This document shows, in pieces, positions 1 to 64,000 of a stretch of 64,000 nucleotides of DNA. Under the pieces are notes generated by a model, which ran no database searches, was not told where the DNA came from, and saw nothing but the letters and a program-made list of their open reading frames with translations. Both the position numbers and the translations under genes were made by a program. Every line of letters begins with the position of its first letter. Position 1 is the stretch's first letter. The stretch is from positions 186,001 through 250,000 of the forward strand of contig JAFQCT010000016.1 in assembly GCA_017399405.1 (NCBI GenBank), written 5' to 3'. Origin of the DNA: Clostridia bacterium. GTDB taxonomy: Bacteria > Bacillota > Clostridia > Oscillospirales > Acutalibacteraceae.

Positions 1-642
1 AAAGATTGTCCTGTATGTCAACAGAAAATGAAAGAACTTGGTATTGAAACCGGTAAGGATTTACAAGCCTATTTTAATAACAGAGTTAATGAAATGCTCA
101 AAAAACTTGGTAAAACAAGTATTGAGTGGAATGATGGTATATATGATAGTACCGCAACTGATATAATAGGTCATTACTGGATTTATCGCTCACCGGCTTG
201 GATAAAAAAAGAAAACGACAAGAGAAAGTTTATTGTTTCACCTTGTCCAACATTGTATTTTGATTATTCTCATTCAGTCGTGCCACTTAAAAAAGTATAT
301 AACTCCAATGTTGTAAAATCGGGCTTTGTTAATGAAAAGAATGTGCTTGGCGTTGAGTTTGAATCATGGGCAGAATGGATTGACGCTTTTGATGTATGGG
401 AGTTTTCTGTGTACCCAAGAATTTTTGCATTTGCAGAGGGAGCATGGACAGAGGATAAATTCAAGCACTATAAAGACTTCTATAAACGCCTTAATTTCTT
501 TAAAATGTATATGCGTTCAAAGAACATAAACTATTCAAGAATTGAAAAGAAAGTTTGGTTCAGGGTTAAAAACAAATCAGTTTTTCATCTTGGTAATCGT
601 GGTAACGAATTCAAATATAATGAAGAGTTGAAAAAGTTATAA
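1..642 (+). CDS. Beta-N-acetylhexosaminidase, GH20 family (C-terminal part)
   Basis: The frame is open from base 1, with nine codons before the first Met at 28, so this is the 3' end of a longer gene. The fragment (about 213 residues) resembles the C-terminal half of the GH20 TIM barrel: a Cys-x-x-Cys-Gln stretch before the first Met, a WND element near residue 34, a Tyr-Phe-Asp-Tyr element near residue 78, and the segment ending PRIFAFAEGAWT, which matches the conserved PR-x-x-A-x-AE-x-x-W of the family. The catalytic Asp-Glu pair would lie upstream of the window. The family removes terminal GlcNAc/GalNAc from glycans. No signal peptide can be judged. The next gene starts 13 bases downstream, so co-transcription is likely. 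Confidence 0.8.
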   Translation, partial: KDCPVCQQKMKELGIETGKDLQAYFNNRVNEMLKKLGKTSIEWNDGIYDSTATDIIGHYWIYRSPAWIKKENDKRKFIVSPCPTLYFDYSHSVVPLKKVYNSNVVKSGFVNEKNVLGVEFESWAEWIDAFDVWEFSVYPRIFAFAEGAWTEDKFKHYKDFYKRLNFFKMYMRSKNINYSRIEKKVWFRVKNKSVFHLGNRGNEFKYNEELKKL

Positions 643-655
643 TAGGAGAAGGCAA

Positions 656-2314
656 ATGACATTTACTAATTTATTATCATTTTTTGCAGGTATAGGTTTG
701 TTTCTCTATGGCATTAGTGCAATGGGTGAAGGTCTTGAATACGCTGCAGGCTCAAAAATGAAAAAGATTTTAGGAGCACTTACAAAGAATAAATTTTTAG
801 CGGTTCTGATGGGTACCATTGTAACAGCCCTTATTCAGAGTTCTTCGGCAACAACAGTTATGGTTGTCGGCTTCGTAAATGCGGGACTTATGACCCTCGC
901 ACAAGCTGTAGGCGTTATTATGGGTGCTAATATTGGTACAACTGTAACTAGCGTGCTTATTGCAATGGATTTAAGTATGATTGCACCGGTTGCTTTGTTT
1001 GTTGGTGTTTTTGTAATGCTCTTTGTAAAGAAGGATTTTATAAAGCATATAGCACAGACTATTGCCGGTTTTGGTATGCTCTTCTGGGGCTTGGACACAA
1101 TGTCAGTGGCAATGGAGCCATTAAGAGATTCGGAAGTTTTTGTTTACTTTATGACAAATTACAGTAACCCTCTTGTAGGAATTCTTATTGGTCTTGTGCT
1201 TACTGCTGTAATTCAGAGCTCATCTGCTAGTATTGGTATTTTACAGGCTCTTGCTGTTCAAGGACTTGTTCCTATTGAGTTTGCAGTTTATATACTTTTA
1301 GGTCAGAACATTGGTACTTGTGTTACTGCACTACTTTCAGCAGCTGGTTCTAAAACTAATTCAAAAAGAACTGCTGTTATGCACCTTCTATTTAATGTAT
1401 TGGGTACAGTTATATTCTTGCTCATTACTGCATTTACACCATATACAACACTGCTTGGAAAATTAAGTGACAATGTGTCTGTTCAAATTTCTGTAGCTCA
1501 TATTATTTTTAATGTTGTAAGTACAATAATCCTATTTCCATTTGCAAATTGGATTATTAAAATGGCGTGTATTATTGTACCTGATAAAGAACCTGAAGAT
1601 TCAAAACTTGAGTTTAAGTTTTATGATACGCATCTTCTCAGTACACCACCTGTTGCGGTTGAGCAAATCGGTAAAGAAGTTGTACGAATGGCTTATCTTG
1701 CCCGCGACAACTTTAATAGAGCAGCAATTGCACTGATTAATAATGATACTTCTAAACGCGAAAAGGTTGAGTCTGTAGAAGAAGTTATCAATTTCTTGAA
1801 TCATGGTATTACAAAAAATCTCGTAAAAATAAATGCTCTTGATTTGGACTATTCAGATGCAAAATATATTGGTCGTCTTTTCCATGTAGTAAACGATATT
1901 GAGCGTATCGGCGACCATGCGGTGAACTTGAGTGAAGCAACAACTGTTCGTAATAGTGAAAAACTTGCGATATCTGAAGATGCTGTTGCAGAACTTGAAA
2001 ATATGAGAAAATGCGTTGTCGATTTGCTTGATGCTTCAATTGCATCTTTTGAAAAACAGGAACTTACTGTCGAAGAGGCTAAACAAATTGAAACTCTTGA
2101 AACTGTATCGGATAATCTTAAAGAACGATATCAAGATGCACATCTTCGTCGTCTTAACGAAGAACATTGTGAAACAAGAGCTGGCATGATGTTTGTTAAT
2201 ACTCTTATCGACTTCGAGCGTGTTGGTGACCATGCAAAGAATATTGCTTTTGCAGTAGGTAAGAAACCAGGCGAAAGAGTAGCAGTTGATGAAGAAATGA
2301 TTAAAACATATTAA
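656..2314 (+). CDS. Na+/phosphate cotransporter with C-terminal PhoU-like domain
   Basis: A 552-residue integral membrane protein of the Na/Pi-cotransporter (NptA/PF02690) family. The two inverted family repeats are visible: QSSSATT at residues 61-67 with GANIGTT at 91-97, and QSSSAS at 188-193 with GQNIGT at 217-222. After about residue 320 the protein becomes a soluble helical region resembling PhoU, with two copies of an Glu-Arg-hinge-Gly-Asp-His element (ERIGDHAVN and ERVGDHAKN). The family couples Na+ to phosphate movement across the cytoplasmic membrane, and the PhoU-like tail probably gates or senses. A TAGGAGAAGG ribosome site precedes the ATG. It sits between two glycosidase genes, which may be chance. 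Confidence 0.9.
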   Translation: MTFTNLLSFFAGIGLFLYGISAMGEGLEYAAGSKMKKILGALTKNKFLAVLMGTIVTALIQSSSATTVMVVGFVNAGLMTLAQAVGVIMGANIGTTVTSVLIAMDLSMIAPVALFVGVFVMLFVKKDFIKHIAQTIAGFGMLFWGLDTMSVAMEPLRDSEVFVYFMTNYSNPLVGILIGLVLTAVIQSSSASIGILQALAVQGLVPIEFAVYILLGQNIGTCVTALLSAAGSKTNSKRTAVMHLLFNVLGTVIFLLITAFTPYTTLLGKLSDNVSVQISVAHIIFNVVSTIILFPFANWIIKMACIIVPDKEPEDSKLEFKFYDTHLLSTPPVAVEQIGKEVVRMAYLARDNFNRAAIALINNDTSKREKVESVEEVINFLNHGITKNLVKINALDLDYSDAKYIGRLFHVVNDIERIGDHAVNLSEATTVRNSEKLAISEDAVAELENMRKCVVDLLDASIASFEKQELTVEEAKQIETLETVSDNLKERYQDAHLRRLNEEHCETRAGMMFVNTLIDFERVGDHAKNIAFAVGKKPGERVAVDEEMIKTY

Positions 2315-2363
2315 AAATGTTATACAAGGATTTAATCAATATTTATATATAGGAGTTGAAAAT

Positions 2364-3758
2364 ATGAAAAAGGTAGTTTCTGTTATTTTGTCAGTAGTCA
2401 TTTTGTTAACATTGACTTCTTGCCAATCAACATTTCAAACTGATAATATTGACGCTTTCAGCGTAATGGATAATGCTCAAATCATCGGTGATTTACAGGG
2501 GCAAGTTGCAGCAGAGGGCACATTTATTGAAATCCGTTTTTCTGAAGAAACAACTTTTGATACTGTAGTTCTTAAAGAAAAGGATAATCAGATTGACAAG
2601 TTTTCAATCTGGGTTGAAGATGAAAACGGTGAATACAAATCAATATATCAGCAAGACCGAGTTGGTGAGTATAGATATTGTGAAATAGGGGAACACACAA
2701 CAGATTCTCTCAAAATCTGTATCAATTCTTCTAATGAAAATCAATATGATATTAAAAGTATTGATGTGCTTAATGTTAAAGATAATAAAAATGATAATTT
2801 CCGTATAACTTCATATCTTGTTTGCCAATGGTTTTATGGTAACGAAAACATTGATGCCGAAAAAATGAATACATTAACCGATATTATTTTGTTTGGTGTT
2901 GCAAGATTTGACGAAAACGGAAATGTTTATCTTCAAGACCTTGATATCAATGGCGAAATGGTAAAGGGAGATGTTATTTTCAAAGATATTATTAAAGATA
3001 TTAAAGAAACAAATCCTGATGCTAAAATCCATTGTAATATATTAGGGCCTGATGGAGCAGACTCTGACGATAAAGAAAAACTTCATAGCCAAGCGTTTGT
3101 TGATAATAGCGATGCTTTAATTAAAAATATTCTCAATCTTTTAGAAACTTATGAATTTGATGGAATATTCTTTGACTATGAATATCCTTACGCCAAAGAA
3201 AGTATTAAAGATTACTCTGATTTTCTTGTAAAACTTGACTCAAATTTAGGAGACTATATTCTTGGCGCGGCATTTTCTCACTGGAGTTCAAATATATCAA
3301 AAGATGCTATTGAAGTACTTGATAGAGTTGAAATAATGTCTTATGATAATATGACTGAATATAATAGTCACGCAGAATTTGCAACTGTTGGCGGTGCAAT
3401 GGCAGTTAAGGATTTCATAAAGAATGGTTATGACTTGTCAAAATGTGATTTAGGTTTGCCTTTCTACGGCAGAACTCATGGTGGTGAAGAAGCATGGCCA
3501 TCTTATGCACAAATTGCCGGAGATTTAGAGAATAATCCATTTAAGAATACAATTGCAAAATCATATATGAATGGCGTTACAAGTAATGATATAGTTACAA
3601 GTTTTAATGGTGTTCAAATGATTAAAGATAAAACAGCGTTTGCTAATGACTATGGTCTTGGCGGCGTAATGGTATGGCACTATACTTGCGATGTGGATTA
3701 TGAAAGTGATTTATCACTCTTCAAAGCAGTACAAAATTCACTTGAAACTAGAAACTAA
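2364..3758 (+). CDS. Lipoprotein with GH18 (chitinase-like) domain
   Basis: The protein has 464 residues. Residues 1-20 form a lipoprotein signal peptide with lipobox LTSC, so Cys20 should be lipidated and the enzyme anchored outside the membrane. Residues about 45-140 look like a beta-rich accessory domain. From about 145 onward it resembles GH18, with the signature DGIFFDYE at 266-273; Glu273 is the predicted catalytic acid. Later SYDNM and GLPFYGR segments match barrel strands 6 and 7 of the family. GH18 enzymes hydrolyse chitin or other GlcNAc glycans, or serve as spore-wall hydrolases (YaaH type). The exact substrate cannot be told. It ends at a strong bidirectional terminator. Confidence 0.8.
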   Translation: MKKVVSVILSVVILLTLTSCQSTFQTDNIDAFSVMDNAQIIGDLQGQVAAEGTFIEIRFSEETTFDTVVLKEKDNQIDKFSIWVEDENGEYKSIYQQDRVGEYRYCEIGEHTTDSLKICINSSNENQYDIKSIDVLNVKDNKNDNFRITSYLVCQWFYGNENIDAEKMNTLTDIILFGVARFDENGNVYLQDLDINGEMVKGDVIFKDIIKDIKETNPDAKIHCNILGPDGADSDDKEKLHSQAFVDNSDALIKNILNLLETYEFDGIFFDYEYPYAKESIKDYSDFLVKLDSNLGDYILGAAFSHWSSNISKDAIEVLDRVEIMSYDNMTEYNSHAEFATVGGAMAVKDFIKNGYDLSKCDLGLPFYGRTHGGEEAWPSYAQIAGDLENNPFKNTIAKSYMNGVTSNDIVTSFNGVQMIKDKTAFANDYGLGGVMVWHYTCDVDYESDLSLFKAVQNSLETRN

Positions 3759-3772
3759 TTATTAAAAACAAA

Positions 3773-3796
3773 AAGCCGTGCTTTTCAGCACGGCTT
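3773..3796. terminator. Bidirectional terminator between the GH18 and ackA genes
   Basis: A perfect 10-bp stem, AAGCCGTGCT/AGCACGGCTT, with a 4-base loop. Read on the minus strand it is followed by a T-rich run, which fits termination of ackA. Read on the plus strand the tail is weaker but still T-rich. Confidence 0.85.
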
Positions 3797-3818
3797 AATC
3801 TTTGTGATTTTTTAGGAA

Positions 3819-5027
3819 TTAAAGAGCATTTACAATATCTCTTGTATCTCTTGCAATAACAAGTTCTTCGTTTGTAGGAAGAACATAAACTTTAACTTTT
3901 GAGTTTGCTGTTGAAAGTTCGCCTTCAGCACCCTTAACAAGTGTCTTGCCATATTCTTCGTCAATTTCAATGCCAAGGAATGTAAGTTCTTTACAAACTT
4001 TAGCACGAATATCATCAGCGTTTTCACCGATACCGCCTGTGAATACGATAGCATCAATACCATCCATAGCAGCAGTGTAAGCACCTATATATCTCTTAAT
4101 CTGATATGCAAGAATATTTCTTGCAAGTGCACATTGTTCGTTACCTTCAGCAGCGGCAGCCTTTACATCACGGTCATCTGATGAAAGACCTGAAATACCA
4201 AGAATACCTGACTTCTTGTTAAGAAGTGTATCCATTTCCTTAACTGAAAGGTTTTCTTTTTCCATAATGAAAAGAATTGCTGATGGGTCAACAGCACCGC
4301 AACGAGTACCCATAATAAGACCATCAAGTGGAGTAAGACCCATTGTTGTGTCAATTACTTTACCGCCTTTAACAGCTGTGATTGATGAGCCATTACCAAG
4401 GTGACAAGTAACAATTTTAAGGTCTTCAATATTTTTACCCATTACTTCTGCACATCTTGCACTTACAAAACGGTGTGATGTACCGTGGAAACCATATTTA
4501 CGAACCTGGTATTTTTCATAGAATTCATAAGGAACAGGGAATGTATATGCTTCAGCAGGCATTGTGCTGTGGAATGCGTTATCGAAAACTGCAACCTGAG
4601 GAACATCTTTACCGAAAAGTTCAATACTTGCGTTAATACCCTGAATGTGAGCAGGATTGTGAAGAGGAGCAAGAGCACACATTTCTTCAATACCTTTAAT
4701 AACTTCGTCAGTAACGAGCATACTCTTGTTAAAGAGTGAACCACCCTGAACAACGCGGTGACCAACAGCTCTAATTTCGCTGATATTGTCAATAACCTTG
4801 TATTCACCCTCTGTGAGAACTTTTTTAACCTCAGCAAAAGCTTCTGTGTGGTTGCTCATAGGAGTTTTGTATTCAATTTTTTTGCCATCTGGTGTTTTGA
4901 AGCTGATACATGAATCTTCTGCACCAACTCTTTCGCAAATACCTTTTGCAATTACGCTTTCATCAGTCATATCAATAAGCTGATATTTAAGTGATGAACT
5001 ACCTGCGTTAATAACAAGAACTTTCAT
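3819..5027 (-). CDS. ackA: Acetate kinase
   Basis: A 402-residue protein matching the full length of acetate kinase. It starts MKVLVINAGSSSLKYQL, the N-terminal phosphate-binding strand of the ASKHA fold. It also carries the family segments VFDNAFHSTMP, YGFHGTSHRFVS, TCHLGNGSSI and FTGGIGENA. The reaction is reversible: acetyl phosphate + ADP to acetate + ATP, the ATP-yielding end of acetate fermentation. No phosphotransacetylase gene is in the window. A GGAGATG ribosome site precedes the start. The gene is divergent from tmcAL across a 119-base spacer. Confidence 0.97.
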   Translation of the reverse strand: MKVLVINAGSSSLKYQLIDMTDESVIAKGICERVGAEDSCISFKTPDGKKIEYKTPMSNHTEAFAEVKKVLTEGEYKVIDNISEIRAVGHRVVQGGSLFNKSMLVTDEVIKGIEEMCALAPLHNPAHIQGINASIELFGKDVPQVAVFDNAFHSTMPAEAYTFPVPYEFYEKYQVRKYGFHGTSHRFVSARCAEVMGKNIEDLKIVTCHLGNGSSITAVKGGKVIDTTMGLTPLDGLIMGTRCGAVDPSAILFIMEKENLSVKEMDTLLNKKSGILGISGLSSDDRDVKAAAAEGNEQCALARNILAYQIKRYIGAYTAAMDGIDAIVFTGGIGENADDIRAKVCKELTFLGIEIDEEYGKTLVKGAEGELSTANSKVKVYVLPTNEELVIARDTRDIVNAL

Positions 5028-5078
5028 TATTTACATCTCCATTCAAAAAATTTCTTGAAGTAATATTAAATCTGTATT

Positions 5079-5107
5079 ATTATATACTTATATTTGTTGA
5101 ATTTCAA
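5079..5107 (-). promoter_or_regulatory. Predicted sigma-A promoter of ackA
   Basis: On the minus strand, TTGAAA (5107-5102) and TATAAT (5084-5079) are separated by exactly 17 bases. Transcription would begin about 45 bases before the ackA ATG. Confidence 0.6.
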
Positions 5108-5146
5108 GGTTTCTTTTACCAAATATTTGAAAAAAGAGGTAAAAAT

Positions 5147-6322
5147 ATGTCCGTAATCGGAATTGTATGTGAATTTAATCCTTTTCACAATGGTCATAAG
5201 CATTTAATCGACTCTGTCAAAGCTGACGGAGATATTGTTGTCTGCGTTATGAGCGGTAACTTTGTGCAAAGGGGAGAGCCTGCGATTTTTCCAAAAGAAA
5301 TAAGGGCGAAATCTGCACTTATGAATGGTGCTGATATTGTTCTTGAATTGCCCTTTTTATATGCAACAGCAAGTGCAGAAATTTTTGCTTCAAGTGCTGT
5401 TAAAATTTTAGATGCTTTTGGTTGCGATAAAATTGCTTTTGGTACTGAAAATACAACTCTTAATCAACTTGAAAACGCTGTTGAGATTTTGTTATCAAAT
5501 GATTTTGATGAAAAAATTAAAAAATACCTTGAAGGTGGTTTGAGTTATCCTAAAGCACGACAAATGGCTTTTGAAGAATTCAACTGCGATTGTGACATTT
5601 CTTCACCTAATAATATTCTTGCAATTGAATATATCAGTGCAATAAGAAAGAATAATTATAGTATTACCCCTATAACCGTAAATCGCAAGGGTGCAAACTA
5701 TAACGATAACTTTGCTATTGACGAATTTGCATCTGCAACACATATCCGCAACCTCATAAATAATAACAAAGATTTTCAAAAATATGTACCTGAGAATGCA
5801 TATCAAATCTATAAAAATGCGTTAGTAAATGGTGAATATCTTAATGCAGAAAAATTTAATATTTCGGCACTTTCCATTTTGCGTTCAACAAATACAATAA
5901 ACCCTGAAATTGCTAATATGGCTGAAGGTCTTGAAAATAGGATAGCATCTGCAGTTAAAACAAGTTCAAATCTTGCTGAGATTTATGATAATGTTAAAAC
6001 TAAACGCTTTACTCATTCAAGAATAAGAAGGGCAGTATTGTCTTGCGTTATGAATGTAACAAATGACGACTTGCATATCCCTGTACCATATTGTCGTTTA
6101 TTAGGTTTTAATACAGAAATCAGCGGTAAACTCGGAAACTTGGTAAAAAAATGCAGTTTACCTTATGTTGTAAATTATTCTGATATACTAAAGATTAATT
6201 CGGGTAACGCATTACAAGTGTTTGAACTTGAAAACAAATCTACTGATTTATATAATCTTGCCTTGCAAAAAACCGGTAACTGTTCAACAGAAATGACCTA
6301 TCCTGTTATAAAAATGAAATAA
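5147..6322 (+). CDS. tmcAL: tRNA(Met) cytidine acetate ligase
   Basis: A 391-residue member of the YlbM/TmcAL (DUF795) family. The N-terminus carries the nucleotidyltransferase HxGH motif, HNGH at residues 14-17, after GIVCEFNPF. SGNFVQRGEP follows and is typical of the family. Characterised members activate acetate with ATP and transfer the acetyl group to the wobble C34 of elongator tRNA-Met, making N4-acetylcytidine. Its position divergent from acetate kinase is notable because the substrate is free acetate. An AGAGGT ribosome site precedes the ATG. Confidence 0.9.
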   Translation: MSVIGIVCEFNPFHNGHKHLIDSVKADGDIVVCVMSGNFVQRGEPAIFPKEIRAKSALMNGADIVLELPFLYATASAEIFASSAVKILDAFGCDKIAFGTENTTLNQLENAVEILLSNDFDEKIKKYLEGGLSYPKARQMAFEEFNCDCDISSPNNILAIEYISAIRKNNYSITPITVNRKGANYNDNFAIDEFASATHIRNLINNNKDFQKYVPENAYQIYKNALVNGEYLNAEKFNISALSILRSTNTINPEIANMAEGLENRIASAVKTSSNLAEIYDNVKTKRFTHSRIRRAVLSCVMNVTNDDLHIPVPYCRLLGFNTEISGKLGNLVKKCSLPYVVNYSDILKINSGNALQVFELENKSTDLYNLALQKTGNCSTEMTYPVIKMK

Positions 6323-6346
6323 TTTGCAGGAAATCTTGCAAAACGC

Positions 6347-6376
6347 TTGATTTTCAACATAGAAAAATGATATTAT
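6347..6376 (+). promoter_or_regulatory. Predicted promoter of the rpiR-cmk-ispH operon
   Basis: TTGATT and TATTAT are separated by 18 bases, 36 bases ahead of the GTG start at 6412. It is the only promoter-like sequence I see before this run of overlapping genes. Confidence 0.5.
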
Positions 6377-6411
6377 TTTAAGAGTTGAATTTTTATTCAG
6401 GAGTTGTTTTT

Positions 6412-7287
6412 GTGAAAAACTTTATTTTGTCAAAAGTTGATATAAAAACTAAAAAATTATCAAAAGGCCATAAAAAACTTGTAGCATATATTACCGAAAA
6501 TTATGATAAAGCTGCATTTATGACCGCAGCCAAGTTAGGTGAAAAAGTTGGTGTCAGTGAATCAACCGTCGTACGCTTTGCAACTGAAATGGGATTCAAA
6601 GGTTACCCTGAACTTCAAAAAGAACTTCAGCAGATGATTAAGTCTAAACTTACTGCTGTTCAGCGTATGGAAGTTTCAAGCAATCTTATTGGTGAGCAAG
6701 ACGCTATTAAAAAAGTTCTTAATGGCGATATTGAACTTATCCGTAACACTCTTGAACACATTTCGACTGACGAATTTACCAAAGCGGTTGAAACAATAAA
6801 TAATGCAAGAAAAATTTACATACTTGGTGTTCGTAGTTCAGCAGCATTAGCAAGTTTTCTCTATTTTTACTTGAATCCCGTATTTGAAAATGTAGTGCTC
6901 ATTGATACTTCAAGTGGTAGTGAAATGTTTGAGCAGATGTTTAGAATAAGTGAAGAAGATGTCTGCGTTGCAATCAGTTTTCCTCGTTATTCAAAACAGA
7001 CAATCAATGCACTTCGCTTTATAAATGACAGAGGTACAAAAATTATTGCAATTACCGATTCTTATGACTCACCAATTGCAGAATATGCTGATAATATTCT
7101 TGTTGCAAAAAGTGATATGGTATCAGTGGTTGACTCTCTTGTTGCACCGTTAAGTCTTATAAACGCTTTGATTGTAGCAGTAACATTTAGCCGTCGTGAC
7201 GAGGTTTATAACAATTTTAATAAGCTTGAAAGTATTTGGGATGAATATCAGGTTTATGATAAATCAGATGGTGGCGAAAATGAGTAA
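6412..7287 (+). CDS. MurR/RpiR family transcriptional regulator
   Basis: A 291-residue regulator. The N-terminal helix-turn-helix of the RpiR type is recognisable (GEKVGVSESTVVRFATEMGFKGYPEL), followed by a SIS sugar-phosphate-binding domain (IYILGVRSSAALA and later AITDSYDSPIAEYADN). The family senses phosphosugars. I chose the GTG at 6412 because AGGAG lies 8 bases upstream; an in-frame TTG at 6385 has no ribosome site. The stop overlaps the start of the next gene by 8 bases, so it is translationally coupled to housekeeping genes rather than to a sugar operon. Its ligand is unknown. Confidence 0.85.
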   Translation: MKNFILSKVDIKTKKLSKGHKKLVAYITENYDKAAFMTAAKLGEKVGVSESTVVRFATEMGFKGYPELQKELQQMIKSKLTAVQRMEVSSNLIGEQDAIKKVLNGDIELIRNTLEHISTDEFTKAVETINNARKIYILGVRSSAALASFLYFYLNPVFENVVLIDTSSGSEMFEQMFRISEEDVCVAISFPRYSKQTINALRFINDRGTKIIAITDSYDSPIAEYADNILVAKSDMVSVVDSLVAPLSLINALIVAVTFSRRDEVYNNFNKLESIWDEYQVYDKSDGGENE

Positions 7288-8530
7288 GAAAGTTATTGTA
7301 ATCGGTGCAGGTGCGGCAGGAACTATGGCGGCAGGTGTTGCTGCAGAAAACGGTGCAGATTTACTGCTTTTAGAAAGAAACGAAAAGATTGCCCGTAAAG
7401 TTATGATTACAGGTAAGGGCAGATGTAATGTAACAAATAATGTTGATGATGTTCAGTCGTTTATCCAGAATATTCCTGGCAATGGTAGATTTCTTTACAG
7501 TGCTTTTTCATCATTTGATAATCGTGATGTAATGGATTTTTTTGAAGATCACGGTGTCAAATTAAAGGTTGAGCGTGGTAATCGCGTTTTCCCCGTAAGT
7601 GATAAAGCGGTTGATATTGTTGATGCACTTAACAGGTATATAACAGATGCTGGTGTTAAGCGTAAAACTGAACGAGTTACAGATTTAGTTATTGAAAATA
7701 ATGAAGTTAAAGGTGTTGAAACAGAGTCAGGAAATAGTTATTATGCTGATTCAGTTATAATTGCAACAGGAGGTCTTTCATACCCACGCACGGGTTCAAG
7801 TGGTGATGGATATAAGTTGGCAGAGAGTGTTGGTCACACTGTTACAGAATTAAAACCGTCATTATCAGCACTTGTGTGTCGCGAGGGACTTTGTAGTGAA
7901 TGTATGGGCTTATCTCTTAAGAATGTTGCAATAAAAGTTTTTGATACTAAAAAGAAAAAAGAGATTTATGACGATTTTGGTGAAATGCTTTTTACACATT
8001 TTGGTGTATCAGGACCAATGATTTTGTCGGCAAGTGCTCATATGAGAGATATGGAAAAAGGTAGATATGAAATATATCTTGACTTAAAACCTGCACTCCC
8101 TCACGAAAAACTTGATGCAAGAATACTTCGTGATTTTGCAGATAATAATAACAAATCAATTTCAAATGTTTTAGCGTTATTGTTGCCAAAATCTTTGATT
8201 TCACCGGTGCTTAGAATGGCACAAATCAAGCAATCTGAAAAAATCAATCAAATAACAAAAGAAATGAGAAAAAACCTTGTTGATACAATTAAATCCATTA
8301 AACTTACAGTTATGGATTTTAATGATATTTCAGAGGCAATTGTTACAGCAGGTGGCGTAAAGGTAAGTGAAATCAATCCTAAAACTATGGAAAGTAAAAT
8401 CTGTAATGGGTTGTATTTTGCAGGTGAAGTTATAGATTGCGATGGTTATACAGGTGGTTTTAACTTGCAAATCGCATTTTCTACAGGACATTTAGCGGGG
8501 GTTTCCGCAAGTAATACAGATGAGGTGTAA
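7280..8530 (+). CDS. FAD-dependent oxidoreductase, HI0933/YhiN family
   Basis: The protein has 416 residues when started at the ATG at 7280, which overlaps the end of the regulator gene. The dinucleotide-binding motif GAGAAG is at residues 9-14, and the family-typical GKGRCNVTN follows. The C-terminal part has GLYFAGEVIDCDGYTGGFNLQ, the conserved FAD-contacting end of HI0933-like flavoproteins. The physiological substrate of this family is not established. In many Clostridia it lies, as here, just before cmk, plsC and ispH. A longer in-frame reading from 7196 has no ribosome site and would overlap the regulator much more. Confidence 0.85.
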   Translation: MSKKVIVIGAGAAGTMAAGVAAENGADLLLLERNEKIARKVMITGKGRCNVTNNVDDVQSFIQNIPGNGRFLYSAFSSFDNRDVMDFFEDHGVKLKVERGNRVFPVSDKAVDIVDALNRYITDAGVKRKTERVTDLVIENNEVKGVETESGNSYYADSVIIATGGLSYPRTGSSGDGYKLAESVGHTVTELKPSLSALVCREGLCSECMGLSLKNVAIKVFDTKKKKEIYDDFGEMLFTHFGVSGPMILSASAHMRDMEKGRYEIYLDLKPALPHEKLDARILRDFADNNNKSISNVLALLLPKSLISPVLRMAQIKQSEKINQITKEMRKNLVDTIKSIKLTVMDFNDISEAIVTAGGVKVSEINPKTMESKICNGLYFAGEVIDCDGYTGGFNLQIAFSTGHLAGVSASNTDEV

Positions 8531-8534
8531 TTTT

Positions 8535-9197
8535 ATGATTAATGTTGCTATTGATGGACCTGCAGGTGCAGGAAAAAGTACAGTTGCCCGTGCAGCTGCA
8601 CAGAAATTAGGCTATATTTATGTTGACACAGGTGCTCTTTACAGAGCAGTTGGTGTTTATTGCCTTCGTAAAGGTATTGAAACAACTGATGCTCAAAGCG
8701 TTGGTGCGATACTTAATGAAATTACAGTTGAATTAAAATTCATTGATGGTGTTCAGCATGTATTCCTTAATGGTGACGATGTATCAACTGAAATCAGACT
8801 TCCCGAGGCTTCTATGGCTGCATCTAATGTTTCAGCAATTCCTGCGGTGCGTGCATTTTTGTTTGATTTACAGCGTGATATTGCTGCTAAAAATAATTGC
8901 ATTATGGATGGCCGCGATATTGGTACTGTTGTTCTTCCAAACGCACAGGTTAAAATCTTTTTAACTGCTGATGATACTGAAAGAGCAATGAGAAGATATA
9001 AAGAACTTCTGGAAAAGGGCAGTACTGTTACTTATCAAGAAGTTCTTGACGATTTGCGTGTTCGTGATTATAACGACTCTCACCGCGAAATTGCACCATT
9101 AAAGCCTGCTGAAGATTCTGTTATTGTTAATACAACAAACTATACACTTGAAGAATCTATCAATAAAATTGTTGAGACAGTTGAGGAGAAGTTATAA
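8535..9197 (+). CDS. cmk: Cytidylate kinase
   Basis: A 220-residue protein starting MINVAIDGPAGAGKST, with the P-loop at residues 8-16. It then has YVDTGALYRAVG and MDGRDIGTVVLP, both characteristic of CMP kinase, and the lid segment with paired arginines (RAMRRYKEL). It phosphorylates (d)CMP to (d)CDP with ATP. The ATG at 8535 has GAGGTG upstream. Its stop overlaps the plsC start as TAATG. A second, more distant cytidylate-kinase-like gene lies at 25959-26588. Confidence 0.95.
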   Translation: MINVAIDGPAGAGKSTVARAAAQKLGYIYVDTGALYRAVGVYCLRKGIETTDAQSVGAILNEITVELKFIDGVQHVFLNGDDVSTEIRLPEASMAASNVSAIPAVRAFLFDLQRDIAAKNNCIMDGRDIGTVVLPNAQVKIFLTADDTERAMRRYKELLEKGSTVTYQEVLDDLRVRDYNDSHREIAPLKPAEDSVIVNTTNYTLEESINKIVETVEEKL

Positions 9198-9841
9198 TGT
9201 CACAGAAAGTCAACAATTATAATTTTGACGAATTCAAAAAACGCAATTTAATGAATGTTATAAGACCTGTAGGTAATCTTTTTTGCAAAACATACTACAA
9301 GGTTGAGTACATAGGTCTTGAAAATATTGACCGCAAAGATGGTTTCATTATTGCACCTAACCACATTACTGAATTTGACCCGTTGTTGATTGCAATGGCG
9401 TCAAAGCGTTTGTTTTACTACATTGGTAAATATGAATTATTCAAAAATCCACTTCTTGCAAAGGCAATTATAGGTTTGAATGGTTTTCCTATTATGCGTG
9501 GCAAGGGTGATATGCGTGCAATCAATTATGCTGTTGAGTTGGTACGCAGGGGAGAGGTGCTTTGTATTTTTCCTGAGGGTACCCGTTCGCCTGATGGAAC
9601 ACCAAAAGAAGCAAAATCGGGTGTAGGCTATATTGCTCGTCATGCGGGGGCGGATATTGTTCCAACTGCAATCTATATGGAAGATAAAGATAAAAAAGGC
9701 TCAAGGGTTATTGTGAAATTCGGCGAGCCAATCCGTTATAAAGATATGGGATTTACAGATGGTGGAAAAACATCTGAAAATAAGCGTGTTGCAAAGAGAG
9801 TTATGGATGAAATTGTTCGTCTTTGGGAGGAATGTAAATGA
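9197..9841 (+). CDS. plsC: 1-acyl-sn-glycerol-3-phosphate acyltransferase
   Basis: A 214-residue membrane-associated acyltransferase. The catalytic HxxxxD motif is NHITEFD, with His56 and Asp61, and the glycerophosphate-binding motif FPEGTRS follows at 125-131. The family makes phosphatidic acid from lysophosphatidic acid at the inner face of the membrane. It overlaps cmk by one base and the next gene by four (ATGA), so translation is coupled along the operon. Confidence 0.93.
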   Translation: MSQKVNNYNFDEFKKRNLMNVIRPVGNLFCKTYYKVEYIGLENIDRKDGFIIAPNHITEFDPLLIAMASKRLFYYIGKYELFKNPLLAKAIIGLNGFPIMRGKGDMRAINYAVELVRRGEVLCIFPEGTRSPDGTPKEAKSGVGYIARHAGADIVPTAIYMEDKDKKGSRVIVKFGEPIRYKDMGFTDGGKTSENKRVAKRVMDEIVRLWEECK

Positions 9842-11847
9842 AAATAACTCTTGCTAAAACTGCGGGTTTTTGTTTTGGAGTAAACAGAGCAGTAAATATG
9901 CTTTATGATTTGGTTTGTGATGGTGTAAATGTGTGCACATTAGGTCCTATTATTCACAATCCACAAGTCGTTGCTGATTTAGAAAATAAAGGCGTTGATA
10001 TTATTGATGATATTACAGATGCAAGTGATTGCAAAAAAGTTGTAATCCGAACCCACGGTGTTGAACAGAGTATTCTCAAATATTGCGAAAACCATTCACT
10101 TGATTATATTGATGCAACTTGTCCTTATGTGAAAAAAATTCATAAAATTGTGCAAAACAACTCTACTGAAGACTTACCTGTGCTTATTGCAGGTGATAAA
10201 AATCATCCTGAAGTTATCGGTATAAAGAGTTACTGTAATGGAGATTGTTTTGTATTTAACTCTGCTGAAGAACTTGAGGAAATCTTCAAAGGTAATAAAT
10301 TTAATGAAGAAAAACCATTTGTAGTTGTATCTCAGACTACTTTCAGCACAAAAGAATGGAAAAAATGTGTAAAAAAAATAAAAATACTATATACAAATGC
10401 AATAATTTTTGATACAATATGTAGTGCGACTGAAAAAAGACAGGCAGAGGCATTGTTATTATCAAAAGAAAATGATGCTATGATAATAATTGGTGGCCGG
10501 ACAAGTTCTAATACAGCTAAACTTAAAGCTGTTTGCGAGCCAAACTGCCCGACTTATTTGATTGAAACAGCAGAAGAGCTTCAGGACATAGCTTTATGTG
10601 ATGTTCAATCAATAGGCGTTACTGCCGGTGCATCAACACCTGACAGTATAATTAAGGAGGTTATAAAAACTATGTCCGAGAAATTTGAAAACACAAACAC
10701 AATAAATATGGAGGAAACAGGCTTCGAGCAGATGCTTGAGGAATCATTAAGTGCAATGAGTTCTGACCAGAATGTTGTTGGTACTGTTGTTGGCTTTACT
10801 AACACTGAAATTCAGGTTGAAATCGCTGGCAGAAAACATACAGGTTATGTTCCTTTTGAAGAATATAGTGATGACCCTGCAGCTGACCCTAAAGCTGAAC
10901 TTAAGGTTGGCGACGAAATCAAACTTCGCATTATGAAAACAAATGATGTTGAAGGTACAATCAAACTTTCAAAGCGTCTTTATGACCGCGGTGCTATCTG
11001 GGAAGGCCTTGAGGCTGACGACACAATCCGCGAGGGTGTTGTTACAGGTATTGTTGGTGATAACAAAGGTGTATTTGTTCAAAGCGGTGCAGTTAAAGTA
11101 TTTGTTCCTGCATCTCTTGCTAAAATGAGAAGAAGCGACTCACTTGAGGACCTTCTTAAAACAACTGTTGAATATAAAATCATCGAAGTTAATAAGATGA
11201 GAAGAAAAGTTGTTGGCTCAATCCGTGAAGTTGCAGTAGCAAAGCGTAAGGAAGTTGAAGATGCTTTCTGGGCAAATATTACTGAAGGTGCAGTTTATAC
11301 AGGTACAGTAAGAAGCCTTACAAACTATGGTGCATTCGTTGACCTGGGTGGCGTTGACGGTATGGTACATATCTCAGAACTTTCATGGCAGAGAATTAAG
11401 CACCCATCAGAAGTTGTAAGCGTTGGTGATACTGTTGAAGTTTATGTAAAAGAACTTGACAGAGAAAATAAGAAAATCTCTCTTGGTTACAAGAAAGTTG
11501 AAGATAATCCATGGGAAATCCTTAAGCGTGATTATCCAGTAGATAGTGAAGTTGATGCAAAGATTGTTAGCCTTACATCTTTCGGTGCATTTGCACAGAT
11601 TATTCCGGGTGTTGACGGTCTCGTTCACATTTCACAGATTTCACACAAACACATTGGTACACCTGCTGAAGTTCTTAAGGTAGGCGATGTTGTTAAAGCA
11701 AAGATTATGGAAATCGACTTTGATAAGAAACGCGTTAGCCTTTCAATCAAAGCTCTTGTTGAACCACCAGTAGTTGAAGAAACTACAGCTCCAGAAGTTG
11801 CTGAAACAGTTGCAGAAGAAGTTGCAGAAGCTCCTGTTGAAGAATAA
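9838..11847 (+). CDS. ispH: HMB-PP reductase IspH fused to ribosomal protein S1-like domains
   Basis: A 669-residue fusion. Residues 1 to about 280 are IspH (4-hydroxy-3-methylbut-2-enyl diphosphate reductase, last step of the MEP isoprenoid pathway). The three [4Fe-4S] cysteines are Cys12, Cys95 and Cys195, with conserved His40, His73 and His123. From about residue 300 there are four S1 RNA-binding repeats, the last two being the best preserved (GTVRSLTNYGAFVDLGGVDG and the SFGAFAQI repeat), then an acidic Val/Glu-rich tail. Fusions of this kind are known in Clostridia. An in-frame ATG at 10672 with a strong ribosome site could give the S1 part alone. It is the last gene of the operon. Confidence 0.95.
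   Translation: MKITLAKTAGFCFGVNRAVNMLYDLVCDGVNVCTLGPIIHNPQVVADLENKGVDIIDDITDASDCKKVVIRTHGVEQSILKYCENHSLDYIDATCPYVKKIHKIVQNNSTEDLPVLIAGDKNHPEVIGIKSYCNGDCFVFNSAEELEEIFKGNKFNEEKPFVVVSQTTFSTKEWKKCVKKIKILYTNAIIFDTICSATEKRQAEALLLSKENDAMIIIGGRTSSNTAKLKAVCEPNCPTYLIETAEELQDIALCDVQSIGVTAGASTPDSIIKEVIKTMSEKFENTNTINMEETGFEQMLEESLSAMSSDQNVVGTVVGFTNTEIQVEIAGRKHTGYVPFEEYSDDPAADPKAELKVGDEIKLRIMKTNDVEGTIKLSKRLYDRGAIWEGLEADDTIREGVVTGIVGDNKGVFVQSGAVKVFVPASLAKMRRSDSLEDLLKTTVEYKIIEVNKMRRKVVGSIREVAVAKRKEVEDAFWANITEGAVYTGTVRSLTNYGAFVDLGGVDGMVHISELSWQRIKHPSEVVSVGDTVEVYVKELDRENKKISLGYKKVEDNPWEILKRDYPVDSEVDAKIVSLTSFGAFAQIIPGVDGLVHISQISHKHIGTPAEVLKVGDVVKAKIMEIDFDKKRVSLSIKALVEPPVVEETTAPEVAETVAEEVAEAPVEE
10654..10674 (+). 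promoter_or_regulatory. Internal ribosome binding site and start at the IspH/S1 junction
   Basis: AAGGAGG at 10654-10660 is followed 11 bases later by an in-frame ATG at 10672. The predicted short product is 391 residues, beginning MSEKFENTN and containing all four S1 repeats. The site coincides with the domain boundary. The AAGGAGGTT also encodes Lys-Glu-Val of the IspH end, so it could be coincidental. Confidence 0.45.
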
Positions 11848-11882
11848 TTAAATCGGCATTAAGGCCGAAAAGCAGTTGATTT

Positions 11883-11926
11883 CAGGTCAGATGATGCTAA
11901 AACACCGTCTGACCTGTTTATTTTTT
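11883..11926 (+). terminator. Terminator of the ispH operon
   Basis: CAGGTCAGA at 11883-11891 pairs perfectly with TCTGACCTG at 11908-11916 and is followed by TTTATTTTTT. The loop is 16 bases. Confidence 0.85.
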
Positions 11927-11939
11927 ATGAGGTATTATT

Positions 11940-13667
11940 ATGAGAAAAGGTTTTGCAGTATTATCAGGAATGGCAGCCGCAGGTGCTGCTTTGGGTAGTA
12001 GTCTGTTATATTTTAAGAAGAATAACATTTGTCCTCGTTGTGAAATAAAAAAAGCACTTGCAAAAACAAAAATTCATTACACAAAGGATGAAATGTATAA
12101 TAATGGTGCTGCTTTAACACCGCCAATGGGATGGTCAAGCTGGAACATTTTCAGACATAAGATTGATGAAAATGTAATACTCCAGATTGCAAAAGCAGTT
12201 AAAGACTCAGGTCTTGCTGACGCGGGTTATGTATATATCAACCTTGATGACTGTTGGCAATCTTCAATGCGTGACGAAAATGGAAAAATGCAAGGAGATT
12301 TAACAACATTTCCACACGGTATTAAATGGCTTGTTGAACAAGTAAATGCTATGGGACTTAAACTTGGTATCTATTCATCAAATGGAACACTTACTTGTGA
12401 AGATTTACCTGCATCACTTTATAATGAAAGAATTGATGCCGAAACTTTTGCTGAGTGGGGTGTAGAATATTTCAAATACGACTATTGCCATCATGTGCTT
12501 ATTCCAACTGATGCACCATACATTGATAGCATCTCTGTTGGTGGCAACGGTATTGAGGGTGAACTTGTATTCCCTGCAAAAGATGCTGTGCTTAAAGGCG
12601 AGGCAAAAGTTGTTAATGAAGAAGATGGTAAATCTTATGTAAAGGGTATTTACAGTAATATGGGCTCAATTGAGTTCAATAATATTGTTGTTCCGAATGA
12701 TGGGGAATACATTTTGACTCTTGTTATGAGAAAAAATACCTGTGATGGTCAGTTCTGCGTTATAACAGTAAATAATACCGATAAATATGATTTCCTTATC
12801 GCAAAGCAAAAAGCGTTTTCCCGTGAAGGCAGAAGACAAATTAAGATAAATCTTAAAGCAGGTAATAATACTATTTCTATTGCAAACCCTGTTGGTTCTC
12901 CAATGGATAGTGCTGCTATGCAGTATGAAAAAATGGGTAGAGAACTCCAGCGCGCTACAAAGAAATTCGCAGAAGAGAATAATTGCGAAGAAAAGAAAAT
13001 CCTTTATTCAATCTGCGAATGGGGAAATAACCAGCCTTGGAAATGGGGCGGAAAAGCGGGTAATATTTGGCGAACAACACCTGACATTCAACCATTTTGG
13101 GCATCTGTTGTTGGCATTTATGAGGTTAATGTTAGACTTGCAAAATATGCTCAACCTGGTGCGTTTAATGACCCTGATATGCTTGAAGTTGGTAATGGTA
13201 AACTTACTGTTGAAGAGAACAAATCTCACTTTACATTGTGGGCAATGATGGCAGCACCCCTTATTCTCGGTAATGATATTCGTAATTTCATTAAAGCAGA
13301 CGGTACAGTTGATACAGATAATAAAATTCTTGAAATTCTTACAAATAAAGATGTTATTTCTGTTGACCAAGATAAACTTGGCATTCAATGTTCAAGAGTA
13401 AAAACAAATGGTATTACAGATGTGCTTGTTAAACCACTTGAAAACAATGAAGTTGCGATTTGTTTCTTCAATAAAGGTATTTCAAAAGCAAAAATGAGTT
13501 ATTCAATAGCAGATTTGCATAATATTGTAAATGTTACATTACCACAAGCTGAAAAATACTTATGTAAAGATTTGTGGGATAAAACAGAAACAGTAGTAAA
13601 TGACACTATTTCTGCTGAAGTTCCATCACATGGTGTAAAGGTTTATAGAATTTCTGCGTTGAAGTAA
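11940..13667 (+). CDS. Alpha-galactosidase, GH27 family, with inserted carbohydrate-binding-like domain
   Basis: A 575-residue protein. Residues 5-26 form an Ala/Gly-rich hydrophobic segment that may act as an uncleaved membrane anchor. The GH27 barrel starts at LTPPMGWSSWN (59-69). The expected nucleophile is Asp181 in KYDYC, and the acid/base Asp lies in FNDPDML (about 413). Between them, residues about 200-317 form a beta-rich insertion resembling a CBM35/CBM6 fold (EGELVFPAKDAVLKG through LKAGNNTISIANP). That is an unusual place for a binding module. The family removes alpha-1,6-galactose from melibiose, raffinose or galactomannan. Its 3' end overlaps the convergent gene on the minus strand by about 60 bases. 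Confidence 0.88.
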   Translation: MRKGFAVLSGMAAAGAALGSSLLYFKKNNICPRCEIKKALAKTKIHYTKDEMYNNGAALTPPMGWSSWNIFRHKIDENVILQIAKAVKDSGLADAGYVYINLDDCWQSSMRDENGKMQGDLTTFPHGIKWLVEQVNAMGLKLGIYSSNGTLTCEDLPASLYNERIDAETFAEWGVEYFKYDYCHHVLIPTDAPYIDSISVGGNGIEGELVFPAKDAVLKGEAKVVNEEDGKSYVKGIYSNMGSIEFNNIVVPNDGEYILTLVMRKNTCDGQFCVITVNNTDKYDFLIAKQKAFSREGRRQIKINLKAGNNTISIANPVGSPMDSAAMQYEKMGRELQRATKKFAEENNCEEKKILYSICEWGNNQPWKWGGKAGNIWRTTPDIQPFWASVVGIYEVNVRLAKYAQPGAFNDPDMLEVGNGKLTVEENKSHFTLWAMMAAPLILGNDIRNFIKADGTVDTDNKILEILTNKDVISVDQDKLGIQCSRVKTNGITDVLVKPLENNEVAICFFNKGISKAKMSYSIADLHNIVNVTLPQAEKYLCKDLWDKTETVVNDTISAEVPSHGVKVYRISALK

Positions 13668-14037
13668 TTTTGTTAATCGTACTAAACATTGTTAATACTA
13701 CAAGTGAAATGATATACCAACAAAAACAAAATGGTAATGAGATTATTCCAAGAAAGTTTATAGGTGTGTTTGTGTAATCCCAAACAGCAAGATTAAAAGT
13801 TTTATTAACTACTAATCCAACTGTTAATTCTAAAGTTGTAATAATCAACGCACCGACCAATGCTTTTTTATATATTGATGTGCTTTCAAAGGATTTATTT
13901 ATAATATACAGACATAAAAAAGCTGACCCGCCGGTTATAATCATTGACCAGTGAGTGTATCCTCTGAATGCAATTTCAATAAGTCCGTATCCAAGTCCAC
14001 CGAAGCAAAACAAAAACAAATATTTTTCAAAATTCAT
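13606..14037 (-). CDS. Small membrane protein, PF06541 (putative ABC transporter permease, CmpB-like)
   Basis: A 143-residue hydrophobic protein with about four membrane segments. It has the features I associate with PF06541: a Gly-Tyr-Thr-His-Trp segment after the first helix (FRGYTHWSM), the ELTVG-x-x-VNK motif, and VWDYTNTPINFLG. I chose the ATG at 14037 because AAGGTGA lies just upstream; the frame extends to 14073 without a ribosome site. The function of the family is not established. The gene runs about 60 bases into the end of the alpha-galactosidase gene on the other strand. Confidence 0.7.
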   Translation of the reverse strand: MNFEKYLFLFCFGGLGYGLIEIAFRGYTHWSMIITGGSAFLCLYIINKSFESTSIYKKALVGALIITTLELTVGLVVNKTFNLAVWDYTNTPINFLGIISLPFCFCWYIISLVVLTMFSTINKITSTQKFYKPLHHVMELQQK

Positions 14038-14060
14038 TACGCAATCACCTTGATTTAGTG

Positions 14061-14089
14061 TTGACACAAACATTTAATTTATGTATAGC
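14061..14089 (+). promoter_or_regulatory. Predicted promoter of yunB-ligA
   Basis: TTGACA (14061-14066) and TATAGC (14084-14089) are 17 bases apart, upstream of the TTG start of yunB. It looks vegetative (sigma-A) rather than sporulation-specific, which would suit ligA downstream. Confidence 0.55.
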
Positions 14090-14111
14090 ATAAAATGGTC
14101 AGGGTGATTGT

Positions 14112-16743
<2,632 letters not shown>

Positions 16744-16821
16744 TTTAGCGTAGTGCATATTTCCATGCTTACTTTTTGTGATTCAGTGAATAGACCTAAA
16801 AATTTTGTGTTAATATTCAAT

Positions 16822-16858
16822 ACAACCTGCAATTCTATGAATCGTAGGTTGTTTTTTT
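16822..16858 (+). terminator. Terminator of yunB-ligA
   Basis: ACAACCT at 16822-16828 pairs with AGGTTGT at 16846-16852, with additional imperfect pairing in the loop, and is followed by a run of T to 16858. Confidence 0.8.
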
Positions 16859-16898
16859 ATGTGTATAAATGTATAATGATGGCAAAGGAAGTGGTTTA

Positions 16899-17972
16899 AT
16901 GAATTCCGAAAAAACAGGTTCATTTATAGCAGAACTTCGCAAACAAAAAAATATGACACAAAAAGAACTTGCTAAAAAACTTGGAGTTACTGATAAAGCA
17001 ATTTCTCGTTGGGAAACAGGCAGAGGATACCCTGATATTGAAATATTGCCTGACCTTGCAGATGTGTTTTCGGTTTCCATAAATGAATTGCTTAATGGTA
17101 AAATTCAACCAAAGGGGCAACCAATTTATATACCTTATGGCAATCTCGAATTTGTATGTAATACTGCAAAAGCTAACAGGAAAAAACAAAAAAAGCAATT
17201 CAATATAATTGTTGCAGTTTTTCTTTTTATGATTCTATTACTTTTTGGAATAATGGTTATAAATGGTGTGAAAACTTATACCGAATATATGGTGGGTTCT
17301 AATAATTGTATTATTCAATCCGATTATTCATATCTTATGTATTATAACAAGAAATATGTTCCATTGGATACGGGATATATAGAAAAACATCAGCCATCTG
17401 AAAATGGTGCTTATGATTGCAAAATTGGTGAAATAGCTGTTGATATGGCAAAAATTCAAGACTATGGATTTATAGACAGAATATTCTGTGAAGATAGATT
17501 GTATTATATAAAGGGTATAGCAAACGATGATATTGTTTATCTTTATACAGATTACGATTTGCTTTCAACACAGTATTATGTTAAAGAAGACAAATTTGAA
17601 TATTATAGTAAAATATTAGAAAATGCAAATCCTATAAATTATTGTGCACAAATTGAGCAAAAAGATTATAATTCTAAAGATATTTCATTAAGCGATGAAT
17701 TAGTAAAAGCTATAAGAGAAGCGGAAAATAATAAAAAGAATTTAACTGTTGATACAAGCACAAATCGTAGTAGCGGGGAAGAACACATTTTTATTCATGC
17801 TTATGAAAATAATATGATTTTTTATCAATTTAAGGGAGAATTACTTTATAAAAATGAAGAATATTATTGGTATCCATATCAGGGATATCCTGATTACACT
17901 TCAAACCCATATCAAATTGACGAAAAATATTATAATGAATTAAAAGAATTATTTTCTTATATGTATCAATAA
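16899..17972 (+). CDS. XRE-family regulator with membrane anchor and extracytoplasmic domain
   Basis: The protein has 357 residues. Residues about 5-65 are an XRE helix-turn-helix (MTQKELAKKLGVTDKAISRWETGRGYP). A single transmembrane helix follows near residues 100-122. The remaining C-terminal region of about 230 residues is polar and Tyr-rich, has no motif I recognise, and should lie outside. The layout suggests a one-component membrane sensor. I chose the ATG at 16899 because AAAGGAAGTGG precedes it; an upstream in-frame ATG at 16869 has none. It is flanked by terminators on both sides, so it is monocistronic. Its target is unknown. Confidence 0.75.
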   Translation: MNSEKTGSFIAELRKQKNMTQKELAKKLGVTDKAISRWETGRGYPDIEILPDLADVFSVSINELLNGKIQPKGQPIYIPYGNLEFVCNTAKANRKKQKKQFNIIVAVFLFMILLLFGIMVINGVKTYTEYMVGSNNCIIQSDYSYLMYYNKKYVPLDTGYIEKHQPSENGAYDCKIGEIAVDMAKIQDYGFIDRIFCEDRLYYIKGIANDDIVYLYTDYDLLSTQYYVKEDKFEYYSKILENANPINYCAQIEQKDYNSKDISLSDELVKAIREAENNKKNLTVDTSTNRSSGEEHIFIHAYENNMIFYQFKGELLYKNEEYYWYPYQGYPDYTSNPYQIDEKYYNELKELFSYMYQ

Positions 17973-17987
17973 TTCCTTTGCAATAAA

Positions 17988-18015
17988 GAAGGACGGTTTA
18001 ATAAAACCGTCCTTC
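17988..18015. terminator. Bidirectional terminator
   Basis: A perfect 12-bp stem, GAAGGACGGTTT/AAACCGTCCTTC, with a 4-base loop, between the convergent XRE regulator and pseudouridine synthase genes. T-rich tails lie on both sides. Confidence 0.85.
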
Positions 18016-18021
18016 TTGTCT

Positions 18022-18984
18022 TTATAAACCCTTATTATAAAACTCATTCTTAAACCATACATCATCAACCTCAAATTCCTTATGGTTTAAGTATTCAAGT
18101 ATTCCTGCATCTGTTGTGAAATTAAAAACAAGTTTATATGAATATAAAAACTGCTTTTTATAACCATATTTTTTATTTTGAGCATTAGTGCCATATTTTC
18201 CATCACCAAGTAATGGGTGACCGATTGATGCAAAATGTGCTCTAATTTGATGTGTTCTTCCTGTGAGCAATTCAACCTCAACAAGTGATAAATCTCCATC
18301 ACTATCAATAACATTATATTTTGTACGGATTTCTTTTGAATCTTCAATTTTCTTTTTAGAAACTGTAACCTTGTTTTTGCTTTCGTCTTTAACAAGATAT
18401 CCATCAAGAAGACCGCTCTTTTTCTTAATTTCGCCGTGAACTATGCAAAGATAAAATTTGTGCAACTCACGGTCTTTCATTTTCTGGTTAAGAATACGAA
18501 GTGTTTCAGCATTTTTAGCTGCAATTACAATACCACCTGTATTACGGTCAATTCTATTCACAAGAGATGGTACAAATGAGTTTTCGTCATCAGGTTTGTA
18601 TTCACCCTTTTCATAAAGATATCGCTTGATTCTGCCAATCAATGTGTCAATATATTCATTATCGTCAGGGTGGGAGAGTACACCAACTTTTTTATCACAA
18701 AGTATAATGTTTTCATCTTCATAAATAATGTTGAGATTTTTAGATGCTTTAAGAAAATCATACTTTTCAGGTGCTTTTTCAAAAAACTCGTCATTTATAT
18801 ACATATCAACAATATCACCGAGATTAAGACGAGTTGAAATCTCAGCACGCTTACCGTTTACCTTAATTCTTTTAATTCTTATGTACTTATACATAAGCGT
18901 TTTAGGTAGTAGGGGAACGGATTTAGTAATAAATTTGTCAAGTCGCTGGTCAGCGTCATTTTTGTTGATAGTAAAACTTTTCAT
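18022..18984 (-). CDS. RluA-family pseudouridine synthase
   Basis: A 320-residue protein with an N-terminal S4 RNA-binding domain (residues about 10-65). The RluA catalytic domain follows. The catalytic aspartate is Asp146 in RIDRNTGG, followed by the HxxxR-type segment LTGRTHQIRAHFASIGHPLLGD. It isomerises uridine in rRNA or tRNA. Which site it modifies (RluC, RluD or other) cannot be told from the sequence. It is a single gene ending at the shared terminator. Confidence 0.92.
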   Translation of the reverse strand: MKSFTINKNDADQRLDKFITKSVPLLPKTLMYKYIRIKRIKVNGKRAEISTRLNLGDIVDMYINDEFFEKAPEKYDFLKASKNLNIIYEDENIILCDKKVGVLSHPDDNEYIDTLIGRIKRYLYEKGEYKPDDENSFVPSLVNRIDRNTGGIVIAAKNAETLRILNQKMKDRELHKFYLCIVHGEIKKKSGLLDGYLVKDESKNKVTVSKKKIEDSKEIRTKYNVIDSDGDLSLVEVELLTGRTHQIRAHFASIGHPLLGDGKYGTNAQNKKYGYKKQFLYSYKLVFNFTTDAGILEYLNHKEFEVDDVWFKNEFYNKGL

Positions 18985-19041
18985 TTTTGCACCTCAATTT
19001 TTTATCAATTAAATATACCACAACTTAAATTGCTTTTCAAC

Positions 19042-19070
19042 TTGAAACTTACAATAATTTAGTATAGAAT
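19042..19070 (+). promoter_or_regulatory. Predicted promoter of the 19088 gene
   Basis: TTGAAA (19042-19047) and TAGAAT (19065-19070) with a 17-base spacer, a few bases before the AAAGGTGAT ribosome site. Confidence 0.45.
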
Positions 19071-19087
19071 AATAAAAGGTGATAAAA

Positions 19088-19621
19088 ATGGAGATAAACA
19101 AATTTCATTATAAGCAGTTAACAGAACGGAAAAGGATGTACATTGATGCAACAACACTTAAAATTCGTGAAAAATTAAATGTTGCATTCAAAAATCCAAC
19201 TGCTGAAGACGATATGACGGGTATTTTCGGTAAGTTTAATAAATTTGATAAAATGTATAAAGTAAAATACATTTACACTCGTAACAAACAATTGCAACCA
19301 ATGACTTTTGACAGATATCATTATCTTGTCGATGTTGGTGAAGACGAAAATGGCTCGTATATCGAATACGCAATGGTTTATGACAAACTTTATGACCCGT
19401 TAATAAGAATTGTTTACATAATTGCTGTTTTTGCGGTACTTGCCTATCTTCTTTATGCGTATAAACTTGGTGCTATGAGCATTTTTTCTGCAGGTGTTCT
19501 TGGTGTAATTGTAGTTGCATCTATTGTTCTTGTGCTTAAAAAATCTAAAGAATCTAAAGAAGAGTGTCTAAAAGCTGAAAAATTATTCAAAAATTTAATT
19601 TCGGATATAGATTTTAGTTGA
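19088..19621 (+). CDS. Unknown protein with two C-terminal membrane helices
   Basis: A 177-residue protein I do not recognise. Residues 1-100 are polar and basic. Two hydrophobic helices follow at about 104-124 and 129-149, then a charged Lys/Glu tail. No catalytic motif is visible. The ATG at 19088 is chosen because AAAGGTGAT lies 5 bases upstream. The stop codon overlaps the -35 box of the next operon's promoter. Confidence 0.65.
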   Translation: MEINKFHYKQLTERKRMYIDATTLKIREKLNVAFKNPTAEDDMTGIFGKFNKFDKMYKVKYIYTRNKQLQPMTFDRYHYLVDVGEDENGSYIEYAMVYDKLYDPLIRIVYIIAVFAVLAYLLYAYKLGAMSIFSAGVLGVIVVASIVLVLKKSKESKEECLKAEKLFKNLISDIDFS

Positions 19622-19646
19622 CAAAACTTATTTAATGATGTATTAT
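19618..19646 (+). promoter_or_regulatory. Predicted promoter of the polar amino-acid ABC operon
   Basis: TTGACA (19618-19623) and TATTAT (19641-19646) are exactly 17 bases apart, a near-consensus sigma-A promoter. The -35 box includes the stop codon of the preceding gene. Confidence 0.75.
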
Positions 19647-19689
19647 ATTAGCGTATTAACACTTTAACACACTAAAAGGAGTTAGAATT

Positions 19690-20478
19690 ATGAAAATGAA
19701 AAAAATCCTCGCTGTCATTATGGCAGTACTTATGATTGCAGTTTGCTTTGCAGGTTGCGGTGAAGACAAAGAAAAGACAGATATGGAATATGTTAAAGAA
19801 AAAGGCAAACTTGTTGTTGGTATTACTGATTTCGAACCAATGGATTACGAAGATAAAGATGGTAATTGGATTGGCTTTGATGCTGATATGGCAAAGGCTT
19901 TTGCTAAATATCTTGGCGTTGAGGTTGAATTTGTTGAAATCAACTGGGACAACAAGATTATGGAACTTGATGGTAAAAACATTGACTGCGTATGGAACGG
20001 TATGACACTTACTGATGAAGTAAAAGCTGGTATGGATTGCTCAAAACCATATTGCAATAACGCTCAGGTTATTGTTGTTCCTGCAGATAAGGCAGACCAA
20101 TACAAAACAGCAGCAGATTGCAAAGAGCTTACATTCGCTGTTGAAGCAGGTTCAGCAGGTAAAGACCAGGCAGTAGCAAATGAACTCAAATATACTGAAG
20201 TTCTTGACCAGGCAACAGCACTTTCAGAAGTTGCTGCAGGTACTTGTGATGCTGCTATTATCGACTCACTTATGGCTGGTGCAATGATTGGTGAAGGTAC
20301 AGGTTATGCAAATCTTACTTACACAGCATCTCTTAATAGTGAAGAGTATGGTGTAGGTTTCCGTAAGGGTTCAGACCTTGTTGCTGAGTTTAATATGTTC
20401 TTTGATGCTGAAGTAGCAAATGGTAATGTTCAGAAAGTTGCTGAAACATACGGTGTTCAGGAAGCACTTATTAAGTAA
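19690..20478 (+). CDS. Amino-acid ABC transporter, substrate-binding lipoprotein
   Basis: A 262-residue type II periplasmic-binding fold (SBP family 3). Residues 1-22 are a signal peptide with lipobox FAGC, and Cys23 is the lipid anchor. The mature protein begins the typical SBP_bac_3 pattern, GKLVVGITDFEPMDYEDKDGNWIGFDADMAKA split across the first strands, and later has DCVWNGMT. It would capture polar amino acids outside the membrane. AAGGAGTTAG precedes the start. It is separated from the permease gene by a strong hairpin, consistent with higher expression of the binding protein. Confidence 0.92.
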   Translation: MKMKKILAVIMAVLMIAVCFAGCGEDKEKTDMEYVKEKGKLVVGITDFEPMDYEDKDGNWIGFDADMAKAFAKYLGVEVEFVEINWDNKIMELDGKNIDCVWNGMTLTDEVKAGMDCSKPYCNNAQVIVVPADKADQYKTAADCKELTFAVEAGSAGKDQAVANELKYTEVLDQATALSEVAAGTCDAAIIDSLMAGAMIGEGTGYANLTYTASLNSEEYGVGFRKGSDLVAEFNMFFDAEVANGNVQKVAETYGVQEALIK

Positions 20479-20500
20479 TTCAAGAAAGTTTCAATAATTT

Positions 20501-20534
20501 AAGAAGAGAGTGTTTTATGCACTCTCTTCTTTTG
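20501..20534 (+). terminator. Intercistronic hairpin (partial terminator) after the binding-protein gene
   Basis: AAGAAGAGAGTG at 20501-20512 pairs perfectly with CACTCTCTTCTT at 20520-20531, followed by TTTT. It lies inside the operon, so it probably lets only part of transcription continue to permease and ATPase and protects the upstream message. Confidence 0.8.
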
Positions 20535-20562
20535 GCGTAATAAATTAGATAGGGTGTTATAA

Positions 20563-21249
20563 TTGTCATTTATCGAACAATTTCCAATAGTCTTTGATGC
20601 TTTGAATGTTGGATTTATTCAAACATTAAAATTATTTTTAATTACTTTAGTTGGTGCATTACCACTTGGACTTGTAATTTCATTTGGCTCAATGTCAAAA
20701 TTTAAGCCATTAAGTGCAGTTGTAAAAACATTGGTTTGGGTAATTCGTGGTACTCCTTTAATGCTTCAACTTCTTGTTATATACTATCTGCCAGGACTTG
20801 TTTTCCACAACAACATTTGGGGCAGTGGTGAAGAAGGTCGCTTCATAGCATCTGTTACAGCATTTATAATTAACTATGCGTGCTACTTTTCTGAAATATA
20901 TAGAGGTGGTATTCAGGCAGTACCTCGCGGACAGCAAGAGGCAGGGCAAGTTCTTGGTCTAACAAAATCACAGATTTTCTTTAAGATTACTCTTTTGCAA
21001 ATGGTTAAAAATGTATTACCGCCAATGTCAAATGAAATTATTACTCTTGTTAAAGATACATCACTTGCAAGAATTATTGCTTTGCAAGAGATTATCTGGG
21101 CAGGACAAGCCTTTATGAAAGGCTCACAAGGTATTGCCGGTGAGATTTGGCCATTGTTCTTTACAGGATTATATTATCTTGTGTTCAGTGGAGTTTTAAC
21201 AATTGTATTAGGCAAACTTGAGAAAAAACTCAGTTATTTCAGAACTTAA
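20563..21249 (+). CDS. Amino-acid ABC transporter, permease
   Basis: A 228-residue His/Glu/Gln/Arg-type permease. The start is TTG with AGGGTG six bases upstream; no better ATG is near. It has about five membrane helices. The ATPase-contacting EAA loop is visible as GGIQAVPRGQQEAGQVLGLTKSQIFFKI in pieces. RGTPLMLQLLVIYY is a family hallmark. It forms the homodimeric membrane channel with the ATPase encoded 12 bases downstream. Confidence 0.92.
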   Translation: MSFIEQFPIVFDALNVGFIQTLKLFLITLVGALPLGLVISFGSMSKFKPLSAVVKTLVWVIRGTPLMLQLLVIYYLPGLVFHNNIWGSGEEGRFIASVTAFIINYACYFSEIYRGGIQAVPRGQQEAGQVLGLTKSQIFFKITLLQMVKNVLPPMSNEIITLVKDTSLARIIALQEIIWAGQAFMKGSQGIAGEIWPLFFTGLYYLVFSGVLTIVLGKLEKKLSYFRT

Positions 21250-21261
21250 GGAGGAGTTTAT

Positions 21262-22017
21262 ATGTCTTGGCTTGAAGTAAAAAATATTCAAAAAAGCTTT
21301 GGAAAAACAGAAGTCCTTAAGGGTATTGATTTTTCTCTCGAAAAAGGTGAGGTATTAGCACTTATTGGCTCTTCAGGTAGTGGTAAAACAACATTGTTAA
21401 GATGCTTGAACTTCCTTGAAACTCCTGATAAAGGTACGATTAGTGTTAAAGATGAACTTTTATTTGACGGTAGCGTAAAAACAAAAATAAATGATGAGCA
21501 GATTCGTCAAAATCGACTCCACTTTGGTCTTGTGTTTCAAAATTTCAATTTATTTCCTCAATATACGGTACTTAAAAATATTACTTTAGCACCGACTTTA
21601 TTAAAAAAAGGTACAGATGAAGAAATAAATAATAAAGCATTAGAACTTATTAAAAGTGTAGGTCTTGCTGAAAAAGCAGATTCTTATCCTTGCGAACTTT
21701 CAGGTGGTCAGCAACAGCGTGTTGCTATTGCTCGTGCGTTGGCACTTTCACCAGATGTTCTTTGCTTTGATGAACCTACAAGTGCTCTTGACCCTGAACT
21801 TACAGGTGAAGTGCTTCGCGTAATTAAAGAACTTAAAAATGGTGAGAATACAATGGTTATTGTTACTCACGAAATGAATTTTGCCAAGAATGTTTCTGAT
21901 AAAGTCATATTTATGGCAGATGGCGTAATTGAAGAAATGGGTACGCCAACTGATTTGTTTGAAAATCCAAAGAGTCAAAGACTCAAAGAATTTTTAAGTT
22001 CATCATTAAAAGATTAA
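21262..22017 (+). CDS. Amino-acid ABC transporter, ATP-binding protein
   Basis: A 251-residue ATPase of the GlnQ/HisP class. Walker A is GSSGSGKTT, the Q-loop region is [19 protein letters not shown], the signature is LSGGQQQR, and Walker B is [15 protein letters not shown] with the H-loop in VTHEM. It powers uptake for the permease upstream. The ribosome site is AAGGAGG. A perfect palindromic terminator starts four bases after its stop codon. Confidence 0.95.
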
Positions 22018-22020
22018 GTA

Positions 22021-22046
22021 AATCCTCCCAATTGGGAGGATTTTTC
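22021..22046 (+). terminator. Terminator of the amino-acid ABC operon
   Basis: AATCCTCCCA pairs perfectly with TGGGAGGATT (the two arms abut, so the central bases form the loop), followed by TTTTTC. Confidence 0.85.
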
Positions 22047-22075
22047 TTGTATTACAATCTATTTTATGTTATTAT
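22047..22075 (+). promoter_or_regulatory. Predicted promoter of the cohesin-like gene
   Basis: TTGTAT (22047-22052) and TATTAT (22070-22075) with a 17-base spacer, immediately after the preceding terminator. Confidence 0.5.
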
Positions 22076-22091
22076 ATTTTGGGTGATTAAA

Positions 22092-22820
22092 ATGAAGAAA
22101 ACAATATCAGTAATTTTAACTGTTTTAATATTACTTTCAATGCTACTTACTATTCTTGTTTCTGCAAAGAATCCAGTTGAATTAAAACTTACTGATGTTA
22201 CCGTTTATGCAGGCGATGAGTTCGAAATGAAACTCTTTATAAGTGACAATTCACAATTAAGTGGTGCGGTAATTGATTTACAGTATGATGCAACAAAACT
22301 TGAATTTGTATCAGGTGAAGCCGGTCAGATTATTGATAAAGGTGCAATGGTAAGTATAAATGCTTCTTCTAAACAATCGATTAATGAATCTGTAAGATTT
22401 ACTTATTTATCTCCAAATTTAGCAGTAACTTCTGAGGGTATTTTGTTTAGTGTAAAGTTCAAAGCACTTCCAAATGCTGAAGGTGAAAGTGATATTAAAA
22501 TTTCCATACCAAGTGCTGGTGATTTTGTAAATGCAGATGCCGAAAAACTTGCCTATACAGTTAAAGATTCAACAGTTAAAATAATCAATACTACTGTTGA
22601 AAGTACCGAAGCAACTGAAAGCACAACTGACGAATCAGTTACGGATGTAGTAGAATCTTCAAGTAATATTACTGAATCTTCTACAGCTGATAACAATATT
22701 GATAATAATGACAAAGACAATGATTATATTGAAATAGTAATTGGCTTGTTTATTGCAGGCGGAATTATTATAGTAGGTGTTGGGGTATATTTAATTATTA
22801 TTAAAAGAAAAAAGAGGTAA
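22092..22820 (+). CDS. Membrane-anchored protein with cohesin-like domain
   Basis: A 242-residue surface protein. A signal peptide (about 1-25) ends near VSAKN. Residues about 27-160 have the cohesin pattern: VYAGDEFEMKLFISDN, LSGAVIDLQYDATKLEF, a late GILFSVKFKAL strand, and a short beta tail. A Ser/Thr/Glu-rich linker (about 160-200) follows, then an Asp/Asn-rich stretch, a transmembrane helix (about 212-235) and a basic tail, KRKKR. Cohesins bind dockerin modules in cellulosomes and similar assemblies. No dockerin gene is in this window. I start at the ATG at 22092, which has GGGTGAT upstream. A non-cellulosomal adhesin role is possible. Confidence 0.75.
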   Translation: MKKTISVILTVLILLSMLLTILVSAKNPVELKLTDVTVYAGDEFEMKLFISDNSQLSGAVIDLQYDATKLEFVSGEAGQIIDKGAMVSINASSKQSINESVRFTYLSPNLAVTSEGILFSVKFKALPNAEGESDIKISIPSAGDFVNADAEKLAYTVKDSTVKIINTTVESTEATESTTDESVTDVVESSSNITESSTADNNIDNNDKDNDYIEIVIGLFIAGGIIIVGVGVYLIIIKRKKR

Positions 22821-22826
22821 ACTGAT

Positions 22827-23018
22827 ATGAAAAATATTATTATTGAAGAATGTCCATACTGTGGCTCAAAAAATTTAACAAAAGGCTACCAGATTAATGA
22901 TGGTGCAGTATATCGTGACAAAATTAAGTCGTTCAGTACTGTACTTGAACACACAATCTGTAAAGAATGTTCAAGTGTTATTTACAGCAGAGTTGATAAA
23001 ACTGAAGTTCTTAAGTAA
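22827..23018 (+). CDS. Small zinc-ribbon-like protein
   Basis: A 63-residue protein with CPYC near the N-terminus and CKEC near the C-terminus, about 35 residues apart, a typical four-cysteine zinc ribbon. It starts 6 bases after the cohesin-like gene, with an AGAGGT site, so they are probably co-transcribed. I recognise no function. The separation of the two CxxC pairs suggests structural zinc binding or nucleic-acid binding. Confidence 0.65.
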   Translation: MKNIIIEECPYCGSKNLTKGYQINDGAVYRDKIKSFSTVLEHTICKECSSVIYSRVDKTEVLK

Positions 23019-23058
23019 TATTTTGATTTTTTCTGCATATAATTTAATGGTGATTATA

Positions 23059-23175
23059 ATGCAGAAAAAATACATAACAAATGAAGAAAAACTTGAAATA
23101 ATAAAAATGATGATTTCAAAAGGATATCTAACAGAAAATCAAATAAGAACATTAAAAAAGCGTAACAATCTCTAA
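23059..23175 (+). CDS. Small basic protein of 38 residues
   Basis: An ATG at 23059 preceded by GGTGATTATA, the ribosome-site pattern used often in this genome. The product is 38 residues, lysine-rich and probably helical (EEKLEIIKMMISKGYLTENQ). Its last codons and stop lie inside the terminator hairpin at 23158-23188. It resembles short helix-turn-helix-like or SHOCT-type tails (a polar helix followed by GYLTENQIRTLKK), but it is too short to assign. Confidence rests on the ribosome site. Confidence 0.5.
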   Translation: MQKKYITNEEKLEIIKMMISKGYLTENQIRTLKKRNNL

Positions 23176-23196
23176 GATTGCTACGCTTAATTTTTT
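23158..23196. terminator. Bidirectional terminator overlapping a small gene
   Basis: AAGCGTA/TACGCTT outer arms (23158-23164 and 23182-23188) and CAATC/GATTG inner arms, with T-runs on both sides. It can end the plus-strand cohesin operon and the minus-strand rubredoxin gene. Confidence 0.8.
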
Positions 23197-23800
23197 ATGT
23201 TAATGGTTCAAAATCTTCGGCACCGTGTTTGCAAAGAGGACAGATGAAATCTTCCGGTAACTCGTCACCTTCATAAACATATCCGCAAATTTTACATACA
23301 TATCCTTTTTTCTTTACTTCAGGTTTTGGCTTGATATGGTCAAAGTAATACTGATATGTTGCTGATGGCTCGTCAGATAATGTTTCAGCTTCGGTAACAT
23401 CGGCAATAAATAATAGGTGAGTGCCACAATCAACTATATCTGTAACTGTGCAGGAAATATAAGCATTTGTACCTTCACAAATAAAATATGTTCCATTTTC
23501 AGTTCTGTAATGGTCATTGTGTCCTGTGAATTTATCAGTATCACGACCACTTGCAAAACCAAATCTTTTAATTAAATCAAAAGTAGCTTCAGTTGAAAGC
23601 ACAGAAATTGTAAATAGTTTTGTTCTTTCAATCATCTCACAAGTGTAATTGCTTTTGTTTACCGCTATGGTAAGTTTTTTAGGATTATCTGTAACCTGAC
23701 AAGCTGTATTTATTATACAAGCGTTATCTTTACCATTTTCATTGGCACTTAAAATATATAAACCGTAACTTAATTTGAACATAGCTTCATTTCGTATCAT
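23195..23800 (-). CDS. High-molecular-weight rubredoxin (flavin reductase domain + rubredoxin)
   Basis: A 201-residue two-domain protein. Residues about 1-155 match the FMN-binding flavin-reductase-like domain (MFKLSYGLYILSA, NTACQVTDNPKKLTIAVNKSN in pieces). Residues 166-200 are a rubredoxin with iron ligands Cys169, Cys172, Cys187 and Cys190 (CKICGYVYEGD, CPLC). In anaerobes such proteins pass electrons to flavodiiron proteins for oxygen or nitric oxide reduction. The ATG at 23800 is chosen because AGGAG precedes it; the frame is open to 23839. No partner flavodiiron gene is in the window. Confidence 0.92.
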   Translation of the reverse strand: MIRNEAMFKLSYGLYILSANENGKDNACIINTACQVTDNPKKLTIAVNKSNYTCEMIERTKLFTISVLSTEATFDLIKRFGFASGRDTDKFTGHNDHYRTENGTYFICEGTNAYISCTVTDIVDCGTHLLFIADVTEAETLSDEPSATYQYYFDHIKPKPEVKKKGYVCKICGYVYEGDELPEDFICPLCKHGAEDFEPLT

Positions 23801-23893
23801 TAAATCAACTCCTATTGTTTTTTCTATATTATACCACAAAAAATAGTATATGTATATGTTATTTTTTTAACACTCTTCTTTTTGCGATATACA

Positions 23894-23922
23894 TTGACAA
23901 AATGCGTGAAATATGGTATCTT
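23894..23922 (+). promoter_or_regulatory. Predicted promoter of the nhaC gene
   Basis: TTGACA (23894-23899) and TATCTT (23917-23922) with a 17-base spacer, followed by a leader of about 60 bases before the AAAAGGAGATG ribosome site. Confidence 0.6.
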
Positions 23923-23989
23923 TAAGCGGATAAATTGTATATTTTGTGGGGTTTGTTTTACGCAAAATGTGCGAAAAGGAGATGTAAAA

Positions 23990-25774
23990 ATGAAACGCAA
24001 ATTAAACAAGAAAGTAGTTTCTATTTTAGCTGTTGCTTTAATTCTTGTTTCAGTTATGTCATTTATGTCTTTTGCAAGTGATGGAACTGCTGATGCAGTT
24101 AAAATGATTGATTGTTCAACTTGTGAAGGTTCGGGTGTAACTGCAACTTGTGAAGCATGTGAAGGTGCAAATGTTGTTTGTGCTGATTGTAGTGAAGCAA
24201 CAAATGTGTGTGCTGACTGTGAAGGTAGCGGTAAGGTTGAAGCACCAACAAGATTTTATTCAAGTATTTGGTCATTACTTCCACCTATAATTGCTATTGC
24301 ACTTGCACTCATTACTAAAGAAGTTTATTCTTCACTTTTCATTGGTATTGTAGTAGGCGGTCTTTTGTATGCAGAGGGTAATTTTGAAGGCACTATTACA
24401 CATGTTTTCAGTGATGGTTTTGTTGCTAATGTAGCTGATTCTTACAATATGGGTATTATTATATTCCTTATTGTACTTGGTGCAATGGTTTCAATGATGA
24501 ACAAGGCAGGCGGTTCAGCTGCATTCGGTCGTTGGGCTAAGAAACACATCAAATCAAGAGTTGGTGCACAACTTGCAACAGTACTCTTTGGTTGTATGAT
24601 TTTCATTGATGACTATTTTAACTGTTTAACTGTTGGCTCAGTTATGAGACCTGTTACAGATAGTCATAAGGTTTCTCGTGCAAAACTTGCATATCTTATT
24701 GATGCAACAGCAGCACCTGTTTGTATTATTGCTCCGGTTTCATCATGGGCAGCAGCAGTTGCAGGTTTCGTTGCTGAAGAAGAAGTAAGTGGTTTCCAGC
24801 TTTTCTTAAGTGCTATTCCATATAACTTCTACGCTCTTCTTACAATTGTAATGATGGTAACAATCACAATTATGAAGTTTGACTTTGGTAAAATGAAGGT
24901 TCACGAAGAAAACGCTCTTAATGGTGACCTTTTCACAAGTGATGCAAAATCATTTATGGAATCAGCGGATGAAGAAGCAAATCCTAAGGGAAAGGTTATT
25001 GACCTTATTCTTCCTGTTATAATGCTTATTGTTGCGTGTGTTGTTGGTCTTATCTATTCAGGCGGATTCTTTGACGCAACAAGTGGTGCTTATCACAACC
25101 TTATTGAAGCATTCTCAGGTGCTGATGCATCAGTTGGTCTTCTTTATGGTTCATTCTGCACACTTATTCTTACAGTTGCTTACTTTATGATTCGTCGTGT
25201 AATTACATTTAAGAATTGTATGGAATCAATTCCTGAAGGATTTAAGGCAATGGTTCCTGCTATTATGATTCTTGCTTGTGCATGGACTCTTAAAGCAATG
25301 ACAGATAGTCTTGGTGCAAAAGAATTTATTGCAGGTATTGTTGAATCAACAGCAGGCACATTTGCAAACTTCCTTCCTGCAGTTATCTTCCTTATTGCAG
25401 TTGGTTTGGCCTTTGCAACAGGTACTTCATGGGGTACATTTGGTATTCTTATTCCTCTTGTTCTTAGCGTATTCCCATACAGTAGCGGTCCAATTTCAAT
25501 TATTGCTATTTCTGCTTGTATGGCTGGTGCAGTTTGTGGTGACCACTGTTCACCAATTTCAGATACAACAATTATGGCAAGTGCAGGTAGCCAGAGTAAC
25601 CACATTAACCATGTTTCAACTCAGTTACCATATGCACTTACAGTTGCAGGGGTATCCTTTATAACATACATTATTGCAGGTTTTGTGCAGTCAGTAATTG
25701 CACTTCCAATCGGTATCGCACTTATGCTTGGTACACTTTTTGTAATCAAAGCAGTTACTAAGAAAAAGGCGTAA
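23990..25774 (+). CDS. nhaC: Na+/H+ antiporter, NhaC family, with N-terminal signal-like helix and DnaJ-like Cys-rich segment
   Basis: A 594-residue protein. Residues about 8-29 form a hydrophobic segment that reads as a signal peptide ending near SFAS. Residues 42-81 carry four CxxC motifs; the first and last are perfect CxxCxGxG repeats (CSTCEGSG, CADCEGSG), as in the DnaJ zinc domain. The rest is a polytopic NhaC-type antiporter (EVYSSLFIGIVVGGLLYAEG, FGCMIFIDDYFNCLTVGSVM, GTSWGTFGILIPL, GDHCSPISDTT). It would exchange Na+ for protons. By topology, the Cys-rich part should face outside, which is odd for a zinc finger. An AAAAGGAG site supports this start. Confidence 0.85.
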   Translation: MKRKLNKKVVSILAVALILVSVMSFMSFASDGTADAVKMIDCSTCEGSGVTATCEACEGANVVCADCSEATNVCADCEGSGKVEAPTRFYSSIWSLLPPIIAIALALITKEVYSSLFIGIVVGGLLYAEGNFEGTITHVFSDGFVANVADSYNMGIIIFLIVLGAMVSMMNKAGGSAAFGRWAKKHIKSRVGAQLATVLFGCMIFIDDYFNCLTVGSVMRPVTDSHKVSRAKLAYLIDATAAPVCIIAPVSSWAAAVAGFVAEEEVSGFQLFLSAIPYNFYALLTIVMMVTITIMKFDFGKMKVHEENALNGDLFTSDAKSFMESADEEANPKGKVIDLILPVIMLIVACVVGLIYSGGFFDATSGAYHNLIEAFSGADASVGLLYGSFCTLILTVAYFMIRRVITFKNCMESIPEGFKAMVPAIMILACAWTLKAMTDSLGAKEFIAGIVESTAGTFANFLPAVIFLIAVGLAFATGTSWGTFGILIPLVLSVFPYSSGPISIIAISACMAGAVCGDHCSPISDTTIMASAGSQSNHINHVSTQLPYALTVAGVSFITYIIAGFVQSVIALPIGIALMLGTLFVIKAVTKKKA

Positions 25775-25792
25775 TCTTATCAAAGTATCATT

Positions 25793-25828
25793 AAAACACC
25801 TTATCCGTAAAAAGATAAGGTGTTTTTT
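25793..25828 (+). terminator. Terminator of nhaC
   Basis: AAAACACCTTATC at 25793-25805 pairs perfectly with GATAAGGTGTTTT at 25814-25826, followed by further T residues. Confidence 0.9.
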
Positions 25829-25925
25829 ATGCGTATTTTTAAGAAAATAGCCATATATGAGTTTTTTGCACGATAATTGTGAAATTACTCACATTTGAAT
25901 CATAAAACGAATTAAAGGCAAAATT

Positions 25926-25952
25926 AAAGGACTATCGAAGCGATAGTCCTTT
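25926..25952 (-). terminator. Terminator of the liv operon
   Basis: AAAGGACTATCG/CGATAGTCCTTT, a perfect 12-bp stem with a 3-base loop, directly after the last minus-strand gene and followed on that strand by AATTTT. Confidence 0.8.
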
Positions 25953-25958
25953 ATGTTG

Positions 25959-26588
25959 TTATTCTTTTACACTTTTAAGTACATCAATATATGCTTTAAT
26001 TGCTTTTACGCAACCTTCGAATCCTAAATCTGCACTATTAAGACACAAGTCATAATTACGAGCATTGTCCCATTCGCGACAAGTATAATAGCGATAATAT
26101 TCACTACGGTGTTTGTCAATTTTACGAATTTTTTTGTCAGCTTCTTTTTCATTCATATCAAACATATCCATAACCGTCTCAACACAAGACTCGTGTGGAG
26201 CCCAGATGAAAACTTTAATTACATTAGGATTGTCTTTTAATATGAAGTCAGCACAACGACCAACAATAACGCAAGACTCTTTACTTGCAAGTTCCTTAAT
26301 AATTTTTGCCTGATAATTAAAGAGGTTTTCTTTAGAAGTGAATTTACTATCTTCAGGAGGAATAATACCGCCTAAATATTTGTGAGTTGATGGGTCAAAC
26401 AAACCCTTATTTACATCTTCGTCGTTTTTCTGAAAAAGACCTACATTGATTCCACTATCGTCAGATGCCATATAAAGAATTTGACGGTCATAGAAGGGGA
26501 TTCCAAGCTCTTTTGAAAGCATTTGACCAACAGTTTTACCACCACTACCGTATCCACGGGCAATTGTAATAACGATTTTCTTATCCAT
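25959..26588 (-). CDS. Cytidylate kinase-like family protein
   Basis: A 209-residue member of the AAA-type cytidylate-kinase-like family (PF13189). The N-terminus IARGYGSGGKTVG (residues 9-21) is a modified P-loop. The motifs FYDRQIL and VIVGRCADFIL are typical of this group, and a lid with paired Arg/Lys follows. It is not the housekeeping CMP kinase, which is at 8535-9197. Its substrate is unknown. It is the last gene of the liv operon, 18 bases after livF, which may hint at a link with amino-acid supply or be accidental. Confidence 0.8.
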   Translation of the reverse strand: MDKKIVITIARGYGSGGKTVGQMLSKELGIPFYDRQILYMASDDSGINVGLFQKNDEDVNKGLFDPSTHKYLGGIIPPEDSKFTSKENLFNYQAKIIKELASKESCVIVGRCADFILKDNPNVIKVFIWAPHESCVETVMDMFDMNEKEADKKIRKIDKHRSEYYRYYTCREWDNARNYDLCLNSADLGFEGCVKAIKAYIDVLKSVKE

Positions 26589-26606
26589 AACAAATCCTCC
26601 TATGAA

Positions 26607-27320
26607 TTATTCACTAAGATATGCTTTTTTAACAGATTCATCGTTCATAAGGTCTTTTGCATCACCTGAAAGAACAATATTACCTGTTTCAAGAACATAA
26701 GCTCTGTCAGCAATAGAAAGGGCTTTTTTTGCGTTCTGTTCAACAAGAAGAACAGTAGTTCCATTTTCATTTATTGCCTTTATGATTTCAAAAATTTCAG
26801 AAACAAGAAGGGGAGAAAGACCCATTGAAGGTTCGTCCATTAAAACGAATTCAGGTTTTGACATAAGTGCTCTACCCATTGCAAGCATCTGTTGTTCACC
26901 GCCAGAAAGAGTACCGGCAATCTGATTCTTTCTTTCTTTAAGACGAGGAAAACGCTCATATACATAATTAAGTGTTTCTTCAATTTCTTCTTTATCTTTA
27001 CGGGTAAATGCACCTAATTTGATATTATCAAGAACTGAAAGTTGTGAGAAAATTCTTCTTCCTTCAGGAACATGAGCCATACCCATTGTAACAATTTTAT
27101 GAGCAGGAACTTTAGTGATGTCATTTCCTTTGAATAAAATTTTGCCTGTCTTTGGTTTCAAAAGACCAGTAACAGTGTGGAGGATTGTTGTCTTACCCGC
27201 ACCATTAGCACCGATAAGTGCAACGATTTCACCCTTGTTTACTTCAAAAGAAATGCCTTTTAAGGCTTTGATAACGCCATAATAAACTTCAATGTTATCA
27301 ACTTGTAAAAGTGGTGCCAT
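26607..27320 (-). CDS. livF: Branched-chain amino-acid ABC transporter, ATPase LivF
   Basis: A 237-residue ATPase with Walker A GANGAGKTT, signature LSGGEQQM, Walker B FVLMDEPSMGLSP and the H-loop region LLVEQNAKKAL. The GLSPLLVSEIFEII stretch and the length separate it from LivG. It pairs with LivG to drive the LivHM channel. The ribosome site AAGGAGGAG is strong, and the gene starts 12 bases after livG. Confidence 0.95.
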   Translation of the reverse strand: MAPLLQVDNIEVYYGVIKALKGISFEVNKGEIVALIGANGAGKTTILHTVTGLLKPKTGKILFKGNDITKVPAHKIVTMGMAHVPEGRRIFSQLSVLDNIKLGAFTRKDKEEIEETLNYVYERFPRLKERKNQIAGTLSGGEQQMLAMGRALMSKPEFVLMDEPSMGLSPLLVSEIFEIIKAINENGTTVLLVEQNAKKALSIADRAYVLETGNIVLSGDAKDLMNDESVKKAYLSE

Positions 27321-27332
27321 TTTAACTCCTCC

Positions 27333-28091
27333 TTAATCGCCCAAATATGCCTTAATAACTTCTGGGTTATTAAGTACTTCGCTTGTTTTACCTTGTGCAA
27401 GTTCTTCACCGAAGTTAAGAACTGTAACTTCTTCACAAATACCGCTAACAAGTTTCATATCGTGTTCGATAAGAAGTATTGTCATATCGAAATTATCACG
27501 AACAAAACGGATTGTATCCATAAGCTCTTGTGTTTCACTTGGGTTCATACCCGCAGCAGGTTCATCAAGAAGTAAAAGTTTAGGATTTGTAGCAAGTGCA
27601 CGAGCAATTTCGAGTTTTCTTTGTTTACCATAGGGGAGGTTATCTGCTAATGTAGATGCCTCGTTTTCAAGACCAAAAACCTTTAATAATTCCATTGCTT
27701 TTTCATTCATTTTCTTTTCTGATTTGAAAAAGCGAGGAAGTCTTAAAATACCTTCTGCTGTTGAGTATTTAACTTGATTGTGAAGACCGAGTTTTACATT
27801 ATCAAGTACAGAAAGTTTTTTGAAGAGACGAATGTTCTGGAAAGTACGAGCTATACCAGCTTTACTGATTTCAACAGGATTTTTTCCTGTAAGTTTAACA
27901 CCATCAAGACTAAATGTACCTGTTGTTGGTTTATAAACACCTGTTAAAAGGTTGAAAACTGTAGTTTTACCGGCACCGTTAGGACCGATAAGACCGTAAA
28001 GCATACCTTTTTCAAGTGAAAGATTAAAACCTTCAACAGCGTGGAGACCACCAAAAACAATACCAAGATTTTTTACTTCAAGTAATGCCAT
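27333..28091 (-). CDS. livG: Branched-chain amino-acid ABC transporter, ATPase LivG
   Basis: A 252-residue ATPase with Walker A GPNGAGKTT, the LivG-typical ARTFQNIRLFKKLSVLDNV segment, and LLLLDEPAAGMNPSET as Walker B. The canonical LSGG signature is replaced by LPYGKQRKLEIARAL, as is normal for LivG proteins. The start overlaps the livM stop (TAATG). Confidence 0.95.
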   Translation of the reverse strand: MALLEVKNLGIVFGGLHAVEGFNLSLEKGMLYGLIGPNGAGKTTVFNLLTGVYKPTTGTFSLDGVKLTGKNPVEISKAGIARTFQNIRLFKKLSVLDNVKLGLHNQVKYSTAEGILRLPRFFKSEKKMNEKAMELLKVFGLENEASTLADNLPYGKQRKLEIARALATNPKLLLLDEPAAGMNPSETQELMDTIRFVRDNFDMTILLIEHDMKLVSGICEEVTVLNFGEELAQGKTSEVLNNPEVIKAYLGD

Positions 28092-29176
28092 TAGTTTTTA
28101 CCTCCTTCGCTAACAGTTTTATTCTTTTTGAATTTCATCATAAATGACTTTTTCATATCGTTTATCTTTTCATTGTTGTTTACAATCATCATTACAATAA
28201 GAAGGATTGCATAGAACAACATTCTGTATTCGCCAACTTCACGAAGAAGTTCAGGGAGTGCATAAAGAAGGATTGCAGCAATTACAGAACCTCTGATACT
28301 GCCAATACCACCAAGTACCACATAAACAAGAATAAGAATTGATGTGTTGTAGTCAAATCCACTTGCAGAGAATGAGTTCATATTGTGTGAGAAAAGAACA
28401 CCTGCAATACCAGCAAAGAATGAAGCGATTGTAAATACAATAAGTTTATATTTTGAAATGTTGATACCTATTGTCTGTGCGGCAATACTGTTATCACGGA
28501 TTGCCATTACAGCACGGCCTGTTCTTGAATTGATAAGGTTAAGTGAAGCCATAACAGTTACAAATAAAAGTACAAATGCAATAATGAAGTTTGCATCGCG
28601 TGATGTACCTGTAATACCCATAGCACCCTTAATTATTGTTTTGCCGTCTTCAAGAAGCATGGCGTTGTATGATGTACCATCTATTGAAGCCTTAAGACCT
28701 TCGGAGTCAACACCAAGATAAACTATATTTAGAATATTCTTAATAATCTCACCGAATGCAAGCGTAACAATAGCAAGATAGTCGCCTTTAAGTCGTAATA
28801 CAGGAATACAGATGATAAATCCAAATATTGCAGCAAATAAACCGCCAATTATAAGAGCAAGACCAAATCTGATAAAATCGTTAGGAATAACAGTTTCAAA
28901 AATGTTTGTGAAAACTGCACCCGTGTAAGCACCAATACACATAAATCCTGCGTGGCCTAATGAAAGGTCACCAAGCACACCAACTACAAGGTTAAGTGAA
29001 ACTGCAAGAATTGAATAAACACAAAGAGGAATAAGTAAATTTTGAATTTTTCTTGGCATTTCTCCGGTTTGTGCCCAGATAAATGCAAAAGCAAAAAAGC
29101 CAAGGAGAATAGCGTATGTGATTAAGTTGTTTTTTGTATTTGAAACAATTTTTTTGTTTGATTTAAATAATGACAT
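28091..29176 (-). CDS. livM: Branched-chain amino-acid ABC transporter, permease LivM
   Basis: A 361-residue permease of about eight to ten membrane helices. It carries GDLSLGHAGFMCIGAYTGA, LRLKGDYLAIVTLAFGEII and GIGSIRGSVIAAILL, hallmarks of LivM. A lysine-rich cytoplasmic tail follows. It forms the channel with LivH. The ribosome site is GAGGTG, and the gene starts 10 bases after livH. Confidence 0.95.
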   Translation of the reverse strand: MSLFKSNKKIVSNTKNNLITYAILLGFFAFAFIWAQTGEMPRKIQNLLIPLCVYSILAVSLNLVVGVLGDLSLGHAGFMCIGAYTGAVFTNIFETVIPNDFIRFGLALIIGGLFAAIFGFIICIPVLRLKGDYLAIVTLAFGEIIKNILNIVYLGVDSEGLKASIDGTSYNAMLLEDGKTIIKGAMGITGTSRDANFIIAFVLLFVTVMASLNLINSRTGRAVMAIRDNSIAAQTIGINISKYKLIVFTIASFFAGIAGVLFSHNMNSFSASGFDYNTSILILVYVVLGGIGSIRGSVIAAILLYALPELLREVGEYRMLFYAILLIVMMIVNNNEKINDMKKSFMMKFKKNKTVSEGGKN

Positions 29177-29186
29177 TACTTACACC

Positions 29187-30068
29187 TCACACTTTCTCAC
29201 TGATTTTCTTGCCAAGAATACCTGTTGGTTTAACAAGAAGAATAATAATCAAAATACCAAATACGATAGCGTCTGAAAGTTGAGTTGAAATGTAAACTTT
29301 ACTCAGGTTTTCGATTACACCAAGAAGAATACCACCAATCATAGCACCGGGAATTGAACCGATACCACCGAATACCGCAGCAGTGAAAGCTTTGATACCA
29401 GGCATAGCGCCTGTTGTTGGTGAGAGTATTGGGTATGATGAACAAAGAAGTGCACCTGCAATAGCAGCGAGTGCAGAGCCAATAGCAAATGTAATTGAAA
29501 TTGTTTTGTTTACATTGATACCCATAAGTTGTGCTGCACCTTTATCTTCTGAAACAGCAAGCATTGCACGACCGGTTTTTGTTTTATTGATAAACAATGT
29601 AAGTACAATCATAAGTACAACTGAAATAATGATTGTAACGATTGTGTTATGTGAAATTACTACCTGACCATCAAAAAGTGAAACACTACCGTTGCCAAAA
29701 AGGGGAGTAAACTGCTTTGTACCTGCACCAAAAATCAATTGTGCAGAGTTTTGCAAGAAATAACTTACACCAATTGCAGTAATAAGAACTGATAATGATG
29801 TTGCACTTCTGAGTGGCTTATATGCAATCTTTTCAATAAGCATACCTAAAACTGTACAAATTATTGTACCAACAATGATACAAGCAATAGGTGGTAAACT
29901 TGTTTTGGTAAGTGCGGTAAACATCATAAAAGCACCCACCATAATGACATCGCCATGTGCAAAGTTAAGCATTTTTGCAATACCATAAACCATTGTATAA
30001 CCAAGTGCAATCAAGGCATAAATACTACCAAGACTGATACCTGATATAATCGTTGATAAAAATTCCAT
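29187..30068 (-). CDS. livH: Branched-chain amino-acid ABC transporter, permease LivH
   Basis: A 293-residue permease starting MEFLSTIISGISLGSIYALI. It has MVYGIAKMLNFAHGDVIMVGA and KAFTAAVFGGIGSIPGAMIGG in pieces, typical of LivH. The ATG at 30068 is chosen because TGGAGG lies eight bases upstream; the frame extends to 30167 but that part overlaps the intercistronic hairpin. It is preceded by the binding-protein gene on the same strand. Confidence 0.94.
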   Translation of the reverse strand: MEFLSTIISGISLGSIYALIALGYTMVYGIAKMLNFAHGDVIMVGAFMMFTALTKTSLPPIACIIVGTIICTVLGMLIEKIAYKPLRSATSLSVLITAIGVSYFLQNSAQLIFGAGTKQFTPLFGNGSVSLFDGQVVISHNTIVTIIISVVLMIVLTLFINKTKTGRAMLAVSEDKGAAQLMGINVNKTISITFAIGSALAAIAGALLCSSYPILSPTTGAMPGIKAFTAAVFGGIGSIPGAMIGGILLGVIENLSKVYISTQLSDAIVFGILIIILLVKPTGILGKKISEKV

Positions 30069-30144
30069 ATTATGTCCTCCATATATGTTTTTTGAGAAAA
30101 TCTTATAAAAATAAGACCTTTTCAAAAGACATATAAAACGCTCA

Positions 30145-30179
30145 AAAGTATGCCGTATGTAAAACACACGGCATACTTT
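30145..30179 (-). terminator. Intercistronic hairpin between livJ and livH
   Basis: AAAGTATGCCGT at 30145-30156 pairs perfectly with ACGGCATACTTT at 30168-30179. Read on the minus strand it is followed by TTGAGCGTTTT, so it should act as a leaky terminator or message stabiliser after livJ. Confidence 0.75.
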
Positions 30180-30204
30180 GATTAAAACTAAATTAAAATT
30201 GTAA

Positions 30205-31371
30205 TTACATTACAACATATTCGCCGTTAACAATCTTAACTGCGATTGGCTTTTTAACTGGTTCGCCATCAGCACCCCAAGTAATATCTGTACCTGTAAC
30301 ACCTGTGAATGTAATCTGAGTCATAGCAACTTTAAGAGCATCGCAAATAGCAGAAGCGTCCATATCAGCTGTTACATTAGCTTTTTCAATAGCTGCTTTG
30401 ATGATGTAGATTGCGTCATAAGCGTCTGCACCGAACTGGTTGAGGTATGCTTTGTCATACTTAGCTGTAAAGCTCTTAACAAAGTTCTGTGTGCGTTCGT
30501 CTTTTGCTGTTGGTGTGAAAGGAGTAAGAAGCATTACGCCTTCAGCAAGGGACTTATCAAAGTTATCCATACCAAGAATACCGTCAAGACCGTCGCAACC
30601 AAAGAAGATTACATCAAGACCAGCAGTTTTTGCCTGAGAAAGGATAAGAGATGCTTCACTATAGTAGATAGGAAGGAAGAGGAGTTCTGCACCTGATGTC
30701 TTTACAGCCTGAATCTGAGCTGAGAAGTCAGTTTTTGTGTTCTTTGTGAAAGATTCTGTAGCTACAACATTAAGACCTTTAGCCTTTGCCTGAGCGTCGA
30801 ATTTTTCATAGATACCTGTTGAGTATGCGTCTGATGAGTCATAGATAACAGCAACTTTTGATGCAAGTTTGTTATCAGCAATGTAGTCAGCAGATACTGT
30901 ACCCTGAGCTGGGTCTGAGAAGCAAACACGGAAAGCATTGTCGCCATCGATAGCTTCAACTGCTGTTGCAGATGCTGTAAGCATAAACATATTGTCTTTT
31001 TTAGCTTCGCCAAGGAATGCAGCACAAGCACCTGATGTAACGCTACCAAGTGAAAGTTTCATACCGTCATCAATAAGTGCGTTGTAACCATTCTGTGCAC
31101 CTTCTGGAGCAGCAACATCGTCTTCAGCAAGAATTTCAATTTTCATGCCGTTGATACCGCCAGCAGCATTGATTTCAGCAGCTGCAAGTTCAGCACCATA
31201 CTTAACAGCAAGACCATACTGTGCATAGTCGCCTGTAAGTGGACCTGTAACACCGATTTTAAGAACTGCTTCATCTGTGTTTGGTTTTTCGTTTCCGCCG
31301 CAAGCTGCAAAGCAAGTTACGATAAGAGCAACTGCCATAACTACGGCAAGAACTTTTTTCAAGTTTTTCAT
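30205..31371 (-). CDS. livJ: Branched-chain amino-acid ABC transporter, substrate-binding lipoprotein
   Basis: A 388-residue type I periplasmic-binding fold. Residues 1-23 are a lipoprotein signal with FAAC and lipidated Cys24. The mature part has LKIGVTGPLTGDYAQYG, AAEINAAGGINGMKIEI in pieces, and VAVIYDSSDAYSTG, the Leu/Ile/Val-binding protein pattern. It delivers ligand to LivHMGF. The leader DNA and peptide are nearly the same as those of the BMP lipoprotein gene at 49006-50322. AAGGAGG precedes the start. Confidence 0.95.
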   Translation of the reverse strand: MKNLKKVLAVVMAVALIVTCFAACGGNEKPNTDEAVLKIGVTGPLTGDYAQYGLAVKYGAELAAAEINAAGGINGMKIEILAEDDVAAPEGAQNGYNALIDDGMKLSLGSVTSGACAAFLGEAKKDNMFMLTASATAVEAIDGDNAFRVCFSDPAQGTVSADYIADNKLASKVAVIYDSSDAYSTGIYEKFDAQAKAKGLNVVATESFTKNTKTDFSAQIQAVKTSGAELLFLPIYYSEASLILSQAKTAGLDVIFFGCDGLDGILGMDNFDKSLAEGVMLLTPFTPTAKDERTQNFVKSFTAKYDKAYLNQFGADAYDAIYIIKAAIEKANVTADMDASAICDALKVAMTQITFTGVTGTDITWGADGEPVKKPIAVKIVNGEYVVM

Positions 31372-31444
31372 AGGAAAATTCCTCCTTAAAATTTTGTGGA
31401 TTTTTGGTCAAACCCACATTATATTTATAAAAATATTGTAAATT

Positions 31445-31473
31445 ATAATACACTAAAATACGCTATAAGTCAA
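31445..31473 (-). promoter_or_regulatory. Predicted promoter of the liv operon
   Basis: On the minus strand, TTGACT (31473-31468) and TATTAT (31450-31445) are 17 bases apart. The leader to the livJ ATG is about 70 bases and contains a small TGTGG/CCACA hairpin. Confidence 0.65.
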
Positions 31474-31512
31474 CAATTTTTTAGACAAATATTAACGATA
31501 TATGAATATTTA

Positions 31513-33081
31513 TCAGTATTTGAACTCGTATTTATAAGTGTTTTTGAAAGTGAATTGTGCTTTATACTCATTTGAACCATTGTTTTCTTCAAACTCACAG
31601 TTGCTTATACCGTCAATTGTATATTGCATTTCAATAAGCCTACCACTATTGTTGATAATCAATGAAATATCGGTTGTAGAGTAAGAAGTATCAAAATCTT
31701 TTACTTCTTCACTGTTATCAAATTCGAAAGTATTTACAATTGAACTGATATTGCTTGTTTTATCACCTTTTTTTACAAGTTCAGGTTTAAGAGTAAGTGT
31801 TATTATGTAACCGCCACTACCTTTAACACAAGTATAATTACTTACAGCGTCAGGATTGATAGAAACTGTTTTATCAGAAGGGGGTATAAATGAATTAAGT
31901 GATTGTTTGCCATCTGTACCATTTGAAAATGATGCTGATTTTTCGCCTGTTCCGTTAGATTGCTTGATTACTTGATTAAGTTGAGATTTAATCATATTTT
32001 CAGCATCTGCTATTGTTGAATCCGTTTCAAAATCGGTCAAATAAATATTCCTTGTTTGAGTAAGTACAATGTTTACATTACCTGTGAATGCCTTTGTTTT
32101 GTTAATTGCATTTGTGGTAATCTTAATTGTATCATCTAATGATATTGTTTCTTCGTCAATTTTTGTAGTTGATTCGATGTTGTTATCTGTAATTATATCA
32201 CCAACACCACCAAAGATACCATTAAGTGCAAAACTCATACCAGTAGTATAATCGCGTTTTGTCACTTTAATTTCATTATCAAATGGTGCATATAAATTGT
32301 CACTTGAAACTTTGTTAAAAATGGTTATTTGCATTGCGTTTACTGCTGATAATGTGTCAGTAATATAAAGTATATCATCTAAAGCACTATGTAATAAGTT
32401 TATAGCGGTTGCAACTGTCGAGGAGTCATTTGCGTTAAATCCGTCATCAAGGTCGTTAATTGCTTTGACTATTTTTTTGTGAGCGTTTCTAAAATCTGAT
32501 ACAAGATATTGTTGTGGGTCAAAACTGCTGTAATCTATGTTACGAATATCGTCAAAAAGTAATTTTAGATTAGAGTTGTTGCCTTTGTTTTCATATTCAT
32601 ACAATGCAACACTTAAATCATCAAGGTAACCTGATGCATTTACTTTTTTTGCAAGTGAATAAATATCACAATATCGTGTATAATCAATCATTTCAGAATA
32701 ATAACGAAGATTTATACATTCATAATATAATTCATAGTTATCATCGATTGCAAACTCACTTATAATATTCCAGAGTTTCTGACATTTTTCAGCAAAAGAA
32801 GTGTTAATCAATGATAAATCGAATATGTTTGTTTCATCAATTTTTGTTTTGTCACGCAATTCAATAAATTTGTTTATTACGATATTGCAAACATTATTGT
32901 TGATTGCAGACTTTTCTTCACTTTCTAAGTCTTTTACAAGTTGAAGACAAGCGTTAAGCTCGTTATCTGCAATAAGCGTATCAATATTTTCAAGAATTTT
33001 ACCACTACTGTTAATTGTGCAAGAAGAAAGCAATATTACAATTGCAAGTAGGGGAGATATAAATTTTAATATTCGTCTCAT
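31513..33081 (-). CDS. Unknown lipoprotein
   Basis: A 522-residue protein I do not recognise. Residues 1-20 are a signal peptide with LSSC, so Cys21 is the predicted lipid anchor. Residues about 30-260 are mostly alpha-helical and rich in Asp/Asn. Residues about 260-522 look beta-rich, with a Ser/Gly-rich stretch near 385-405. No catalytic motif is visible. It has its own region between the liv promoter and the M28 peptidase terminator, so it is probably a single gene. The second half could be a DUF-type outer domain, but I cannot name one. Confidence 0.65.
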   Translation of the reverse strand: MRRILKFISPLLAIVILLSSCTINSSGKILENIDTLIADNELNACLQLVKDLESEEKSAINNNVCNIVINKFIELRDKTKIDETNIFDLSLINTSFAEKCQKLWNIISEFAIDDNYELYYECINLRYYSEMIDYTRYCDIYSLAKKVNASGYLDDLSVALYEYENKGNNSNLKLLFDDIRNIDYSSFDPQQYLVSDFRNAHKKIVKAINDLDDGFNANDSSTVATAINLLHSALDDILYITDTLSAVNAMQITIFNKVSSDNLYAPFDNEIKVTKRDYTTGMSFALNGIFGGVGDIITDNNIESTTKIDEETISLDDTIKITTNAINKTKAFTGNVNIVLTQTRNIYLTDFETDSTIADAENMIKSQLNQVIKQSNGTGEKSASFSNGTDGKQSLNSFIPPSDKTVSINPDAVSNYTCVKGSGGYIITLTLKPELVKKGDKTSNISSIVNTFEFDNSEEVKDFDTSYSTTDISLIINNSGRLIEMQYTIDGISNCEFEENNGSNEYKAQFTFKNTYKYEFKY

Positions 33082-33144
33082 TTAATCACCACATAAAGTT
33101 TTATGTAATAAATTTACCATAAACAGCGAAAAGTGTCAATTAAA

Positions 33145-33173
33145 AACGGTATGAACATTAAGTCCATACCGTT
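33145..33173 (-). terminator. Terminator after the M28 peptidase gene
   Basis: AACGGTATG/CATACCGTT arms at 33145-33153 and 33165-33173. On the minus strand they are followed by TTTTAATTG. Confidence 0.75.
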
Positions 33174-33181
33174 GATTTCAA

Positions 33182-34522
33182 TTATTTCTTCTGTGGTCCG
33201 TTGTAACCGTTTTCTTCTTGGAATTTAGCGATTTTATCAATAACGCTGAGTACAACATCAAAGCCCTGACCAACAGTTTCCATTTCAAATCTTTCTGCTT
33301 TATCGTGGAATGTGTGATAATACCAAGTAAGCATTGGATTTTGTGCTGCAAATGTAACTGATTTAATACCTGCTCTTGTCATTGGTGTACTGTCGCAACC
33401 GCCAACAGGGTTGTGAATACAACCGTTTGTCTTGCTTTCAATACCCATTTCGTTGAATGTGTCTTTGAACATTTTTTCAAGGTCAGTGTCAAATCTGCAA
33501 CCTTGCCAGTCGTCTTTAATAACAACTTCAAAGTATTCTTTATCTGCAACAGAGTCAATGTTGATATTCCATGCGTTTTCAGTTAAGTCGTCATTTCTGT
33601 GCTTATGTACGAATGCCATTGAGCCACGAAGACCTGCTTCTTCTGCACCGCAGTTGCAATCAACAATACGACAGTTTTTAGGCATTTTTTCAGGATTTTC
33701 TTTGAAGTACTTAATAACTGCGTAACTGAGAGCACAACCTGTTGCGTTGTCCATAGCACCTTTTGATGCGGTTTCTTCGTCACCATCATTCCACATTGTA
33801 ACAAAAGCACTACCAATTGCAGTAATAACAGGTAAGAAGTGCAAAACAAATGTGAAAATATTAAATGATAATGATTGACCATAATACTTTTCAACGGCCC
33901 AATCTGCACCAAATGTTGCAGCAGCATAGATAATAGCCATTGCAATTGAAATACCAATGTTAAGGAAAACGCAAACTGCACCAAAACCAACTTTACCATA
34001 AGTTGTAATAAGACCATAAATTGGTTTGTCAGGGTACTTAGATGCGTTTTCTGAATGTTTCCAGTTCCAGCTTGTATCAGTATGACCTGAAAGAATGATT
34101 GTGTAATCATATTTACCATCTTCAGGTACTAATTCACCATAAACATTCTGTGAAATTTTCTGCTTAAAGAACATATCAAACCATGGTTTGTAAAGGAAGC
34201 AACTAAACACAAGCCAAATTACAGTAGCAATACCGATGAATGCCATAGCAAACCAAAGGTGATAATTATCTAGAGCAAAATATGTAAGTGCGCTTAAGAT
34301 GATACCAACCCAACCTGCATAAGGAATACCGCCGATACTTGAGCGTGGTGATACCGCAAATTCTTCTTTTTTTGCTTTAATGCCGATTTCTTCAAGTTTT
34401 GAACCCATAAAATCTGCGTATTTTCTTTCACCGTTTGAACCGGGAAGACGAGAGCCAAAACTTTCAGCATCCTTGACTAAATCATAGGCAAGTTCAGCAT
34501 ATTTTCTGTTTTCCTCTTTCAT
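33182..34522 (-). CDS. M28-type zinc peptidase interrupted by membrane hairpins
   Basis: A 446-residue protein. The M28 metal set can be traced: His147 (SGHTD), Asp258 (MDNATG), Glu294-Glu295 (GAEEAGLRG), Asp323 (NIDS) and His403 or His406 (YYHTFHD). Two pairs of hydrophobic helices, at about 66-110 and 172-243, are inserted, the second between the first two metal ligands, which are normally about a dozen residues apart. There is no signal peptide, so the catalytic part is probably cytoplasmic and membrane-bound. The substrate is unknown; relatives are aminopeptidases. The ATG at 34522 is chosen for its GGAGG site. Confidence 0.8.
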   Translation of the reverse strand: MKEENRKYAELAYDLVKDAESFGSRLPGSNGERKYADFMGSKLEEIGIKAKKEEFAVSPRSSIGGIPYAGWVGIILSALTYFALDNYHLWFAMAFIGIATVIWLVFSCFLYKPWFDMFFKQKISQNVYGELVPEDGKYDYTIILSGHTDTSWNWKHSENASKYPDKPIYGLITTYGKVGFGAVCVFLNIGISIAMAIIYAAATFGADWAVEKYYGQSLSFNIFTFVLHFLPVITAIGSAFVTMWNDGDEETASKGAMDNATGCALSYAVIKYFKENPEKMPKNCRIVDCNCGAEEAGLRGSMAFVHKHRNDDLTENAWNINIDSVADKEYFEVVIKDDWQGCRFDTDLEKMFKDTFNEMGIESKTNGCIHNPVGGCDSTPMTRAGIKSVTFAAQNPMLTWYYHTFHDKAERFEMETVGQGFDVVLSVIDKIAKFQEENGYNGPQKK

Positions 34523-34596
34523 TGTAAAACCTCCAATGTAAATATACATTATATGTTACAATATTTTACAATTAAAATCAAGCGTAAAATGAAATT

Positions 34597-36300
34597 TTAT
34601 GGGGTAGAAACCTCATCGGTTATTTGATTAAACATATTTTCGAGCAACTTTGAATCTACATCTTGTCCCAACGCATCTTCCATAGTACTTTCTAATTCAG
34701 ATAAATCAATACTTTCGTCTTCTGGAAGATTTTCTAAAATTTCAAATAGAGCTCCGAATCCTATGTTGTTATTATCTTCAGTTTCAATGTAATATGGATT
34801 TGCAATACTGCATGAAAACCAGTCGTCATCTCTTGTCCAATATTTGCTATACGGGTTGTTGATGTCAACTAAACGGGTTTGTGCATATTTATGTTTGTAA
34901 AAATAATTTTCATCATCAGTCATTGGTGTCAATGTAACAGTCATACTGATGTATGCACGATGATTTTTAGCATCCTTTGTGTTAGGAAAAACATAATGTA
35001 AATCCTTAAAGGATTCGTCTTCAATTGGTTTGCATTTGATAGGTGATATTTCTTTTGTTTCACTATTGTAATCACATAAGAATTTACAGAAAATATCACT
35101 TGAGTCATATTTATAGCAGTCAATAAAAAGTTCTGTGTAGTGTTTTTCTTTAAAATCCTCAAAGTTTTCTACAACCATTAAAGTTCTGACAACAAAAGCA
35201 TTATCATTTTTGCAAAGTGTAAAATTATATGATGTATAATAAGAGTCAGAATATGAATAAGTGTCATCAGAAAATGAATCTATATGTAATTCAGTTGCAC
35301 CTTTGTATTTCAAAATTTCACTTTCAGGTAATTCATTTGCAACATTATCTGGTAGACCTAATTCAATAAGATTATCTTTGGTTTCATTAATATTTGTTTG
35401 GGTATCATCAATTACATATTCAACAGGCTGATAATACGTAAAAATTTCTGATGTGAATAATAATGGAACAGTAATTACAAGTAATAAAACTATGATAATT
35501 TTATGTTTATTAAAATTATTCTTTTTTTCTTGAGGTACACCTGTACCAAGTCTATCAATATCTTCAGAAATAACAGTGTATATAAAACCTGCCGGTAATA
35601 AGCTTATAGCTAAAGCAGAGAAGGTAACAACTATATTTTGCTTAACAAATAACTGTATACATACCATAATAAAACAAATAATTATTGCAAAAATTGATGC
35701 AAAAGCTAAACCTTTATATGTTTTATTTTCACCTAAATCCTTTCGAACTTTAACTAATCCTACTATTGTAAATATGTAAGTCAAAATTGTCATTATATTC
35801 AGACATATAGCAGATACAATCATAATATATACGTGAATTATAATGTTGTTATAGGCAAAGTAAATCAGCAAATGCAAAATAAAGTTTATTTTTGAAATAT
35901 TATAAGCATTATGTAAAGCTTTATTGATATTTTTAATATTACTTAATGTAAACATTAAATAGCAGGATGTTATAAATATCGCATTAAATCCCCAATGTGA
36001 CCAAAGCACACAAAATACTATACACCAAGCAAAATTGCCGCCCACATCCTTGAAAAATTTTTCAGAAGAAACAGGGTAAATCTTTTTGAATGTCTCTGCA
36101 ACTGCTTCACTATCACCCATGTGTGCAACTGCGTCTTTTTGAGCATCTTCATCACTTAACCCAAGGGCGATATTTCTTTCATATATTTCAAGTAAATGAG
36201 AAAGTAATTCATCTTTAAGCTCATTTTTTACTTTTCTGTCGCGTATACCTTTACATACATTATTAATATATGTGTTCAGGATTTTCATTTCGTTTTTCAT
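34597..36300 (-). CDS. HAAS-domain (permease-prefix-like) multi-pass membrane protein
   Basis: A 567-residue protein. Residues 1-75 are a helical module of the DUF1700/HAAS type (RKVKNELKDELLSHLLEIYERNIALG, then DEDAQKDAVAHMGD). Several membrane helices follow to about residue 285. The C-terminal region of about 280 residues is polar, acidic and probably outside. Such genes are usually found directly after a PadR regulator, exactly as here, with a gap of 37 bases. The family is thought to act in membrane-stress or antibiotic-sensing modules. The precise role is unknown. Confidence 0.75.
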   Translation of the reverse strand: MKNEMKILNTYINNVCKGIRDRKVKNELKDELLSHLLEIYERNIALGLSDEDAQKDAVAHMGDSEAVAETFKKIYPVSSEKFFKDVGGNFAWCIVFCVLWSHWGFNAIFITSCYLMFTLSNIKNINKALHNAYNISKINFILHLLIYFAYNNIIIHVYIMIVSAICLNIMTILTYIFTIVGLVKVRKDLGENKTYKGLAFASIFAIIICFIMVCIQLFVKQNIVVTFSALAISLLPAGFIYTVISEDIDRLGTGVPQEKKNNFNKHKIIIVLLLVITVPLLFTSEIFTYYQPVEYVIDDTQTNINETKDNLIELGLPDNVANELPESEILKYKGATELHIDSFSDDTYSYSDSYYTSYNFTLCKNDNAFVVRTLMVVENFEDFKEKHYTELFIDCYKYDSSDIFCKFLCDYNSETKEISPIKCKPIEDESFKDLHYVFPNTKDAKNHRAYISMTVTLTPMTDDENYFYKHKYAQTRLVDINNPYSKYWTRDDDWFSCSIANPYYIETEDNNNIGFGALFEILENLPEDESIDLSELESTMEDALGQDVDSKLLENMFNQITDEVSTP

Positions 36301-36337
36301 ACTCCACCGCCTTTACAAACATTATTAAATAAAATAG

Positions 36338-36682
36338 TTAAATGGTTTGTAATTCACCGGTAAGCACTTTGCCCACAGCAGTACTGTATGTTTCCCATTC
36401 TTGCTTTTGTGAGGCAAGTTCTTTGATTCCTTTTTCTGTAATTTTATAATACTTTCTTTTTCTTCCGTTTTCTTCGCTTTCAACCCAGCGTGAAGTGAGA
36501 TAATCTTCTTTTTCAAGTGCGTGAAGAATAGGGTATAGTGTGCCTTCATTCATTTGGAACACATTTTCTGACATCATTTCAACGGTTTTGATAATCTGAT
36601 AACCATACATTTCACTTCTTGAAATAACGCTTAATACTATCATTCCTGTACTACCTTTTGAGAGTTCTTTGCTGATTTTCAT
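36338..36682 (-). CDS. PadR-family transcriptional regulator
   Basis: A 114-residue winged-helix protein with the PadR pattern: MIVLSVISRSEMYGYQI, the FQMNEGTLYPILHALEKEDYL recognition region, and GRKRKYYKITEKG in the wing. A C-terminal dimerising helix follows. The ATG at 36682 has AAAGGAG eight bases upstream; an in-frame ATG at 36700 overlaps that site. It probably represses itself and the HAAS gene behind it. A PadR-type ATGT-N8-ACAT site lies on its predicted promoter. Confidence 0.88.
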   Translation of the reverse strand: MKISKELSKGSTGMIVLSVISRSEMYGYQIIKTVEMMSENVFQMNEGTLYPILHALEKEDYLTSRWVESEENGRKRKYYKITEKGIKELASQKQEWETYSTAVGKVLTGELQTI

Positions 36683-36737
36683 AATAAATACTCCTTTCAA
36701 TATTACATAGATATTCGAGGTATAGTGTTTATAATAA

Positions 36738-36777
36738 AAGGTATCCCTTAAAAATATTCAATTTCAAAGGATACCTT
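36738..36777 (-). terminator. Hairpin in the padR leader / terminator of the EEP gene
   Basis: AAGGTATCC/GGATACCTT arms with a 22-base loop; on the minus strand a TTTATTATAA tail follows. It lies after the EEP gene and also downstream of the predicted padR promoter, so it may end the former, attenuate the latter, or both. Confidence 0.55.
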
Positions 36778-36785
36778 GATTATCT

Positions 36786-36820
36786 ATGTATAATATAACA
36801 TAAGCATATTAAGTTGTCAA
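36786..36820 (-). promoter_or_regulatory. padR promoter with candidate PadR operator
   Basis: On the minus strand, TTGACA (36820-36815) and TATATT (36797-36792) are 17 bases apart. The -10 lies inside ATGT-N8-ACAT (36786-36801), the dyad reported for PadR binding. CATAGATA/TATCTATG arms (36781-36788 and 36706-36713) add a wider inverted repeat. Confidence 0.6.
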
Positions 36821-36828
36821 TAGGGGAG

Positions 36829-37746
36829 TTATTCAAAAGAAAGACTAACAGATAACGGGAAGTGGTCACTTGTGTAAACTCCGTCATAAGTTTCTGTAAT
36901 TACTTTATATGAATTAACCTTGAAGCCTGTCTTTGAAATCATAACATAGTCAATGCAATTACTATCAAGTTCAGTTCCCCAATTCTGATATGTACAACTT
37001 GTCATTGTGTTTTCCGTCTGGTATTTAGCATCAAGGAAATTAGCGGTAGCGCTTCTGTATGTTTCTGAATCTTCCTCAGCGTTAAGGTCACCCATTAGAA
37101 CTGCAGGAAGTGAGCCAAATTCAGCAATCTTATTAAGCACTACCTGAATACCGTTGATTCGTGCTGTATCGCTGATATGGTCAAGATGTGTGTTAAATAC
37201 AACAAACTCTTTTTCAGTAGCTTTATCTTTAAGAATTGCATAACTGCATATTCTGTAGCACGCTGAATCCCAATCTTTACTCATAACTTCCGGTGTCTCT
37301 GATAGCCAGAATGAGCCTTTATCGATAAGTGAATATAAATCAGTGCGGAAGAATACAGGACAGCCTTCAGAGTTAAAAGCCTCATCACGATATGTAATAA
37401 TTGAATCGTAGCCTTTCATTGTGTCACAAAGATAACTGTATTGCCATTTTGTTGCTTCTTGAAAACCAATAATACCGGGTTGTTCTTTTTCTATTGATTT
37501 AACAATCAAATCTGCACGATAAAACCAAGTTTTTTTACCTAAATCTGTAGGATTAAGGCAACGAAGATTATAACTCATAATGCGAACTTCATTTTCGCTT
37601 AAATTTTCATTGATTTTGATTTCAGTTTTGTTATTTTTATAATGTGGATAATACCAAAACATAAGACCGCCCCAACATATAATTACCGCTAAAAGTAGTG
37701 CAATAATAATTAAAATGATTTTTAATGGTTTTTTCATAGTTTTCAT
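36829..37746 (-). CDS. Membrane-anchored endonuclease/exonuclease/phosphatase-family protein
   Basis: A 305-residue protein. Residues about 8-31 are an N-terminal membrane anchor. The EEP fold follows, with its metal and catalytic motifs in order: MSYNLRCLNP (Asn), GFQEATKW (Glu), FNTHLDHISD (His/Asp), MGDLNAEED (Asp/Asn), and SDHFPLSV (Asp-His). Relatives cleave phosphodiesters in DNA, lipids or sphingomyelin; the substrate here is unknown. The anchor suggests action outside the cell. The ATG at 37746 has AAAGGAGAAG upstream; the longer open frame to 37827 has no ribosome site. Confidence 0.82.
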   Translation of the reverse strand: MKTMKKPLKIILIIIALLLAVIICWGGLMFWYYPHYKNNKTEIKINENLSENEVRIMSYNLRCLNPTDLGKKTWFYRADLIVKSIEKEQPGIIGFQEATKWQYSYLCDTMKGYDSIITYRDEAFNSEGCPVFFRTDLYSLIDKGSFWLSETPEVMSKDWDSACYRICSYAILKDKATEKEFVVFNTHLDHISDTARINGIQVVLNKIAEFGSLPAVLMGDLNAEEDSETYRSATANFLDAKYQTENTMTSCTYQNWGTELDSNCIDYVMISKTGFKVNSYKVITETYDGVYTSDHFPLSVSLSFE

Positions 37747-37828
37747 ACACACTTCTCCTTTTCTAAATATTACCATATAAATTATAAAAAGGCAAAGGAA
37801 ATATGAATAATTAAATATAAAAAACAAC

Positions 37829-37857
37829 TTGCAAATTAAAAATGATTATGTTATTAT
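37829..37857 (+). promoter_or_regulatory. Predicted promoter of tRNA-Pro
   Basis: TTGCAA (37829-37834) and TATTAT (37852-37857) with a 17-base spacer, 18 bases before the tRNA. Confidence 0.5.
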
Positions 37858-37875
37858 AATCTGCGTTAAATATAT

Positions 37876-37951
37876 CGGGGTGTGGCGCAGCTGGGAGCGC
37901 GCTTGACTGGGGGTCAAGAGGCCGCAGGTTCAAGTCCTGTCACTCCGACCA
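37876..37951 (+). tRNA. tRNA-Pro (anticodon GGG)
   Basis: A 76-base cloverleaf with encoded CCA. The acceptor stem CGGGGTG pairs with CACTCCG (one G-U), the anticodon stem is CTTGA/TCAAG around the loop CTGGGGG (anticodon GGG), and the T arm is GCAGG/CCTGT with loop TTCAAGT. It is followed directly by a terminator and by a duplicated copy of its own 3' end. Confidence 0.93.
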
Positions 37952-38018
37952 AAAATGGAAAACACTCATCGTAGGATGGGTGTTTTTCGTTTTTTAGTAT
38001 GTATTATGGTCTTGAACC
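37927..38018 (+). repeat. tRNA-tail repeat unit 1 (tail, terminator, inverted T arm)
   Basis: The unit starts in the T arm of tRNA-Pro (GGTTCAAGTCC at 37927-37937) and continues through the CCA and AAAAAT. A hairpin terminator follows (37959-37986), and the unit ends in an inverted T-arm copy, GGTCTTGAACC at 38008-38018, which matches the complement of the tRNA at 10 of 11 bases. Confidence 0.7.
37959..37997 (+). terminator. Terminator of tRNA-Pro
   Basis: AAAACAC and CAT pair with ATG and GTGTTTT (arms 37959-37969 and 37976-37986), followed by a run of T. Confidence 0.8.
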
Positions 38019-38026
38019 CTTGGGTT

Positions 38027-38112
38027 TTGGCGTTAAGAAAACAATCTGGTTGATTGTTTTTAGCCAAAGACGATTGGCGGGTACCAAATTTCATTAGAAA
38101 TTGGGTCGCCAA
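38027..38112. repeat. Two adjacent hairpins, both closed by TTGGC/GCCAA
   Basis: Hairpin A (38027-38067) has TTGGC/GCCAA at its base and AAAACAATC/GATTGTTTT above. Hairpin B (38074-38112) has TTGGCG/CGCCAA at its base and CCAAATTTC/GAAATTGGG, with one mismatch, above an ATTA loop. They fill the space between the two tRNA-tail units. Just after them, 38113-38146 is unusually G+C-rich for this genome. Confidence 0.6.
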
Positions 38113-38144
38113 GCGAAAAGTATGCGAGCGAGACGCGAGCAGAC

Positions 38145-38232
38145 GGTCAAGTCCTGTCACTCCGACCAAAAATCCAAATTCGACCTTTAGGTTGAGTTTG
38201 GATTTTTCTTTTTGTGATTATAGGACTTGACC
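38145..38232 (+). repeat. tRNA-tail repeat unit 2 (tail, terminator, inverted T arm)
   Basis: 38147-38173 repeats 37930-37956 exactly for 27 bases, that is, the last 22 bases of tRNA-Pro plus AAAAT. There is no tRNA body in front of it. A terminator hairpin follows (AAAAATCCAAA/TTTGGATTTTT, 38168-38207), then AGGACTTGACC at 38222-38232, which is the exact complement of the start of this unit. Confidence 0.75.
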
Positions 38233-38240
38233 CGTATTGT

Positions 38241-39041
38241 TTATCCTAACATAACATCTAATAGCATCATAGTAGCAAAGCCTGAAACTATACCCATTGT
38301 TGCGAAATATGGTTGTATTCTCTGATTTTTTTGACATTCGGGTATTAGTTCGTGTACTGCAACTAAAATCATTGCACCTGCAGCAAATGAAAGAGCATAG
38401 GGTAGAATGGTTTCAACATATACTGTCAATAATGCACCAATTACACCAGCAATCGGCTCAACCATACCTGACGCCTGACCGAATAAAAAACTCTTTTTTC
38501 TTGAATAACCCTCGCGTCTTAAGGGTACTGAAACTGCCGCACCCTCAGGGAAATTCTGTAAGCCTATACCAACTGCAACTGATATTGCACCCATAAGATT
38601 TTCAGTAGAAAAATTGTTTTGAAGAGCACCAAAAGCAACACCAACTGCCAACCCTTCAGGTATATTATGAAGTGTTATTGAAAGAATTAGCATTATTATT
38701 CGTTGTAGTTTTTCGTTAGGTTGTGATTTTGGGTTATTGGCTTTATTTCTTGCAAATGTAACTATTTTGTCTGAAGCCCACATAAATGTTGCACCGAATA
38801 AAAATCCGATTGTAACAACAAAATATGCAGGTGTGTTCAATATGGATTCTGCACGCTCAATGGCGGGTTGCAATAAAGACCAGAAACTTGCCGCAATCAT
38901 AACACCTGACGCAAAACCAAGCATAATATTTAATAATTTTTTATTAGTGGATTTGAATAAAACTACCGTGGCTGCACCTAATGCGGTTACAAACCAGGTG
39001 CCAAGCGTTGCTATTAGTGCCATAATAACAAAAGTATTCAT
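38241..39041 (-). CDS. ZIP-family divalent metal transporter
   Basis: A 266-residue membrane protein with about eight helices. The ZIP metal-binding motifs are HNIPEG (125-130, helix 4) and LQNFPEGAA (161-169, helix 5). A charged Lys/Asn/Gln loop at about 98-112 separates helices 3 and 4. The family imports Zn2+ or other divalent metals. Translation may be controlled: its GGAGGTG ribosome site is buried in a strong leader hairpin. The second tRNA-tail terminator also lies at its 3' end and could end its transcript. Confidence 0.92.
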   Translation of the reverse strand: MNTFVIMALIATLGTWFVTALGAATVVLFKSTNKKLLNIMLGFASGVMIAASFWSLLQPAIERAESILNTPAYFVVTIGFLFGATFMWASDKIVTFARNKANNPKSQPNEKLQRIIMLILSITLHNIPEGLAVGVAFGALQNNFSTENLMGAISVAVGIGLQNFPEGAAVSVPLRREGYSRKKSFLFGQASGMVEPIAGVIGALLTVYVETILPYALSFAAGAMILVAVHELIPECQKNQRIQPYFATMGIVSGFATMMLLDVMLG

Positions 39042-39044
39042 ATA

Positions 39045-39087
39045 GCACCTCCTGTATTCATTATATTTTCTGAATTACAAGAGGTGC
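39045..39087 (-). promoter_or_regulatory. Leader hairpin burying the ribosome site of the ZIP gene
   Basis: On the minus strand, the arm GCACCTCTTGTAATTCA (39087-39071) pairs with TGAATACAGGAGGTGC (39060-39045) around a 10-base loop. This gives 16 base pairs, with one bulged A and one G-U. The pairing arm includes the whole AGGAGGTG Shine-Dalgarno sequence, four bases before the ATG at 39041. Confidence 0.65.
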
Positions 39088-39114
39088 ATATTTTATGGTA
39101 ATTTTAATATTATA

Positions 39115-39143
39115 TTGACAATAGAACAAATGTTTGGTATAAT
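39115..39143 (+). promoter_or_regulatory. Consensus promoter of the DNA polymerase IV gene
   Basis: TTGACA (39115-39120) and TATAAT (39138-39143), 17 bases apart, a perfect sigma-A consensus. I see no LexA-type box of the Bacillus form overlapping it. Confidence 0.8.
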
Positions 39144-39172
39144 GTTTTTATAAAATAACAAAGGGGATTTTT

Positions 39173-40408
39173 ATGAAAAGAATTATTCTGCATTGTGATT
39201 TGAATAACTTTTACGCATCTGTTGAATGTGTTAAAAATCCTCAATTAAAAGGTAAATGCGTTGCGGTTTGTGGTAGCGAAGATGACCGTCACGGAATAGT
39301 CCTTGCAAAATCTCAACCTGCAAAAATGCTTGGTGTAAAAACAGGTGACACTATACTTGAAGCAAGGCGAAAATGTGGTAATCTTATAGTTGTGCGACCC
39401 GATTTTGATACTTATTACGATTATTCCGAAAAGGTAAAAAGCATTTATTCAAGATACACTGATTTAATTGAGTCTTTTGGTATGGATGAGTGTTGGCTTG
39501 ATATAAGCGGTAATGAAAATCTTTCTGGCGATGGTTTGGCGATTGCTGAAGAGATAAGAAACAGCGTTCGCGAAGAAACAGGGCTTACTATATCTGTTGG
39601 GGTTTCCTTTAACAAAGTTTTTGCTAAACTTGGTAGTGATATGAAAAAGCCTGATGCAACTACGGTGATTTCAAAAGAAAATTATAAGGATAAAGTATGG
39701 TGTCTTAATGCAAACGAAATGATTTTTGTGGGTAGAAGAACATTTAAGACTTTACAGAAATACGGAATAATCACTATTGGAGATATTGCCCGTACTCAAC
39801 CTGATTTTCTCAAGAAAATTCTTGGTAAAAACGGGTTTGATTTGTGGGCTTATGCAAACGGATTAGACTTTTCACCTGTTTCACATATTGACAGTAAACC
39901 TATACCGCAAAGTATAAGCAGGGGAATAACCTGTATGGAGAGTTTATTGTCTGTATATGAGGCAGAAAGAGTAGTTGCAGAGTTATCTGTAAAAGTTTCT
40001 AAGAATCTGCGACGAGAACACTTACTTGCAACAGGTGTTCAATTGGCAATAAAAGAGGATAATTTAACAGTTCAACAGTACTCAGATAACCTTGAATTTC
40101 CTACACATAACGCAAAAGAAATATATGAAGTTTCACAAAAACTTTTATTTCAAAAACATATATGGAAACGAAATATTCGTGCCTTAACCGTAAGAACTTA
40201 TAATCTTGTGAAAGAAGAAAATTATCAACAACTTCATATTGATTTTGATATAGATACTCACGAAAAGGTGTGTGTTGTTGATAATACACTTAATGGAATA
40301 CGAAAAAAATTAGGTAACGATAAAATATTTAATGGTTGTCGTCTTTATGGCACAAAAATGCCGACAGGTAAAAGTGAACATTCATCTTTACCGCCGGCAA
40401 GTTTTTAA
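39173..40408 (+). CDS. dinB: DNA polymerase IV (Y family)
   Basis: A 411-residue translesion polymerase. The catalytic carboxylates are Asp9 (HCDLNNFYAS) and Asp105-Glu106 (SFGMDECWLDIS). The GVSFNKVFAKLGSDMKKP palm segment and the helix-hairpin-helix thumb (IGDIARTQPDFLKKILG) follow, then the little-finger domain. It copies past damaged bases. AAAGGGGA precedes the ATG. It is monocistronic and convergent with the ABC-F gene, only 8 bases away. Confidence 0.93.
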   Translation: MKRIILHCDLNNFYASVECVKNPQLKGKCVAVCGSEDDRHGIVLAKSQPAKMLGVKTGDTILEARRKCGNLIVVRPDFDTYYDYSEKVKSIYSRYTDLIESFGMDECWLDISGNENLSGDGLAIAEEIRNSVREETGLTISVGVSFNKVFAKLGSDMKKPDATTVISKENYKDKVWCLNANEMIFVGRRTFKTLQKYGIITIGDIARTQPDFLKKILGKNGFDLWAYANGLDFSPVSHIDSKPIPQSISRGITCMESLLSVYEAERVVAELSVKVSKNLRREHLLATGVQLAIKEDNLTVQQYSDNLEFPTHNAKEIYEVSQKLLFQKHIWKRNIRALTVRTYNLVKEENYQQLHIDFDIDTHEKVCVVDNTLNGIRKKLGNDKIFNGCRLYGTKMPTGKSEHSSLPPASF

Positions 40409-40416
40409 TTTTATTT

Positions 40417-42306
40417 TTAAGCTAATTCAAGCCATAAGGTTTCAAGTTCTTCAAGAGTTTCTTCTTTCGTTTTGATTTCCTCAAGGATTTCAGAAAGTCT
40501 TGCATAATCACTTGAAATATCAGGGTCATTACAAAGTTCTTTCAAATTATTGATTTCAGTTTGAAGTACTGACATTTCTTTTTCAGTATTCATAAGTTTA
40601 GCACGACGCTTTCTGTCTTCTGCTTTATTTTTTCGCGACTCGTCATAGTTTTTTGCTGAGTCGCTTTTTTCTTTTACAACAGAAACTTTTTCTTCATCAA
40701 TTACTGAATGTTCTTTATAATAATCATAATTACCATTATAGATAATGATTTCTTGTGGTTTCATTTCAATAATTTTAGTGGGAACAGAGTTAAGAAAATA
40801 TCTATCGTGAGAAACCATAATTATAGTACCTTCATATTGGCTTAAAGCGATATCTAAAGCCTCTTTTGCCTTGTAGTCAAGGTGATTTGTAGGCTCGTCT
40901 AAAACAAGCACATTCGAGCGTTCAAAGGTGATTATACAAAGCACTACTTTCGCACGGTTTGCACCACTCATTTCGCGAATACGCTTAAATACATCTTCAT
41001 CTTCAATAAGAAAACGACCAAGCATACTACGAATTTCGTATTCGGTTTTAGTAGGGAATTTGCGATGAACTGCTTCAAGCACTGTCATATTAAGGTCAAG
41101 TGAAGATAATTCTTGGTCGAAATATGAAATCTTTACATTTCCGCCCCAACGCACAGTACCTTCATAAGTTATCTTTTTAAGAATAGCTTTAAGTAATGAA
41201 GATTTACCAACACCGTTTTTGCCTACAAAAGCGACTTTTTCACCGCGTTCAACAATCAGGTTAAAGTTTTCAAAAAGTGTCTTTTTATTAACACCGTTTC
41301 CTACACTTATTTTTAAGTTTTTGCATTCAAGAATAGTTTTATGTGGTTCAATATCAAAGGGGAATGTAATATGCAAATCTTTAACTTTTGGGTTAGGTTT
41401 TGCCTGAAGTTCCATTTTTTCAAGAGCCTTAACACGAGACCCAACACTATTTATACTACTTGATTTTGCAAGGTTTTTGCGGACATAATCTCGTAAACTT
41501 TCAATTTCTTTTTGCTGTTTTTCATATTCTTTTGTAAGTGTTTTAATTCGTTCTTCTTTTTGTTTTAAGAATGAAGAATATCCACCTTTATAGCGTACTA
41601 ATTCGCCATTTTCAATTTCACATATGTCAGATGCAACAGAATTCAGAAAATATCTGTCGTGAGATACAATTATAACTGCACCTTTGTAAGATTCAAGGTA
41701 ATTTTCAAGCCAATTAAGCATAGAAAAATCAAGATGGTTTGTAGGCTCATCAAGAATAAGCAAATCAGGATTTTCAACAAGAATTTTAGCAAGGGCAAAT
41801 CGAGTTTTTTCTCCGCCGGAAAGTACAGAAACGCTACCATCTAAATTAAAGTCACCAAATCCCATACCATTGAGAACGCTATTGATTCGCACTTCTGCAT
41901 TATAACCGTCACAAGCATCGTAAATATTAGTAAGTTGTTCATATTCAGCTGAAAGTTCGGTGTATTCTTTACCGCTTGTAACTGCCATTTTTTTAGATAT
42001 TTCTTCAAGTTGTTTTCTTGTATCAAATGCAAGTTTCAAAGCATTTTGTATTTCTTGGCAAAGTGTGTTTGATGTGTCAAGTGCCTCATTTTGCTTTAAG
42101 TAACCAATACGGATGTTTGGCTTAGTAGCAAGAGTGCCTTCATCATATTCAAGAGCACCTGAAATAATGTTGAGCAGAGTAGTTTTACCCACACCGTTAA
42201 TGCCTAAAAGTCCAATACGGTCTTTTTCGTTAACAGTCAGGTTTACATTTTTTAATATGCTTTTGTCAAGAAAACTTTTGTTAATATTCTGTAAAGTAAT
42301 AAGCAT
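40417..42306 (-). CDS. ABC-F family ATPase (ribosome-associated type)
   Basis: A 629-residue soluble twin-ATPase without membrane helices. NBD1 has Walker A GINGVGKTT, signature LSGGEKTRFALAKIL and LLILDEPTNHLD. A charged linker (about 240-310) follows. NBD2 has GKNGVGKSS and VLVLDEPTNHLD. A C-terminal Glu/Lys coiled coil spans about 540-629. The NBD2 signature reads MSGANRAKV (446-454) rather than LSGGE, so the second site may be weakened. ABC-F proteins act on the ribosome E site in translation or antibiotic protection. Which role applies is unknown. It starts 12 bases after the MATE gene. Confidence 0.9.
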   Translation of the reverse strand: MLITLQNINKSFLDKSILKNVNLTVNEKDRIGLLGINGVGKTTLLNIISGALEYDEGTLATKPNIRIGYLKQNEALDTSNTLCQEIQNALKLAFDTRKQLEEISKKMAVTSGKEYTELSAEYEQLTNIYDACDGYNAEVRINSVLNGMGFGDFNLDGSVSVLSGGEKTRFALAKILVENPDLLILDEPTNHLDFSMLNWLENYLESYKGAVIIVSHDRYFLNSVASDICEIENGELVRYKGGYSSFLKQKEERIKTLTKEYEKQQKEIESLRDYVRKNLAKSSSINSVGSRVKALEKMELQAKPNPKVKDLHITFPFDIEPHKTILECKNLKISVGNGVNKKTLFENFNLIVERGEKVAFVGKNGVGKSSLLKAILKKITYEGTVRWGGNVKISYFDQELSSLDLNMTVLEAVHRKFPTKTEYEIRSMLGRFLIEDEDVFKRIREMSGANRAKVVLCIITFERSNVLVLDEPTNHLDYKAKEALDIALSQYEGTIIMVSHDRYFLNSVPTKIIEMKPQEIIIYNGNYDYYKEHSVIDEEKVSVVKEKSDSAKNYDESRKNKAEDRKRRAKLMNTEKEMSVLQTEINNLKELCNDPDISSDYARLSEILEEIKTKEETLEELETLWLELA

Positions 42307-42317
42307 AATTTTTTACC

Positions 42318-43661
42318 TTATTTATTTGCAAGATTTTTTATGTTTTTCTTCCACATTCCAGTAAAGTAGAATATACAGGAAATCGCTGTAGCTAACAGCC
42401 AACCAATAGGCCACGAGTACCATATTCCTTGTTGTGCAAATATTGGCGATAATGCAAACGAAAGCACAACTCGTAAAAGCAAATCTGAGAATGTTGAGAC
42501 CATAAAGATGTTTACCGCACCGCTACCACGAAGCACGCCATCAATAATTAGTTTAATGGCTATGAATAAGTAAAATGGTGCAACCGTCTTTAAGAAAGCA
42601 ATACCAGCCTCAATAATCGCTGTATCAGTTTCATTTACAAAAATTCGCATCATAATTTCAGGGCAGAAATTAAAAAGTAAAAATAGGGGAGTTGTTATTG
42701 CAAAAGACATAAAATACAAATATTTTACGCCCTTTTTAATTCTATCTATTTTTCCTGCACCTACATTTTGTGCGGTATAACTTGACATACTGTTACCAAG
42801 TGCAGTAAGAGTAGTAATTGTAAATGTATTTAGTTTTCCTGCTGCTGAAAAACCTGCAACTACAATGTCACCAAATGTGTTTACAAGACTTTGAATAAAA
42901 ATGTTGCCAATTGATACAAAACTTTGTTGTAATATACTTGGAATTGCAACAAATAAAATCTTTTTAAGTATATCAAATGAAAATAATTTTGATTTGCCAC
43001 AATTTAGTTTGCGTATCCTTAAAACTAATGTGACAAAAGATAATATTGATGCAATACCTTGTGCAATAAATGTTGCCCAAGCAACACCGGAAACTCCTAA
43101 CGATGTGTATTTTACAAGTATATAGTCGAGAACTACATTAAATACGGAAGAAAGAATAAGAAAGAACAGGGGAGTTTTAGAATCACCTAATGCAGTAAAA
43201 ATACCTGTGCAGATATTATATAAAAACAAGAAAACTAAACCAGCGGTATAAATATTAAGATAATCTGCTGATGCACGGAATAAACTTTCCGGAGTGTTTA
43301 AGTTAATAAGTAATGATGATGAAAAAACTAACCCAAGTATTGTTAAAACTATGCTTAATGATAAAATGGATATAAGAGAAGTACTGATACAGGTTTTCAT
43401 TTTTGAGTAATTCTTGTTACCAAAAAATTGTGAAATAACAACGCTACAACCTATGTTTGAGCCGTTTGCAATTGCCATATAAATCATTGTGATTGTATAC
43501 GAAATCCCCACAGCTGCTAAAGCGTCACCACCGAGTAATTGCCCTGCAATTATACTGTCAGCAATGTTATATAATTGCTGAAACATAACGGAAATGAGCA
43601 TTGGAATTGTAAATTTTATAAGTATTTTTGCAGGATTTCCAGTTGTCATATCTCTTACCAT
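42318..43661 (-). CDS. MATE-family efflux protein
   Basis: A 447-residue membrane protein with 12 predicted helices in two homologous halves. The N-terminus (MTTGNPAKILIKFTIPMLIS) and QLYNIADSIIAGQLLGGDALAAVG in pieces are typical of the DinF/NorM-like MATE group. It exports organic cations or drugs using Na+ or H+. The ribosome site GAGGTGATAAA is good. It forms an operon with the ABC-F gene downstream. Confidence 0.92.
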   Translation of the reverse strand: MVRDMTTGNPAKILIKFTIPMLISVMFQQLYNIADSIIAGQLLGGDALAAVGISYTITMIYMAIANGSNIGCSVVISQFFGNKNYSKMKTCISTSLISILSLSIVLTILGLVFSSSLLINLNTPESLFRASADYLNIYTAGLVFLFLYNICTGIFTALGDSKTPLFFLILSSVFNVVLDYILVKYTSLGVSGVAWATFIAQGIASILSFVTLVLRIRKLNCGKSKLFSFDILKKILFVAIPSILQQSFVSIGNIFIQSLVNTFGDIVVAGFSAAGKLNTFTITTLTALGNSMSSYTAQNVGAGKIDRIKKGVKYLYFMSFAITTPLFLLFNFCPEIMMRIFVNETDTAIIEAGIAFLKTVAPFYLFIAIKLIIDGVLRGSGAVNIFMVSTFSDLLLRVVLSFALSPIFAQQGIWYSWPIGWLLATAISCIFYFTGMWKKNIKNLANK

Positions 43662-43688
43662 TTTATCACCTCATTTCAACCTCAAAAA

Positions 43689-43710
43689 AGGGACTGAAGT
43701 TCAGTCCCTT
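43689..43710 (-). terminator. Terminator of the xpt-nucleoside importer operon
   Basis: AAGGGACTGAA/TTCAGTCCCTT, a perfect 11-bp palindrome. On the minus strand it is followed by TTTTTTGAGG. Confidence 0.85.
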
Positions 43711-43717
43711 AATTTTT

Positions 43718-45112
43718 TTATAATGTTTCAAGAATACTTCTTGCTACACTTATACCGTTTGATGATGCTTGCATAAGTCCGCGTGTAACTGATGCACCGT
43801 CACCTATAGCGTGAAGACCTTTAACGCTTGTTTCAAAGTTAGTATCAACAACAACTTTGTTTGAATAGAATTTTACTTCAACACCATAAAGAAGTGTTTC
43901 ATCACTTGCAATACCCGGTGTAACTTTATCAAGTGCTTCAAGCATTTCTGCAATATCAACCATAATTCTATGTGGGAATACAAGAGATAAATCACCTGGT
44001 ACAGCATCTTTAAGTGTAGGAATAAGGTTGTTTCTGCAAAGTCTTTCAGGTGTAGTTCTTCGACCACGCTTAAAATCACCATAAGTCTGAACAAGTATTT
44101 TACCATCACAAAGCATATTACTTAACTGTGCAATTTGCTTACCATATTCAATAGGTGACTTGAATGGCTTTGTAAAATTCTTTGATACAAGAAGTGCAAA
44201 GTTTGTATTGTTTGTTTTGTATTCTGCAGATTTATATGCATGACCGTTTACAACAGCAAGACCATTGTCATAATATTCAGTTGCTACTTCGCCGGATGGG
44301 TTAGAACAGAAAGTTCTTACTTTGTCATCAAAAGTCTGTGAATAATAGACAAGCTTTGCTTCATAAAGGTTTTCATTCAAGAACTTCATAACTTCGTCAC
44401 GAACTTCAACACGGACACCGACATCTACTGTGCCAACTTGAGTTTCAATATCGTGGTCTTTACAGATATGGCTAAGCCATTCTGCACCTTCGCGACCTAC
44501 TGCCGCAACGATTTTATCAGAATAGTATGTCTCACCATTAGCAATAACACCTTTTACCTGATTATCTTCAATAATAATATCAGAAACCATTGTATTGAAA
44601 ATGATGTTACAACCATTATCTTCAAGGTGCTTTTGAAGTCTGCCATAAATTTTATAGCCCTCTTCTGTTCCTAAATGACGAATTGGACATTCAATCAATT
44701 TAAGATTTGCATTGATTGCTTTTCTACGGATTTCTTCGATTTCAGCACGCTTGTCAACACCATAAACATTAGTGTCTGCACCGAAACTTAAATATACATC
44801 ATCAGCTTCTTTTAATAATCCCATAGTCTCTTCATAACCAAGGATTTCGGGAAGATGACCACCAACATCAGGTGAAAGTGAAAGTTTACCGTCAGAAAAC
44901 GCACCTGCACCAGCAAAGCCTGTTGTAATAGAACAAGGTTTGCAACCAACACACTTTTTAGTTGTTCTTTTAGGGCACATTCTTTTTTCAATAGAACGAC
45001 CTTTTTCAATCATAAGAATATTAATGTCAGGCTTTTTAGCCAAAAGTTCATAAGCACAGAATATACCTGATGGACCTGCACCAATAATAATTACATCAAA
45101 TTTATTATTCAT
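43718..45112 (-). CDS. FAD-dependent dehydrogenase, COG2509 type
   Basis: A 464-residue flavoprotein. The FAD-binding motif GAGPSG is at 11-16. A four-cysteine cluster, Cys46, Cys54, Cys57 and Cys60 (CVGCKPC), precedes GFAGAGAFSDGKLSL, as in uncharacterised COG2509 dehydrogenases; this could hold an iron-sulfur centre. The C-terminus has HAIGDGASVTRGLMQASSNG, the second FAD contact. The substrate is unknown. It starts 14 bases after the last permease gene of the nucleoside importer, so it belongs to that operon. The ATG at 45112 is chosen over 45121 because the latter abuts the ribosome site. Confidence 0.85.
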   Translation of the reverse strand: MNNKFDVIIIGAGPSGIFCAYELLAKKPDINILMIEKGRSIEKRMCPKRTTKKCVGCKPCSITTGFAGAGAFSDGKLSLSPDVGGHLPEILGYEETMGLLKEADDVYLSFGADTNVYGVDKRAEIEEIRRKAINANLKLIECPIRHLGTEEGYKIYGRLQKHLEDNGCNIIFNTMVSDIIIEDNQVKGVIANGETYYSDKIVAAVGREGAEWLSHICKDHDIETQVGTVDVGVRVEVRDEVMKFLNENLYEAKLVYYSQTFDDKVRTFCSNPSGEVATEYYDNGLAVVNGHAYKSAEYKTNNTNFALLVSKNFTKPFKSPIEYGKQIAQLSNMLCDGKILVQTYGDFKRGRRTTPERLCRNNLIPTLKDAVPGDLSLVFPHRIMVDIAEMLEALDKVTPGIASDETLLYGVEVKFYSNKVVVDTNFETSVKGLHAIGDGASVTRGLMQASSNGISVARSILETL

Positions 45113-45126
45113 AATAATCATTCCTT

Positions 45127-46095
45127 TTATCTGTCTTCTCTGAAGTATGACAATCCAAGTGAAGCAGGGGGCTGATTTTCTTTTTTATTCATCATGCTTG
45201 TAACAATTAAAACAACAATTGTGATTACATAAGGCAACATTTTCAAGATTTCTCGTCCTGAGAATGAAATATTTCCAAAAACAAAAGCCGCAATATATAA
45301 TGCACCAAAAAGATAAGAACCAATTATTGAAATATTTGGTTTCCATAATGTGAAAATAACAAGTGCGATTGCAAGCCAACCAAACGCCTCAATAGTTGAC
45401 GCGTTTTCCCAACTTCCCTTAACATAGTCCATAATATAGAATACGCCACCAAAGCCGGCTATACCGCTACCTATTAAGATTGCAACATATTTATATAATG
45501 TAATATTAACACCCATTGCGTCAGCAGTTGCAGTATTTTCACCAATTGCACGGAGATTAAGACCAACTTTAGTTCGGTTGAAAATAAAGGTAGTAATCAA
45601 AGCAATAATTATTGCTAAATACACATAAAATCCGTGACCGAATAATACTTTAACAATGCCATCTGACCCATCAGCAAAAGGTAAGCATTTAGCGATAATT
45701 TTACCTGCTGTAGAAAAATTAGTTTTATCAACATATGAGTGCATTAAGAATTGAGTTAAGCCATTACCGAAGATTGTAATCGCAAGACCTGTGATATTCT
45801 GATTACAACGGAATGTAATTGTCATTACTGCATAAATAGCACCAGTTAGAGATGCAAAAAGGAATGCACCGAAAACGGAGGATAAAATAAGAATAATCCA
45901 TGATGCGTTTTCAATTACTTCCAGACTATTCATATAAAAACTTACAAAAAGACATCCACCAACAGTACCTGTACACATAATTCCGGGAATACCAAGGTTT
46001 AAGTGACCTGCCTTTTCAGTAATTGTTTCACCGATGCAACCGAAAAGAAGAACTGTGCCGATTGCAATAGCACTCATTAAGAATGTAACTGTCAT
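45127..46095 (-). CDS. Nucleoside ABC transporter, permease (YufQ/NupQ-like)
   Basis: A 322-residue permease of the BMP-transporter type. It has LNLGIPGIMCTGTVGG near the start, NQNITGLAITIFGNGLTQFL, and GLNLRAIGENTATADAMGVNI, all characteristic of this permease class. About eight to nine membrane helices are visible. It overlaps the partner permease by 4 bases. Confidence 0.92.
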   Translation of the reverse strand: MTVTFLMSAIAIGTVLLFGCIGETITEKAGHLNLGIPGIMCTGTVGGCLFVSFYMNSLEVIENASWIILILSSVFGAFLFASLTGAIYAVMTITFRCNQNITGLAITIFGNGLTQFLMHSYVDKTNFSTAGKIIAKCLPFADGSDGIVKVLFGHGFYVYLAIIIALITTFIFNRTKVGLNLRAIGENTATADAMGVNITLYKYVAILIGSGIAGFGGVFYIMDYVKGSWENASTIEAFGWLAIALVIFTLWKPNISIIGSYLFGALYIAAFVFGNISFSGREILKMLPYVITIVVLIVTSMMNKKENQPPASLGLSYFREDR

Positions 46096-47192
46096 TTCTT
46101 AATTTCCTCCTTTTCTTTTTTTCTGAATACAAGCTTATAGTTTATAAAGAATGAGCAAATAATTACAGCAAAATACACAATACCTACAACTATGTTTGAT
46201 ATTGAATCGTTTGTGAACATAAATGTCTTTCTAACTTCTACCATACCTTTAGAAATAAAGGTGATAAAAAAGCTTGTAAGAATAATCATCAACGGGTTAA
46301 AGGTTGCAAGCCAAGTAGCCATTATACCAGTAAAGCCCATATTGTTAGCAGATGCTGTACTGATTGTATGGTTAATTGAACCTGCAAGAACAAAACCTAC
46401 AAGACCTGCAATTGCACCTGATAAAATCATTGTTCTGATAATTACCTTATCAACTCTAATTCCTACATATTTTGCTGTATTGATGCTTTCACCAACTACA
46501 GATATTTCATAACCATGTTTTGATGAACGAAGATAAACATGCATTAAAACTGTAATTACTACAAACAAAATAATAGGTAATAAATATTTATTTCCAATGT
46601 CAGGAATATTACCGTAAGCAATTGGAGCTAAAACACCTGAGCCTGACTTAACCCAAATTGTAATGCATAAAGAAACAAGACTTTGTGCAATGTAGTTCAT
46701 CATAAGTGTAAACAGGGATTCGTTGGTGTTAAACTTTGCTTTGAATATAGCGGGAATTGCTGCCCATATTGCACCTGCGGTTACACTAGCAATGAGCATC
46801 AGCGGAATAATAACAAAATCATCCACTTTACCGCCAAGATAAAACATGCAAGCAATTGCAGCAAGGCAACCAACGAGAATCTGACCATTACCGCCTAAGT
46901 TCCAGAATTTCATTTTGAAAGCAGGAAGTAATGCCATTGATGTGCCGAGAAGGAGAGAAGTATCCTGAAGTAAAAGCCAGAATTTGCGTTCACTACCAAA
47001 TGCACCTGTAAATAATGATTGGAAGAAATCAACTAAATTTTTATCGGAAAACATCATAGAAATAAATCCGCTTAAAAGAAGTCCTCCAACAATGGCGATG
47101 GAATAAATAAGAATTATTTTTTGAATTTTAATATTGTCTCGTTTAACAATTCGAACGAAAGGCTCTTTTAAGTTGTTCTTGTTCTTTTTCAT
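46092..47192 (-). CDS. Nucleoside ABC transporter, permease (YufP/NupP-like)
   Basis: A 366-residue permease with a basic N-terminal tail and about ten helices. It has FWNLGGNGQILVGCLAAIA, NTNESLFTLMMNYIAQSL and YEISVVGESINTAKYVGIRV, typical of the partner permease in BMP systems. It overlaps the ATPase gene and the next permease gene by 4 bases on each side, so the three subunits are translationally coupled. Confidence 0.92.
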   Translation of the reverse strand: MKKNKNNLKEPFVRIVKRDNIKIQKIILIYSIAIVGGLLLSGFISMMFSDKNLVDFFQSLFTGAFGSERKFWLLLQDTSLLLGTSMALLPAFKMKFWNLGGNGQILVGCLAAIACMFYLGGKVDDFVIIPLMLIASVTAGAIWAAIPAIFKAKFNTNESLFTLMMNYIAQSLVSLCITIWVKSGSGVLAPIAYGNIPDIGNKYLLPIILFVVITVLMHVYLRSSKHGYEISVVGESINTAKYVGIRVDKVIIRTMILSGAIAGLVGFVLAGSINHTISTASANNMGFTGIMATWLATFNPLMIILTSFFITFISKGMVEVRKTFMFTNDSISNIVVGIVYFAVIICSFFINYKLVFRKKEKEEIKK

Positions 47193-48889
47193 TCCGTCAC
47201 CCCATTTTCTTTCGATTGCACCATCAAAAGACCAATTTCATCCTTTGTGGTTGTTCTGGCATCAACAATACCTGAAACCTTGCCGCCACTTAAAACTAAT
47301 ATTCTGTCACTAAGTGCCATTAACACATCCAAATCTTCACCAACAAAGATAACTGAAACACCTTTTTGCTTTTGTTCATTAAGAAGATTATAAATAGTGT
47401 ATGACGAGTTAATATCAAGTCCACGAACAGGGTAGGCGGTCATTAAAATTGCGGGAGCAGCAGCAATTTCACGACCAACAAGCACTTTTTGAACATTACC
47501 GCCAGACAACTTTCTTACGGCAGTGTGTGAATCAGGTGTATTTACCTTTAATTCTTCAATAATTCTGTCAGCAAGGTCTTGTGGGCGTTTTCTGTCAAGA
47601 AAAACTGACTTACCCTTACGATAACTACGAAGCATCATATTGTCAACAATATCCATGTTGCCAACAAGTCCCATTCCAAGTCTGTCTTCGGGGACAAAAG
47701 AAAGACGAATACCAAGTTCACGAATTTCTCTTGGTGTTTTGTCTTTTAAGTCTATTACTTCATCTTCTTTGAAAATGATTTTTTCGCTGTTTACAAGTTC
47801 CTTTATTTCCTTTTTAGTTAACTTTGTGAAGTCAATATCATTGCCTTTTTCATCAATAAAAGCGTTTTCGTTGGCAAGTTCCATAACGCGTTTATATGTT
47901 TTGTGGAAGAATGAAACAGGCTTATTCTTTTTAGGATGATAATAAATCAATTTACCGTTTTCATAGTTGTTAAGTCCAGCGATTGCTTCAAGCAATTCTT
48001 TTTGACCACTGCCTGCAATACCAGCAATACCAAGAATTTCGCCGCCAAAAGCTTCAAAAGAAACATTGTCAACTACATTGTAGCCATCAGGATTTTTTAC
48101 TGTTAAGTTTGAAACAGAAAGTCTTAATTTACTGTTTTTAGGCTCTGTACGGTTTATGTTAAGGTCAATTTTTTCACCGACCATCATTTCTGTTAGTTCT
48201 TTTTCTGAAGTCTCAGAAGTATTCACCGTAGCAATGTGGTCACCCTTACGCAAAACTGTTACTCTATCAGAGATTTCCATAACTTCATTTAATTTATGTG
48301 TAATGATAATGATTGATTTACCGTCATCTCTCATTGCACTTAAAACTTTGAACAAACTTCTAATTTCCTGTGGAGTTAAAACAGCTGTAGGCTCATCTAA
48401 TATAAGAATATCAGCACCTCTGTATAAAACCTTTAAGATTTCAACAGTTTGCTTTTCAGAAACAGACATTTCGTAGATTTTTTTGTCAAGATTTATATTG
48501 AATCCGTATTTTTTTGCCATTTCTTTAATACGGTTATTTACTTCTTTAAGATTAAATTTTTCACCTTCAACACCCAATGCAACATTTTGTGCTGCACTAA
48601 AAATATCAATTAACTTAAAGTGCTGGTGAATCATACCAATTTTATGTTCAAAAGCATCACGAGGAGAGCGAATAATAACTTCTTCGCCATTTATAAGTAT
48701 CTTACCAGAGTCAGGATAGTAAATTCCTGCAACCATATTCATAAGGGTTGTTTTACCACAACCATTTTCACCGAGAATAGAAAGAATTTCACCTTTATAC
48801 ACATCTAAACTAACATTATTGTTTGCAATAACCTTAGTTCCAAACTTTTTAGTAATATTTTTTAATTGTAAAATAACAGTTTTGTTCAT
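47189..48889 (-). CDS. Nucleoside ABC transporter, duplicated ATPase (YufO/NupO-like)
   Basis: A 566-residue protein with two ATPase halves. Half 1 has Walker A GENGCGKTT, MSVSEKQTVEILKVLYRG and ILILDEPTAVLTPQE. Half 2 has a relaxed Walker A (GIAGSGQKE), SFVPEDRLGMGLVG and LSGGNVQKVLVGRE. The protein is about 55 residues longer than usual for this family because of a charged insertion (KTYKRVMELANENAFIDEKG and following) in the second half. It energises nucleoside uptake. AAGGAGTTTG is its ribosome site. Confidence 0.92.
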   Translation of the reverse strand: MNKTVILQLKNITKKFGTKVIANNNVSLDVYKGEILSILGENGCGKTTLMNMVAGIYYPDSGKILINGEEVIIRSPRDAFEHKIGMIHQHFKLIDIFSAAQNVALGVEGEKFNLKEVNNRIKEMAKKYGFNINLDKKIYEMSVSEKQTVEILKVLYRGADILILDEPTAVLTPQEIRSLFKVLSAMRDDGKSIIIITHKLNEVMEISDRVTVLRKGDHIATVNTSETSEKELTEMMVGEKIDLNINRTEPKNSKLRLSVSNLTVKNPDGYNVVDNVSFEAFGGEILGIAGIAGSGQKELLEAIAGLNNYENGKLIYYHPKKNKPVSFFHKTYKRVMELANENAFIDEKGNDIDFTKLTKKEIKELVNSEKIIFKEDEVIDLKDKTPREIRELGIRLSFVPEDRLGMGLVGNMDIVDNMMLRSYRKGKSVFLDRKRPQDLADRIIEELKVNTPDSHTAVRKLSGGNVQKVLVGREIAAAPAILMTAYPVRGLDINSSYTIYNLLNEQKQKGVSVIFVGEDLDVLMALSDRILVLSGGKVSGIVDARTTTKDEIGLLMVQSKENGVTE

Positions 48890-48938
48890 AACAAACTCCT
48901 TAAATAATAAAGGATTTATATTTTGCTAATCATTCAAG

Positions 48939-48966
48939 AAAGGCGAAGTTGTTGTGCTTCGCCTTT
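48939..48966 (-). terminator. Intercistronic hairpin between the BMP and ATPase genes
   Basis: AAAGGCGAAG/CTTCGCCTTT, a perfect 10-bp stem with an 8-base loop. The tail on the minus strand (CTTGAATGATT) is weak, so it is more likely a processing or stabilising element, or a leaky terminator. Confidence 0.6.
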
Positions 48967-49005
48967 CCCGTTAATTAAGTAAGAATAACATTAAAAACTA
49001 AATAA

Positions 49006-50322
49006 TTATTCAGTAATAGCTGTAATACCGTCAATGATGAGGTTGAAGTAAGGTGCTGAACGCTTGCCACTTTCGTTTACAAATGTAATATCGCCAGACT
49101 TTTCAACAACTTCTGTTTCAGGAATGTAATCACCTGCATCATCTACATCTGCAACAAAGCCTGTGAGATGTCCAGAAATCTTTTCAGTTGTTTCTGTACC
49201 CTTCTTACCATCGATTATTGCACTTGCATTAATTACATTACCAAAAGAATCTTTAACAGCTGGGTCAACAGTTACTGTGAATGTTGAGCAGTCAAATACC
49301 TTAATTGAACCATCTTTAAGACCTGCCATAACAGTATCAAGTTTTTCCTGTGTACCTTTTGCTGCAGCAGTACCAAGAGCTGTGATTTCTACTGAACCTG
49401 TTTCAATTGAACCTGTCCAGTCAGTATCAATTGCCTTGTCGTTCTGAACACAATCAATAATGTATTCAAAATATGGAGTCCAGTTAATTCTTGAAGCAAT
49501 GATAAATGTGTTTGGACATTTTTCTACTGTTGAGCCATTGTAAGAAACATTAGGAACATTTCTTTCTTCACAAGCTGTAGGAGCACCCCATGAGTCAGCA
49601 TGCTGAGAAATCAATTTACAACCATTGTCGATAAGAGCAAGAGCTGTTGTTTTTTCAGCTGTTTCATCATACCAAGAGTTTGTATAACGAACTTCCATTG
49701 TAGCATTTTCTACTACTGATTTAGCACCAAGATAGAATGATGTGTAACCTGAAATAACTTCAGCGTATGGCCAAGCACCAACATAACCGATTTTTGCGTT
49801 TTCGTCAGAAACTTTGCCATTTTCGTCACCGTAAAGTTCAACAAGTTTCATACCTGCTGCAACACCTGCAAGGTATCTGCCTTCATAAATTGAAGCGAAT
49901 GCATTGTGGTAGTTAGCAAGTTTTTCTGTGTGAGCTTTTGTACCTGTTGCGTGGCAGAATTCAACTTCAGGGAATTCCTTAGCTGCCTGAATCATATAAG
50001 GTTCATGACCGAATGAGTCAGCAAAGATAAGGTCATAAGTTTCTGCCAAGTCAGCTGCCTGGTCATAACAAGCTGTTCCTTCAGGAATGTCTGTAACAAT
50101 TGTGTAATCGTCAGCTGTGAGGCCTTTGTTTGCACAAGCTTGTTTGAAAGCATCGATGAAGTTCTTGTCATAAGTTGATGAATCGCCGTGTAAGCAGATA
50201 AGAGCAGCCTTTACTGCCTTTACATCAGGTTCATCTGTTTTGTTATCGCCGCAAGCTGCAAAGCATGTAACGATAAGTGCAATAGCCATTACTACTGCAA
50301 GTACTTTTTTGAGATTTTTCAT
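49006..50322 (-). CDS. BMP-family nucleoside-binding lipoprotein
   Basis: A 438-residue lipoprotein with signal lipobox FAAC and lipidated Cys24. The mature part has the BMP pattern: DKNFIDAFKQACANKGL, ADLAETYDLIFADSFGHEP in pieces, HNAFASIYEGRYLAGVAAG, and VRYTNSWYDETAEKTTAL. In related systems these proteins bind purine nucleosides. It directly follows xpt, which fits a purine-salvage role. The first 25 residues differ from those of the livJ product at one position. Confidence 0.93.
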   Translation of the reverse strand: MKNLKKVLAVVMAIALIVTCFAACGDNKTDEPDVKAVKAALICLHGDSSTYDKNFIDAFKQACANKGLTADDYTIVTDIPEGTACYDQAADLAETYDLIFADSFGHEPYMIQAAKEFPEVEFCHATGTKAHTEKLANYHNAFASIYEGRYLAGVAAGMKLVELYGDENGKVSDENAKIGYVGAWPYAEVISGYTSFYLGAKSVVENATMEVRYTNSWYDETAEKTTALALIDNGCKLISQHADSWGAPTACEERNVPNVSYNGSTVEKCPNTFIIASRINWTPYFEYIIDCVQNDKAIDTDWTGSIETGSVEITALGTAAAKGTQEKLDTVMAGLKDGSIKVFDCSTFTVTVDPAVKDSFGNVINASAIIDGKKGTETTEKISGHLTGFVADVDDAGDYIPETEVVEKSGDITFVNESGKRSAPYFNLIIDGITAITE

Positions 50323-50376
50323 AATACTTTTCTCTCCTTTACTTTTTTGTAATATTTTTACAGCGTAGTGCTGTTA

Positions 50377-50958
50377 TTACCGTGTACCGAAAACAATTTC
50401 ACCGGTTTCGTCATTCATAGAATCAATAATAGCCATTGACTCAACGCGAACACCTTGTGCCCTTAGTTTATCTCCGCCACCTTGAAAGCCTTTTTCAATT
50501 GCAATACCACAACCGGCAAGTTTTGCCCCAGATTGATTAACAATATCAATAAGACCAACAAGAGCATTACCTTTGGCAAGGAAGTCATCAACAATCAAAA
50601 CAGTATCATTTTCATTAAGAAAATCCTTTGAAACAATAATGTCGTATACGCACTGATGTGTGAAAGATTCAACTTTGCTTGTATAAACATCACCTTTAAT
50701 ATTTAGTGTTTTTGATTTCTTTGCAAAAAGAAGAGGGCAATCAAAAAACTGCGCCACCATACAACCTACACCAATGCCAGAAGCTTCAATTGTAAGTATT
50801 TTTGTAATGCCACAGTCTTTATACAAATTTTTAAGTTCTTTTCCCATTTCTGAAAGAAGTTTTACATCAAGTTGATGGTTAAGAAAACTATCAACTTTAA
50901 GAACATTACCGGCAAATACTTTACCATCTTTCAAAATTCTTTCTTCTAAAATCCTCAT
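50377..50958 (-). CDS. xpt: Xanthine phosphoribosyltransferase
   Basis: A 193-residue type I phosphoribosyltransferase, the usual length of Xpt. It starts MRILEERILKDG. The PRPP-binding loop is VLIVDDFLAKGNALVGL, and IEASGIGVGCMVA is the family pattern before it. It converts xanthine and PRPP to XMP. It is the first gene of the nucleoside importer operon. The leader is only about 20-25 bases, so the purine riboswitch common upstream of xpt is absent here. The ribosome site is AGAGGG. Confidence 0.93.
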   Translation of the reverse strand: MRILEERILKDGKVFAGNVLKVDSFLNHQLDVKLLSEMGKELKNLYKDCGITKILTIEASGIGVGCMVAQFFDCPLLFAKKSKTLNIKGDVYTSKVESFTHQCVYDIIVSKDFLNENDTVLIVDDFLAKGNALVGLIDIVNQSGAKLAGCGIAIEKGFQGGGDKLRAQGVRVESMAIIDSMNDETGEIVFGTR

Positions 50959-50989
50959 AAATTTGCCCTCTATCATCAAGATACAACTA

Positions 50990-51018
50990 ATTATACTTCA
51001 AATCAATCAAAAAAACAA
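50990..51018 (-). promoter_or_regulatory. Predicted promoter of xpt
   Basis: On the minus strand, TTGTTT (51018-51013) and TATAAT (50995-50990) with a 17-base spacer. Initiation would fall about 20-25 bases before the xpt ATG. Confidence 0.55.
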
Positions 51019-51079
51019 TATTTTTTGATGTTTTATTCGTGGAATTTTTTAATAAATATTTGGTAAAAATAGATAAAAA

Positions 51080-51097
51080 GAAAATCATTTGATTTTC
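51080..51097 (+). promoter_or_regulatory. Palindrome before the maltodextrin operon (candidate operator)
   Basis: GAAAATCA-TT-TGATTTTC is a perfect 18-base inverted repeat ending two bases before the CCAGGAGG ribosome site. Its size suits a LacI-type or similar repressor, but no such regulator gene is nearby. It could also form an RNA hairpin. Confidence 0.45.
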
Positions 51098-51113
51098 AAC
51101 CAGGAGGTATAAA

Positions 51114-52466
51114 ATGAAAAAGATTTTATCAATTTTAATGGCCATTATGATTATAGCAACTGTTTTTACCGGTTGTAACAGAAATGAAAATCAAGGTGCA
51201 ACACAACAGAACAGTGATGGTAAAACCACAGTTAGATTTCTTAACTTCAAACCAGAAATTGCAACAGTTTATGACGAAATCGCCAAAGCATATAATCAAG
51301 AAACAGGCAATACTTTGATTGTTGAAACAGCAGCAAGTGGCAACTATGAACAAACTCTTGCAGCAAAGATGGGAACTAATGAAGCACCGACAATTTTTCA
51401 GATTAACGGTCCAAAAGGATATGCTAATTGGCAGGATTACTGTGCTGATTTATCAAACACAGAACTTTACAAACATTTAACTGAAAAATCACTTGCAGTA
51501 ACTGTTGATGGTAAAGTTTATGGTATTCCTTATGTTGTTGAGGGTTACGGAATTATATACAATAAGGAAATCACAGATAAATATTTTGCACTAAAAGAAA
51601 AATCTACAGAGTTCAAATCAATGGATGAAATCAAAAATTTTGATTCACTGAAAAAATTAGTTGAAGATATGCAGAAAAATTCAGAAAAACTTGGTATTAA
51701 GGGTGTATTCGCATCAACTTCACTTAAAACCGGTGAGGATTGGCGTTGGCATACACATCTCGCTAATATCCCTGTGTATTATGAGTTTGATGAAAACGAT
51801 GTAGATTTATCGAGTGACGCAACAAAAACAATAAATTTCAAATATTCTGAAAATTTCAAGAATATTTTTGATTTATATATAAATAATTCTACTACAGACA
51901 AAAAAGTTCTCGGTTCAAAAATAGTTGATGAATCAATGGCTGAATTTGCATTAGGGCAGTGTGCTATGGTGCAAAACGGTAACTGGGCTTGGTCACAAAT
52001 TAACGGTATTGATAAAAATACTGTTAAAGCAGAAAATATTAAATATCTTCCAATATATATGGGCGTTGATGGTGAAGAAAAGCAAGGATTATGTATTGGT
52101 ACTGAAAATTTCTTTGCAATCAATTCAAAGGCATCAGAACAAGAGCAAAAAGTTGCTGCTGACTTCATATATTGGCTATTTTCAAGTGAAACAGGCAAAA
52201 AGTTTGTTAATGAAAGATTAGAGTTTATTGCTCCATTTGATACTTTTAGTGACGAAGAAAGACCAAAAGACCCATTGGCACAAGAAGTTATTAAATGGAT
52301 GAATAATGCAGATGTCACAACGATTCCATGGAACTTTACAGTATTTCCAAGTCAGACATTCAAAGAAGATTTTGGTGCATCTTTGTTGCAGTATGCACAA
52401 GGCACTAAAAATTGGGAACAAGTAAAAGCAGATTTTACTAAATCTTGGAAAAATGAAAGCCAGTAA
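51114..52466 (+). CDS. Sugar ABC transporter, substrate-binding lipoprotein
   Basis: A 450-residue SBP family 1 protein. The signal peptide ends in lipobox FTGC, with lipidated Cys21. The mature protein has TTVRFLNFKPEIATVYDEIA, AGLGQ-like replaced by EFALGQCAMVQNGNWAW, and YWLFSSETGKKFVNE, typical of oligosaccharide-binding proteins. The downstream malQ and glgP point to maltodextrin or another alpha-glucan as ligand (inference). AGGAGG lies upstream of the ATG. Confidence 0.9.
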   Translation: MKKILSILMAIMIIATVFTGCNRNENQGATQQNSDGKTTVRFLNFKPEIATVYDEIAKAYNQETGNTLIVETAASGNYEQTLAAKMGTNEAPTIFQINGPKGYANWQDYCADLSNTELYKHLTEKSLAVTVDGKVYGIPYVVEGYGIIYNKEITDKYFALKEKSTEFKSMDEIKNFDSLKKLVEDMQKNSEKLGIKGVFASTSLKTGEDWRWHTHLANIPVYYEFDENDVDLSSDATKTINFKYSENFKNIFDLYINNSTTDKKVLGSKIVDESMAEFALGQCAMVQNGNWAWSQINGIDKNTVKAENIKYLPIYMGVDGEEKQGLCIGTENFFAINSKASEQEQKVAADFIYWLFSSETGKKFVNERLEFIAPFDTFSDEERPKDPLAQEVIKWMNNADVTTIPWNFTVFPSQTFKEDFGASLLQYAQGTKNWEQVKADFTKSWKNESQ

Positions 52467-52477
52467 ATTATAAAAAG

Positions 52478-52501
52478 TCGCCCCGCTAATTTGTGGGGCG
52501 A
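52478..52501 (+). terminator. Intercistronic hairpin after the sugar-binding gene
   Basis: TCGCCCC/GGGGCGA, a G+C-rich 7-bp stem with a 10-base loop, in the 57-base gap before the first permease gene. The T tail is poor, so it is more likely an mRNA stabiliser or leaky terminator. Confidence 0.65.
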
Positions 52502-52523
52502 TTATGTCGCAAGGACGGATTTT

Positions 52524-53369
52524 ATGGAAAAAAATATGAAAAAATATTTTCCAATCTTTTTGTTGCCAACATTGGTTTCTTTTGTCATTGTTTTTTTTAT
52601 ACCCTTTGTAATGGGCATTTATTTGTCATTTACAAGATTTACAACTGTTGAAAATGCAACTTGGGTTGGAATTGAAAATTATATTAAAGCGTTTACTCAG
52701 GACGAAAACTTCTTGAATGCGTTATGGTTTACTATAAAGTTTACAATTGTTTCAGTAATTACAATTAACATATGTGCTTTTTTACTTGCTTTACTTCTTA
52801 CAAGAGCGTTAAAGGGTACTGCATTTTTCAGAACAGTATTTTTTATGCCTAACCTTATTGGCGGTATTGTTCTTGGTTATATATGGAATCTTTTAATAAA
52901 TTCAATATTAGGAATTTTTGGTTATGACATAACTTATAGTGCAGATTATGGATTTTGGGGACTCGTTTTTCTTCTTAATTGGCAATTGATTGGATATATG
53001 ATGGTTATTTATATTGCAAGTCTGCAAAATATTCCATCCGAACTTAACGAGGCTGCACGAATTGACGGTGCAACACCATTTTCAATTTTACGACATATTA
53101 CAATTCCAATGGTTATGCCAGCGGTAACAATATGTTTGTTTTTAACTATTACTAACTCGTTTAAGTTGTTTGACCAAAATTTAGCTTTAACAGGTGGTGC
53201 ACCTGCAAGAGAAACATCTATGCTTGCACTGGACATCTTTAATACATTCTATGGTCGAATTGGTTGGCAGGGTGTAGGACAAGCAAAAGCAGTAGTTTTC
53301 TTTATAATTGTAGCACTCATCTCTTTTATTCAACTTAAAATTACCAGCAGAAAAGAGGTTGAAAACTGA
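52524..53369 (+). CDS. Sugar ABC transporter, permease 1 (MalF type)
   Basis: A 281-residue permease with six helices. The EAA loop is NEAARIDGATPFSILRHITIPM, diagnostic of the MalF/UgpA class. The start at 52524 has AAGGA upstream; a second in-frame Met is four codons later. The stop overlaps the next start (TGATG). Confidence 0.92.
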   Translation: MEKNMKKYFPIFLLPTLVSFVIVFFIPFVMGIYLSFTRFTTVENATWVGIENYIKAFTQDENFLNALWFTIKFTIVSVITINICAFLLALLLTRALKGTAFFRTVFFMPNLIGGIVLGYIWNLLINSILGIFGYDITYSADYGFWGLVFLLNWQLIGYMMVIYIASLQNIPSELNEAARIDGATPFSILRHITIPMVMPAVTICLFLTITNSFKLFDQNLALTGGAPARETSMLALDIFNTFYGRIGWQGVGQAKAVVFFIIVALISFIQLKITSRKEVEN

Positions 53370-54208
53370 TGAAACAAAGAACAAAAATTTTCAACGGATT
53401 TTCATTTTCACTACTTTTATTGTTATCTGCACTATTTTTGTTTCCAATTTATCTTGTAATAATCAATTCGTTTAAGTCAAAATTCAACATTGTTGGAACA
53501 CCTTTTGAGTTTCCAAATGAAGATACATTTGTTGGGATTGAAAACTATATAAACGGAATACAAAGTTCAGGAATAGTAGGTGCTTTTTTTAGAACATTAT
53601 TTGTAACAGTTGCCTCTGTACTTGCAATTGTTATTTTTACTTCAATGACTGCTTGGTATATCACAAGAGTTAAATCAAAATTCAACAAAATTGTGTATTA
53701 TCTGTTTTTATTCAGTATGATTGTGCCTTTTCAGATGGTTATGTTTACAATGACATCTGTTTGCATAAATCTTGGATTAAACAATGTGATTGGTATTATA
53801 CCTGTTTATCTCGGTTTTGGTTCGGGATTATCAGTATTTATGTTTAGTGGATTTGTAAAAAGTTTACCAAAAGAAATTGAAGAAGCGGCTATGATTGACG
53901 GTTGCAGTCCATTAAAAACATTTTTTATGGTTGTGTTTCCAATGCTTAAACCAACTGCAATTACTGTAGCAATTCTCAATGCAATGTGGATTTGGAACGA
54001 TTTTCTTTTGCCATATTTATTACTTGGTTCAACCGATAAAACACTTTCAGTTGCAATTCAACTTACAATGCAAGGTGCATATGGTTCAATTGACTGGGGC
54101 GGATTTATGGCAATGCTTGTGTTGGCAATTATTCCAATTATTGCTTTTTATCTTGTGTGTCAGAAATATATTATTAAAGGCGTTATTGACGGTGCAGTTA
54201 AAGGTTAG
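53369..54208 (+). CDS. Sugar ABC transporter, permease 2 (MalG type)
   Basis: A 279-residue permease of six helices. It has FLFPIYLVIINSFK near the start, as in MalG/UgpE proteins, and the EAA loop EEAAMIDGCSPLKTFFMVVFPM. It forms a heterodimer with the MalF-type permease, to which it is coupled by a one-base overlap. It ends 8 bases before the ATPase gene. Confidence 0.92.
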   Translation: MKQRTKIFNGFSFSLLLLLSALFLFPIYLVIINSFKSKFNIVGTPFEFPNEDTFVGIENYINGIQSSGIVGAFFRTLFVTVASVLAIVIFTSMTAWYITRVKSKFNKIVYYLFLFSMIVPFQMVMFTMTSVCINLGLNNVIGIIPVYLGFGSGLSVFMFSGFVKSLPKEIEEAAMIDGCSPLKTFFMVVFPMLKPTAITVAILNAMWIWNDFLLPYLLLGSTDKTLSVAIQLTMQGAYGSIDWGGFMAMLVLAIIPIIAFYLVCQKYIIKGVIDGAVKG

Positions 54209-54216
54209 GTGATTTT

Positions 54217-55311
54217 ATGGCATCAATTTCATTAAAGAATATAAAAAAGACTTATGAAGATGGGGTAACGGTTATTGAAGACCTTAATCTTGAAATTAAA
54301 GATAAGGAATTTGTAATACTAGTAGGACCGTCAGGTTGTGGTAAGTCAACAACACTTCGCATGATAGCGGGATTAGAAGAAATAACAGATGGTGAGATGT
54401 ATATAGGTGACAAGCTTGTGAATGATGTTTCACCTAAAAACCGAGATATTGCCATGGTGTTTCAAAGTTATGCGTTATATCCTCATATGAATGTATATAA
54501 AAATATGGCTTTTGGACTAAAAAACAGAAAAGTACCAAAAGATATAATAGATAAAAAAGTTCACGAAGCAGCAAAAATGCTTGATATTGAACAATATCTT
54601 AACCGTAAACCCAGAGCGTTATCAGGCGGTCAGCGACAGCGTGTAGCTTTGGGACGAGCTATGGTGCGTGAGCCTGCAGTATTCTTACTTGATGAGCCAC
54701 TTTCCAATCTTGATGCAAAACTTAGAACTGAAATGCGTAGTCGTATTTCAATGCTTCATAAAGAACTTCAAACAACATTTGTATATGTTACTCATGACCA
54801 GACTGAAGCTATGACAATGGGTGACAGAATTGTTGTTATGAAAGACGGAAAAATTATGCAGAACGATACCCCTCAGATGCTTTACAATCATCCACAGAAT
54901 ATGTTTGTAGCAGGTTTTATTGGTTCACCACAAATGAACTTTATTTATTGTAAGATTGTAAGAAATACTGATGGATATTATGCTCAATTTGAAAACTATA
55001 ATATTAAACTGCCCGACAGAATGAACGATGCACTATCACTATATACAGATAAAGAAGTTGTATTAGGCATACGGCCTGAAAATATACATCTTGCAAAAGA
55101 TACGAAGAAAAAATCATTTGAAATGTATATAGATATTGCAGAAATGACAGGCTCCGATTATTATTTGTATGGAAAACTTGGTGGTAAGAACATTATTGCA
55201 AATGTTCCGTCTAATATGCAAATTAAAAGTGACACAACTTGTAGTATGCTTATTGATACGGACCGTCTTCATATTTTTGATAAAGTAAGTGAAAACTTAA
55301 TCTGTGATTGA
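54217..55311 (+). CDS. Sugar ABC transporter, ATPase (MsmK/UgpC type)
   Basis: A 364-residue ATPase with Walker A GPSGCGKST, signature LSGGQRQR and FLLDEPLSNLDAKLR as Walker B. A C-terminal regulatory OB-like domain (about 240-364) contains VLGIRPENIHL, the MalK/UgpC hallmark. Such ATPases often serve several sugar importers. Here it lies inside the operon next to its permeases. The ribosome site is AGGTGAT. Confidence 0.94.
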   Translation: MASISLKNIKKTYEDGVTVIEDLNLEIKDKEFVILVGPSGCGKSTTLRMIAGLEEITDGEMYIGDKLVNDVSPKNRDIAMVFQSYALYPHMNVYKNMAFGLKNRKVPKDIIDKKVHEAAKMLDIEQYLNRKPRALSGGQRQRVALGRAMVREPAVFLLDEPLSNLDAKLRTEMRSRISMLHKELQTTFVYVTHDQTEAMTMGDRIVVMKDGKIMQNDTPQMLYNHPQNMFVAGFIGSPQMNFIYCKIVRNTDGYYAQFENYNIKLPDRMNDALSLYTDKEVVLGIRPENIHLAKDTKKKSFEMYIDIAEMTGSDYYLYGKLGGKNIIANVPSNMQIKSDTTCSMLIDTDRLHIFDKVSENLICD

Positions 55312-55369
55312 CTTTTTAAGCAAAAAATAATATTATTATTTTTATATTATTTATTTAAGGGCGATTTAT

Positions 55370-56887
55370 ATGAGAACAAGCGGAGTTTTAATGCATATTT
55401 CATCTTTACCCGGTAACACAGGTATTGGTACACTTGGCATTGAAGCATATAAATTTGTTGATTTTCTTAAACAAAGTGGGCAGACATATTGGCAAGTTTT
55501 GCCTTTATGTCCAACAAGTTACGGTGATTCACCATATCAATCTTTTTCAACATTTGCAGGTAATCCGTATTTTATCGATTTTGACTTGCTTTGCAATGAT
55601 GGTTTGTTGAAAAAAAGTGATTATTCAAGAATCGATTGGGGCAAAAATCCTGAAAAAGTTGATTTTGAAAAACTTTATAAAAACAGATTTAAGGTGTTAG
55701 AAAAAGCATATAATAAATCTGATTTATCAAATGCTGATTATATCAATTTCTGCGATAATAATGCTTTTTGGCTTAATGATTTCGCCTTGTATATGGCACT
55801 TAAAAAATCTTTTAACGGTAAACCTTGGATTGAGTGGGAAACTGACATTAAAACCCGTAAAACAGATGCCATAAGCAAAGCAAAAGATGAATTAAAAGAC
55901 GAAATAGAATTGCAGAAATTCATTCAGTTTTTATTCTTTGCTCAATGGACAAGCCTTAAAAAATATGCTAATGACAACGGTATATATATTATTGGAGACA
56001 TTCCTATTTATGTTGCGGGTGACAGTGCTGATGTCTGGGCAAATCCAAAAAACTTTTTGCTTGATAAAGATTGCAACCCAATTGAAGTGGCAGGTTGTCC
56101 ACCTGATGCGTTTACCGATGATGGTCAATTGTGGGGAAATCCACTTTATGATTGGGAATATATGAAAAAAGATAATTACTCTTGGTGGAAACAAAGAATA
56201 AAACATCAGTATTCATTATGTGATGTTATTCGTATTGACCACTTTAGAGGATTTGAATCTTATTATTGCATCCCTGCAAGTGCCAAAACCGCAAAAATAG
56301 GTGAATGGAGAAAAGGTCCTGGTATTGAATTTTTCCGTGAAATTGAAATAGACCTTGGAAAAATGAATATTATTGCAGAAGATTTAGGATTTTTAACTCC
56401 TGCAGTTAAGAAGATGCTTAAACAAAGTAAATATCCTGGTATGAAAGTTCTTCAGTTTGCGTTTGATACTCCAGAAGAAAATGATTATTTGCTTCATAAT
56501 TTTACTAAAAATTCAGTAGCCTATGTTGGCACTCATGATAATGATACAATAATTGGTTATATGACTAAAACCGCTCCAAGAAAAACACGAAAACGAGCAA
56601 AAGACTATCTTCGTCTTACTCGCAAAGAAGGATATAATTGGGGTATGATGAAGGCAATTTGGTCAAGTAATTCTGATACTGCAATCGTTACAATGCAAGA
56701 TTTGTTAGGACTTGGTAATGAAGCGAGAATGAATTATCCGTCAACAGTCAAAGACAATTGGCAGTGGCGTGCTAAAACTGATTATTTAAGTGATGAACTG
56801 GCAGAAAAGATTAGATATTACACTACAATTTATCAGCGTCTGCCAAAGGTGAAAAGAGGAAAAAACAATGTCAAAAATAGTAAATGA
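55370..56887 (+). CDS. malQ: 4-alpha-glucanotransferase
   Basis: A 505-residue GH77 enzyme. The start RTSGVLMHISSLPGNTGIGTLG in pieces is typical. The catalytic nucleophile is Asp290 (VIRIDHFRGFE), the acid/base is Glu337 (IIAEDLG), and the third carboxylate lies in GTHDND. It transfers alpha-1,4-glucan segments between chains (disproportionating enzyme), acting in the cytoplasm on imported maltodextrins. The gene overlaps glgP by 20 bases, so the two should be made together. Confidence 0.96.
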   Translation: MRTSGVLMHISSLPGNTGIGTLGIEAYKFVDFLKQSGQTYWQVLPLCPTSYGDSPYQSFSTFAGNPYFIDFDLLCNDGLLKKSDYSRIDWGKNPEKVDFEKLYKNRFKVLEKAYNKSDLSNADYINFCDNNAFWLNDFALYMALKKSFNGKPWIEWETDIKTRKTDAISKAKDELKDEIELQKFIQFLFFAQWTSLKKYANDNGIYIIGDIPIYVAGDSADVWANPKNFLLDKDCNPIEVAGCPPDAFTDDGQLWGNPLYDWEYMKKDNYSWWKQRIKHQYSLCDVIRIDHFRGFESYYCIPASAKTAKIGEWRKGPGIEFFREIEIDLGKMNIIAEDLGFLTPAVKKMLKQSKYPGMKVLQFAFDTPEENDYLLHNFTKNSVAYVGTHDNDTIIGYMTKTAPRKTRKRAKDYLRLTRKEGYNWGMMKAIWSSNSDTAIVTMQDLLGLGNEARMNYPSTVKDNWQWRAKTDYLSDELAEKIRYYTTIYQRLPKVKRGKNNVKNSK

Positions 56888-59216
56888 TGCAATATCACTT
56901 GCTAAAAGTAAATATCTTAAATCGTTAAACGAATTAACACCCAATGAACTGCACGATGTAATTTCAACTGCAGTTATGAGCGATATTGCAGATGATTGGA
57001 TGAGCAGCAGAAACAAGAGAATTCGCGAGAGAACAGCATTCTATTTTTCTGCTGAATTCCTTGTTGGTCGTGCAATTTATAACAACCTCGTATCCAAAAA
57101 ATTGTATGACGAAGTCGAAACTGAACTTAATAAATACAATGTGTCACTTAATTCTCTTGAAGAAGTTGAAGACAGTGCACTTGGTAATGGTGGGTTAGGT
57201 CGTCTTGCTGCTTGTTTCCTTGAAAGTGCCGCAACTCATAATATCGCACTTGATGGCTACGGTATTCGTTACAAATACGGTCTTTTTAAGCAAGATATAC
57301 AAGATGGTTTTCAGGTTGAATATGCTGATGACTGGACAAAATGGGGTGACCCCTGGTCAATCCGTAACGAAAATGATGCAGTAGAAGTTCAGTTCAAGGA
57401 TATGACAGTTAAAGCAGTACCTTATGATATGCCAGTTATAGGCTACGGAACTGATAATGTAGGCACATTAAGACTTTGGCAAGCTGAATCACTTATTCCG
57501 TTTGATTTTGACTTGTTTAATCAGCAAAAATATGATAAATCAGTAAATCTTAAAAACCGTGCAGAAGATATTTCTCGTGTATTATATCCAAACGATGATA
57601 CTTATGAGGGCAAGAAATTACGCTTAAAACAACAGTATTTCTTCTCAAGTGCATCTTTGCAAGATATTATTAGAAAATACAAAAGTATTCACGGTAGTGA
57701 TTTTTCTAAATTTGCTGATTTTATAACTATTCAACTTAATGATACTCATCCGGTTATTTCAATTCCCGAACTTATTAGACTTTTAACCGAATATGAAAAA
57801 GTTGATTTTGATAGTGCAGTGGATATTACAAAAAATGTGTTTAATTATACAAACCACACCATTATGCAAGAAGCACTTGAAAAATGGGGTGTAAAGACGA
57901 TTAAAGACACTATTCCACAAGTTTTAGACATTATCAAAAAGCTTGATAAAATGCTTAAAAAAGAGCTTAAAAAGGCTAAAATCGACAAGGAAAAAGCTAT
58001 GACAATGCAGATTATTCAAGACAAGCGTGTTCACATGGCTTATCTTGCGATTTTTTGTTCAAAATATATTAACGGTGTTGCACGAATTCATACCGACATT
58101 CTTAAAACTGATGTGCTTAAAGATTGGTACGAGTTGTACCCTGAAAAGTTCCAAAATAAGACTAACGGTATTACACAAAGAAGATGGTTATTGCTTTGTA
58201 ATCGCGAACTTTCGGCCCTTGTTACTGAACTTTTAGGAACTGACGAGTGGGTAATTGACCTTGATAAGTTAAAAGCACTTGAAAAATATGCCGATGACGA
58301 AAATGTACTCAATCGTTTTATTTCTATAAAAGAAACAAAAAAACATCAACTTGCTGAGTTTATCAAGCAACACGATGGTGTAGAAGTTGATGCTAATACA
58401 ATTTTTGATATTCAGATTAAGCGACTTCACGAATATAAGCGTCAATTACTCAATGCACTTGCAATTCTTGAACTTTATTTTGAAATTAAAGAGGGTACAA
58501 TAAAAGATTTTGTTCCGACAACATTTATTTTCGGTGCTAAATCTGCACCTGGTTATGCTCGTGCAAAAGGTATTATAAAACTTATTAACGAGATTGCTAA
58601 ACTTGTCGAGAAAGACAAAGTAGTTTCAAAATATATCAAAGTTGTTTTCGTTAAGAATTACAATGTTTCGTATGCTGAAAAACTTGTTGCGGCTGCTGAT
58701 GTCAGCGAACAGATTTCAACAGCAGGTACAGAAGCAAGTGGTACAGGTAATATGAAACTTATGCTCAATGGTGCAGTAACTCTCGGCACTTATGATGGTG
58801 CAAACATTGAAATTGTTGAAGAAGCAGGGGAAGAGAATAACTATATTTTCGGTGCCCGTGTTGAAGATATTGAAAAGGTAAAAGATTATTATTCTTCAAA
58901 AAATCTTTATGATAATGACGAAAAAATCCAAAGAGTACTTGATGCTCTTGTTAATGGAACTCTTAAAGACGGTAGAACAAAGATTTTCAAAGAACTTTAC
59001 GATTCAATTCTCAAGGGTGCATCTTGGCACGAGCCTGACCATTACTATTTACTTCTCGATTTTAATGATTATGTTGAAACAAAGAAGCGAGTTAATGCGG
59101 ATTATAAAAACAAAACGGAATTTTATAAAAAGTGTTGGCTTAATATGTGTAATGCTGGTAAATTCTCATCTGACAGAACTATCAAAGAATATGCAAAGGA
59201 TATTTGGCATATATAA
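56868..59216 (+). CDS. glgP: Glycogen/maltodextrin phosphorylase
   Basis: A 782-residue GT35 enzyme. The pyridoxal phosphate lysine is Lys630 in EASGTGNMKLMLNG. FYFSAEFLVGRAI and GNGGLGRLAACFLES near the N-terminus are typical. It releases glucose-1-phosphate from alpha-1,4-glucans with phosphate. With MalQ upstream, it would degrade imported maltodextrins and perhaps stored glycogen. The length is slightly short for the family. A terminator follows. Confidence 0.96.
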   Translation: MSKIVNDAISLAKSKYLKSLNELTPNELHDVISTAVMSDIADDWMSSRNKRIRERTAFYFSAEFLVGRAIYNNLVSKKLYDEVETELNKYNVSLNSLEEVEDSALGNGGLGRLAACFLESAATHNIALDGYGIRYKYGLFKQDIQDGFQVEYADDWTKWGDPWSIRNENDAVEVQFKDMTVKAVPYDMPVIGYGTDNVGTLRLWQAESLIPFDFDLFNQQKYDKSVNLKNRAEDISRVLYPNDDTYEGKKLRLKQQYFFSSASLQDIIRKYKSIHGSDFSKFADFITIQLNDTHPVISIPELIRLLTEYEKVDFDSAVDITKNVFNYTNHTIMQEALEKWGVKTIKDTIPQVLDIIKKLDKMLKKELKKAKIDKEKAMTMQIIQDKRVHMAYLAIFCSKYINGVARIHTDILKTDVLKDWYELYPEKFQNKTNGITQRRWLLLCNRELSALVTELLGTDEWVIDLDKLKALEKYADDENVLNRFISIKETKKHQLAEFIKQHDGVEVDANTIFDIQIKRLHEYKRQLLNALAILELYFEIKEGTIKDFVPTTFIFGAKSAPGYARAKGIIKLINEIAKLVEKDKVVSKYIKVVFVKNYNVSYAEKLVAAADVSEQISTAGTEASGTGNMKLMLNGAVTLGTYDGANIEIVEEAGEENNYIFGARVEDIEKVKDYYSSKNLYDNDEKIQRVLDALVNGTLKDGRTKIFKELYDSILKGASWHEPDHYYLLLDFNDYVETKKRVNADYKNKTEFYKKCWLNMCNAGKFSSDRTIKEYAKDIWHI

Positions 59217-59220
59217 ACGA

Positions 59221-59247
59221 AAGGCTTGGAGAAATCCGAGCCTTTTT
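59221..59247 (+). terminator. Terminator of the maltodextrin operon
   Basis: AAGGCTTGGA pairs with TCCGAGCCTT (one G-U) around a GAAA loop and is followed by TTT. Confidence 0.85.
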
Positions 59248-59256
59248 ATAAATCGT

Positions 59257-59285
59257 TTGACGATATTTAATAAATTTGATATAAT
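59257..59285 (+). promoter_or_regulatory. Predicted promoter of the 59316-birA-bioY operon
   Basis: TTGACG (59257-59262) and TATAAT (59280-59285), 17 bases apart, near consensus. Confidence 0.75.
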
Positions 59286-59315
59286 ATTTTTATAAATAAT
59301 TATCTGGGTGATTTT

Positions 59316-59801
59316 ATGATTGGCAATATCAACTTATCGTTAAAAAGTTCTTTATTTATAATACTTATTGTTGGTTTATTACTTGGAACTGTTTTTGTTT
59401 TTGGTATTTCATATTGGTATGCACCTGTTTCAAAAGAAGAATGCATTGTTGTAGACGCTACATATAAATCATTTGATGATTATTACAGAGGAATGACACA
59501 CGAAATAGAATTATCATTTTTAGATTATGAACAACAAACAATTATTGATGATAGTATTTATACTAACGAATTAGTCAATATTCTTGAACAAACTCCATCG
59601 AAATCGAAGATAATTATGTTGTTACATCCTAATTCTGAAATTATAATTGATTTAATGATAAACGATATAAAAGTATTTGATTTTGAATCATATATGGCAC
59701 AACTTGAGAGTGAACGACAAATCTTTGCCATTTTTGGTTGTCTGTTTTATATCGGTGCTTTTGCCGCTGTAATTAAACTGATTATAATTAGAAAGAAATA
59801 A
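59316..59801 (+). CDS. Unknown membrane protein with two helices
   Basis: A 161-residue protein I do not recognise. Helix 1 spans about 10-32 and helix 2 about 138-157. The region between them, about 100 residues, is acidic and probably outside, with an even split of strands and helices (ECIVVDATYKSFDDYYRG). Its layout is like that of DUF3592-type proteins, but the match is weak. GGTGATTTT precedes the ATG. It is the first gene of the run that includes birA and bioY. Confidence 0.65.
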   Translation: MIGNINLSLKSSLFIILIVGLLLGTVFVFGISYWYAPVSKEECIVVDATYKSFDDYYRGMTHEIELSFLDYEQQTIIDDSIYTNELVNILEQTPSKSKIIMLLHPNSEIIIDLMINDIKVFDFESYMAQLESERQIFAIFGCLFYIGAFAAVIKLIIIRKK

Positions 59802-59818
59802 TTAATTCGGTGATTATT

Positions 59819-60586
59819 TTGGACAAGAAAATATTAGAAAAATGTTTAAACCAAAAACTGAATATCACAATTTTCGATGAGCTTGATTCTACAAATAATT
59901 ATTTGAAAAAGATAGGTTCACAAGGCGAAAAAGAAAATCAACTCGTTATTGCTTTAAGTCAGACAGGTGGCAGAGGCAGAATGGGGCGTACTTTCTATTC
60001 CCCAAATGGTACGGGAATTTACTTTTCTTTACTTTTACATCCGGAATTTTCTGCCGAAAAATCACTATTTTTGACGGTAATGGCTGCTGTTTCTGTTGCT
60101 GAAACGGTTATGAAATATAATATAAATGATGTTAAAATCAAATGGGTAAATGACATCTATATTGACGGTAAAAAAGTATGTGGAATACTCACAGAAGGAG
60201 CGGTAAACTGTAATAAAATGCTCGACTACGCTGTTGTTGGTATTGGTATAAATGTAATCGCACCTGAAAACGGTTTTCCCGAGTATATTAAGGATATTGC
60301 AACAGCGATTTTCCCGGGAAATAGTGAAGAAAATATCAAAGAAAAAATTGTTGCTGATGTAGTTAACAGATTTTTCTGTATGTATAACGGTGATGATAAT
60401 GATTACATCAGAAGATACAAAGAGTGCTCATATTTAACAGGAAAAGAAATCAATATAATTCAAGGCGAAACTACAAGACCTGCAACTGTAATTGATATTA
60501 CAGACGATTGTCATTTGCTTGTTAAAAATGAAAAAGGCGAAATTGAAGAAATTTCGTCAGGTGATGTTAGTGTGAGGCTTTTATGA
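59819..60586 (+). CDS. birA: Biotin-[acetyl-CoA-carboxylase] ligase
   Basis: A 255-residue monofunctional biotin-protein ligase without the N-terminal DNA-binding domain of classical BirA. The biotin-binding loop is GRGRMGR (51-57), with KWVNDI later and the family segment VVGIGINV. It attaches biotin to carboxylase carrier proteins. The TTG at 59819 is chosen because GGTGAT lies four bases upstream; the GTG nine bases before overlaps that site. It overlaps bioY by 4 bases. Confidence 0.92.
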   Translation: MDKKILEKCLNQKLNITIFDELDSTNNYLKKIGSQGEKENQLVIALSQTGGRGRMGRTFYSPNGTGIYFSLLLHPEFSAEKSLFLTVMAAVSVAETVMKYNINDVKIKWVNDIYIDGKKVCGILTEGAVNCNKMLDYAVVGIGINVIAPENGFPEYIKDIATAIFPGNSEENIKEKIVADVVNRFFCMYNGDDNDYIRRYKECSYLTGKEINIIQGETTRPATVIDITDDCHLLVKNEKGEIEEISSGDVSVRLL

Positions 60587-61143
60587 AAAGAAAAAACTTA
60601 ATTGTAACCTTAACACTTTCTGCACTTTTTTGCACCTTGATTTGCGTTGGCTCGTTTATTAGATTTCCAATGCCTAATATGATGCCAATAACATTGCAAA
60701 CATTCTTTGTTTTGCTGACAGGACTTGTACTGCCGGTAAAAGCATCAACCCTTGCAATTCTCACTTATATAGCACTTGGACTTATCGGCTTACCAATATT
60801 TTCAGGTGGTGGGGGATTAGGATATATTTTAATGCCTAATTTTGGCTTTGTAATCGGTTTTTTTATTGCAACAGTAATAATTAGTGTTGTTACACAAAAA
60901 CTAAAATATTGCAAATTATGGCAATATATCGTAATATCCTTACTTGGTGTTGCAGTAATCTACATAATTGGAGTTTTGTATTTTGCATTCATCATAAATG
61001 TACATAACAACAATGCTTATTCTGCAATATGGTTTATTCAGACAGTTTTCTTGCCGTTCTTACCAAAAGAAATAATATGCATAATTTTAGCATCAATTTC
61101 AGCATACAAAATAAGACCATATATAATAAAAATCCCACAATAA
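60583..61143 (+). CDS. bioY: Biotin transporter BioY
   Basis: A 186-residue membrane protein of the BioY family, the substrate-specific S component of a biotin ECF transporter. FPMPNMMPITLQTFFVLLTG and IFSGGGGLGYILMPNFGFVIGF are split family motifs. About six helices are present. With birA beside it and no biotin synthesis genes in the window, the pair fits uptake and attachment of scavenged biotin. Confidence 0.95.
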   Translation: MKRKNLIVTLTLSALFCTLICVGSFIRFPMPNMMPITLQTFFVLLTGLVLPVKASTLAILTYIALGLIGLPIFSGGGGLGYILMPNFGFVIGFFIATVIISVVTQKLKYCKLWQYIVISLLGVAVIYIIGVLYFAFIINVHNNNAYSAIWFIQTVFLPFLPKEIICIILASISAYKIRPYIIKIPQ

Positions 61144-61154
61144 TGTGGGATTTT
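61129..61154. terminator. Bidirectional terminator between bioY and pdp
   Basis: AAAATCCCACA/TGTGGGATTTT, a perfect 11-bp stem around the bioY stop codon, between convergent genes. Confidence 0.85.
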
Positions 61155-61158
61155 ACTA

Positions 61159-62448
61159 TTATCTAATGGTTTTATAAATCAACGGTTTCATTTCAGGCTT
61201 TTCATCGCCAATTACAAACGCTGTATTGAAAAGTTTTTCTGCGTTTTTAAGTTTTTCATCATTTTCAGCATAAAGAATTCCGATTGTGTCACCAACAGAA
61301 ACTTTATCACAAGTCTTTTTATAAAGTACAATTCCTGCACCGTAATCGATTGTGTCTGTTTTCTTTTCGCGACCTGCACCGAGTAAAACAGTACTTTCGC
61401 CAACAATTCGTGAATCAATACTTTGAATATATCCATCTTTATCTGCCTTGATTTCAAGTGAATTTTCTGAAATTGATGCAACAGTTATTTCATTGCTTCC
61501 GCTTTGTGTTGTTGCAAATTCAATAAACTTTTTATAAGCTGAACCATCAATTATTGTTTGTTCAGCTTTTTTGTATGCGACCTCATAATCCCAATCAAGC
61601 GAAATACTTAAAATCGTAGCAGAAAGTACAAGACAGAGTTCTCGTAGCTGTTCATCACCTTTATTATTTAGAACATCAATAACCTCGTTAATTTCAAGTG
61701 CATTACCCACATTTGAACCAAGGGGAATATCCATATTTGTAATAACTGCAGCCATATTACGACCACATTTTTTACCGATTTTAACCATCATTTCAGCAAG
61801 TTCAGTAGCACTTTTTTCATCTTTCATAAATGCACCGCTACCGCATTTCACATCAAGTACAATATTTTTAGCACCTGATGCAATTTTTTTACTCATAATA
61901 CTTGATGCAATAAGTGAAATATTGTCAACAGTAGCAGTTACATCTCTTAAAGCATAAATCTTTTTATCGGCAGGAGCAAGATTGCCAGTCTGACCGATGA
62001 TTGAAATACCGATTTTATTGACTTGATTAAAGAAATCTTCAGTTTCCAAAGAAACATTAAAACCTTTTATACTTTCAAGTTTATCGATTGTACCGCCTGT
62101 ATGTCCAAGTCCGCGACCACTCATTTTAGCCATTTTAATGCCGAGTGTAGCACAAATGGGTGCAACTATAAGTGAAGTCTTATCTCCAACACCGCCTGTG
62201 GAATGTTTGTCGGCAGTTATTCCGGCAATAGCTGATAAATCAAGCATATCACCTGAACGAGCCATACTTTCAGTAAGGTTTACGGTTTCTTCCTCGTCCA
62301 TACCATTTATGAAAATAGCCATAAGAAGTGCAGATGCCTGATAATCCTCGATATTTTCTTTTGTGTATTCCTGAACAAAAAAATCTATTTCTTCTTTTGT
62401 TAGTTTTTGTCCATCTCGTTTTTTCTCAATAATATCGTAAATTCTCAT
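61159..62448 (-). CDS. pdp: Pyrimidine-nucleoside phosphorylase
   Basis: A 429-residue protein matching the length of DeoA/Pdp. The signature region is KHSTGGVGDKTSLIVAPI followed by SGRGLGHTGGTIDKLESI. It cleaves (deoxy)uridine and thymidine with phosphate to base and (deoxy)ribose-1-phosphate. I start at the ATG at 62448, which has AGGTGA five bases upstream; a GTG at 62457 lies inside that site. The start is one base after the cdd stop, so translation is coupled. Confidence 0.94.
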   Translation of the reverse strand: MRIYDIIEKKRDGQKLTKEEIDFFVQEYTKENIEDYQASALLMAIFINGMDEEETVNLTESMARSGDMLDLSAIAGITADKHSTGGVGDKTSLIVAPICATLGIKMAKMSGRGLGHTGGTIDKLESIKGFNVSLETEDFFNQVNKIGISIIGQTGNLAPADKKIYALRDVTATVDNISLIASSIMSKKIASGAKNIVLDVKCGSGAFMKDEKSATELAEMMVKIGKKCGRNMAAVITNMDIPLGSNVGNALEINEVIDVLNNKGDEQLRELCLVLSATILSISLDWDYEVAYKKAEQTIIDGSAYKKFIEFATTQSGSNEITVASISENSLEIKADKDGYIQSIDSRIVGESTVLLGAGREKKTDTIDYGAGIVLYKKTCDKVSVGDTIGILYAENDEKLKNAEKLFNTAFVIGDEKPEMKPLIYKTIR

Positions 62449-62449
62449 A

Positions 62450-62860
62450 TTATTCACCTAATTTTGATTTGTTAAAAGAATAGGGGAGAAGTTCACCTAA
62501 AGTGAACTCCTTGATATCATTTTCACTAATACCAACATATACTTTGAAATTTTCATCACAAAACTCTGTTAATGCTTGCCTACAAGCACCGCAAGGCATT
62601 GCATAATCTGTAATTACACCGTTTTTTCCACCAACAATACAAATTGCTTCAAATTCTTTTTCTCCATTAGATATTGCAGAAAAAAGAGCAGTTCTTTCAG
62701 CACAATTTGTCAAAGAATATGATGCATTTTCTATATTACAGCCTTTATAAACATTACCGTTGTTGCATAGTAACGATGCACCCACATTGTAATTTGAATA
62801 GGGTGCGTAGGAGTTTTTTATTGATTCTTTTGCAATATTAAAAAGGTCTTTTTTATCCAT
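62450..62860 (-). CDS. cdd: Cytidine deaminase
   Basis: A 136-residue homotetrameric-type cytidine deaminase. The zinc ligands are Cys53, Cys90 and Cys93, with catalytic Glu55 (NCAERTALFSAI and PCGACRQ). The substrate segment YSNYNVGASLL is conserved. It converts (deoxy)cytidine to (deoxy)uridine, feeding the phosphorylase encoded directly after it. Confidence 0.96.
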   Translation of the reverse strand: MDKKDLFNIAKESIKNSYAPYSNYNVGASLLCNNGNVYKGCNIENASYSLTNCAERTALFSAISNGEKEFEAICIVGGKNGVITDYAMPCGACRQALTEFCDENFKVYVGISENDIKEFTLGELLPYSFNKSKLGE

Positions 62861-62864
62861 AAAA

Positions 62865-63986
62865 TCACCTTAAATTGAAGTTATCTAAAATTACTTTACT
62901 AATATAATTATATCCTTTAATTGTACCAAGGTTTTCAGGTTGAATATTGTTAGAATATATTAACACAGGTACTTGTTCTCTTGTGTGGTCTGTACCATTG
63001 AATGCAGGGTCGCAACCATGGTCGGCAGTAATAATTAGCAAATCATCATTTTTTATTTTTGGTAAAAATTCATTCAACCAATTATCAAATTCGCTTATAG
63101 CTTTTGCGTATCCGTCAACATCTCGTCTGTGACCGTATTTCATATCAAAATCAACAAGATTTGTAAATACTAAACCGTTGAAATCTTTATCCGTTAATTC
63201 AAGAGTTTTTGCCATGCCTTCATTATTTGAGTGGGTATAATAACTCTCTGTAATTCCTCGGTTTGCAAAGATATCAGCAATTTTACCAACTGAAATTACA
63301 TTAAAATTATTTGCTTTTAACTTATCAAGCATTGTGTCTTCAGGCGGTTCAACAGAAAAATCGTGTCTGTCTGTAGTTCTTGTAAACGGATATTTACCAT
63401 TAAAAGGTCTTGCAATAACTCGACCGACTGCGTGTTCACCTTTAAGAATTCTTCTTGCAATTCTGCAGTACTCATAAAGTTTTTCTAATGGTACTACATC
63501 AGTATGTGCTGCTATTTGAAAAACGCTATCAGCAGAGGTATAAACAATAAGTTTACCTGTTTTGATATGTTCTTCACCATAGTCTGCAATAACTTGTGTA
63601 CCTGAATATGTTTTGTTGCAAAGAGTTCCACAACCAGTTTGATTTTCAAACTCTTCAATTATTTCATTAGGAAAACCGTCAGGGTATGTTGGCATTGGCT
63701 TACTTGAAATAATACCTGCAATTTCAAAATGACCGATTGTAGTGTCTTTTCCAGCAGATAATTCTTGTAATGCACCGAATTTGCCGATAGGGGAATCGTA
63801 GTTTTCCAAATCAACACCATCAATATTTGAGAGTCCAAGTTTTTTTAAGTTTTCAATATTGAAATTTTCTGATTTTGAAATACTTTGAAGAGTGTTTGCA
63901 CCGAAGTCTCCGAATTTGTCGGCATCAGGTGCATTGCCTATACCAAAACTATCAAGAACAATTAAAAAAATGCGTTTATAGTTCAT
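62865..63986 (-). CDS. deoB: Phosphopentomutase
   Basis: A 373-residue alkaline-phosphatase-superfamily enzyme. The N-terminal metal site is VLDSFGIGNAPDA; the phosphorylated Thr lies in KDTTIGH (residues 80-86); and the C-terminal metal ligands are in ADHGCDPAFNGTDHTREQVP. It interconverts (deoxy)ribose-1- and -5-phosphate, completing the pathway begun by cdd and pdp. An in-frame stop lies 12 bases upstream of the ATG, so the start is fixed. The operon may begin beyond the window. Confidence 0.95.
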   Translation of the reverse strand: MNYKRIFLIVLDSFGIGNAPDADKFGDFGANTLQSISKSENFNIENLKKLGLSNIDGVDLENYDSPIGKFGALQELSAGKDTTIGHFEIAGIISSKPMPTYPDGFPNEIIEEFENQTGCGTLCNKTYSGTQVIADYGEEHIKTGKLIVYTSADSVFQIAAHTDVVPLEKLYEYCRIARRILKGEHAVGRVIARPFNGKYPFTRTTDRHDFSVEPPEDTMLDKLKANNFNVISVGKIADIFANRGITESYYTHSNNEGMAKTLELTDKDFNGLVFTNLVDFDMKYGHRRDVDGYAKAISEFDNWLNEFLPKIKNDDLLIITADHGCDPAFNGTDHTREQVPVLIYSNNIQPENLGTIKGYNYISKVILDNFNLR

Positions 63987-64000
63987 TAATACCCACTACC

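Follow-up and report, generated by a model that had tools for sequence, protein, structure and literature searches.

A non-coding cassette of about 110–150 bases lies behind stable-RNA genes in Clostridia and is probably passed now and then from one tRNA gene to another, a reading of the clostridial tRNA-linked repeat to which we give a probability of roughly 0.7. The cassette is bounded on the left by an inverted T-arm and on the right by the second half of a direct T-arm. The whole element has the order tRNA, terminator 1, cassette, tail copy, and terminator 2, and it occurs singly or in tandem. The copy from which the analysis starts lies in the window, that is, the whole 64-kb stretch of DNA that was analysed, which belongs to a genome (G000) of 1.96 Mb in 21 contigs.

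In the window, the host gene is an intact tRNA-Pro (GGG) with an encoded CCA at 37876–37951 (ARAGORN; Rfam RF00005, 61.2 bits), and the parts of the element follow it on the same (+) strand. The end of the gene from the T-loop to the CCA, together with AAAAT, forms tail copy 1 (37930–37956), the left half of a 27-base direct repeat, and leads into a terminator-like hairpin 1 with a T-run (37951–37994; inverted repeat I1, 20 nt, 85%). The cassette starts 56 nt past the CCA with the inverted T-arm at 38008–38018, which is 91% complementary to 37927–37937 and is placed as the left end by a 26-copy alignment; its first eight bases (38008–38015) are the 5' strand of a closing stem, P1. Four hairpins, assigned from the alignment and from pair counts, fill the cassette. 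H1 (38016–38025), for which the fold of other copies was also used, has T-arm sequence and reads ACCC-TT-GGGT in the window copy, with a loop that elsewhere in the family is often GNGA. H2 (38026–38068), with the conserved internal loop GTTAAG / TA, is the most strongly conserved portion of the family, and it is followed by H3 (38071–38115; internal loop GGTA / T) and H4 (38120–38144). The right junction, GG followed by TCAAGTCC (38145–38154), is the 3' strand of P1 and the right end of the cassette, a boundary drawn from the alignment and equal to that of a tRNA-Trp copy in another genome (G034). Tail copy 2 (38147–38173), the right half of the 27-base repeat, has no tRNA body upstream. It runs into terminator 2 with its T-run (38168–38212; inverted repeat I2), which the strict terminator scan of the locus reports, while hairpin 1 is not reported. 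A trailing inverted T-arm at 38222–38232, 100% complementary to 38145–38155, is probably the leftover of another unit; a trailing arm of this kind (at least 10/11) stands after 10 of 68 single elements. A 67-codon ORF on the complementary strand (37966–38169, −) is almost surely spurious. Open reading frames across the H2 hairpin at two further loci (L250 and L255) encode LKTCHRHVFLT.

An earlier note on this DNA had described the exact repeat, a hairpin with a T-run and then an inverted T-arm behind each tail, and hairpins closed by TTGGC/GCCAA in the middle region, and all of these are present. The 27-base repeat has no third copy on either strand of the 64-kb window, and 300 mononucleotide shuffles of 37876–38260 give no direct repeat longer than 13 bases. 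In the folding check that the note had proposed, the region beats all of its shuffles (z −8.2 for 37876–38240 and z −6.9 for 38000–38240). One detail has to be read differently. The note had taken the loss of one T on both sides of unit 2 for co-variation of paired arms; GGTC is, like TGTC and AGTC, a usual right junction of the family before the second tail, so there is no loss on that side.

The middle part of the locus (38008–38154) recurs in the same genome behind tRNA genes for Leu, Thr, Gln, and Arg. A sequence search found copies behind tRNA-Leu(GAG), tRNA-Thr(GGT), tRNA-Leu(UAG), and tRNA-Gln(CUG) and two more without a tRNA body, and a check of the tRNA genes added a copy behind tRNA-Arg(ACG) and a diverged one behind tRNA-Tyr. 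When 60 genomes were searched with the window copy, its best match apart from itself was the tRNA-Leu(GAG) copy, 86% identical over 152 bases; 25 of the 60 (own genome included) contain a match, 24 of these 25 being of the same genus. A covariance model, R1, built from 26 copies matched 36 of 40 genomes of the genus with 1 to 14 matches each (E up to 0.01; four genomes are without). In overlapping genome samples that were filtered more strictly than the genus search, it matched 88 of 394 genomes and 48 of 168 genera of the order (E up to 0.001), 74 of 391 genomes and 49 of 223 genera of the class (E up to 1e-4), and 3 of 398 genomes of the phylum (E up to 1e-4), two of the three being the window's own genome and one of its family. 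The search downstream of tRNA genes that the note had suggested thus finds the middle part behind further tRNAs in this and related genomes, as a tRNA-associated repeat element, the note's own first reading, would have it; the note's counter-reading, a middle unique to this locus and left by a decaying tRNA array, does not describe a sequence common to many tRNA loci. Rfam 15 gives no gathering-score match in the window besides tRNA, and with E up to 10 the best non-tRNA match to the locus has an E of 0.34, far under the gathering score. For 15 loci that carry either the element or the H2 motif, Rfam returned only tRNA, Gut-1, and ssnA matches, off the motif positions. In a distant search of phage records with the locus, the 20 listed of 480 matches all cover the tRNA part alone, and no description of such repeats in Clostridia was found in a literature search that reached few subscription papers.

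The association with stable-RNA genes was followed with R1 on 148 loci, which are the best matches of earlier searches or were picked by hand and so are no random sample; they yielded 184 matches, 168 of them distinct, from 73 genomes. A tRNA lies within 1000 bases upstream of 128 of the 168 hits. For 102 of the 168 the start is at most 110 nt from the tRNA end (median 53, range 24–70), and the host tRNAs of these near hits have 29 anticodons. A tmRNA gene stands directly upstream in three hits (L131 in G007, L162 in G064, and L228 in G718). The 40 hits with no tRNA called within 1000 bases upstream comprise these three, contig ends, masked stretches, partial tRNAs, later array units, and some places with nothing tRNA-like. 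The cassette is under 160 bases in most copies. Among the 95 testable hits, those whose gene encodes the CCA, the last 13 bases of the host tRNA reappear after the element without a mismatch in 67 and with a single one in nine (76 together); in 82 no other tail fits better than the own one. The inverted T-arm fits its own tRNA above the average other tRNA in 93 of the 95; it is strictly best in only 14, since T-arms resemble each other. Sixteen of 93 first units have no tail copy of at least 11/13; these and the 40 hits without a called tRNA count against the preferred reading. The tRNA genes at two loci of G034 (L184, L185) lack an encoded CCA and so do their tail copies, so that the copy tracks the gene and not the mature tRNA. 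Tail copy and arms thus fit the local tRNA in most testable copies, in keeping with the note's tRNA-associated element. The note's phrase that the element restores the tRNA end is inexact, since the tail of the tRNA stays in place and a further copy of it is added.

The predicted RNA fold is a five-way junction in which P1, formed by the inverted T-arm and the first bases of the second tail, encloses H1–H4. The 26 copies were aligned by sequence (MAFFT) and checked against the fold of a single copy: 91.9% of the cells are paired, and at 37 of the 54 pairs some copy has both bases changed. The covariation score of the 26 copies is 0.384, as against 0.153 for shuffles and 0.057–0.073 for slid partners. 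H4 is weakest with 73% of its cells paired, yet all eight of its pairs change on both sides somewhere. Folded singly, two of three copies give the five-way junction as the minimum and one gives another fold. These data show that the predicted fold is conserved through compensating changes. Covariation is strong across the copies of the family, though not, as the earlier note had proposed by way of the lost T, within the single window locus. The alignment holds 41 G.U pairs and 13 A.C mismatches, an excess that would lend mild support to an RNA read from the + strand, although the count itself leans that way because the structure was derived from a + strand fold. A hairpin of inverted T-arm, GNGA, and T-arm without the insert was also considered as an ancestral target and set aside: with up to two mismatches the pattern has no match in 394 genomes of the order, and as it fixes the loop type, other forms could escape it.

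Tandem arrays are found in two genomes (G062 and G203), where two to three near-identical full units stand 174–212 bases apart behind tRNA-Arg(ACG), tRNA-Ser(UGA), tRNA-Ala(CGC), tRNA-Arg(CCG), and a Ser-like tRNA that ARAGORN does not call. The comparison with empty sites in relatives that the note had proposed for the tRNA-Pro locus gave a result for another tRNA only. In the conserved cluster Gly-Arg-His-Gln(UUG), the element is present in G028 and absent from G017, and in the window's genome a lone inverted T-arm stands behind tRNA-Gln(UUG). For tRNA-Pro(GGG), the gene in G021 is free of the element and lies about 1.1 kb from the homologue of the gene that follows in the window, turned round, and is not a clean orthologous site.

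Of 77 loci, 24 have two terminators that are at least 90% alike, and the number rises to 31 at a limit of 80%, whereas 2000 random pairs of terminators from different loci have a mean of 60%, a 95th percentile of 72%, and a maximum of 85%. In the other 46 loci the likeness is below 80% and falls mostly inside the range of the random pairs, so that a duplication explains these only if it is old. The likeness fits, without proving it, a duplication of tail and terminator at insertion that later decays. The nearest neighbour of a terminator is from the same tRNA in 22 of 61 cases and from the same genome in 2 of 55; terminators track the tRNA type and not the genome, and are thus local ones.

Passage between tRNA loci is best seen in G034, in which one composite cassette occurs in three loci, once directly behind tRNA-Pro(CGG), once directly behind the 3' half of a tRNA-Trp, and once behind tRNA-Val(GAC), where it forms the second unit. 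The tRNA-Trp half is our reading of the sequence. Upstream, the Pro and Trp loci are unrelated; they are identical from the inverted T-arm onward. At its right end the Trp copy reads TCAAGTCC and continues with TTCTGCCCC, which is nine bases of the Trp tail. Behind the Pro and Val copies there are further repeats, and no second host tail was found within 2.2–2.3 kb; only one of the three loci thus shows the host-tail end. All three tRNAs share the T-arm core GGTTCAAGTCC, which is also common to the window's tRNA-Pro and the tRNA-Leu(GAG) of its genome. The case could reflect gene conversion between existing copies and not a new insertion. Even so, the comparison supports a passage of the cassette between tRNA genes, which would appear to be rare, and to this extent it bears out the mobility that the earlier note had considered. 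The composite cassette (L244–L246) contains another palindromic repeat (CCCTCCGTCAGCCTGACGGCTGCCACCTCCCTTTGCACAAGGGAGG). Apparent tRNA-Trp 3' halves, starting from the anticodon loop, precede copies in three genomes (L059 in G019, L187/L245 in G034, and L226 in G708) and look as though the tRNA had been cut off from its repeat by another integrative element.

A series of steps that would produce these loci can be outlined. The T-arm-like ends of the cassette may let it meet tRNA genes with the same T-arm, and its right end would join the T-arm, tail, and terminator of the host. The joined piece could then enter beside the tRNA through T-arm and tail homology and would yield the order tRNA, tail, terminator, cassette, tail, terminator, with the tRNA unharmed. 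Read-through of terminator 1 would make the RNA that lies between the two terminators.

A different account takes the repeat for a stable functional RNA that does not move: it would have arisen behind tRNA genes, be inherited with each tRNA, be kept because it serves the maturation, termination, or regulation of tRNAs, and be made uniform with its tRNA by gene conversion. Clustering speaks for this account. In a set of 65 elements, one per genome and tRNA, the nearest neighbour of an insert is from the same tRNA in 18 of 61 cases (permutation mean 3.2, maximum 10) and from the same genome in 7 of 55 (permutation mean 2.5, maximum 9); H2 identity is in excess by 0.066 among copies of the same tRNA, a value reached in none of 500 permutations, and by 0.007 within a genome, reached in 186 of 500. 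As copies of one tRNA from different genomes are more alike than copies within a genome, most copies are passed down with their tRNA and a move to another tRNA is occasional, and the clustering speaks against frequent movement within genomes. The conserved fold also suits a functional RNA, as does the place between two terminators, which is shared with the E. coli rrn TLRs, transcribed repeats that bind Hfq and CsrA in vitro (PMC8144298). The patchy occurrence suits it poorly: the 36 matched genomes of the genus range from 1 to 14 matches and four have none, the tRNA-Gln site is empty in the conserved cluster of G017, and one cassette sits in three tRNA loci of G034. We regard this account as unlikely.

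Also to be weighed is a MITE, moved by the transposase of another element that recognises T-arm-like terminal inverted repeats. Like MITEs and REP-type repeats, the element is short, gene-less, dispersed, and rich in hairpins, with terminal inverted repeats of about 8–12 bases, and its H2 hairpin also occurs in other dispersed repeats. A scan with the H2 pattern found at least 123 copies in at least 116 stretches. Among the 123 copies listed, 36 have a tRNA or tmRNA at most 120 bases upstream, 44 have the inverted T-arm motif, and 68 have neither, a figure that overcounts tRNA-free copies, as at least five of them (L254, L259, L261, L271, and L326) show a T-arm-like start or tail. Many of the tRNA-free copies among the matches listed lie within other palindromic repeats of Clostridia, and H2 may be a module common to several kinds of structured repeats. 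The MITE account is nevertheless rather improbable. The ends of the element are not fixed but follow the T-arm of the local host tRNA, its fold is a conserved five-way junction, and in place of a short target duplication its alike flanks repeat the tail and terminator (at least 80% in 31 of 77 loci). No autonomous partner was suggested by the ORFs between two inverted copies in one viral contig or around the two copies of L255, and so the dependence on a transposase that the earlier note had considered found no counterpart in the few ORFs viewed. The ORF between the inverted copies appears, from its translation, to be a portal-like phage gene.

Further H2 copies were recorded away from tRNA genes. 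The hairpin, CGTTAAGAAAAC..GTTTTTAGC, is also present, with no tRNA nearby, in palindromic repeats of other kinds that are dispersed in Clostridia (L250–L367; e.g., L295, L255, and L273), and five viral contigs carry the pattern, with no tRNA called by ARAGORN in the stretches examined. Single copies among the matches listed come from Bacteroidota by title (L256, L257, L278, L327, and L329) and from Alphaproteobacteria (L270 and L287; Sphingomonas, Rhodobacterales). In these seven stretches ARAGORN calls a tRNA only in L257, a tRNA-Leu about 100 bases downstream of the pattern, and the matches may in part be due to chance. A stretch titled uncultured Alphaproteobacteria bacterium (L292, 37–351) contains a pair of units in tandem at a spacing of about 201 bases, together with a terminator and a stretch resembling an inverted T-arm; R1 scores the units at 35 and 26 bits, no tRNA is called in the stretch, and it is possibly a tRNA-linked repeat outside Clostridia.

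A bolder form of movement would be a self-guided RNA, in which the inverted T-arm acts as an internal guide and pairs with the T-arm of a tRNA gene or precursor, the five-way-junction RNA has its 3' end joined to the T-arm, tail, and terminator of the tRNA, and the chimera is copied back next to the tRNA. We hold this to be a doubtful proposition, to be entertained with considerable reserve; if it were true, the TLRs of E. coli and Clostridia would be two branches of an ancient parasitic or ribozyme-like class of RNA that spares the host tRNA. Very improbable, finally, is the attachment-site scar that the earlier note had listed, in which the tail copy is the attR of a lost phage or island: tRNA-targeting integrases leave a tail copy behind the tRNA and the crossover would fall in the T-loop, but scars would hold unrelated or lost DNA between attL and attR, share no middle, and form no near-identical arrays, whereas here one structured cassette of 110–150 bases, with inverted T-arm and covariation, fills the space between the tails at many tRNAs.

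The copies across Clostridia show that a structured RNA can be linked to tRNAs of 29 anticodons and to tmRNA. In these genomes, such repeats are likely to give rise to spare tRNA tails and to spurious short ORFs.

Among known systems, integrative elements that target tRNA genes, with their att site in the T-arm, likewise leave a second copy of the tRNA 3' end, but the clostridial cassette has no integrase, is mostly shorter than 160 bases, and has an inverted T-arm at its left. Group I introns carry an internal guide sequence. The inverted T-arm of the element is the reverse complement of the T-arm halves joined across the H2–H4 insert and resembles such a guide by analogy; Rfam scans of the window locus and of 15 loci gave no intron family that would indicate a group I core.

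The TLRs of E. coli (RF00391, RtT; tyrT-tyrV, arg, and rrA/rrB/rrF) occupy the same place as the clostridial element, directly behind a stable-RNA gene. First described in 1978 and of unknown function, they number 22 copies at ten loci, and 18–19 bases at their 3' end are identical to the 3' end of the upstream tRNA or rRNA (PMC8144298); RtT is also mentioned in PMC4986893. In the window, 22 tRNA bases (27 with AAAAT) are repeated in the same manner, and G062 and G203, with two to three units in an array, fall within the one to five copies per locus that characterise TLRs. Three rrn TLRs lie behind 5S between the terminators T1 and T2, as the clostridial cassette lies between two terminators (PMC8144298). 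In E. coli tyrT-tyrV, an inverted T-arm matches at 14 of 17 positions in the three units scanned, as against 12 of 17 for the nearly palindromic direct T-arm of the locus itself, and the fourth unit has the same stretch; in all four units a closing stem formed with the tail copy is predicted to enclose several hairpins. The argQ locus has the tail copy but no clear inverted T-arm (best 9/17), and the argX-proM and leuQPV operons of E. coli have no TLR-like tail copy. RF00391 matches the tyrT locus (L179) four times and has no match in the window, and R1 has none in that locus; as the sequence models do not cross-match, the clostridial element is filed apart from RtT, as a clostridial TLR variant. 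The two have a layout in common, and a common descent goes beyond the present evidence. TLRs are described for E. coli and those of rrn operons for Enterobacteriales (PMC8144298), while the clostridial element is found in Clostridia and also behind tmRNA. Passage of the cassette between tRNAs, which is supported for the clostridial element, does not figure in the part of the TLR account available to us (PMC8144298). The ten loci of one E. coli strain have left little to compare. Clostridia offer a large and independent set in which the fold is conserved, the ends are defined, and, in one genome, three tRNA loci hold the same cassette, and with this set the origin and spread of TLRs become directly testable.
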